From Caldifarciminota bacterium (GTDB lineage: Bacteria; Hydrothermota; Tepidihabitantia; SM23-42), in NCBI GenBank assembly GCA_020341755.1, contig CP070834.1, positions 1,051,537-1,084,794 of the forward strand: a stretch of 33,258 nt of DNA. The letters run 5' to 3'. Every line of letters begins with the position of its first letter. Within the stretch, counting starts at the first letter, position 1. This document shows, one piece after another, positions 1-33,258 of the stretch. The notes beneath the pieces are model-generated. The model ran no database searches and had not been told where the DNA came from. It worked only from the letters and a program-made list of their open reading frames with translations. A program made the translations under genes and the position numbers.

Positions 1-439
1 GAATATCCTGATTATAATAAAATACCGGTACGCTCTTATTGAACGGTAGGGTCACCAGTACGGAATCATACGTATTGTCTTCGAGAAAAACCGGAAAGAA
101 ATCATCTCGTGCAAAACCGCTATCGCTTGCGATGAACGTCTCAAGGGGCAAGAGATCACCAGCCCGGTAGAACTGATCGGTCCATGATTCATACAATTGC
201 GCGATAACCGGCGGCGTGCCTGATGCGACCGCTCCCATGAGTTTCTGGGCAAGGACATCGTATGAACCCATGTGCACTGATCGTACCTCACCATCGGGAT
301 GGATTCGGTTGAACTCGGCAACGAGTTCATCGAGCTGCTTGCCCAGGGGGCCGCTCATCACATGCCAGAATGTGACTACGGTTTTATCTTCCCGCGCACA
401 CGTCAGCACCACCAGCACGATCAGCAATAATCTTTTCAT
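1..439 (-). CDS. ABC transporter family 1 extracellular solute-binding lipoprotein (partial)
   Basis: The first 146 residues are visible and the rest lies beyond the left edge. The N-terminus MKRLLLIVLVVLTC is a short lipoprotein signal with the acylated cysteine at residue 14. The next segment, TVVTFWHVMSGPLGKQL, then EFNRIHPDG and GTPPVIAQLYESWTDQF, is the usual beginning of UgpB/MalE-like periplasmic binding proteins for sugars or glycerol-3-phosphate. By family knowledge it would present substrate to an inner-membrane permease; no permease is visible here, so it may lie further left. The lipobox has Thr before Cys, which is less common. A TACTAT box ends 4 bases before the ATG (444-449), but I see no matching -35, so a leaderless start is only possible. 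Substrate unknown. Confidence 0.85.
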   Translation of the reverse strand, partial: MKRLLLIVLVVLTCAREDKTVVTFWHVMSGPLGKQLDELVAEFNRIHPDGEVRSVHMGSYDVLAQKLMGAVASGTPPVIAQLYESWTDQFYRAGDLLPLETFIASDSGFARDDFFPVFLEDNTYDSVLVTLPFNKSVPVFYYNQDI

Positions 440-467
440 GAGAATAGTAATGTATGAATGTTTTCGG

Positions 468-548
468 TTCTTAGTTCTTACTTCTTAGTTCCTAGTTTTT
501 AGTATCTTTTTACTTTCTACTGTCTACTACCTACTGCTTACTCTTCAG
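468..548. repeat. 7-bp periodic tract (11 heptads)
   Basis: The plus strand reads as consecutive heptads: TTCTTAG, TTCTTAC, TTCTTAG, TTCCTAG, TTTTTAG, a 4-base break TATC, then TTTTTAC, TTTCTAC, TGTCTAC, TACCTAC, TGCTTAC, TCTTCAG. Nearly every unit ends in TAG or TAC. The first five units favour TAG, and all but the last of the second set end in TAC. It fills most of the gap between two minus-strand genes, so it would be transcribed as a purine-rich strand. No hairpin or ORF is evident. Function unknown. Confidence 0.8.
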
Positions 549-551
549 TAT

Positions 552-3332
552 TTACCAGTCCGGTCCAATGGTCAGATAGAACTTCCACTCTGACCGGTTT
601 CCTTCGGCATCGATCCAGCCCCTGAGATTATGAGCCCGTGCCCAGTCCATTCTGAAGATCATGAACATGAAATTGAAACGCAGTCCAGCGCCGAGCCCCA
701 TTTTCACGTCCTGGAGCTCGAACCCGTCATCGGTCGTAAGGACCGTGAAGGTATCGGTATACACGCCGCCAAAATCGGCAAAGACCACGCCCCGGACATT
801 CCGCAATTCGATGGGCAGTGGAACCGACATCTTGAAGCGGTCAATAAATGGAAAGCGGTATTCAAGGTTGAGAAATCCGAGTTTTGACCCGCTGAACTCG
901 TAATCATCATAGCCGCGCAAGGTGTAGGGACCGCCGATCGCCCAGTTGTCGACATCGTCGCCAAAACTCCCGGCAAACACGAGTCGGGCGCAAAAATTCG
1001 CGCGCGGCGACAAACTGAAATAACGGCGGTAATCGAGTATCGTACTGCGGAGATTGAGGTCTCCGAGCACGGTGGCGTAGCCTTCAAGACGCACGCGGCG
1101 ACCATTATGCGGACCGGTGAACCCCCAACTGACATTATCGTACACGAATGCCAGGCTTGGGTAGACGAAATCGAAACTCTGGTCGCTCCTGAGATTTGAG
1201 GAATAATCCGGAAAGAAATCATACCACCGCGTCTCATACACACGGTAAGCAAAGGCACCAAGCTCGACCCTGAAAAACCGATTGAGGGGGTATTGAACCA
1301 GACCACCCGCACCCAGATAACGCCAGATCAACAGGTCGGGATAATCACTGTAGTAGTTTGAGTACTGGAACAGCAGTAGACCGTAATCCGGACGTTTTTT
1401 CAGATACCAGTAATTCAGAAAAACATCCGAACTCGTCAAACTGCCGTACAGGTCCGCGGCGATACTGATATGATGATTCCCGAGAATATCGCTCAAACCG
1501 ATCTGACCCAATCCTGATAATCCAAGGAACGAGTAATACGACGCGGTAGCGGTGAAATAGTCGAAGGTGAATTTCGGCGTGTACTTCCGGACCCGATCCT
1601 TATCAAGAGCGACCTCCTCGTAGGTGAATTCACTCAACCACTCGTCAGGCATGTCCGCATCTTCCATCTTGTCCACCGGATTCTTCACGACACAGACATC
1701 ATATCCATAGTTGTTCCAGTGCGAAAAGGCGATCTTGTCTCCGCTTGCCGAGATCGTCGGATAGTATATACCGGTCAGGATGTCGGTCTTCTTGACCGTT
1801 TTCGAACTATCATTGCTGAACCAGTACAGATTGAGGGCGGTATCATAATTGGCAACGAAGAACATACCGTTGGCCGGATCGATGATCGGAGATGCGACAT
1901 AGCTCGTTCTCGGAACGAGACGCTGGATCTCGCCCGCCTGCATGATGAATACGGCATAACTGCCGTAGTGATAGTCGCCGTCTCCATCGGGGCGGTCGGA
2001 AACGAATGCGATCGATCCATCCGGTGCATAAGCAGGATAGCGGTCTGTGTAGATATCATCGGTCACCTTACTGATCGAACCGTTCTTGCGGTTGAGAATA
2101 TAGATGTCCGAATAACCGTCCTTCATCCCGGAAAATGCGATCTGTTCACCATCCGGAGAGAACACGGGCGAATAGATACCATCGAGATCGAACCGATATT
2201 TTTCCTTCACCTTGCCGCTCTGTGCGTCCATAACATAAATAACATCGCTACCACCGGCACGGGCGGAAAACGTCACGTATGCATCATCCGGTGTCCAGGA
2301 AACGCCGCCCTGGAACAGATGGAGGTTTTCATATCCCGAGGAGTAATGTGCCGTTACCAGTTTTTTCAAAATCCGTCCATCGATGCTCGACATGATATAC
2401 AGTTCCGCCACGCCTGTCCTATCGCTCACGAATGCTATCTTATCGCCACGGTTCGAGATAGCGGTCGAGGTGTTGTACAGCGAGCGTGTTTTTTTGTGGT
2501 CATATATGACACGTGCGAATTCATCGAATTTCTCGAGACGTGTGATCTGAGGCCAGTACTGCAGCTGGAAGTACCGTATCCACTGGTCGTTGAAATCCTG
2601 GACCGACACACCGAAGAGCGTCATGAAGGTCTCTTCCAGGTTCTTCTTCATCTTCAAGAGATGTACGAACTCGGCGGTTTTCTCACGACCGTACGTCTCA
2701 GCAACGTAGTAGTAGAACGCATGCCCTTCTTTGTAGATGAGATAGCCGCCGTAATTCCCCAGGACCTGCAAGGGTACGACGTTATTGTGCATGATTAAAT
2801 CCTTCATGAAGACATCCGCATCCGAGTCCCAGGTTTTGCTTTCGAATTCGCATTGACCTTCCATGACCCACACCGGTATGGAATAGAATATATCACCGCT
2901 GAACAACGCTTCCATCCGCGAACTGAAGAACACGGCAAACTGGAACACGTGCGTCAGCTCGTGGACCAGGAGATGGCGGAATTCTTCGTAATCACCTGTA
3001 AAGGGAACCACCATGCGGTTCTTTAAGATCTCGGTGAAGCCACCGATGCCCTCTTCAAGCAATTCAAGGGTAACGTTGGTCTGTGCAAAATCGTTCGGTG
3101 AATTGTACAGAATTGCCGGCACGGTGAAATCCAGCTCCATACCGAAATCCTCGCTCAACTGAGCATAGCCGTCCTCAAGCACCTCTTCGGCGAACGCCAC
3201 AATATCATCTCCACCCTGGTGGAAATATATGTTGAAGTGTTCGGTCTTCAGTACCTGAAAATTGTAATCACCATACTGTATCTTGTTCTGCCCAAAATAC
3301 TGGCTAATTAAGAATATGCACAACAATGCCAT
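552..3332 (-). CDS. Peptidase MA-like / beta-propeller / Omp85-type outer membrane barrel fusion
   Basis: 926 residues in three parts. After a short signal peptide (about 1-15), residues 25-265 form a gluzincin-type peptidase domain with HELTH at 124-128 and EGQCEF with Glu159, matching the HExxH plus downstream Glu metal site of the peptidase MA superfamily. Residues about 290-565 carry repeated TolB/PD40 propeller blades such as DKIAFVSDRTG and FSPDGEQIAFSG. Residues about 590-926 resemble a BamA/TamA surface-antigen barrel: GGPYTLRGYDDYEF is like the (V/L)RGF region, GLGAGLRFNF follows, and the protein ends in Trp. The start is supported by AGGAGG seven bases upstream and a consensus promoter at 3390-3418. 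It is probably an outer-membrane protein with a periplasmic peptidase/propeller; its substrate is unknown. Confidence 0.85.
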   Translation of the reverse strand: MALLCIFLISQYFGQNKIQYGDYNFQVLKTEHFNIYFHQGGDDIVAFAEEVLEDGYAQLSEDFGMELDFTVPAILYNSPNDFAQTNVTLELLEEGIGGFTEILKNRMVVPFTGDYEEFRHLLVHELTHVFQFAVFFSSRMEALFSGDIFYSIPVWVMEGQCEFESKTWDSDADVFMKDLIMHNNVVPLQVLGNYGGYLIYKEGHAFYYYVAETYGREKTAEFVHLLKMKKNLEETFMTLFGVSVQDFNDQWIRYFQLQYWPQITRLEKFDEFARVIYDHKKTRSLYNTSTAISNRGDKIAFVSDRTGVAELYIMSSIDGRILKKLVTAHYSSGYENLHLFQGGVSWTPDDAYVTFSARAGGSDVIYVMDAQSGKVKEKYRFDLDGIYSPVFSPDGEQIAFSGMKDGYSDIYILNRKNGSISKVTDDIYTDRYPAYAPDGSIAFVSDRPDGDGDYHYGSYAVFIMQAGEIQRLVPRTSYVASPIIDPANGMFFVANYDTALNLYWFSNDSSKTVKKTDILTGIYYPTISASGDKIAFSHWNNYGYDVCVVKNPVDKMEDADMPDEWLSEFTYEEVALDKDRVRKYTPKFTFDYFTATASYYSFLGLSGLGQIGLSDILGNHHISIAADLYGSLTSSDVFLNYWYLKKRPDYGLLLFQYSNYYSDYPDLLIWRYLGAGGLVQYPLNRFFRVELGAFAYRVYETRWYDFFPDYSSNLRSDQSFDFVYPSLAFVYDNVSWGFTGPHNGRRVRLEGYATVLGDLNLRSTILDYRRYFSLSPRANFCARLVFAGSFGDDVDNWAIGGPYTLRGYDDYEFSGSKLGFLNLEYRFPFIDRFKMSVPLPIELRNVRGVVFADFGGVYTDTFTVLTTDDGFELQDVKMGLGAGLRFNFMFMIFRMDWARAHNLRGWIDAEGNRSEWKFYLTIGPDW

Positions 3333-3389
3333 GATATCCTCCTGACATAATTATGTAATCAACAGAATTTGTTGTATCCTTGTCTTTTC

Positions 3390-3418
3390 ATTATACTATC
3401 CAAAAGGAGTGTTGTCAA
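3390..3418 (-). promoter_or_regulatory. Promoter of the peptidase/Omp85 fusion gene
   Basis: On the minus strand TTGACA (3413-3418) and TATAAT (3390-3395) are separated by 17 bp. The leader is about 50 bases and contains AGGAGG before the ATG at 3332, so this is a conventional leadered mRNA. It is back to back with the plus-strand promoter at 3425-3452. Confidence 0.8.
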
Positions 3419-3424
3419 TATTCA

Positions 3425-3452
3425 TTGACTCAAGGGACACCTTTGTTATAAT
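3425..3452 (+). promoter_or_regulatory. Promoter predicting a leaderless LpxH-like mRNA
   Basis: TTGACT (3425-3430), 16 bp, TATAAT (3447-3452). Only six bases separate the -10 box from the ATG at 3459, so transcription should begin on the start codon itself, leaving no room for a Shine-Dalgarno site. Confidence 0.75.
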
Positions 3453-3458
3453 TGACCG

Positions 3459-4163
3459 ATGTACGTATTTCTCAGTGATGTACATATCCGTACGGAAACG
3501 AGTTACCGTGCACAATTGTTCATGAAATTCCTGCGCGAAAAGCGGGAGGATATCTCCGGTCTTTTCATACTCGGTGATCTATTCGAGTTCTGGTTTGAAT
3601 ATAACATCGTCTTCCCGAAAGATTATTTTAAAACACTCGCCCTGCTTTATAGTTATATAGAACATGGTGTCGAGGTTCATTACATACTCGGTAACCATGA
3701 AGTCATGATCGGAAAATTCTTGAGGAATTTCGGTTTCACGGTACACGACAAACAGGCAACAATCTCGCTTTTCAATAAAAAGGTACTTCTTGCCCACGGG
3801 CACATGCTCGACCGTCGGTTGTGGACAACGTTCTGGCAGAAATTGCTGACCTCACGCACGAATCACGCCCTGTACAGTCTCCTACATCCCGATCTCGGAG
3901 TCTTTCTTGCCCAGGGAATCGCGTATCTCTCCCGAAGGCAGCGCCGCAGCCCCCAGGCGATCACCCTGCTCGAACAGTATGCTCGTGATCAGCTAAGGGA
4001 ATTCGATATCGTTGTCCTGGCCCAGTCCCAGATACCGGTCCTCAAGCATTTCGGCAACGGTAAGTATTACGTGAATACCGGTGATTGGTTGGACCACTAC
4101 TCCTATGCGATACTGGACGCAGACGGTCCACGACTCATGTATTATCGAAAAACAGCAGGCTAG
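3459..4163 (+). CDS. LpxH-like metallophosphoesterase with altered C-terminal metal motif
   Basis: 234 residues, close to the usual LpxH length. LpxH cleaves UDP-2,3-diacylglucosamine to lipid X at the inner membrane during lipid A synthesis. Visible calcineurin-type motifs: SDVH (Asp7, His9), GDLFEFW (Asp40), GNHE (Asn79, His80), and AHGH (His113, His115). The last motif, normally GHTHxP with two metal-binding histidines, here reads AQSQIP (188-193), with Gln at both histidine positions, although the following YVNTGDW is intact. It may be an LpxH paralogue, an enzyme with one altered metal site, or inactive. Its stop overlaps the convergent patatin gene by four bases. It is probably leaderless. 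No other lipid A enzyme is adjacent. Confidence 0.8.
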   Translation: MYVFLSDVHIRTETSYRAQLFMKFLREKREDISGLFILGDLFEFWFEYNIVFPKDYFKTLALLYSYIEHGVEVHYILGNHEVMIGKFLRNFGFTVHDKQATISLFNKKVLLAHGHMLDRRLWTTFWQKLLTSRTNHALYSLLHPDLGVFLAQGIAYLSRRQRRSPQAITLLEQYARDQLREFDIVVLAQSQIPVLKHFGNGKYYVNTGDWLDHYSYAILDADGPRLMYYRKTAG

Positions 4164-5038
4164 CGAAAATACCGCTTGATGCGGTACCACGGAGATATTA
4201 ATTCTCTCAAAGAGGCTATTTTTTCTTCGACCGCTTGCTTGCCGACATTACAGAGTTCGGTAAGCGGTGAGAAATCCGCCCAGTGAAAACGGGAAATATC
4301 CGGTGTAATGACGCAATCTGCCTGTTCAAGGTTCTTCTGGTCAAGATGATAACGCACGAAACTCTGTGCGCGTTGATTAATGCGGAAACCCGTGTCCGGT
4401 TCGCCCTCGTATCGTGGTCGGTGACCCAGGTATGATGCGATGATGATCCGGGCACCAAGCGTCTTCACGGGTTCTACCGGGATATTGTCTACGACACCGC
4501 CGTCCACGAGTATACGCCCATCATCATGATAGGGCGGAAGTATGCCCGGGATAGCACAGCTTGCCCACACGGCAGTACGAATCAGACCCGAGGTGAAAAT
4601 GATCTCGTCACCGGTCTGTATATCGAGCGCGTTGCAAGCAAAACGTATCTTACAATCCCGGAATGTGCGATCTCCGAAAAGGTCCCTGAACAATTTTTTA
4701 GCTGATTTGGATTTTATGTGGGACTTCAGGAATAAGAGCCGGCCAAAATAGAATTTCTCGAACACTTCTTTTTTGAACCGTTCGAATATATTTTCATCCT
4801 CGGTATAGAATTCACCGAGACCGAAATCCTTGAATTCCCGGGATTCGATCATCTGCTGGGCACGAATCCGAAGATGTTCTGTCGACCCCTCGAGCGCATA
4901 GACCGCTCCGATTATGCTGCCGATCGAGGTTCCGGCGATATAACGCGGTACGATGCCGTGTTGTTCGAGTGCTTCGAGTACACCGATATGGGCGAGTCCT
5001 TTGGCACCACCGCCGCCCAGTGCCAGACCGAGTTTCAT
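4160..5038 (-). CDS. Patatin-like phospholipase (RssA/YchK family)
   Basis: 292 residues. The Ser/Asp dyad of patatin hydrolases is complete: oxyanion loop GGGGAKG near residues 8-14, nucleophile elbow GTSIGS with Ser38, and DGG with Asp179. Length and layout fit bacterial single-domain patatins that act on lipid acyl esters. There is no signal peptide, so it should be cytoplasmic or peripheral. Its ATG overlaps the TGA of the upstream GGDEF gene (ATGA), so translation is probably coupled, making it the third gene of the guaA operon. At the 3' end it overlaps the convergent LpxH-like gene by four bases, with no room for a terminator. The physiological substrate cannot be told from sequence. 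Confidence 0.9.
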   Translation of the reverse strand: MKLGLALGGGGAKGLAHIGVLEALEQHGIVPRYIAGTSIGSIIGAVYALEGSTEHLRIRAQQMIESREFKDFGLGEFYTEDENIFERFKKEVFEKFYFGRLLFLKSHIKSKSAKKLFRDLFGDRTFRDCKIRFACNALDIQTGDEIIFTSGLIRTAVWASCAIPGILPPYHDDGRILVDGGVVDNIPVEPVKTLGARIIIASYLGHRPRYEGEPDTGFRINQRAQSFVRYHLDQKNLEQADCVITPDISRFHWADFSPLTELCNVGKQAVEEKIASLRELISPWYRIKRYFR

Positions 5039-7005
5039 TGTTTGTGATACTCCCCCATGGTCTTGGCGAGGATGATCTTGTTACGACCTTCTTTCTTCGC
5101 AGTATACAAAGCCCGGTCAGCCTTCTCGATGAGTTCTTCGCGTGTCTGCGCGTCTCCAGGGTAATAGGCGACACCGATACTGACCGTGAATTTTATCCTG
5201 CCGTGGTTGATCTTGACATCGCTCTTCAGTATGTGGTCTTTTATCCTGACCGCCTGATCAATTCCTTTTTTCAGCGAACAGCGCGGCAGGATGACGACGA
5301 ATTCCTCTCCACCGTAGCGAGCCGCTATCCCTGTGTTCAGAACGAGGTTTCCGATGAACGCAAGCACACGGTCACCCGATTGATGACCGTACTGATCGTT
5401 GATCTTCTTGAAATGGTCGATATCGAACATGATGAGGACGAGCTCGCGCTTACGTTTGATCTCGGTTTCGAGTGTCTCCTGGAAAAAACGATGATTATAC
5501 AAACCCGTGAGCCCATCCCGTTCACTCAATTCCTTCACATGCTTGTGCAGCACCGCACGCTGCCAGGCAAAATAAAGTTGGGATGCTAGTATTTTCACAG
5601 CGCCGGCACTGTGCTCATTGAACTTGCTGCGGCGGTGGTCCTCGCACCAGACAACACCGAGTAATTCATCCTCGAGATGAATGGGCACACCGATGAACGA
5701 CAGGTTGCGGCTCGTCTCACCCTTTTTAAAGACGGTAACAGAGCCCCTTGAGAGGTCTTCTTTGATGATGAAATTGCGATTGCGTGCGACTATGCCCACG
5801 AGACCGTCATCGAGCGAGAATCTCGTATGCTCATTGATGTACGTCGATACCAGTACCTCGCCGGATTCGTTCAACTCATCGACCGATGCAATGGTCACGT
5901 CATTGCAGTTCAGGACCGCCCTGAATGAACGGACCGCGTCCCGCAGTATTTTTTCGAGATCGAGTTCCTTATGCCGGTGCATTTCCTCGATGTGCTCATT
6001 GATGAACTTCAAATATTTCGCCTCATCGCTCTTCTGTTCATAGAGGCGCAGCAGGGCAAGGAGTAATCCCGCGGTCTTTGCCGCTTCGATGAATTGTACT
6101 TTTTCCTTTTCGGTAAATGCCCCGGCCTTTCTATCGATGACCATGATACCTTCGACTTCATTTACGATCACTATCGGCGCTATCATAACAGATGCTATTT
6201 TTATCTCACCCGTGTAATATCCCAGTTCCACGGGATTCTGCACGAATTCAGTGATGAGGAGCGTTTTTTTTGTTGCTATGATCTGACGATAAATGCCTGA
6301 TGAAAGATCGACGACTACACCCGGTCGGTAGAGTTCAGATTCGGAAAAACCCTGGATAAGGGTCAGGCTATCATGGTAACGTGAGAATATCACCGTACTG
6401 TATCCCCTGAAGAATTCGTGGAGAAGCTTGACGAAATACAAGAGGGGACGCTCGATCGCTGGATGCTTGTCGATATCCCGCTGATTCGTGATGATCCGTT
6501 CGGGATCAAAACGGGCCGGACCATAGAATTTATCACGCGACTCGTATTTTGTGAGCGATTTCTTTATGAACGCAACATAACCGCTTCGCCTGTTGGTGAT
6601 GACGCCTACCACGATCACCCCGGTTACGAGGAACACAAGCGGCATGATGTTCAGGTTGTTGTTCAGGAATGCAGAGGATATCTCGAGACAACATAAAGCA
6701 ACGCCGACCGTCCAGTACTGCACATCTGCGGCTTTATACCCAACGACCGGAAGCAGGAGAAGATACCCGGAGAAAAGCGGTGATATGGTTCCGCCGGTCA
6801 ACTGCACAATGCAATTCACCAGAATACCAATCGTGATAGTGTGGTAGGTCGTGATCTTTTCCCGCGCTGCATAATAAATGATACCTGCGGCGCCCACTCC
6901 TGCCAGCACGTACACATACGGCACCGGGATGGTCTTCATGAGAAAGCCGGCTGCGCTGACCAGCCCGTATAAAATCACTGCACCAAAAAAGAGTCTTATT
7001 CCCAT
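5035..7005 (-). CDS. Membrane-anchored GAF-GAF-GGDEF diguanylate cyclase
   Basis: 656 residues. About 1-140 contains several hydrophobic segments, including runs at 8-24, 30-46 and 118-137, and forms a membrane sensor region. Two GAF-like domains follow (roughly 175-315 and 345-485), then a GGDEF domain from about residue 490 with SERDGLTGLYNHRFF, FDIDHFKKINDQYGH and the catalytic GGEEF at 565-569. The active-site loop is intact, so it should make cyclic di-GMP from two GTP. I see no RxxD inhibitory site just before GGEEF, so product inhibition at a canonical I-site is not expected. The start overlaps the end of guaA by ten bases and the stop overlaps the patatin start, implying one transcript. 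The GAF ligands are unknown. Confidence 0.93.
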   Translation of the reverse strand: MGIRLFFGAVILYGLVSAAGFLMKTIPVPYVYVLAGVGAAGIIYYAAREKITTYHTITIGILVNCIVQLTGGTISPLFSGYLLLLPVVGYKAADVQYWTVGVALCCLEISSAFLNNNLNIMPLVFLVTGVIVVGVITNRRSGYVAFIKKSLTKYESRDKFYGPARFDPERIITNQRDIDKHPAIERPLLYFVKLLHEFFRGYSTVIFSRYHDSLTLIQGFSESELYRPGVVVDLSSGIYRQIIATKKTLLITEFVQNPVELGYYTGEIKIASVMIAPIVIVNEVEGIMVIDRKAGAFTEKEKVQFIEAAKTAGLLLALLRLYEQKSDEAKYLKFINEHIEEMHRHKELDLEKILRDAVRSFRAVLNCNDVTIASVDELNESGEVLVSTYINEHTRFSLDDGLVGIVARNRNFIIKEDLSRGSVTVFKKGETSRNLSFIGVPIHLEDELLGVVWCEDHRRSKFNEHSAGAVKILASQLYFAWQRAVLHKHVKELSERDGLTGLYNHRFFQETLETEIKRKRELVLIMFDIDHFKKINDQYGHQSGDRVLAFIGNLVLNTGIAARYGGEEFVVILPRCSLKKGIDQAVRIKDHILKSDVKINHGRIKFTVSIGVAYYPGDAQTREELIEKADRALYTAKKEGRNKIILAKTMGEYHKQ

Positions 7006-8504
7006 TCTATGGTTGACGGAGGTTTCGAGGTGATATCAAAGACAACCCGATTGATCCCCTTTACTTCGTTGGTAATGCGTCGTGACACTGTTGCCAGGAA
7101 ATCCTGAGGCAGCCTGACCCAATCCGCCGTCATACCGTCCTCGCTGTATACTGCTCTGATGGCGCAGACCGCATCGTAGGTACGCCTATCACCCATGACG
7201 CCGACGCTGCCAAGCGGCAGGAGCACAGCAAATATCTGCCAGATGTCGCGGTAGCCAGGCAGCTTTACTGCTTCTTCCTGGAGAATACTATCGGCTTGTC
7301 TCAAACGCGCGAGCCGACCCTCGGTGATCCCGCCAACGACCCGCACTGCGAGACCGGGACCGGGAAAGGGTTTACGGTGGATGAACCGAGCCGGAAGGCG
7401 CAAAACCTTTGCCATTTTCCTCACCTCGTCCTTGAAGAGTGACCTCAGGGGTTCTATCACCTTGAGGTTCATTTTTCTGGGCAGACCTCCGACATTATGA
7501 TGGCTCTTGATGACTGCCGAAGGTCCAATACCCTTACCCGACTCGATCACGTCCGGGTAGAGCGTCCCCTGAACGAGAGAATGAACATTCTTGATCTTAC
7601 GTGCTTCCCGTTCGAAAACCTTTATGAACTCACGCCCGATGATCTTGCGTTTCTTTTCAGGATGCTTTATATTCCGGAGGTGCGTCAGGAAGCGCGCAGA
7701 TGCGTCGACGATCCGGAGATTGACCAGCGGTGCGATCATGCTGCGGACTTCATCAACTTCTCCAGCGCGCAGGAGACCGTTGTCCACAAAAATTCCGATC
7801 AGATTCCTGCCAATAGCCCGCGTGGCAAGCACTGCCGCAACGGTCGAATCAATACCTCCGCTGACCGCGCAGATCACCTTGGTATGACCGACCTGCTGGC
7901 GTATTTCCTCTATCTGCTTATCAACAACACGCCCGATCGACCAGTTCTTTTTTGCCCGGCATATCTTCGTGAGGAAATTGTCAATGATCTGCATCCCATA
8001 CTCGGTATGATGCACCTCGGGATGGAATTGAAGCGCGCAGCCGTTCTGCCACGCGAAACCTGCGATCTGCGTGGTCGGAGTCGATGCTATGGTGCGGGCA
8101 CCGGGCGGCAGGGCAGTCACGGTATCGCCATGACTCATCCATACGGTAAAATGCCTGGGAAGCCCGGAAAAAAGTGGATGTGCCGTGCGTCTGATGCGCG
8201 CATACCCGTATTCTCGCTTCCGGCTGTGCTTTACCCGGCCGCCGCCGATCTCGGCCATCAACTGCATACCGTAACAGATGCCGAGCAGCGGTACTCCCAG
8301 TTCGAAAAAGGGAAGAAAGGTCGCGGTCCTGGATGCGTACACACTACCCGGGCCGCCGGACAGTATCACGCCCTGCGGAGACCTCTTTCTTATTTTATCT
8401 GCAGCGGTGAAACAGCTGAATATCTCTGAATATACACGGCATTCTCTCACCCGCCGTGCGATCAACTGGGTGTACTGCGAACCGAAATCAATGACCGCAA
8501 TCAT
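6996..8504 (-). CDS. guaA: GMP synthase (glutamine-hydrolysing)
   Basis: 502 residues, slightly under the usual 510-525. It converts XMP to GMP with ATP and glutamine in the cytoplasm. The class I amidotransferase domain has Cys77 in GICYGMQ and the His161/Glu163 pair in FHPE. The ATP-pyrophosphatase domain has the PP-loop SGGIDST at 215-221. The C-terminal dimerisation domain is recognised by HRKPFPGPGLAVR and the ending KPPSTIEWE. It heads an operon with a GGDEF cyclase and a patatin. No clear Shine-Dalgarno precedes the ATG; a promoter at 8601-8628 would give a leader of about 90 bases. All catalytic motifs are intact. Confidence 0.97.
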   Translation of the reverse strand: MIAVIDFGSQYTQLIARRVRECRVYSEIFSCFTAADKIRKRSPQGVILSGGPGSVYASRTATFLPFFELGVPLLGICYGMQLMAEIGGGRVKHSRKREYGYARIRRTAHPLFSGLPRHFTVWMSHGDTVTALPPGARTIASTPTTQIAGFAWQNGCALQFHPEVHHTEYGMQIIDNFLTKICRAKKNWSIGRVVDKQIEEIRQQVGHTKVICAVSGGIDSTVAAVLATRAIGRNLIGIFVDNGLLRAGEVDEVRSMIAPLVNLRIVDASARFLTHLRNIKHPEKKRKIIGREFIKVFEREARKIKNVHSLVQGTLYPDVIESGKGIGPSAVIKSHHNVGGLPRKMNLKVIEPLRSLFKDEVRKMAKVLRLPARFIHRKPFPGPGLAVRVVGGITEGRLARLRQADSILQEEAVKLPGYRDIWQIFAVLLPLGSVGVMGDRRTYDAVCAIRAVYSEDGMTADWVRLPQDFLATVSRRITNEVKGINRVVFDITSKPPSTIEWE

Positions 8505-8600
8505 CAGGAGAGTTCATTACCTTGTCTAAAAATGCCCATACGTTCTGTGAATTATACAGGGAAGCACAATATCCGGTCAAACCGTCGTGTATCATAGAGT

Positions 8601-8628
8601 ATTGTAAGTAAAAAATGGCTTTTGTCAA
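8601..8628 (-). promoter_or_regulatory. Likely guaA operon promoter
   Basis: Minus strand TTGACA (8623-8628), 16 bp, TACAAT (8601-8606), predicting a start near 8594 and a leader of about 90 bases before guaA. A second, poorer candidate lies inside that leader: TTGACC (8575-8580), 18 bp, TATAAT (8551-8556). Confidence 0.65.
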
Positions 8629-8652
8629 CGCCGCACAGGACATCACGGGCTC

Positions 8653-8680
8653 TTGATTTTTTTAAAATATGACGTATAAT
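8653..8680 (+). promoter_or_regulatory. Promoter of the UDP-GlcNAc dehydrogenase gene
   Basis: TTGATT (8653-8658), 16 bp, TATAAT (8675-8680). Transcription should begin near 8687, just before a GAGGAGAA Shine-Dalgarno (8691-8698) and the ATG at 8706. The -10 box covers the in-frame ATG at 8679, which argues against that earlier start. Confidence 0.7.
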
Positions 8681-8705
8681 GGTCGGTCAAGAGGAGAAGA
8701 ACATA

Positions 8706-10004
8706 ATGGAAACTTTGATAAAAAATAAAAAAGCCCTCGTCGGCATTATCGGACTCGGCTATGTGGGTCTTCCGATCGCCGTCAAGATCGCCCAGAAAGG
8801 CATGAAGGTAATGGGATTTGACATCAATGCGAAACGTGCAGCCCAGGTCAACCGAGGTTATTCATATATCGATGACGTGACCCGTGCTGAACTGAAAGCC
8901 GTCACTGCCAAAAAACGACTCGTCGCCACGACCAATTTCAATGGACTGAAAAAGTGCGATATCATCCTTATCTGCGTTCCGACACCGGTCGATAAGAACA
9001 AAGAACCCGATCTCGAGCCGGTACTCAACAGCACCTATGCCGTGCAAAAGAGGCTCAGAAAAGGACAGCTCATCATCCTGAAGAGTACCACCTATCCGGA
9101 AACCACCGAAGGAAAGATACTGCCGATCCTGCAGGAAACAGGATTGAAAGTAGGAAAGGATTTTTATCTTGCGTTCTGTCCCGAACGCATCGATCCGGGC
9201 AACAAGAAATTCACCGTGATAAACACACCCACGGTCATCGGAGGAGTGACCGCGAAATGCACCAGACTCGCGGCTCTTTTTTACCGTAATTTCGTCAGTC
9301 CGGTCTGTTCGGTGTCATCTCCCAGAATCGCCGAGATGACAAAACTGCTCGAGAACACCTTCAGGAACGTGAATATCGCCCTGATTAACGAGTTTGCCCA
9401 GCTCTGCGAGCGCATGGGCAACATCGATATCTGGGAGGTCATTGACGCCGCCAGTACAAAACCCTTTGGATTCATGCCGTTCTATCCCGGTCCTGGTGTC
9501 GGCGGTCACTGTATTCCCATCGACCCTTATTATCTCTCCTGGAAAGCGCGTGAATACGATTTTCACACGGTGTTCATCGAACTCTCGGCTCGCGTTAATG
9601 AAGACATGCCCTATTTCGTCGTCAACAAGACCATCGACGTCCTGAGTGCAGCAGGCGTATGCCCTGGCAAGGCAAAGGTTCTTCTTCTCGGAATGGCGTT
9701 TAAAAGAAATATTGGTGACCTGCGGGACAGTCCGGCCCTCAAGGTCTTTGAAATCATGCAAAAACGTATAAAAACAGTCCGGTACAATGATCCGCATGTA
9801 CCGAAATTGTACTTGCACGGAAAGACGATACGTTCAGTGCCGTGTACTGCTCGGCATCTGAAAAAATACGACCTCGTAGTCATTCTCACTAACCACTCAG
9901 CGTATGATTATGATATGATCGCCAAACACTCCAGGCTCATCATCGACACGCGCGGGGTCATAAAAAAGAAACTTCGAAAGGTAAAAAAACTGGGTGCTGG
10001 TTAA
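8706..10004 (+). CDS. Nucleotide sugar dehydrogenase, UDP-GlcNAc 6-dehydrogenase (WbpA) type
   Basis: 432 residues from the chosen start. It oxidises the C6 hydroxyl of a UDP-sugar to a carboxylate with two NAD+, supplying uronic acids for surface polysaccharide. The N-terminal Rossmann motif is GLGYVGLP (16-23). STTYPETTEGK and CPERIDPGN follow, and the catalytic Cys269 sits in GVGGHCIP. The PFYPGPGVGGHCIPIDPYY pattern is closer to WbpA/WecC-type UDP-GlcNAc or UDP-ManNAc dehydrogenases than to UDP-glucose dehydrogenases, but substrate cannot be fixed by eye. The start was chosen for its Shine-Dalgarno at 9-base spacing and because the upstream ATG lies in the -10 box. It is apparently monocistronic; no glycosyltransferases are next to it. 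Confidence 0.93.
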   Translation: METLIKNKKALVGIIGLGYVGLPIAVKIAQKGMKVMGFDINAKRAAQVNRGYSYIDDVTRAELKAVTAKKRLVATTNFNGLKKCDIILICVPTPVDKNKEPDLEPVLNSTYAVQKRLRKGQLIILKSTTYPETTEGKILPILQETGLKVGKDFYLAFCPERIDPGNKKFTVINTPTVIGGVTAKCTRLAALFYRNFVSPVCSVSSPRIAEMTKLLENTFRNVNIALINEFAQLCERMGNIDIWEVIDAASTKPFGFMPFYPGPGVGGHCIPIDPYYLSWKAREYDFHTVFIELSARVNEDMPYFVVNKTIDVLSAAGVCPGKAKVLLLGMAFKRNIGDLRDSPALKVFEIMQKRIKTVRYNDPHVPKLYLHGKTIRSVPCTARHLKKYDLVVILTNHSAYDYDMIAKHSRLIIDTRGVIKKKLRKVKKLGAG

Positions 10005-10148
10005 TACACGACCGTGAGGACATATTACTGATCGATCCTCCGGACTCCAACAACAGAATTGTTCCTGTATAAAGGCTTCCGGCCGCGACCCGCAGGTCGC
10101 GACCGGGAGGGGAAATGTTTCTAAATTTTAGACAGGGATAATAGTCTT
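10005..10148 (-). ncRNA. Candidate structured small RNA (unassigned)
   Basis: A perfect minus-strand promoter at 10155-10182 has no gene behind it. The predicted RNA from about 10148 leftward has no convincing ORF. It contains a small hairpin UCUAA-AAU-UUAGA, then a 12-pair GC-rich stem (10079-10106) capped by a C(UGCG)G loop of the UNCG class, then a possible AACAA/UUGUU hairpin and a GAGGA/UCCUC pairing. One stem pair is G-U in this orientation but A-C on the other strand, which favours the minus strand as the functional one. The 3' end is uncertain: a run of seven U on the minus strand (9982-9988) inside the dehydrogenase gene could end it. No known RNA family is recognised. Confidence 0.45.
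10079..10106 (-). repeat. GC-rich inverted repeat with UNCG-type loop
   Basis: On the minus strand CCGG-U-CGCGACC, loop UGCG, GGUCGCG-G-CCGG forms a 12-pair stem with one G-U pair. A UGCG loop closed by C-G belongs to the very stable UNCG tetraloop class. No T run follows on either strand, so it does not look like an intrinsic terminator. Confidence 0.7.
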
Positions 10149-10154
10149 CGGTTT

Positions 10155-10182
10155 ATTATAACAGATTTTCTAATTTTGTCAA
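10155..10182 (-). promoter_or_regulatory. Orphan consensus promoter driving the candidate RNA
   Basis: Minus strand TTGACA (10177-10182), 16 bp, TATAAT (10155-10160): a perfect match with the spacing used throughout this window. No ATG lies near the predicted start at about 10148, and nothing on the minus strand up to the dehydrogenase gene looks protein-coding. Confidence 0.7.
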
Positions 10183-10256
10183 GGGGGGTATAGTTACGGG
10201 AAGGCACAATCCACAAACTATTCTAAATATGGAGCATTACTGCCTTTACTACCCGG

Positions 10257-12701
10257 TTATGTATCGACGAACAGGTCCTGCTGTGTCAATTTGGCACGCT
10301 TCATACGGCGCATACTGAAAACCTCGCCCTCTTCAAAATCACGCAACACGGCTTTTGCCCGGTCGATAACCGATGCCGGTAATCCGGCAAGCCGCGCCAC
10401 CTGAATACCGTATGATTGATCGCTCGGTCCCGGACTCAGTTTGCGCAGGAATATTATCTCATCCCCCCATTCCTTGACCAGGAAATTATAATTTTTCACT
10501 CCCTTAACGAACCCGTCGATACGGGTTAATTCATGGAAATGGGTTGCAAAGAGCGTTCTCGGCTTCTTGTTCTGCCGCAGGTACTCGACTACTGCCCATG
10601 CCAGTGCCAGACCATCATAGGTCGATGTGCCCCTGCCAACCTCATCGAGAATGACCAGACTCCGTTCCGTCACGTTGTTAAGGATATTTGCCGTTTCCAT
10701 CATTTCGGCAAGGAAGGTACTCACCCCACGCGAAATATCATCGCTAGCTCCGATGCGGGTGAATATTTTATCGGCGATTCCTATCTGCGCCTGTTTCGCC
10801 GGCACAAAACTCCCGACCTGTGCCATGATCGTGATCAATGCGGTCTGCCTGAGGTACGTCGATTTACCGGACATATTGGGACCGGTGATTATGAGGATCT
10901 GATTTTCGTCCCGGTTCATGACGACATCGTTCGGTATATAGGATCCCTTCTCGAGGATCCTTTCCACGACCGGATGTCTCCCTTCACGTATGGAGATTTT
11001 CCCATCGGTCATGATGCCCGGTCGTACATAGTTACTTAGTACTGCGTTCTGAGCAAACCCTTGAAGTACATCGAGCAGAGCCAAAGCCCTCGTCGTATCG
11101 AGCAACGCGTCAACCTGCTCGGCGATTTCTTCACGCAGAGTATTGTACAAACTATGCTCAAGGTTCTGAATTTTTTCCTCTGCGCCGAGAATCTTCTGTT
11201 CGAATTCTTTTATCTCGGGAGTATAGAACCGCTCGGCATTAGTTAAAGTCTGTTTCCTCAGATAATGGGGTGGCACAAGATGAAGATTTGTTTTCGTCAC
11301 CTCTATGTAGTATCCGAAGACGGAATTATAACCGACTTTCAACGACGTGATGCCGGTCTTCTTACGCTCGCTGTGCTCGAAGTTCAAGAGCCATGTCTTG
11401 CCGCCGTGAGCGACCTTTCTCAATTCATCAAGCTCCGCCGAATACCCTTCACGGATCACACCGCCCTGTTCCAGGGCCGCCGGCGGTTCGTCAACGAGTG
11501 CTTTTTCGATCCTGCCGACGACGTCATCAAAGGTGTGGATTCGTTTGCAAAGACTCCCCACCACAGTGCTTTCGCACTCACCGATCAACTCCTTAACTTT
11601 GGGGTAGTATATGAGAGATTCTTTCAATGCCACCATTTCGCGCGGGAGTATCCTGCGGCATGCCAAACGAGCCGTGATGCGTTCGACATCTCGAATAGGT
11701 TTCAACACCTCCCGTAATTCCTGGCGGAGGAATTCCTTGTTTCTCAACTCGTCGACTCCGTCGAGTCGTTCCTCGATCGCATCGACCTCAACGAGAGGCT
11801 CCAGCAATTCGCGGCGCAATCTTCTCTTACCGAATGGCGTCATGCAGCTGTCCATTGCCCAAAGAAGTGTTCGTTCTTCATGACCGCCGGCACTCAGGAA
11901 TATCTCAAGGTTGCGGCGCGTGGCGGCATCGAGGTACAATGTTTCCCCGGTATCATACAGCACTACTCTGTTGATGTGCGACAGCATCGATTTCTGTGAT
12001 TCTTCGATGTAATACAAGAGGGCTCCGGCAGCGGCGAGCCCCCGTTTGGACTCCTCGACACCGAAACCGTCCATCGTAACCACCTTGAAATGATCGGTCA
12101 GTTTCTTGTAGGCAATTTCATAAATAAAATGATACCCATCGAGATACGTTAGCGGTATATCGGTTTCCACGTGTATGCCCTCAGGGATAACGATCTCCCT
12201 GACCTCTTTACGCATAAGCGTTTCTTGCAGCTGCGCCATCGCCAACTCACCGCACGAGAACTCACCGGTCGTCACATCGCAGAAAGCGATCCCCACGTGC
12301 TGTTCATCAGGCAGACAGGCTGCTACACACAGCGACTTCTTCTCGTCGAGCAGTGAAGTCCTCAGTATTGTTCCGGGCGTGATCACTTCAACAACGTCCC
12401 GTGCCACCAATTTTTTACCTTTACTTGCCGGTTCCAGCTGTTCACATATGGCGATCTTCAAACCACGTTTTACGAGTTTCGCAATATAACTGTCGGCTGC
12501 CTTGACCGGTACGCCGGCGAGCGGGACCTTCGTCCCCTTCTGAATGGTTTTTGCAGTAAGGGTGATACCCAGATACGTACTCGCTACCTTGGCATCATCA
12601 TAGTAGAATTCATAAAAGTCCCCAACACGAAATAAAAGAAGCGTGTCTTTGTATTTGTTCTTTATCTGTTGGTATTGTTCAAGGAGCGGTGTCAGCTGCA
12701 T
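10257..12701 (-). CDS. mutS: DNA mismatch repair protein MutS
   Basis: 814 residues, a little shorter than the E. coli protein. It recognises mismatches and small loops and signals repair through MutL. The mismatch-binding domain has GDFYEFYYDDA with the Phe29-x-Glu31 pair. The ABC-type ATPase has Walker A GPNMSGKS (607-614), VILDEVGRGTSTYDG as Walker B and signature region, and the FATHFHEL switch. The last residues contain QQDLF (807-811), which fits a sliding-clamp binding motif placed almost at the C-terminus. The start has only a weak upstream GTAGGG, and no clear promoter is seen in the 102-base gap before it. It may be read through from the lapA-lapB-SPOR transcript. No mutL is in the window. 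Confidence 0.97.
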   Translation of the reverse strand: MQLTPLLEQYQQIKNKYKDTLLLFRVGDFYEFYYDDAKVASTYLGITLTAKTIQKGTKVPLAGVPVKAADSYIAKLVKRGLKIAICEQLEPASKGKKLVARDVVEVITPGTILRTSLLDEKKSLCVAACLPDEQHVGIAFCDVTTGEFSCGELAMAQLQETLMRKEVREIVIPEGIHVETDIPLTYLDGYHFIYEIAYKKLTDHFKVVTMDGFGVEESKRGLAAAGALLYYIEESQKSMLSHINRVVLYDTGETLYLDAATRRNLEIFLSAGGHEERTLLWAMDSCMTPFGKRRLRRELLEPLVEVDAIEERLDGVDELRNKEFLRQELREVLKPIRDVERITARLACRRILPREMVALKESLIYYPKVKELIGECESTVVGSLCKRIHTFDDVVGRIEKALVDEPPAALEQGGVIREGYSAELDELRKVAHGGKTWLLNFEHSERKKTGITSLKVGYNSVFGYYIEVTKTNLHLVPPHYLRKQTLTNAERFYTPEIKEFEQKILGAEEKIQNLEHSLYNTLREEIAEQVDALLDTTRALALLDVLQGFAQNAVLSNYVRPGIMTDGKISIREGRHPVVERILEKGSYIPNDVVMNRDENQILIITGPNMSGKSTYLRQTALITIMAQVGSFVPAKQAQIGIADKIFTRIGASDDISRGVSTFLAEMMETANILNNVTERSLVILDEVGRGTSTYDGLALAWAVVEYLRQNKKPRTLFATHFHELTRIDGFVKGVKNYNFLVKEWGDEIIFLRKLSPGPSDQSYGIQVARLAGLPASVIDRAKAVLRDFEEGEVFSMRRMKRAKLTQQDLFVDT

Positions 12702-12803
12702 CGCAGCCCTACCGTATGATAACTAATTTCTATTGAATGAAACAGCGACCGTCGTGAATATTCTTGAAGGGATTCTATACTAATGCACTCTCGTGTACCA
12801 GCA

Positions 12804-13574
12804 TCAGTTACTCTTGACGACATTCCCTTTTATACCGAGTGCATCAAGCTTAAGAGAGAAAGTGTCTGCATCTTCCCGCGATGCGAATTTTCCCACCCAC
12901 ACGCGGAAATAGGTATTGCCTTTGACAAACGCCTCGACTACCTGGACATCGAAGCCCTGGCTGCGGATCTCTCCCGCAAACGTCTCTGCATTATTTTTAT
13001 CACGGTATGAACCTACTTGTACGGTGAAATACGACTGGCCCACCGCTGGTTCAGACCCCGGGATGACCCGCAGCGTACGCTCGCTCCATACCGATTTCGG
13101 ATACGCCGTGCGCAGCTCCTGGAGTATCCGGGTGCCTTCTTCTTTTTTTCCACTGCTGATGTATGAAACGCCGAGCCAGAACAGCACCTCGTCCTTTACC
13201 CCGGTATCAGGGAACGTTCGCAGTAGCTGGTTGAGGGTGATAATCGTGTTATTGAAATCCTTGCGCGCGAAATGTATTTTCGCAATCTCAAGGTGAGCAA
13301 CATCAGCATAGCGCGACTGGGGATATTTCGTAATCACCTTCCGGTAAAAAGAAATAGCAGAATCTGGTGCGAGAGATAGTCTCCCCAGATAGTAGTATGC
13401 CTCCGCGATACGGGGGTTGTTTTCATCCTTGACGACCTCGTTGAAGATCACCCGTGAACGCTCGAAATGATACGAATTGAATAACCGTATCGCTTCATCG
13501 ATATCCTGCCCGATGAGGGTAACGGTTATGAGAGCGACGGCAGCAAGGATTCTAGGGAACCGCACTTTGGACAT
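12804..13574 (-). CDS. TPR and SPOR domain periplasmic protein
   Basis: 256 residues. A signal peptide (about 1-22) precedes TPR-like helical repeats: DEAIRLFNSYHFERSRVIF, then blocks with AEAYYYLGRL, DVAHLEIAKIHFARKDF and DEVLFWLGVSYISSGK. A C-terminal SPOR domain follows (about 183-254), beginning YFTVQVGSYRDKNNAETFA. SPOR domains bind denuded glycan strands of septal peptidoglycan and CpoB-like TPR proteins coordinate envelope constriction, so a role in cell-wall turnover or division is likely. The ATG lies 49 bases inside the upstream lapB-like gene and has no good Shine-Dalgarno, suggesting translational coupling; a later start would remove the signal peptide. Confidence 0.85.
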   Translation of the reverse strand: MSKVRFPRILAAVALITVTLIGQDIDEAIRLFNSYHFERSRVIFNEVVKDENNPRIAEAYYYLGRLSLAPDSAISFYRKVITKYPQSRYADVAHLEIAKIHFARKDFNNTIITLNQLLRTFPDTGVKDEVLFWLGVSYISSGKKEEGTRILQELRTAYPKSVWSERTLRVIPGSEPAVGQSYFTVQVGSYRDKNNAETFAGEIRSQGFDVQVVEAFVKGNTYFRVWVGKFASREDADTFSLKLDALGIKGNVVKSN

Positions 13575-14659
13575 AATAATGAAAATTTCGATATACTGTG
13601 GCCGCAGTTACTGCACGTGAGGTTTTTCTGGTATACGGCCCGTTCAACCTGAATCACGGTATCGATCACCTGATTATCGTCGACCGACATCCTGATCTGA
13701 CGGAGTTTTGGTAATATGCTCTCGGGGAATACATCAGTGAGCTTACGGTATATTTCCTGCATCTGTTCCTTGTCATTCTTCTTTTCGTACAGGTTAGCGA
13801 GTGCTACTCCTACGGTGAAATTTTTCGGATCATCAGTGAATATCTGCTCATAGATCGGGAATATTTCATCGAACAAATCGAGTTCATACATCACCTTCTC
13901 GAATGCATTAATGATCATGAATGCATGCTGCGGATGTAATCTCATGATCTTACCGTAATATTCCCGGGCTCTTTTCAAATCACCCTTTTGCTCATAATAC
14001 TTGCCGAAATAATACAACGCAGAAAGCGAATCGGGTGATATCCTCAACGCTTTCTTCAACAGGTTCACTGCCTCCTTTTCCTCTTCGGGTTCGACGTCGG
14101 GCATGGTGCGTAGTTTATTATGGGCTAGAGCGGCATAGTAGTATGCGTGACGCCTGTCAGATTTCTTCTTGAAATGCCCCTCTTCGTATAAGGCAATACA
14201 GTCACCGTAACTCTCCATGTCTTCGTAGATCTTAAGTATGAGCTCACGCGCGCGTGTGTCTTTCTTGTCGATTTTAAGAATTTCCTTCAGGAATGCAACC
14301 GCCTTGTTATGGCGACTCATGGCAAAGAGGTCTTCGACAAGGGCATAGTATATCCTTTTTTCCTCATGTTTTTTTAATGTGGGCCGGACGGTCAGGGACT
14401 GATGGATCTGTATCGCCCGTGATACATCTCCCTTCTTCCGGTAAAGATCACCAAGGCGGACGTATGCATCAACGAGATCGCTATCAGTATTCACTGCCTC
14501 CTGTAATTTCTTCATAGCAACAGAATCGTTTTTCTCGAGTAACGCAACCAGTCCCTCAATGTAGGGAGTGTATCCGGCGGCTCTATCCCGGCGCCGATAC
14601 AGATACAGGACGAGCACCAGGGCACTAAGGGCGATGATGAGAATGATCAATACCATCAT
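13526..14659 (-). CDS. lapB: LapB/YciM-like TPR protein with C-terminal zinc ribbon
   Basis: 377 residues, near the E. coli LapB length (389). An N-terminal anchor (about 2-20) is followed by RRRDRAAGYTPYIEGLVALL, then a long series of TPR repeats from about 35 to 340. It ends in a rubredoxin-like CxxC-x(n)-CxxC ribbon (CSNCGH and CPKCGS) in the last 30 residues. In proteobacteria LapB adapts FtsH to degrade LpxC and sets the LPS level. The same order, lapA then lapB, is seen here with a four-base ATGA overlap, supporting the assignment outside that phylum. No lpxC or ftsH is visible. Its 3' end overlaps the SPOR gene by 49 bases. Confidence 0.88.
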   Translation of the reverse strand: MMVLIILIIALSALVLVLYLYRRRDRAAGYTPYIEGLVALLEKNDSVAMKKLQEAVNTDSDLVDAYVRLGDLYRKKGDVSRAIQIHQSLTVRPTLKKHEEKRIYYALVEDLFAMSRHNKAVAFLKEILKIDKKDTRARELILKIYEDMESYGDCIALYEEGHFKKKSDRRHAYYYAALAHNKLRTMPDVEPEEEKEAVNLLKKALRISPDSLSALYYFGKYYEQKGDLKRAREYYGKIMRLHPQHAFMIINAFEKVMYELDLFDEIFPIYEQIFTDDPKNFTVGVALANLYEKKNDKEQMQEIYRKLTDVFPESILPKLRQIRMSVDDNQVIDTVIQVERAVYQKNLTCSNCGHSISKFSLLCPKCGSLESLLPSLS

Positions 14660-14952
14660 TGTTCGTCCTCGAACGGAAGGTTCCTCAGGGCGGTCAACTC
14701 CTTCCGAAGATTCTTATTTTCTCTACGCAATCGGTACAATAAGGTCCGCAGCGCAATTTCGTCAGCAAGGGCGAGCACGAGGACAAAAACCATGCCAGCG
14801 ATGAACGAGTATATACACACCATTGCCAGGGGAAGATTGGAGACCTTATAGCCGAAAAGATCGACCGTAACCTGCAGGTCATTGTTTAGTACCCAGAATC
14901 CTATCATAAAACCAATGATTATGATGAAGAATATCAATCCAACAAACCGCAT
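14656..14952 (-). CDS. lapA: LapA-like small inner membrane protein (DUF1049)
   Basis: 98 residues with two hydrophobic segments (about 4-22 and 40-62), then a charged coiled-coil-like tail (about 74-92). The VDLFGYKVSNLPLAMVCIYSF region between and into the second helix matches the LapA domain pattern. In E. coli LapA partners LapB in controlling LPS synthesis. AGGAGG lies five bases before the ATG, and a TTGACA/TACTAT promoter (14968-14995) gives a short leader, so this is the first gene of lapA-lapB-SPOR. Small size leaves some doubt, but context makes the call firm. Confidence 0.85.
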   Translation of the reverse strand: MRFVGLIFFIIIIGFMIGFWVLNNDLQVTVDLFGYKVSNLPLAMVCIYSFIAGMVFVLVLALADEIALRTLLYRLRRENKNLRKELTALRNLPFEDEQ

Positions 14953-14967
14953 CGAACCTCCTTGTTA

Positions 14968-14995
14968 ATAGTATATAGAATATCTTTTTTGTCAA
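14968..14995 (-). promoter_or_regulatory. lapA operon promoter
   Basis: Minus strand TTGACA (14990-14995), 16 bp, TACTAT (14968-14973). A leader of roughly 10 bases holds AGGAGG before the ATG at 14952, just long enough for a Shine-Dalgarno. It is divergent from the promoter at 15016-15043. Confidence 0.7.
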
Positions 14996-15015
14996 GGCAA
15001 TCTTCCCCTGGAGAA

Positions 15016-15043
15016 TTGACAGAGCATATTATTCCCCTATAAT
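15016..15043 (+). promoter_or_regulatory. Perfect consensus promoter predicting leaderless nucleotidyltransferase mRNA
   Basis: TTGACA (15016-15021), 16 bp, TATAAT (15038-15043), with both hexamers perfect. Five bases separate the -10 box from ATGATG at 15049, so the start codon should be at the very 5' end of the mRNA. Confidence 0.8.
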
Positions 15044-15048
15044 TACCC

Positions 15049-15840
15049 ATGATGCCGGAGAACAGAGAATTCGTTGGCTTGAAAAAACACACTCACGATG
15101 ACCGTACGAAGATCATCAGAAACGGTATCGTTCCCGTGCTTACACAAGAACTCGGCGATAACCTCATCGCCATCGCTGCTGACGGCAGTTACGCACGAAA
15201 CGAGGATGCAGAATACAGCGATCTTGAGTTGATGATCTTTGTCAAAGACAAGAAGGATCTACCGTTCGGCTTCAGCCGTATCGTCGACGGCATGCTCATC
15301 GAGGGAATATATATAACTGAGGACGAATATTACCGGACCGTGATAGAACCGAATCCCGAATGGTTTATATCGGGTTCTGATACATTACACGCGATCACCA
15401 ACCCGCAGTATATCGAGAAGATCAAATGTTACAAAGTCGAAGACCTTACGGAGAAATGCCGTGCCTATGTACATGAAATGCTGCCCGAAATGCAGGAAAG
15501 TTTTGCCAAACTCTTTATGGCGATCGACCGGAAGAACATAGAGAATATCTTCCCGATACTCTTCTATGCCCTGCACAGCGTTCTGAAACTCATGGCCTTC
15601 ATCAACAGAATACCGTATAAAACGCTCGGGTCGTTCATTACGCAATCACGTATGTTCAAGAACAAACCAGCAGGATTCGATGATTTTCTGGATGTCATTG
15701 TGGACGGAACCTACCGCGATCTTCCCCTGTTAAAACAGCGCAGTGCTGTTTTGTATGCCGACATCGAGGCATATCTTGAAAAGGTAGAAAAAGCACCGTT
15801 GTACGACGGCGACCTGTCCACGATCACGAAAAGAAAATAA
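15049..15840 (+). CDS. Nucleotidyltransferase of the kanamycin nucleotidyltransferase (ANT(4')-like) type
   Basis: 263 residues. The Pol beta-type core is clear: GSYARNEDAEYSDLELM with the GS motif at 46-47 and the acidic pair Asp58/Glu60, and Glu85 in MLIEGIYIT as a candidate third acidic residue. The C-terminal helical half (about 150-250) resembles the KNTase C-terminal domain. KNTases transfer AMP to aminoglycosides; in environmental genomes such proteins may act on other substrates, so resistance should not be assumed. It begins a plus-strand run with an SPFH protein 27 bases on and a degenerate cyclase domain after that. It is predicted leaderless from a perfect promoter, which suggests steady strong transcription. 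Confidence 0.82.
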   Translation: MMPENREFVGLKKHTHDDRTKIIRNGIVPVLTQELGDNLIAIAADGSYARNEDAEYSDLELMIFVKDKKDLPFGFSRIVDGMLIEGIYITEDEYYRTVIEPNPEWFISGSDTLHAITNPQYIEKIKCYKVEDLTEKCRAYVHEMLPEMQESFAKLFMAIDRKNIENIFPILFYALHSVLKLMAFINRIPYKTLGSFITQSRMFKNKPAGFDDFLDVIVDGTYRDLPLLKQRSAVLYADIEAYLEKVEKAPLYDGDLSTITKRK

Positions 15841-15867
15841 CTATGGAACCATAAAAAGGAGGTTTGC

Positions 15868-16809
15868 ATGTTCATTTTAGGTTTACTCATCCTTATCGCC
15901 CTGTTCATTTTTCGGGCAACCTATAAGATCAGTCCCGAGGATCTCCGGATCCAGGACAAATTGAAGATCCGCACATTCACAACCCTCGGTGCGGCAGCAC
16001 TTGCTGCCATCATGATCATCGGATCCCTGCTGCGCATCGTACCGGCGGGCAATGTCGGCGTGCAGGTACTGTTCGGCAAAGTACTGACCAATGCGACGCT
16101 CAGCGAGGGGCTCAATATCGTCAATCCCTTTGTCGATCTTGAGATCATGACCATCAGAACCCAGGCATATACGATGTCGATCGCTGCCGAAGAGGGTCAG
16201 CGCTACGGCGATGATGCCATCACGTCGCTCACCAAAGACGGACTGGAGGTCGCCATGGACCTCACCGTGTGGTATCACCTGGATGCAGCCGAGGCTGCCA
16301 ATGTCTTTCAGAAGATCGGCAAGGATTATATGGATAAGATCGTGCGACCGGCAGCACGTACCGCCATCAGGAACACGACCGTGAAGTACAATGCGGTCGA
16401 GATCTACTCGGAAAAACGGGAAGAGGTTCAGAACGACATCACCACGACGCTGAACCGGGATTTCACGGACCGCGGCATTATCCTGGAAAAAGTCCTGCTC
16501 AGGAACATCAAACTACCGGTAAAGGTCAAGAACGCCATCGAAGCCAAGCTCGAGGCAGAGCAGGATGCCCAGAAAATGGAATTCGTGCTCCTGAAGGAGA
16601 CCAAGGAAGCCGACCGGAAAAAGATCGAGGCAGCCGGTATTGCCGAGGCTCAGCGGATTATCGCGCAGTCGCTCATTGGCGAGCGCGGACGTGCGTATCT
16701 GTCATGGAAATATCTCGAGAACCTGCAGAACCTGTACACGTCGCCGAACAATACCGTAGTCATCTCGCCATACGATAAGAATTTCATACCGCTGCTCCAG
16801 ATCAAGTGA
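15868..16809 (+). CDS. SPFH/Band 7 (prohibitin-like) membrane protein
   Basis: 313 residues. Two N-terminal hydrophobic segments (about 1-18 and 38-58) come before the SPFH domain (about 55-235), which starts RIVPAGNVGVQVLFGKV and contains GLEVAMDLTVWYHLD and DRGIILEKVLLRNIKLP. A helical stretch rich in Glu, Lys and Ala (about 215-265) should form a coiled coil for ring assembly. Prohibitin-like proteins form large membrane cages that organise microdomains and control proteases such as FtsH. AAGGAGG lies five bases before the ATG, so translation is ordinary, probably on the transcript begun at the upstream nucleotidyltransferase. Confidence 0.92.
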   Translation: MFILGLLILIALFIFRATYKISPEDLRIQDKLKIRTFTTLGAAALAAIMIIGSLLRIVPAGNVGVQVLFGKVLTNATLSEGLNIVNPFVDLEIMTIRTQAYTMSIAAEEGQRYGDDAITSLTKDGLEVAMDLTVWYHLDAAEAANVFQKIGKDYMDKIVRPAARTAIRNTTVKYNAVEIYSEKREEVQNDITTTLNRDFTDRGIILEKVLLRNIKLPVKVKNAIEAKLEAEQDAQKMEFVLLKETKEADRKKIEAAGIAEAQRIIAQSLIGERGRAYLSWKYLENLQNLYTSPNNTVVISPYDKNFIPLLQIK

Positions 16810-16875
16810 TCGCGGTTCTATCTGCAGCGCTGTTCGACCTGAAAACATCTGCATGAAGACGTCACGGTTACTGTC

Positions 16876-17457
16876 ATGAAGTTTGCTGCCAATAAGGTGA
16901 TCGCAACCGTACTCCACGCCCGGATGCGGCAGTTCCGCACGATCGTGAATATTCTATCGCTCCAGGAAATACATGAATTCCTCAATGATTGTTATGCACC
17001 CATTACCGAGGCAGTGCTCGAGCATGCAGGCACGATCGACCGTTTCGCCGACGATCGGATCGTGGCAGTATTCGCATCTTCCCAGGAACATCAGGCTCAT
17101 GCGGTCAATGCGCTGCAGAGCGCAATGCGTATTCAGGAACGTCTCACCGATATCAATATCACATGGCGGACGGCTCTTGATTTTCTTGTTATGTTCGATA
17201 TCGGGATTGCTACCGGTGAGGTACTCAGCGGAAATGTGGGTCACCCTGAAAAAGTCCAGCATACGGTCATTGGCAGGCAGGTCCATCTCGCTGCTGAACT
17301 CGCAAAATTATGCAAGACTCATAATGTCGAGATCCTGACCGATGTCGCAACGTTCAATCAGGCCAAGGAATCGTTCGGGTTCCGGGAACTCGGTGAAAAG
17401 TTGATACTGGGGTATCCAGAACCGATCGCCTTGTTCACGCCCGCCGGTGCATCCTAA
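16876..17457 (+). CDS. Class III nucleotidyl cyclase-like domain protein, probably inactive
   Basis: 193 residues, essentially one cyclase homology domain. The scaffold is recognisable: IHEFLNDCYAPITEAV, HAGTIDRFADDRIVAVF, DIGIATGEVLSGNVG and TVIGRQVHLAAELAKL. By alignment to active enzymes the first metal Asp is Arg16, the second metal Asp is kept as Asp60, the purine-specificity Asp is Arg134, the transition-state Asn is His137 and the transition-state Arg is Glu141. I infer no cyclase activity and a possible role as a nucleotide-binding or protein-interaction module. The start is the only good one but has no clear Shine-Dalgarno. It lies 66 bases after the SPFH gene on the same strand. Confidence 0.8.
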   Translation: MKFAANKVIATVLHARMRQFRTIVNILSLQEIHEFLNDCYAPITEAVLEHAGTIDRFADDRIVAVFASSQEHQAHAVNALQSAMRIQERLTDINITWRTALDFLVMFDIGIATGEVLSGNVGHPEKVQHTVIGRQVHLAAELAKLCKTHNVEILTDVATFNQAKESFGFRELGEKLILGYPEPIALFTPAGAS

Positions 17458-17467
17458 CGCTGTTAGG
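17453..17467. terminator. Small hairpin between convergent genes
   Basis: CCTAAC-GCT-GTTAGG is a perfect six-pair stem with a three-base loop. It overlaps the stop codon of the cyclase-like gene and lies just before the end of the convergent Nudix gene. No T run follows on either strand, so it is at best a weak two-way terminator. Confidence 0.3.
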
Positions 17468-17469
17468 GA

Positions 17470-17871
17470 TCAGTCGGTACTGTCGGACAGCTGTACCCCG
17501 ATTGTCCTGAAAAAAAGGCGGTCTGCCTCGAACATTTGTTCGATATCCCGCATCTGGGAGACAGTGACCCATTTATACTCTTTCACCTCTTCGGGATTCT
17601 GAGCGATGCGCCCATCCATCAGGTCCACCTGCCACCAGTGCAGTCTATAGTCCCTGTCATGGGTCATGCACTCCCAGATTTTCTTGATCGGTTCAACCCG
17701 GATCCCCATTTCCTCGGATGCCTCGCGCACGACTGCCTGTTCCTGGGTCTCGCCATCCTCGACCGCTCCCGTGATCGGGCACCAGAAATCCTCTGCCTCG
17801 CCTTTCTTCGCACGCTTAATCAAGAGGAATCGACCGTCCTTCTTGATCACGACCGCAACCGCGTCTCTCAT
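17470..17871 (-). CDS. Nudix hydrolase
   Basis: 133 residues from the ATG at 17871. The Nudix box is complete (GX5EX7REUXEEXGU): GAVEDGETQEQAVV followed by REASEEMGI. The MRDAVAVVIKKDGRFLLIKR start and WCPITGAVEDGE resemble NudB-like enzymes that remove pyrophosphate from nucleoside or pterin triphosphates, but the substrate cannot be assigned. An open frame continues upstream to 18096, but that part overlaps the end of the secreted-protein gene in another frame and adds no recognisable domain. It starts 10 bases after that gene's stop, so the two are probably cotranscribed. Confidence 0.9.
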   Translation of the reverse strand: MRDAVAVVIKKDGRFLLIKRAKKGEAEDFWCPITGAVEDGETQEQAVVREASEEMGIRVEPIKKIWECMTHDRDYRLHWWQVDLMDGRIAQNPEEVKEYKWVTVSQMRDIEQMFEADRLFFRTIGVQLSDSTD

Positions 17872-17881
17872 GATGGACTCA

Positions 17882-18946
17882 TCATCGCATGAGTATGACC
17901 TTGCCGGTATGCACGGCAGTACCCGCTTTAATACGATAAAAATAAACACCTGCAGGAACGGACCGGCCTGCTTGATTACATCCGTTCCATACAAGTACCT
18001 GAATGCCTTCAGACAGTATACTTTCGTCTGACCACACACAGCGCCCGCCTGCATTATACATGGTAAACCCAACCCTGCAGTTGTTATCAAGCTCAATAGG
18101 CAGCGTTACCATATGTGAAAAAACACCGCCTCCCGGCAGGATCTTGTTAACGGTATGTGAACGTTGTTCCATGGTGGCAGAAGAAAACGATGCAAGACGC
18201 TCCAGGAACATTGCCTCGGTGAAATTCGGATTCGTCTCCTCAGGATAACTCACCACATGAGCGACCAAACCGTAGTCTTCGGTCACGAAATCGTATACGA
18301 TACGCGTCGTCGTATCAACGGTTACCGGAACATTGTTGATAAGCAGGGTCGATACGGTGGTATCGAACACACACATCCTCAAACAATCAAATGTTCCGTA
18401 CGGTATGGTAGCTGTTCCGTATGCATCGATGACCTCGTAACCGAAACAATCGGTACGCACCGAAATGACCGGGGTCATGTGTATGGTATGTCCGTAATAG
18501 AACGACCGGCTGTTGCCGTATACCAGGGGCAGGGGATAGCTATCCACCGGTTCAAAGTAAACACAGAGCGTTTCTACTGCAAAAGCGATACCATAGCCGA
18601 GATTAACACCTGCCGTGGGCTGCAGATCAGCATACGCGTACACGGTATCGGCATCTTCGGTGATCTCGAGGACGAGATTCGCCGTGGGAAAACTGTCACC
18701 GAATGGCGTTGCAGTACGCGGGACAATGAGACTGTTCGTATTCCGCGCTCCAGCAGGCTGCATGAAATACCAGTCATAGGGACCGCCGCCCGGACCGAGC
18801 GTGACATCGACGCTGTCAGCACCGTTATGCGTGAACTCGACGCCGATCGCCTGTGGCACCTCGGTCCAGTCGATGATGATCTGACCGAACACTGGAAAGA
18901 CTATCATACAAAAGCACAGTACGACGCAGGAACCTGTTCTATACAT
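17882..18946 (-). CDS. Secreted protein with FlgD/T9SS-like C-terminal tail
   Basis: 354 residues with a signal peptide (about 1-21, ending FPVFG) and a beta-rich body I do not recognise. The last 80 residues form an Ig-like/FlgD-type tail: VGFTMYNAGGRCVWSDES, then LVWNGCNQAGRSVPAGVYFY and the final TGKVILMR. Such tails are type A sorting signals in Bacteroidetes and are common, with less certain function, in WOR-3 and other FCB-like lineages. No type IX secretion gene is visible, so export by that route is inference. TAGGAGA precedes the ATG, and a TTGACT/TAATAT promoter with 18-bp spacing lies upstream. The central region contains cysteines that could pair outside the cell. Confidence 0.8.
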   Translation of the reverse strand: MYRTGSCVVLCFCMIVFPVFGQIIIDWTEVPQAIGVEFTHNGADSVDVTLGPGGGPYDWYFMQPAGARNTNSLIVPRTATPFGDSFPTANLVLEITEDADTVYAYADLQPTAGVNLGYGIAFAVETLCVYFEPVDSYPLPLVYGNSRSFYYGHTIHMTPVISVRTDCFGYEVIDAYGTATIPYGTFDCLRMCVFDTTVSTLLINNVPVTVDTTTRIVYDFVTEDYGLVAHVVSYPEETNPNFTEAMFLERLASFSSATMEQRSHTVNKILPGGGVFSHMVTLPIELDNNCRVGFTMYNAGGRCVWSDESILSEGIQVLVWNGCNQAGRSVPAGVYFYRIKAGTAVHTGKVILMR

Positions 18947-18968
18947 GTTTTCTCCTATTTATTTTATT

Positions 18969-18998
18969 ATATTATCACCGTCATCCCAGTGAAGTCAA
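18969..18998 (-). promoter_or_regulatory. Promoter of the secreted-protein/Nudix pair
   Basis: Minus strand TTGACT (18993-18998), 18 bp, TAATAT (18969-18974). The leader contains TAGGAGA before the ATG at 18946. An overlapping TATAAT two to three bases further on would need a 21-bp spacer and is less likely. Confidence 0.5.
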
Positions 18999-19035
18999 GG
19001 TATGATGGTTGGTCAGGTCTGCACAGCGCTCCGTA

Positions 19036-19063
19036 TTGACAAGGATTACAGGCAGCATATACT
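19036..19063 (+). promoter_or_regulatory. Promoter predicting leaderless DUF2007 mRNA
   Basis: TTGACA (19036-19041), 16 bp, TATACT (19058-19063), then six bases to the ATG at 19070. The predicted transcription start coincides with the start codon. Confidence 0.75.
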
Positions 19064-19069
19064 ATACAT

Positions 19070-19300
19070 ATGCTGAAGCGTGTATATCTTGCTCCCGACG
19101 AATTAACCGCAATAACGCTCCGGGAAATGCTCAAGAGCGTGGATATCACTGCAGTCATCCAGCGTTTCGAAACGACCTGGCTCGATGGACTCCCCCGGGT
19201 GATGAAGGGAGGTTGGGGAGAAGTGCTCGTTGACGAAGCCGATGTCGAAGATGCGGAGCAACACATCCAGAGATTTCTGGAAGAATCAGATAAATCCTGA
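19070..19300 (+). CDS. DUF2007-like small protein
   Basis: 76 residues, cytoplasmic, no membrane segment. The pattern MLKRVYLAPDELTAITLREML, then WGEVLVDEADVEDAEQHIQRFL, fits DUF2007 (putative signal-transducing protein), an alpha/beta fold related to small ligand-binding domains. The family has no firmly known biochemical role. The gene is placed directly behind a leaderless promoter and two bases before the GTG of the CapA-like gene, so the pair should be one transcript. Confidence 0.75.
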   Translation: MLKRVYLAPDELTAITLREMLKSVDITAVIQRFETTWLDGLPRVMKGGWGEVLVDEADVEDAEQHIQRFLEESDKS

Positions 19301-19302
19301 AC

Positions 19303-20940
19303 GTGTCTTGGTTCATTCTGCTCTTTGCTGTAGCTAACTCACAGCCGCGGGTCAGTTTCTGTGCGGTCGGAGATATTCTTCTTGACCGCGGCATACGGAG
19401 GACGATCTTAGAACACGGTGTCGACTATCCCTTCGAGCTCATCACACCCTTTATCAGTGAATTCGATCTTGCCTTTTGTAATCTCGAATGCCCGGTTTCT
19501 GCACATGGAGCCTCGACCGGTAAAGTATACTGTTTCAGGGCCGACACGAACTTTTTCGCCGGCGTCAAGAATGCCGGATTCGATATCTTTTCTCTCGCCA
19601 ATAATCATATCATCGACTGGGGTCTTGCCGCGTGCATCGACACTAGAGACCTGATCGAACGCTGCGGTCTGATCGCGGTCGGCGCAGGAGCAACCGATGA
19701 TGATGCCCGGAAACCGCGTATTGTTCGCAAGAATGGCTTGACCTTTGCCATTGCCGCCTACGTGGGGAAACCGCTCGCCAGTATGCTGCCGGCAGGACCT
19801 GCTCGCGCTTCCTGCGAAGAGATCATAGAGGAGATCGAACAGGTCAGAGACCAGGTCGATTTTGTCATCATATCAATGCACTGGGGTACAGAATACGTCC
19901 ACATCCCGGAAAAACATCAAGTACAGTGGGCTCGTCGAATGATCGACGCAGGCGCGGATCTCATAATCGGTCATCACCCGCATGTCCTTCAGAGTTTCGA
20001 GGTGTATAAAGGAAGATTTATACTCTATAGCCTGGGGAATTTTGTCTTTGATCAGCACAAACTCTACCAGCGGCAATCCGGTGTGTTCTCCTGCGTATTC
20101 CGGAAAGGCTACATCGACTCGGTGATGTTCCACCCGGTTCTGCTACAGGATTTTCGACCAGGCTTTGCAGCTGACACAACACGCACGCAAGTACTCTCAC
20201 AGATATCGACCATATCCGGAAAATTCTCTGCCAAACTGCTCATCATGGGAAATGATTGCTATCTCACCGATAGTTCCTGTACACTACAGCATCGTACACC
20301 CCTGCAGTATGTGCGTACGCAGGGCAGGAAGGTCACCGTGCACCATCGTGGGCTGGACATGTACGACAGCCTCGACATTCCGCTGACGTCGTATTACCTC
20401 ACCCAGCATCGAGAGATCGGAGACTGCTGTGTGGTCAAGGATTCCCTTGTGCGTATCACTGCGGTCATACATCACGTCAATGAGGAACATAACAGTCTCC
20501 TGGCATACTACACCATCTCACCCGAGCAGATCTCTGCTGCATATATCAAGAATCAGCGGCTCCAGCCCTGGAAGGTAGTCCACGGTGACATCGACGGAGA
20601 TGACCGTTCCGAACTGTGCGTTGCTTTAACAGAATGCTCGCGTCTACCCGCTACATCCCGGCAGCGGTTTGCGGTGTATGAATTCGGTGACAGCACACTG
20701 ATCCCTGTCTGGCTCAGCCCTGCCCTGGCCGAAGAACTCGTTGATATACGTTTGACCGATATCGACGATGACGGTCTCGATGACCTCCTTGTGTTGGAAA
20801 AAACAGACAGCGGCATCTATCGCATCGTAGCGTACGGGTGGCTTGGTTTTGGTTTTTCCTACTACAAAATGCTCGCATCACGACTCGATCCGCTGCCGTA
20901 TGCTCATCTGGACCTCCTCTATACGATAGAGAAGCAGTAG
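19303..20940 (+). CDS. CapA/PgsA-like metallophosphoesterase-fold protein with C-terminal FG-GAP-like segment
   Basis: 545 residues from a GTG start. A very short hydrophobic leader (about 1-13) precedes a CapA (poly-gamma-glutamate capsule) domain at about 17-265: AVGDILLDRG, NLECPVS (60-66), SLANNHIIDWG (98-108), SMHWGTEY and IGHHPHVLQSF. CapA proteins support anionic polymer synthesis or export in Bacillus, but many homologues elsewhere are uncharacterised. The added 280 residues contain two acidic repeats, GDIDGDDRSELCVAL (about 428) and TDIDDDGLDDLLVL (about 486). These look like calcium-binding FG-GAP/propeller blades, suggesting an extracytoplasmic location. No pgsB/pgsC genes are nearby, so capsule synthesis is not implied. 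Confidence 0.85.
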   Translation: MSWFILLFAVANSQPRVSFCAVGDILLDRGIRRTILEHGVDYPFELITPFISEFDLAFCNLECPVSAHGASTGKVYCFRADTNFFAGVKNAGFDIFSLANNHIIDWGLAACIDTRDLIERCGLIAVGAGATDDDARKPRIVRKNGLTFAIAAYVGKPLASMLPAGPARASCEEIIEEIEQVRDQVDFVIISMHWGTEYVHIPEKHQVQWARRMIDAGADLIIGHHPHVLQSFEVYKGRFILYSLGNFVFDQHKLYQRQSGVFSCVFRKGYIDSVMFHPVLLQDFRPGFAADTTRTQVLSQISTISGKFSAKLLIMGNDCYLTDSSCTLQHRTPLQYVRTQGRKVTVHHRGLDMYDSLDIPLTSYYLTQHREIGDCCVVKDSLVRITAVIHHVNEEHNSLLAYYTISPEQISAAYIKNQRLQPWKVVHGDIDGDDRSELCVALTECSRLPATSRQRFAVYEFGDSTLIPVWLSPALAEELVDIRLTDIDDDGLDDLLVLEKTDSGIYRIVAYGWLGFGFSYYKMLASRLDPLPYAHLDLLYTIEKQ

Positions 20941-20951
20941 TCGACGATTAC

Positions 20952-20979
20952 TTGACACACTGTCCTCTCTCGGTATAAT
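20952..20979 (+). promoter_or_regulatory. Promoter predicting leaderless start of the 20986-26266 operon
   Basis: TTGACA (20952-20957), 16 bp, TATAAT (20974-20979). Two ATGs follow, at 20983 and 20986. The second is six bases from the -10 box, the same geometry as the other leaderless genes, and is the preferred start. Confidence 0.8.
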
Positions 20980-20985
20980 TGCATG

Positions 20986-21942
20986 ATGAAGTTCCGGTAC
21001 CTTCCACTGCTCATCATCTTTGTACTACTCCACTGTCCGGGGAAATACAAACCGCGTGTCAAGAAGATCGACATTGTATACCTATCATCATTATATGATG
21101 ATTTATACCGAGACGAGCCGTTCATGGCAGGTGCCCAGCTCGACACGGGATTTGTCATCGGTCATATTATACCTCCATATCCGGTCATGACCCAGGTGCT
21201 CGGTAACCTGGGGTTCTTTGAGCTGCTTGGGTCAACCGGAATTGATTTTGTCATCAGTGATTCAGCACTGTTCCATGCTCAGGGCTATGATTATTATATC
21301 ATTCCAGCGTCATCCGGGTATGCTATCATGAATTATCAGGGTGTGCGGTTCGCCATTTTCGCTTATGACGGGGACACGCTCGACATCGACGCGGAAGTCC
21401 AGCGGGCTATCGTACAGCAGCGTAGCGATATTCTGTGGATGATCGACCGTAATTTCCTGAACACACCTCCCCGGCATCTACAATTCTTCATCGAGAACAG
21501 AGGACTTGCCGACACGAGTTCAAAAGCCATCTCGCTCGTTCCGGATCCCGATATCGTCAAACAGATTGGCGATTTCAAAGAGGTCGTCGAAAGAACACTG
21601 GCGATGAAAATAGCGCTACAGGACAAAAACCTTGAGGATTTCTTACTCCATCAGGTCACAAAGACTGCGAATGCCAATCTCCTACTTTACCCTGCCTCGC
21701 TTTTTCGCAGCAGCCCGGTCGCAGACACGATCACTCTCGCGGACATGATCGAGTATATTGCTTTTGAAATGCGGTTTAAAAAGACTACCCGGATGGTGAA
21801 ATCCGATGTCCAGGATCTCGCACAATACAACGAATATCTTGTCTGGGGAACGCTGCAGGATACGAACGCGGTACTCTTACCGGACCCGCAGGGGGAATTC
21901 CTCTCCACGTACTACTTCCCCATTGACTTATCAAGGAACTAA
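20986..21942 (+). CDS. Lipoprotein with remnant 5'-nucleotidase-like architecture
   Basis: 318 residues from the second ATG. MKFRYLPLLIIFVLLHC is a lipoprotein signal with Cys17. The region LEDFLLHQVTKTANANLLLY, then SSPVADTITLADMIEYIAF, follows the pattern of the C-terminal substrate domain of 5'-nucleotidases (advance through LG(N/D)...ADIAL...GPITYGDV..VLPF). The N-terminal KIDIVYLSSLYDDLYRDEP may correspond to a reduced metallophosphatase strand without its metal-binding residues. I infer a divergent, probably non-catalytic member; this is a reading by eye. It begins a tightly packed plus-strand operon leading into an ABC uptake system, so ligand binding is possible. Confidence 0.55.
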   Translation: MKFRYLPLLIIFVLLHCPGKYKPRVKKIDIVYLSSLYDDLYRDEPFMAGAQLDTGFVIGHIIPPYPVMTQVLGNLGFFELLGSTGIDFVISDSALFHAQGYDYYIIPASSGYAIMNYQGVRFAIFAYDGDTLDIDAEVQRAIVQQRSDILWMIDRNFLNTPPRHLQFFIENRGLADTSSKAISLVPDPDIVKQIGDFKEVVERTLAMKIALQDKNLEDFLLHQVTKTANANLLLYPASLFRSSPVADTITLADMIEYIAFEMRFKKTTRMVKSDVQDLAQYNEYLVWGTLQDTNAVLLPDPQGEFLSTYYFPIDLSRN

Positions 21943-21943
21943 T

Positions 21944-22612
21944 ATGACACCGTTCAAGAAAATACCTATCTGGCGGATTCTCTGGGTGGCATTCATTTTC
22001 ATATACTGTATTGTGTTCTTTTATAATATGCTCCGCCCGCAAGGGAACTGGCATTTCGTTTATCTGTATACCCTCTTGCTCATCGCCTGGTTCTGCCTTG
22101 AATATTATGAACGTCACCTTTTCTTCCAGACCGGTCTTTTAAGTGATATACACTGGATATTGAGGGTAACTTTCGCGCTCTTTTTTTACTCTTCACTCAT
22201 CATCGGCATTGCGACAATAATCTGGTGGCGCAGTACCAATTTTGGTCTGTATCCCTATGCTCAGATCGTAGGTATCGGTCTTTTAATCTACTCGATCGTG
22301 CTGCGCCGCAGGATGTATCGCAGAACTGTTATCAAGAAGGAATACATCTCCCAGTTTTACATCAGCCTATTATTCCTGACGATGTCGGTCGCGCTTGCCT
22401 ACGGTTCGCTCTTTCTATTGCCCTACGTGGTCGTGGTCGGTTATCCCCTTATTTTTCTTATGAGAAAATATGAGATAACACATTTCGACGCCTTCACCGC
22501 GTATGTTCGTAAAACCGAGAGTATCGACAAGATAACGGCAAAAAATTTCAAGGAATTATGGGCAAAATATCTTGCCTCCACCACGAAGAAACCGGCAAAG
22601 AAAAAACAATGA
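21944..22612 (+). CDS. Polytopic membrane protein, function unknown
   Basis: 222 residues with about six hydrophobic segments (roughly 12-30, 36-52, 70-92, 102-118, 140-160 and 162-176) and a basic tail ending KKPAKKKQ that is probably cytoplasmic. No family is recognised. The ATG lies one base after the upstream stop and AAGGAA precedes it. The frame is open further upstream, but that part lies inside the lipoprotein gene. Its stop overlaps the ATG of the FecR gene (ATGA). Position between a lipoprotein and a FecR protein suggests an envelope role. Confidence 0.8.
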   Translation: MTPFKKIPIWRILWVAFIFIYCIVFFYNMLRPQGNWHFVYLYTLLLIAWFCLEYYERHLFFQTGLLSDIHWILRVTFALFFYSSLIIGIATIIWWRSTNFGLYPYAQIVGIGLLIYSIVLRRRMYRRTVIKKEYISQFYISLLFLTMSVALAYGSLFLLPYVVVVGYPLIFLMRKYEITHFDAFTAYVRKTESIDKITAKNFKELWAKYLASTTKKPAKKKQ

Positions 22613-23316
22613 ACTTTCTGTGTAGCATCATCACGCTCTTACTGGTTTCAGGTGACATCCCCGCTCATATAACATACTTGATGGGCACCGCTTCGGTCGA
22701 GCGGGGTGGCGTCCGGTATAAAGCCGTGCTCGACGCACCACTACAGGTGAACGATATCGTTACGACTGGAGATGAATCCGAGTGCGAGATAACATTCAAG
22801 GGTTACTCACTACTTCATCTCGGGGCGAATTCGAGCATCAAAATCGAACGCAAAGAAGAAACAAAACACGGTATCTTTCATCGTATCTTCGCATCGCTCG
22901 GTGAGATCGTCACCAAGGTAGTCTCGTTGGCCAAAGAGGATGAATACGAAATAAGGACCGAGGCCGCGCAGGCATTCATACGCGGAACCACCTTTAAAAC
23001 CAGCATCGATGCCGACGGCAGGAGTTCCTTCAGTGTATACGAAGGAAAGATAGCAGTCAAAAGCCTCCTCGAAGGCGCCCGAGAAATCCTGCTCGATAGG
23101 GGTTTCAGTTCTCAGATAGAAAAAGGACAGCTGGCACCGGTGGTGGAGAAACTCAGTGATCTTGAGATCGCTGCGTTCAATGATCGGTTCAGTAGTTTTT
23201 TACAGAAAGGAGCAGCCCTGGATTCGCTGCGCAATACGTTTGAAGAAAAAATCGAAGAAGAGAAAGAGGACATAAAGGACAAAGCCAAGGATAAAATCAA
23301 AGGCTTATTCAAGTAA
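22609..23316 (+). CDS. Secreted FecR-domain protein
   Basis: 235 residues from the ATG that overlaps the previous stop. A signal peptide (about 1-20) leads to a FecR domain (about 25-175): THYLMGTASVERGG-like opening, VNDIVTTGDESECEITF, LHLGANSSIKIE, FIRGTTFKTSID and SFSVYEGKIAVKS. The C-terminal 40 residues are a highly charged Glu/Lys helix. Stand-alone FecR-domain proteins without an anti-sigma anchor or ECF sigma partner are common and poorly understood; they are thought to bind ligands or glycans. No sigma factor gene is present here. It is the third gene of the operon that continues into the BtuFCD-like transporter. Confidence 0.85.
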   Translation: MNFLCSIITLLLVSGDIPAHITYLMGTASVERGGVRYKAVLDAPLQVNDIVTTGDESECEITFKGYSLLHLGANSSIKIERKEETKHGIFHRIFASLGEIVTKVVSLAKEDEYEIRTEAAQAFIRGTTFKTSIDADGRSSFSVYEGKIAVKSLLEGAREILLDRGFSSQIEKGQLAPVVEKLSDLEIAAFNDRFSSFLQKGAALDSLRNTFEEKIEEEKEDIKDKAKDKIKGLFK

Positions 23317-23338
23317 GCTCAACGGGTTACCCTCAGGT

Positions 23339-24169
23339 ATGCTGCGCATATCACAGATCACCATATCACATCTGCCGAAATCCAGGATTCTCATAATAGT
23401 CACACTGCTATTTTTTGTTGTCTGCACGAACACGCCAGAACCCGGTATGCGGGTCGTTTCTCTGTCACCGGCAATGACCGAGATCATATACGCCTTAGAT
23501 GCCGATGTATCACTCGTCGGCGTCACGACTCTGTGCGATTATCCTCCACAGGCTAGGAACAAACCCAAGGTCGGTGATTTCTCAAATCCGTCCCTCGAAC
23601 GGATCATGGGAATGCAACCAACCCTCGTCATCGTCCATCTTCCTGAACAGCGGCGCATACAGGACCAACTGGAACGGTTCGATGTGAATATATTCGTTTC
23701 GGAAACACGCACACTCGCCGACATTTATGCAGAAATACGGAAACTCGGTACGCTCCTCAACCGCAGCCAGCAGGCTGAATCCCTCGTGCACACCATGCAG
23801 GCGGACCTGCAACCGATCTCACCGGCACGAAGAAAACGTGTATATATCGAACTTTCTCCCCGACCGCTTATCACCATCGGTGCCGGGAGTTTCTTGAACG
23901 AACTCATCGAACTCGCCGGCGGGCAGAATATATTCTCGGATCTAGACAAAGATTATCCAATCGTCCAGCAGGAAGAGGTCATCCGCAGGAACCCAGAGGT
24001 GATCCTTGTGTTGCACCCCGTGGCTGTCGGCAGCCGCAGTGGGTGGGATAATGTCGATGCATTGAAATACGATCGTGTTTATGCCGATATAAACCAGGAC
24101 CATCTCATGCGACCGGGGCCCCGTCTCGTCGAAGGCTTCAACACGCTCAGGGAAATTGTCGGTGAATAA
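23339..24169 (+). CDS. BtuF-like ABC substrate-binding lipoprotein (cobalamin/iron chelate type)
   Basis: 276 residues. A hydrophobic stretch ending FVVC with Cys29 marks it as a lipoprotein rather than a free periplasmic protein. The class III binding-protein fold begins RVVSLSPAMTEIIYALD, with LVGVTTLCDYPPQA and NPSLERIMGMQPTLVI, which is close to BtuF and corrinoid-binding homologues. The C-lobe has SFLNELIELAGGQNIF. It should deliver a corrinoid or siderophore to the permease and ATPase encoded directly after it. No cobalamin riboswitch is visible in the short upstream gap, so exact substrate remains open. Its 3' end overlaps the permease start. Confidence 0.88.
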   Translation: MLRISQITISHLPKSRILIIVTLLFFVVCTNTPEPGMRVVSLSPAMTEIIYALDADVSLVGVTTLCDYPPQARNKPKVGDFSNPSLERIMGMQPTLVIVHLPEQRRIQDQLERFDVNIFVSETRTLADIYAEIRKLGTLLNRSQQAESLVHTMQADLQPISPARRKRVYIELSPRPLITIGAGSFLNELIELAGGQNIFSDLDKDYPIVQQEEVIRRNPEVILVLHPVAVGSRSGWDNVDALKYDRVYADINQDHLMRPGPRLVEGFNTLREIVGE

Positions 24170-25067
24170 ATACCTTATCGTCACCGCACTATTCGTGCTG
24201 GCAGTGATCACCGGGTTGCTTATTGGTCCGGCTCCCCTTGATAGTACTATTCTCCAGCTCCGTCTATCGCGCGTTGTACTCGGTATCTTTGCCGGCGGTA
24301 TCATGGCGTTCTGCGGCGGTATCCTCCAGGGGTTGTTCGGTAATCCCCTGGTTGAACCGTATACACTCGGTTCGGCGTCGGGTGCGGCACTCGGTGCGGC
24401 GTGCGGTATACTATTCGTCGGCATTTTGAATCCGCTCTTTGCCTTTCTCGGCTCGCTCGGTGTCGGTTTCTTTGTCTATACGATCGCCCGCATGGAAGGG
24501 GGATTGCTCCGCGACCGGTTGATACTCGCGGGCGTCGTCATGAGTTTTCTCTGCTCGGCACTCGTCATGCTCATCATGGTCATGGGCGGTCGTGAATTAT
24601 ATGAGGTCCTGTATCTCTTGATGGGGTACCTCGGAGTGATCATCGATGCCTCGAACCGCTGGTACTACATCGTGCTCATGGTCGTATCGTTAGGCCTCGT
24701 AGGTTTTCTCTACCGGTACTATCGGGAACTCGATATCATCTCACAGGGGATCGAAACCGCAGCGGGACTCGGTGTGAACATCGAGCGCCTTTCGCTCATC
24801 ATCTTCGTCGTCACGTCCCTCATAATCGGCATCACCGTTTCCATGGTCGGTGCTATCGGTTTTGTCGGACTGGTCGTACCGCACATTTCGAAATTGCTCT
24901 TCGGCGCCAAACATCTACGGAGCCTACCGGCATCGTTTCTTCTCGGTGCAACGTTCCTCCTCTTCGCGGACACACTGGCACGCGTACTGACCGTATATGA
25001 ACTGCCCGTGGGAGTCGTCACTTCTATAGTGGGCGTGCCGTTCTTTATCTACCTCTACCGGCGGTAA
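24162..25067 (+). CDS. FecCD/BtuC-family ABC permease
   Basis: 301 residues from the GTG at 24162; a TTG at 24156 is an in-frame alternative. GTG is preferred because GGAA lies seven bases upstream. There are eight or nine hydrophobic segments. The family motifs are RLSRVVLGIFAGGIMAFCGG, GNPLVEPYTLGSASGAALGA and the cytoplasmic coupling region GAIGFVGLVVPHISKLLFG. The protein is shorter than E. coli BtuC, mainly at the N-terminus. It should form the homodimeric membrane channel of the importer. It overlaps the binding-protein gene by eight bases and the ATPase ATG follows its stop directly. Confidence 0.93.
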   Translation: MNKYLIVTALFVLAVITGLLIGPAPLDSTILQLRLSRVVLGIFAGGIMAFCGGILQGLFGNPLVEPYTLGSASGAALGAACGILFVGILNPLFAFLGSLGVGFFVYTIARMEGGLLRDRLILAGVVMSFLCSALVMLIMVMGGRELYEVLYLLMGYLGVIIDASNRWYYIVLMVVSLGLVGFLYRYYRELDIISQGIETAAGLGVNIERLSLIIFVVTSLIIGITVSMVGAIGFVGLVVPHISKLLFGAKHLRSLPASFLLGATFLLFADTLARVLTVYELPVGVVTSIVGVPFFIYLYRR

Positions 25068-25838
25068 ATGAAGTCGATCGTAGTCAATACTATCTCGTTT
25101 GCCTACAATGATGATGCCGTGCTGAAAAATATTACCCTGGACATTACCGAGGGAGATTTTGTCGGGATCATCGGTCCCAATGGCGCCGGTAAGTCCACGC
25201 TGCTCAGGATCATATGCCGCATACTTCATCCGCAGCACGGAACGGTTCTCCTGTTCGGTGACGATATCGCCCAGATGCACGGCAAACAAATCGCCCAATA
25301 TCTAGCCTTCGTACCCCAGGAAACGTACTTCAGTTTGAATTTCACGGTTGAAGATGTGGTCCGTATGGGACGGTATCCGTACCTCAGCCCGTTCCAGCGT
25401 GAACGCTGTGATGACCGTGATGCGGTCGATCGCGCTTTGCACGCAGCACACGTCGATATGTTCCGACACCGGCAGATCAACTCGCTCTCATCGGGCGAGC
25501 GTCAACGCGTGGTAATTGCACGTGCCCTGGCACAGGCACCCAGAATACTCATTCTCGACGAACCAACGAGCCATCTCGACCTCCATCATCAGCACGCCAT
25601 CATGGAGCTGCTCGGCAATTTAAACAAAGAAGGCATGTCGATACTGGTCGTGAACCATGACCTCAATCTTGCCAGCCTTTACTGCCGCAGGCTCATACTG
25701 CTCCACGAGGGATCGGTCTTTGCCCAGGGCACTCCCGGTTCGATCATCAACGAGCAAACCCTCAAGCAGATATACCAGACCGATGTGACGATAATACAGC
25801 ATCCTCATAAAAATGTGCCACAGATTTTTCTGAAATAA
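25068..25838 (+). CDS. BtuD/FhuC-family ABC transporter ATPase
   Basis: 256 residues with all ATPase motifs: Walker A GPNGAGKST (36-44), Q-loop Gln84, signature LSSGE (140-144), Walker B LILDE (161-165), and switch His197 in VVNHDLN. The GRYPYLSPF segment is typical of the iron-chelate/cobalamin branch. It powers import through the adjacent permease and should sit on the cytoplasmic face. The ATG begins on the base after the permease stop. The order binding protein, permease, ATPase is complete, so this is a functional-looking importer. Confidence 0.95.
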   Translation: MKSIVVNTISFAYNDDAVLKNITLDITEGDFVGIIGPNGAGKSTLLRIICRILHPQHGTVLLFGDDIAQMHGKQIAQYLAFVPQETYFSLNFTVEDVVRMGRYPYLSPFQRERCDDRDAVDRALHAAHVDMFRHRQINSLSSGERQRVVIARALAQAPRILILDEPTSHLDLHHQHAIMELLGNLNKEGMSILVVNHDLNLASLYCRRLILLHEGSVFAQGTPGSIINEQTLKQIYQTDVTIIQHPHKNVPQIFLK

Positions 25839-25846
25839 GGAGAGGA

Positions 25847-26266
25847 ATGAAAATAATCAATGCACAGCTGAAAATCAGCACCACGGGAGCCGGTGACCTC
25901 GTGAATATCACCGATGAGATCGTCGCGCAGCTGCGGAGTGCGAAGCTCACGAACGGTTCGGTGACCGTTTTCAATATCGGTTCCACCGCTGCCATCACCA
26001 CGTTTGAGTATGAACCCGGGATGATCAAGGACATGCAGGAGCTGTACGAAAAACTCGTACCCCAAAAAAAACATTACCATCATGACGATACCTGGGGCGA
26101 CGCCAACGGCTTCAGCCATCTGCGCGCGGCGCTGCAGGGTCCATCGCTCACCGTGCCGTTTGCGGACGGAGACCTGCTGCTCGGCACCTGGCAGCAGATC
26201 GTCCTCGCCGAATTCGATAACCGACCGCGCCAGCGCACGATCGCAGTCCAGATCATCGGCGAGTAG
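25847..26266 (+). CDS. YjbQ family protein (UPF0047)
   Basis: 139 residues, the normal family length. The diagnostic C-terminal half is intact: HHDDTWGDANGFSHLRAAL, GPSLTVPF, then LGTWQQIVLAEFDNRPRQR. YjbQ proteins are small trimeric proteins reported to have thiamine-phosphate synthase-like activity when overproduced; the true role is unclear. AGGAGAGG just before the ATG partly overlaps the ATPase stop, so it is the last gene of the transporter operon. It ends before the periodic tract at 26304. Confidence 0.92.
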   Translation: MKIINAQLKISTTGAGDLVNITDEIVAQLRSAKLTNGSVTVFNIGSTAAITTFEYEPGMIKDMQELYEKLVPQKKHYHHDDTWGDANGFSHLRAALQGPSLTVPFADGDLLLGTWQQIVLAEFDNRPRQRTIAVQIIGE

Positions 26267-26303
26267 CATCCACCACTTTAGCTTCCTACCGCATGCCTTT
26301 CAT

Positions 26304-26351
26304 GATTCAAGAATTCTAGCATTCTATAATTTTAGAATTATCGAATGTTCT
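26304..26351. repeat. 8-bp periodic tract A (left of the HTH gene)
   Basis: Six consecutive octads on the plus strand: GATTCAAG, AATTCTAG, CATTCTAT, AATTTTAG, AATTATCG, AATGTTCT. Positions 26320-26349 match 26709-26738 in tract B at 25 of 30 bases in the same orientation. The tract ends within the stop codon of the regulator gene. ATTCTA and TAGAAT inside it could pair, but the stem is AT-only in character and weak. Confidence 0.75.
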
Positions 26352-26667
26352 ACGTGTCCCGCTCGATCCGCTTCGTGGTTCTCTTCACGAAGGACTCACA
26401 CGCATTGACTATCGAGCGAACGTATTCCGGATATTTGATCCAGTAATAGGTCTGTTTGTTCTCTTTTTCATACCGTACGATATTCAACATGCGGAGTTTC
26501 GTCAGATGAAAACACACGGTCTGTTTCGTCCGCTTGACCCGGGTCACTACATCAGACAGCGTAAGGCGGTCATGCTCCAGGAGCAATTTCACGATGGCAT
26601 ACGAGATTGGATACCCGAGCGCCCGACAGATAACCGATCCACGATATTTTCTTTCTACAATTTTCAT
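26350..26667 (-). CDS. ArsR-like winged-helix transcriptional regulator
   Basis: 105 residues. LGYPISYAIVKLLLEHDRLTL, then DVVTRVKRTKQTVCFHLTKL as the helix-turn-helix, and MLNIVRYEKENKQTYYWIKY as the beta wing, give the ArsR layout. I do not see a cysteine metal site such as ELCVCDL, so it may not be a metal sensor. AGGGAG lies seven bases before the ATG. It is monocistronic, convergent with the transporter operon, and flanked on both sides by related periodic tracts; tract B covers its promoter region, so autoregulation through it is plausible. The target is otherwise unknown. Confidence 0.85.
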   Translation of the reverse strand: MKIVERKYRGSVICRALGYPISYAIVKLLLEHDRLTLSDVVTRVKRTKQTVCFHLTKLRMLNIVRYEKENKQTYYWIKYPEYVRSIVNACESFVKRTTKRIERDT

Positions 26668-26684
26668 ACTTTCTCCCTGTAGAT

Positions 26685-26748
26685 CTTTTTATCATTTTAT
26701 TATTTTATCATTCTAACATTCTAGAATTGTCGAATGGTTGAATGCATC
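26685..26748. repeat. 8-bp periodic tract B (upstream of the HTH gene)
   Basis: Eight octads on the plus strand: CTTTTTAT, CATTTTAT, TATTTTAT, CATTCTAA, CATTCTAG, AATTGTCG, AATGGTTG, AATGCATC. CATTC and GAATG within 26717-26736 form an imperfect palindrome. It starts 18 bases upstream of the regulator start codon, so it must include or overlap its promoter; I cannot pick out consensus boxes there. Confidence 0.75.
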
Positions 26749-26838
26749 GGAGATGTTATGTCTTCTCTCATTATTGTATGTTCTTTGCTTCTATCTTTCT
26801 TTCTCCCTTACCAATTCCATCATGTACACCAGAACCGA

Positions 26839-27609
26839 CTATTTGATGATCTCGATCTGTGACGGGCTTTTGAGAATAATCTCGGGTTTGCCCTGGTACT
26901 CCTTGATCAGACCGGTCACCCGGACCGTTCGATTGAGATAGTGGTCTTCAGGATGAGGCGGGAATTTTCCGAAGTCGCTCGCAAAGATGACCGCGGTAAA
27001 GTACTTCCTCCAGTTCCTGTCGAAGTTCAGGAAGCACACCTTGCCCGTATTATTGGTCACGACGATCCTGCCCTCGACCGTTCTGGTCTGTCCATAGTAC
27101 CCTGCAGCATCGCGCCACGATATTACCCCGGATGTTTTCGGCTGGACCGGCTCCAGTGTGCTGAGTGCGGTATCCGGCACCTGGAACACGGCGAATGACC
27201 ACAGACCCCTGCGATTGCGAACGGCAACTTTCTCGTTGTTCTCGAAGATGCTCTTATACAGCGTATCGGGTGGGTAAAACCGCGCCTCGGCATACCCCAA
27301 TCTCACCATTTCTGCATTAACACAGATGCCGTCAACATATACATATCTGAGTAACCGATCATAATCATCCCGGTCTGAAACATCCTTCTTGAGCTGGACC
27401 TCGCGATTATAGATCATGAAGGTAAGCACATCCTTGGCAATGTCGCCGCCCAGGTCATCGAGTTCTGGTGCATTGATGCCCAGCAGGCGCACTGCCTCGC
27501 CCTTTTCGGTACGAAAGGTATCACCATCGATGACCTCGACCACCTGTTCGGTCTGGGTACAGCAGAGGAATATAAGTGCGATTAAAAGCCAGTGTGTGTA
27601 TTTATACAT
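26839..27609 (-). CDS. Thermonuclease (SNase-like) lipoprotein with C-terminal OB-like domain
   Basis: 256 residues. The signal ends in a lipobox region with Cys16 and Cys17. The nuclease domain (about 22-145) retains staphylococcal nuclease features: EVIDGDTFRT, RLLGINAPEL with Arg41 and Glu49, and DRLLRYVYVDG with Arg85, corresponding to the catalytic Arg/Glu/Arg set. Residues about 165-256 (GQTRTVEGRIVVTNNTGKVC, NRTVRVTGLIKEYQGKPEI) look like a nucleic-acid-binding OB fold. It should degrade DNA or RNA at the cell surface or in the periplasm. A perfect promoter places its ATG at the 5' end of the mRNA. Confidence 0.9.
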   Translation of the reverse strand: MYKYTHWLLIALIFLCCTQTEQVVEVIDGDTFRTEKGEAVRLLGINAPELDDLGGDIAKDVLTFMIYNREVQLKKDVSDRDDYDRLLRYVYVDGICVNAEMVRLGYAEARFYPPDTLYKSIFENNEKVAVRNRRGLWSFAVFQVPDTALSTLEPVQPKTSGVISWRDAAGYYGQTRTVEGRIVVTNNTGKVCFLNFDRNWRKYFTAVIFASDFGKFPPHPEDHYLNRTVRVTGLIKEYQGKPEIILKSPSQIEIIK

Positions 27610-27614
27610 GACGT

Positions 27615-27642
27615 ATTATACCGGGAATCATCCGTATGTCAA
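27615..27642 (-). promoter_or_regulatory. Promoter predicting leaderless thermonuclease mRNA
   Basis: Minus strand TTGACA (27637-27642), 16 bp, TATAAT (27615-27620), then five bases to the ATG at 27609. Both boxes are perfect. Confidence 0.8.
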
Positions 27643-27673
27643 ACTTCTGTTCCCTTATGTATCTGTGAGAAAG

Positions 27674-28444
27674 TTACGGTTCTGTGTGTGTGCTCTGGGA
27701 CTTCCCGGCATCTACCATACTGACGAACATGTCGACCGACTCGATCCACAGGCTGCCGAATAATCCGACGCCGCCATCAATACCGGTTACGTCCGGATCA
27801 TTATTCATCTCATCATAATATCGGTAAAAATTACTGTCACACGCTGCGACCCATAATCTGCAGAAGAAGTTCCCGGGTGACCAGCCTGAAAAGACCTCTG
27901 CCAGCGGTATGATCATGAGGCTGTCAGATGTATCCGGGGGTTCGAAAAACATACCGAACTCATCTCCAAACGATACAGCATACACCGCGGCATGATCACT
28001 TTTCGTAAGTACGACCGTATCACTGAACGTCACAGTATCGAAGTGTTCAGGATAGAGAATGGTAAATGGTCCGGGAAGAGTCGTTCGAGCATACAGTGTA
28101 TCGAAACCATCTCGCCATACCATAAGGCTGTATTCGGTCAACGGCTGCAGGATCAGGTTGTATGTCCAGTATGCATCACTGCCTTGATCAAAGGTAAGGG
28201 TATCGACCGAACTCCAGCTCGACAGGATGACCAGGGCATCATCGATCACAGGTCCGGCTGGTTCGTCCATTCTATAAGTCCGGTCCACGATCACACTCTG
28301 CGATGCATGATCGCTGTGCAGTACCGAATAAATGTTCAACTGGGGATCATAGATTTCCACTGCCGACCGTTCGCACACCAGTGACACAGCACCCGCAAAA
28401 ATGATCACACACAACATGATAATTCTGCGACGCCGTTTATTCAT
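27674..28444 (-). CDS. DUF4249-like lipoprotein partner of a TonB-dependent receptor
   Basis: 256 residues. A basic start (MNKRRRR), a hydrophobic segment and SLVC with Cys24 give a lipoprotein signal. The body is beta-rich: DDALVILSS, LQPLTEYSLMV and a closing GIDGGVGLFGSLW, which resembles the conserved end of DUF4249 proteins. Those are found beside TonB-dependent receptors in Bacteroidetes and are probably surface lipoproteins that help with ligand capture. Here too it begins one base after the receptor stop. The ligand is unknown. Confidence 0.75.
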   Translation of the reverse strand: MNKRRRRIIMLCVIIFAGAVSLVCERSAVEIYDPQLNIYSVLHSDHASQSVIVDRTYRMDEPAGPVIDDALVILSSWSSVDTLTFDQGSDAYWTYNLILQPLTEYSLMVWRDGFDTLYARTTLPGPFTILYPEHFDTVTFSDTVVLTKSDHAAVYAVSFGDEFGMFFEPPDTSDSLMIIPLAEVFSGWSPGNFFCRLWVAACDSNFYRYYDEMNNDPDVTGIDGGVGLFGSLWIESVDMFVSMVDAGKSQSTHTEP

Positions 28445-28445
28445 C

Positions 28446-30701
28446 TTAGAACCTCAGGGTGAGCCCGATACTGGGTACGGGAATGGGCAGCAGTGTTACG
28501 TTGTTCCGTTCGGGCGGGTCATGATCAAAGTCCCATGTGTAGAAGACGACATTCTTGCGATTGTATACGTTCATGACATCGATATACCAGGAACCAGCGA
28601 GGCCGAACAGCCTGATATCTTTTTCGAAATGTGCATCCAGCCGATGTGAAAGGGGCAGCCGGTATGAATCGCGCGCGCCCTTTATGACCTGCCACGTGTA
28701 GTCACCGTATTCAGTATAGACCCGGTACCGCGCCAGATCTTCGGCATACGGCAGACCGGTCGCCACATACCACCGCAGGCTAAGCAATCCCCGTCGGAAG
28801 ATGGGCATCCAACCCGGTACGCCAAATCCGAACACGATATTGAGATTGTGCCGGCGGTCGTAGCGCGGTGCATAGGTCACGTCACCGACGGTTCTGCGTG
28901 TGAAACCCAGAGAGTAACTCAACCAGCCGAATGTTCTCCCGATGCTCTTCTTGAAGAAAAAATCAATACCCATGGCATAGCCGCTTCCCGTTGCCAGGCT
29001 CTCAGTCGGCGTGGTCAGTTCAAATTCACCCTCCTCGGGTTCTGCCTCCGGCATGATGAGATTGTAATACTTTTTATAGTACGGTTCGATCGTGCATTTC
29101 GTATTCTTGTCGAACCACTGTTCGATACCGCAGATTACGTGATACGCGATCGGCAGGTTATGGGTACTGTCTACGGGTCGCCAGAAATCGAATATCGAAA
29201 AGTACGATTCCTGGCTGTTACTGGTCATGAGGTATTGGGTATACCGTCCGCATGAAAGATTCAAAGCCGTATTGGCAGCTACGTGGTATTTCACACCGAT
29301 CCGGGGATCGAACGCGAACCGGTCACCGACGTCGTAGTACAATCCCCGGAGACCCAGCCTGACATGCACGATGTTCGGAATGACCGACCATGTATCCTGG
29401 AAATATCCACTCAGGATCTTCACCCGGTCCCGGCTGTTGAACAGATTCTCGTCGGCGACCTCGACATCGTAATCGATCTCCAGCGCCTTGCCGTCAATAC
29501 CAAAGTCGACCGTGTGTGTTTCTCCCCAGAACCAGTTAAAATCACACTTCACCGTGTAATCGATGATCTCTTCATGGAAATAGAACGTACTTAACGGATC
29601 GTGGAAATCAGTGTACGTCAGCGTCGTCAAAAAATTGCTCCAGGCACCGAGCATCTCGCCGTAGACGCTCGGGCTCAGAACCCTGCGCCATCTCACCGAA
29701 AGTCCTCTGTTGCCCCATGTGAAATCTATTTCCTCATCCGGACCATAATCGTCTTCGATCTCGAATTTCATGACATCCTCACCGCCCAGCCCTGCGACTG
29801 TGAACCGGTTCTCCGGTGAGGGATTGTAATTAATCTTTGCAATACCGTCGTAAAAATAATACGGCAGGGAAACCGTATCGCTCCAGATCTTGGAATATGC
29901 CCAGACCAGCGCATCAAAATACGTCCGCCGGCCGCTTATGAGAAATGAACCGTTCGGGATGGGACCTTCAACCATGAGTTTTGATGTGACCAGACCCAGG
30001 CTCGTCTCACCGGCGAACCGTTTACTGTTACCCTCCTTGGTGGTTATGTTCAGCACCGAGGACAGGCGGTTCCCGAATTCTGCGGGGAAGCCTCCGGCAT
30101 ACAACTGTGCATCGCCAACGACATCAGGATTGAACGTCGAGAACAGTCCGAACAGGTGTGCAGATGGGTTATATACCGTGATACCGTCGAGCAGCACCAG
30201 GTTCTCATCCGGGCTGCCGCCGCGCACGTACAGTTTGTTCGACAGGTCGTGCATGGTTACGATGCCGGGCATGAGCTGGAGTGATTTTATCAGATCCTTC
30301 TCGAACAGTCCCGGTACTGACTGTATCTCACGCTGCAGAAATGTTACGTGGCTGACCTCTACCTCTTTCTCAAAACGCACCCGCTCGGCAGATACCGTGA
30401 CCTCCTCGATCGCGATCGAAGTCGGAACCAGTTCCACATTGAGCTGGATGTTCTCGGATTCCTGCATCTCGATGGTTCGCGTCTGAGTTTCGTAGCCGAT
30501 ATATGAAAAGGCGATCGTGTAGGTGCCGGTCGGTACATTGTGTATATAATAATAGCCCTTTTCATTGGTCGCGCTGCCCAGGGGTTCATCTTCCAGGTAA
30601 ACGTTCGCATACGACAACTTCTCACCGTTCGACGCGTCGGTCACGAATCCGCTCACCGATCCTAAAGCCTGGAGGACTGTCAGTACAAAGCCTGCAAACA
30701 T
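28446..30701 (-). CDS. TonB-dependent outer membrane receptor with carboxypeptidase-regulatory N-domain
   Basis: 751 residues. A very short leader (about 1-15) has no basic residue. A CarboxypepD-regulatory-like domain follows (about 16-95: GSVSGFVTDASNGEKLSYANV, ATNEKGYYYIHNVPTGTYTI), then a plug (about 105-230) with LYVRGGSPDENLVLLDGI and FPAEFGNRLSSVLNI, then a 22-strand-type barrel to the terminal Phe (GLTLRF). These receptors import ligands across the outer membrane using TonB energy; no TonB/ExbBD genes are here. It is cotranscribed with the DUF4249-like lipoprotein. A perfect promoter five bases before the ATG predicts a leaderless mRNA. Confidence 0.93.
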   Translation of the reverse strand: MFAGFVLTVLQALGSVSGFVTDASNGEKLSYANVYLEDEPLGSATNEKGYYYIHNVPTGTYTIAFSYIGYETQTRTIEMQESENIQLNVELVPTSIAIEEVTVSAERVRFEKEVEVSHVTFLQREIQSVPGLFEKDLIKSLQLMPGIVTMHDLSNKLYVRGGSPDENLVLLDGITVYNPSAHLFGLFSTFNPDVVGDAQLYAGGFPAEFGNRLSSVLNITTKEGNSKRFAGETSLGLVTSKLMVEGPIPNGSFLISGRRTYFDALVWAYSKIWSDTVSLPYYFYDGIAKINYNPSPENRFTVAGLGGEDVMKFEIEDDYGPDEEIDFTWGNRGLSVRWRRVLSPSVYGEMLGAWSNFLTTLTYTDFHDPLSTFYFHEEIIDYTVKCDFNWFWGETHTVDFGIDGKALEIDYDVEVADENLFNSRDRVKILSGYFQDTWSVIPNIVHVRLGLRGLYYDVGDRFAFDPRIGVKYHVAANTALNLSCGRYTQYLMTSNSQESYFSIFDFWRPVDSTHNLPIAYHVICGIEQWFDKNTKCTIEPYYKKYYNLIMPEAEPEEGEFELTTPTESLATGSGYAMGIDFFFKKSIGRTFGWLSYSLGFTRRTVGDVTYAPRYDRRHNLNIVFGFGVPGWMPIFRRGLLSLRWYVATGLPYAEDLARYRVYTEYGDYTWQVIKGARDSYRLPLSHRLDAHFEKDIRLFGLAGSWYIDVMNVYNRKNVVFYTWDFDHDPPERNNVTLLPIPVPSIGLTLRF

Positions 30702-30706
30702 TCGTC

Positions 30707-30734
30707 ATTATACTTTTTCATGTTTTTGTGTCAA
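30707..30734 (-). promoter_or_regulatory. Promoter predicting leaderless TonB-receptor mRNA
   Basis: Minus strand TTGACA (30729-30734), 16 bp, TATAAT (30707-30712), then five bases to the ATG at 30701. It is divergent from the ndk promoter. Confidence 0.8.
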
Positions 30735-30761
30735 CCCAGCCGGGGTACAGGCTACGATACA

Positions 30762-30789
30762 TTGACAGATACAATTTTTTTTATATACT
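30762..30789 (+). promoter_or_regulatory. Promoter predicting leaderless ndk mRNA
   Basis: TTGACA (30762-30767), 16 bp, TATACT (30784-30789), then seven bases to the ATG at 30797. The spacer contains a run of eight T. Confidence 0.75.
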
Positions 30790-30796
30790 ACTCTCC

Positions 30797-31216
30797 ATGA
30801 ACAGAACATTGCTCATTATCAAACCGGATGCCGTGAAACGGAATCTGATCGGTGTTATCCTGAAACACATCATCGATGCCGGCTTCAAGGTAATCGCCAT
30901 GAAAATGCTGTGGCCTGATAAGGATATGGGTGCTCAATTTTATGAGATACACAAGGGCAAACCATTTTACGACTGGCTCGTCGACTTCATCTCATCCGGC
31001 CCGATCGTTACCTGCTGCGTTTCCCATACCGGAGGCGCACAGAAACTGCGCGAGGTGGTCGGCGCGACCGATCCTAAAAAAGCCGCACCAGGAACGATTA
31101 GAAATCTGTACGGCACATCGACGGGAGAGAATGTCGTGCATGCTTCCGCACCGGATGAAAACCCGGAGCGTGAGATACACTTTTTCTTTTCAGACGAAGA
31201 ACTCTTCGAATACTGA
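30797..31216 (+). CDS. ndk: Nucleoside diphosphate kinase
   Basis: 139 residues, normal length. It transfers phosphate from ATP to nucleoside diphosphates through a phosphohistidine. RTLLIIKPDAVKRN is the standard opening. The active His115 sits in ENVVHAS, with GATDP and PGTIR before it. The Kpn-loop region GPIVTCCVSHTGGAQK and NLYGTSTGEN differ from the usual GDF/GRN sequence, with Glu at the position often occupied by Arg next to the conserved Asn. Catalysis should still work. The frame is open upstream to 30503, but that part lies over the receptor gene; the start is fixed by homology and by the promoter. Confidence 0.96.
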   Translation: MNRTLLIIKPDAVKRNLIGVILKHIIDAGFKVIAMKMLWPDKDMGAQFYEIHKGKPFYDWLVDFISSGPIVTCCVSHTGGAQKLREVVGATDPKKAAPGTIRNLYGTSTGENVVHASAPDENPEREIHFFFSDEELFEY

Positions 31217-31231
31217 TCCCAAAAAAACCCC

Positions 31232-31259
31232 TTGACCGTTTTTACATCATGATTACAAT
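31232..31259 (+). promoter_or_regulatory. Promoter predicting leaderless transglycosylase mRNA
   Basis: TTGACC (31232-31237), 16 bp, TACAAT (31254-31259), then seven bases to the ATG at 31267. The boxes are weaker than the others, but the geometry is the same. Confidence 0.65.
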
Positions 31260-31266
31260 TTGAGAG

Positions 31267-33258
31267 ATGAAAAAATTCATCCCTATCGTCATCGCTCTCA
31301 TAATTTCGTGCCCGAAACCGGGATTACAAAAAATCACGGCACAGGATTATCTCCAGGAAGCCCTGCGCGTACACAAACATGCTCCCCTGTATGCATATAG
31401 TCTGCTTGCCGACTCTTTGATCGGCACGAAGCACGCGCAGAAGAAAGCCGAGATCCTTGTCAAGGTATACATCGAGCAACGTGAATACCGGCGTGCTGCA
31501 GCGCTCCTCGACACGATTGGATGGGATATCAACCTGACACCCGAAGAATACGAGACCATACTGTTGAAAACTGAACGGTGGCACACACTGGTTGAACACA
31601 CGACCGACAGCCTTGTGAAAGGCATTGCGTATTTTCATCTCGGCGATCACTACCGGGCGATCACGTTCCTCACCGCGCCTCTCCCGCCTCATGACTACCG
31701 GATGCTCATGCTTGCCAAGGCATACAACGCCATAGAGGACTATAGGAGCACGTATGCGGTTCTCATGGCAATAAATGACGTCAGCCCATACCTGTATCAG
31801 GAATACCAGGATATGTTGTTCGATCTCTTCATCATTATCGAGGATCATACGATCGTTCAGAGTATGATCAAAAAGCTAGATAAGCCGGACATGCAGGAGT
31901 ATACGCATCTGAAGATATATGAACGAAACGGTGACAAGAAGAACATTCAGAAAAAAGCCTGGAAGCTCGTTCGCACCTACCCGGAATCGGTTGGTGCGCA
32001 CTATGCGGTCAACCTGATCACCCCGCGCACCACCGCCGACCATCAAGCGGTCGGCAAGGTCTATTATTATCACGGTGAGTACAAAAAAGCACTCCCTCAC
32101 TTGAAAAAAGCATCCCGGAGTAATACCATTAATTACTATCTCGGTATGACATACTACAACTTGAACAGTCACTCCGAAGCCCTGAAACACCTGTCAAAGA
32201 CCGACTGGGCAGCTGCCTACTATTACCGGGGCAGGGTTTACGAAAAACTCGACATGATGCATAAGGCGGTCACGGTATATGACAGCCTTGCTACCCTGCA
32301 TAAGAGTTCAAAGTATGCCGTGCGGGCGTCGAAACGGAAAGCATTCCTGCTCGAAGACATGGGCGACACGCTTCAGGCGGTACAAACGTTCCTGAAGATA
32401 AATGAACGGAATACACAATTCAGGGCTGCGATGCAGTTATACCGGGTCGGCGCTCTGGGCCGTGCCGACACCGTGCTCGGTTTGAGTGATGAGCCTGACT
32501 TTCTCTACTGGCAGGCGCGCATCAGAGAACGTCTCGGCGAACCGATCGAGAGTATCAGGGCACGGGTGATACTGGAACACCCCCTTTCATACTACACGCT
32601 GGTGCGGTACAATACCGGAATCATCTTCGATACGACCGATCTTGATGCGTGGGTACGCCGGTTTGACGACAGCATTGTAACGTTTTCCCGGGAGGACTCG
32701 CTCACCGTCACACGCGCCATCCGCTATTTCCATCTCGATGAGATTGACTATGCGATCAAGGAACTGGAAATGATACAGGACAAGAGCGCCCAGGATCTGT
32801 TGTACCTCAGCCGTCTTTGTGCACGCTACGGTGCGGATCGGTTATCCATACTGTACAGCCTTAGGGTCAAACAGCGTGCCATTAACAAGAATATCTTCGT
32901 CTATCCCCGAGATCTGTATGAACTCATGTATCCGGTGCGGTATGCATTCACCATTCGTGATCAGAATATTGACCTCCACCTCTGTTTGGCAATGATATGG
33001 CAGGAAAGCCTGTTTGACCCGCGTGCGCGCTCATCGGCGAACGCGCAGGGCATCATGCAGATCATCCCGTCGACCGCCCAGGCAATCGCACGGGAACTCG
33101 GTGTCACCCAGTACGCGCTGTACGATCCAACCGTATCGATAAGATTCGGATGCTATTACTTTCTTGAACTGATGAAGGATTTTAATTCCGTACCGCTTAC
33201 GCTGGCAGGGTATAACGCGGGTCCGGTGCGTGTCAAACGATGGATCACCCAGGACCCA
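31267..33258 (+). CDS. Slt-type lytic transglycosylase lipoprotein with TPR-like repeats (partial)
   Basis: 664 residues are visible and the 3' end lies beyond the right edge. MKKFIPIVIALIISC gives a lipoprotein signal with Cys15. About 20-540 is a helical TPR-like superhelix (AYNAIEDYRSTYAVL, GKVYYYHGEYKKALPHLKKA, GRVYEKLDMMHKAVTVYDSL). From about residue 565 the SLT domain begins: LAMIWQESLFDP with catalytic Glu580, SSANAQGIMQIIPSTA, and LAGYNAGPVRVKRW. It should cleave peptidoglycan to 1,6-anhydro-muropeptides from the inner leaflet of the outer membrane. The arrangement, U-shaped helical domain then SLT, resembles Slt70. It fits with the SPOR-domain protein in the same window. Confidence 0.92.
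   Translation, partial: MKKFIPIVIALIISCPKPGLQKITAQDYLQEALRVHKHAPLYAYSLLADSLIGTKHAQKKAEILVKVYIEQREYRRAAALLDTIGWDINLTPEEYETILLKTERWHTLVEHTTDSLVKGIAYFHLGDHYRAITFLTAPLPPHDYRMLMLAKAYNAIEDYRSTYAVLMAINDVSPYLYQEYQDMLFDLFIIIEDHTIVQSMIKKLDKPDMQEYTHLKIYERNGDKKNIQKKAWKLVRTYPESVGAHYAVNLITPRTTADHQAVGKVYYYHGEYKKALPHLKKASRSNTINYYLGMTYYNLNSHSEALKHLSKTDWAAAYYYRGRVYEKLDMMHKAVTVYDSLATLHKSSKYAVRASKRKAFLLEDMGDTLQAVQTFLKINERNTQFRAAMQLYRVGALGRADTVLGLSDEPDFLYWQARIRERLGEPIESIRARVILEHPLSYYTLVRYNTGIIFDTTDLDAWVRRFDDSIVTFSREDSLTVTRAIRYFHLDEIDYAIKELEMIQDKSAQDLLYLSRLCARYGADRLSILYSLRVKQRAINKNIFVYPRDLYELMYPVRYAFTIRDQNIDLHLCLAMIWQESLFDPRARSSANAQGIMQIIPSTAQAIARELGVTQYALYDPTVSIRFGCYYFLELMKDFNSVPLTLAGYNAGPVRVKRWITQDP

Follow-up and report, generated by a model that had tools for sequence, protein, structure and literature searches.

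A predicted small RNA gene with an invariant C-rich segment, conserved downstream of mutS in a WOR-3 lineage

Why should a promoter that matches the consensus perfectly stand between two convergent genes with no gene behind it? The question is raised by a stretch of 33,258 nucleotides (the window) from the genome of a Caldifarciminota bacterium, here G000, a single contig of 2.38 Mb in which the relatives of the mutS gene in the window belong to candidate division WOR-3/Candidatus Stahlbacteria. On the minus strand lies mutS (10257-12701), and from the other side a gene of the UDP-glucose/GDP-mannose dehydrogenase family (8679-10004, plus strand) converges on it. The original prediction placed a perfect minus-strand TTGACA-N16-TATAAT in the gap, and this was confirmed at 10182-10155: the -35 box TTGACA (10177-10182) and the -10 box TATAAT (10155-10160) match the consensus at 12 of 12 positions across a spacer of 16 nt, and the -10 box is followed by the discriminator AAAC (10151-10160 with the box). 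Nearly all homologues retain both the -35 box and the -10 box with its discriminator.

A perfect promoter is ordinary in G000, not rare. The pattern TTGACA-N15-19-TATAAT matches this genome 223 times, as against 2 matches for the reversed pattern, nearly all of the perfect promoters among the matches listed have a spacer of 16 rather than the usual 17, and 6 of 30 that were sampled have no ORF of at least 90 amino acids beginning within 300 nt. Since perfect promoters are this common, it is conservation in relatives, not rarity, that shows the feature to exceed chance. The AAAC after the -10 box was absent at the 30 other perfect promoters sampled, and is not a general property of G000 promoters. 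At about 7 of these 30 a long ORF begins 5-8 nt past the -10 box, suggesting that many mRNAs in this WOR-3 genome are leaderless.

When 100 related genomes were searched at the DNA level, the core of the locus turned up in nearly every member of the same family, at 80-100% identity, and in a sister family. From 23 homologues, the window's own included, a covariance model (R1) was made; searched against 147 genomes of the phylum, it matched once in G000 (E 1e-15) and found the RNA gene in 21 of 23 same-family genomes, G000 among them, and in all four genomes of the sister family, in one of which (G025) it is divergent. The two same-family genomes that lack a match are 66% and 53% complete. Elsewhere among the 147 genomes there was a single marginal match, and the RNA was not matched in viral contigs. 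Each genome has a single true locus: additional R1 matches arise from reading the palindrome in reverse, and the two matches in G017 apparently represent one locus at two contig ends.

An alignment of the homologues over 120 nt before and 110 nt after the start of the core gave a sharply bounded footprint, consisting of the -35 box, the -10 box with AAAC, the motif UGUCnAA (here CUGUCUAA, 10128-10135, minus strand), a UAG that belongs to a conserved UAGA (10120-10123, minus strand), the invariant UUUCCCCUCCCGG with a hairpin, and a short T-run. In most genomes the core lies 39-42 nt from the -10 box, so that the RNA body has its own promoter at a conserved distance, as would be expected of a stand-alone small RNA gene. 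Outside the footprint the alignment showed no conservation; this includes 10005-10070, where the original prediction had drawn smaller hairpins; these are not conserved and fall past the point at which conservation of the RNA stops. The predicted RNA therefore spans about 10148, a start set by the -10 box, to about 10070, an end set by the T-run, or some 80 nt (10070-10148, minus strand). Over about 40 nt it is nearly invariant, against a divergence of 25-29% between the neighbouring MutS proteins. Up to 25 genomes keep promoter, C-rich segment, hairpin and short T-run together, in the predicted orientation, and from these comparisons we regard it as very likely that 10182-10070 on the minus strand holds a single-copy small RNA gene that stands alone and whose product is about 80 nt long.

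The hairpin itself begins some 50 nt past the -10 box and is the predicted 12-pair GC stem with a C(UGCG)G loop of the UNCG class (10079-10106, minus strand; in plus-strand coordinates, arms 10079-10090 with 10095-10106 and loop 10091-10094). It is present both in the predicted fold and in the homologues, and it resembles an intrinsic terminator, with a weak U-run (10071-10073) after it. The predicted transcript folds at -49.3 kcal/mol compared with -37.7 +/- 3.9 for shuffled sequences (z -3.0; 1 of 200 shuffles equalled it). All rows of the alignment contain the stem, and 13 of the 23 have at least four Ts after it, the window having only UUU. The loops UGCG, UCCG, UUCG and CUCG follow a YNCG pattern. 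A U-G pair that was said to form only in the minus-strand RNA, the plus strand having C.A in its place, is real and occurs without exception in the 23 homologues, and altogether 31 G-U cells of the stem alignment are found on the minus-strand RNA. Two further positions change there from G-C to G-U and one from C-G to U-G, each of which would be a mismatch on the plus strand, and one pair is changed on both sides, from A-U to G-C, in three sister-family sequences. Strand-specific and compensatory changes of this kind are what one would look for in a stand-alone small RNA gene; they are few overall, and the near invariance of the stem limits the amount of covariation, so that the structural support consists of strand consistency and one compensatory pair, the pair possibly being a single event. 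Conservation of stem pairing and of the promoter in relatives had been named at the outset as the test of the prediction, and both were found. Some but not all species form a first (5') hairpin, about half of whose cells are paired; it is not claimed.

These stem variants bear on whether the locus is transcribed at all. If the locus were instead a DNA element, for example a site of recombination or protein binding, the single copy per genome, the inverted repeat and the invariant core would be accounted for, but the variants make G-U pairs on one strand only, the YNCG pattern of the loop is kept, and a promoter and a T-run flank the whole, which leaves this explanation barely credible. It is also very unlikely that the hairpin is a mere transcription terminator for mutS, or for both convergent genes, with an incidental promoter. 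In most genomes the hairpin does lie about 60-450 nt past mutS, between convergent genes, and a T-run does follow it, as a terminator would have it; however, the promoter and the C-rich segment are about as strictly conserved as the hairpin, at nearly fixed spacing, a terminator does not require an invariant sequence, and the sequence of the element is kept beside unrelated genes.

The neighbourhoods of the RNA differ in this way. Gene order within the family is mutS, RNA, convergent dehydrogenase; mutS is the upstream, same-strand neighbour in most members, and in several genomes the aligned loci show the -35 box overlapping the mutS stop codon. The sister family has an M24 peptidase gene and recO as neighbours, and in a further genome (G008) the RNA is flanked by yet other genes. 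The gene downstream is convergent in most genomes and varies among lineages. Comparison of these loci shows the predicted RNA to be independent of its neighbours, its sequence being kept with all of them, and antisense action on the dehydrogenase is therefore not its general role. The idea that the RNA is antisense to the 3' end of the dehydrogenase mRNA, regulating that convergent message in cis, has in its favour the convergent layout of nearly all family members in which the downstream side is assembled. It loses its footing as a conserved role beside the M24 peptidase gene, recO and the neighbours in G008, and conservation ends before the dehydrogenase 3' end is reached; we consider it very improbable.

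Other readings of the locus were set aside. A leader or riboswitch of a downstream gene would call for a constant co-directional gene, but the downstream gene is mostly convergent and lineage-variable, so that the RNA is not a leader in general. A short plus-strand ORF, suggested by GGGAGGGGAAATG with its resemblance to a Shine-Dalgarno sequence plus ATG, was seen by eye to have an unconserved frame among the relatives and to lack the ATG in some of them. A short minus-strand ORF (UUG-UCN-AAN-NNN-UAG) is kept in most family members, but it is without a Shine-Dalgarno sequence and is open in the sister family. In G025 (L141, 1435-1610) the divergent hairpin, without the C-rich segment, stands between a promoter and a gene whose product we take, from reading its protein sequence, to be AAA/Lon-like, and it is possible that the hairpin was co-opted there as a leader. 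Two further loci differ around the promoter: in L044 a promoter is retained after mutS without an RNA body, and a palindromic repeat that L044 has downstream of mutS (after 7439) recurs in G001 (L012, 1-170), where it directly precedes the -10 box of the RNA in place of the -35 box.

What the RNA might do is suggested by its C-rich segment, UUUCCCCUCCC (10105-10115, minus strand), which is identical in 23 of 23 aligned sequences, is our proposed pairing region, and has its final CC within the stem. The segment is complementary to GGGAGGGGAAA(UG), and the C-rich stretch of the RNA is the complement of GGGAGGGGAAAUG. By inspection, UUUCCCCUCCC is complementary to a strong Shine-Dalgarno sequence; if the preceding CA of GGGAGGGGAAAUG is counted in, the complementarity extends to a Shine-Dalgarno sequence plus start codon. 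In the window RNA it is predicted to be largely unpaired (0.65 to 0.78), and in about half of the species it is predicted to be paired; a possible 3' partner, AGGGG after the stem, is present in some species only. That the segment is invariant though this partner is not general favours pairing with ribosome-binding sites.

Searches for sites, both exact and with one mismatch, gave no credible conserved mRNA target. In G000, GGAGGGGAAA occurs at the RNA locus only, with no other exact target site. The best one-mismatch start-codon site, and the sole convincing one, is at porA, which was rejected as a target; the overlapping porD reading frame constrains the site and accounts for it, and outgroups lacking the RNA have it too. 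A depletion of the complementary 10-mer in RNA-bearing genomes was weak, with a reversed control that differs in Shine-Dalgarno content, and was not used. Hfq (PF17209), a common but not obligatory companion of trans-acting small RNAs, was not found among the 31 genomes searched, the control being positive in 5 of 14.

The best explanation as a whole is a stand-alone small RNA gene acting in trans by pairing of its C-rich segment with ribosome-binding sites, to which we would assign a probability of about 0.5; the base-pairing mechanism on its own we put at a little under an even chance. RNA polymerase with the main sigma factor would start near 10148 and stop past the hairpin, which would stabilise the 3' end of the RNA. 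The UUUCCCCUC stretch just 5' of the hairpin would act in trans by base-pairing to ribosome-binding sites rich in purines (GGAGGGGAAAUG-like), and this pairing would prevent ribosome loading without a need for Hfq. Several observations count against this explanation: the site searches yielded no target, Hfq was not found in the 31 genomes, the C-rich segment is predicted to be paired in about half of the species and is missing in G025, the hairpin sequence is nearly invariant, beyond the need of a terminator or stabiliser, and the U-run in the window is weak. The RNA gene of the original prediction stands on its co-conserved promoter, C-rich segment, hairpin and T-run, and as to the regulatory role that went with it, the RNA is probably a regulator.

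The near invariance of single strand and stem alike is what the main rival would explain, namely a housekeeping or protein-binding RNA whose C-rich strand and hairpin bind one protein, as a decoy or in a small ribonucleoprotein, with no mRNA seed. The single copy, the near-consensus promoter and the site searches that yielded no conserved mRNA target are likewise in keeping with it. Against it, comparison of the neighbourhoods found no gene for a partner protein adjoining the RNA in all genomes, the C-rich part is lost in G025, and the complementarity to a Shine-Dalgarno sequence plus AUG would have to be a coincidence; we judge it unlikely, though a serious contender. A bolder form of trans action is a long shot: a single highly expressed RNA could be a lineage-defining global regulator in which the invariant CCCCUCC mimics the anti-Shine-Dalgarno end of 16S rRNA, competes for ribosome-binding sites and sorts Shine-Dalgarno-led from leaderless mRNAs. 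If true, this would sit in a branch of the phylum where Hfq was not detected.

It remains to place the proposed trans-acting RNA among known ones. The search of Rfam covariance models that had been suggested for the locus matched no family; nothing in the window reached the gathering cut-offs, and the best match under lax filters (E 0.2) is a chance match. The small SRP RNA and 6S RNA are likewise short, conserved and stand-alone, but neither matched at the RNA locus, and both identities were rejected, since most relatives have separate genes for both, and G000 has one for SRP RNA. 6S RNA (RF00013) was not found in G000 itself; of 20 further genomes searched within the order, 18 have it. For WOR-3/Stahlbacteria, a literature search found no described regulatory RNA and no small-RNA paper. 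An RNA common to two families of one order would offer a specific starting point for the study of post-transcriptional control in an uncultured phylum.

In the UCCC-motif small RNAs of Firmicutes (RsaE/RoxS, LhrC), single-stranded C-rich segments bind ribosome-binding sites, often independently of Hfq; the present RNA likewise has a C-rich segment, and it has no sequence family match. Closest in manner are the alpha-r14/'cuckoo' small RNAs of Alphaproteobacteria (NfeR1, CcsR), with which a C-rich anti-Shine-Dalgarno motif is held in common. In alpha-r14 an ultraconserved motif of this kind, CCUCCUCCC, is carried in several hairpins (three) with variable stems (PMC10746234). The present RNA instead carries CCCCUCCC, not CCUCCUCCC, once, directly 5' of a single main stem that is nearly invariant, and it comes from an unrelated phylum and is without an Rfam match. 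Since motif and architecture differ, it is not filed under alpha-r14/cuckoo. We rate it as a new family of a known kind; bacterial small RNAs have repeatedly put C-rich anti-Shine-Dalgarno sequences to use, and this one would be a further, independent instance.
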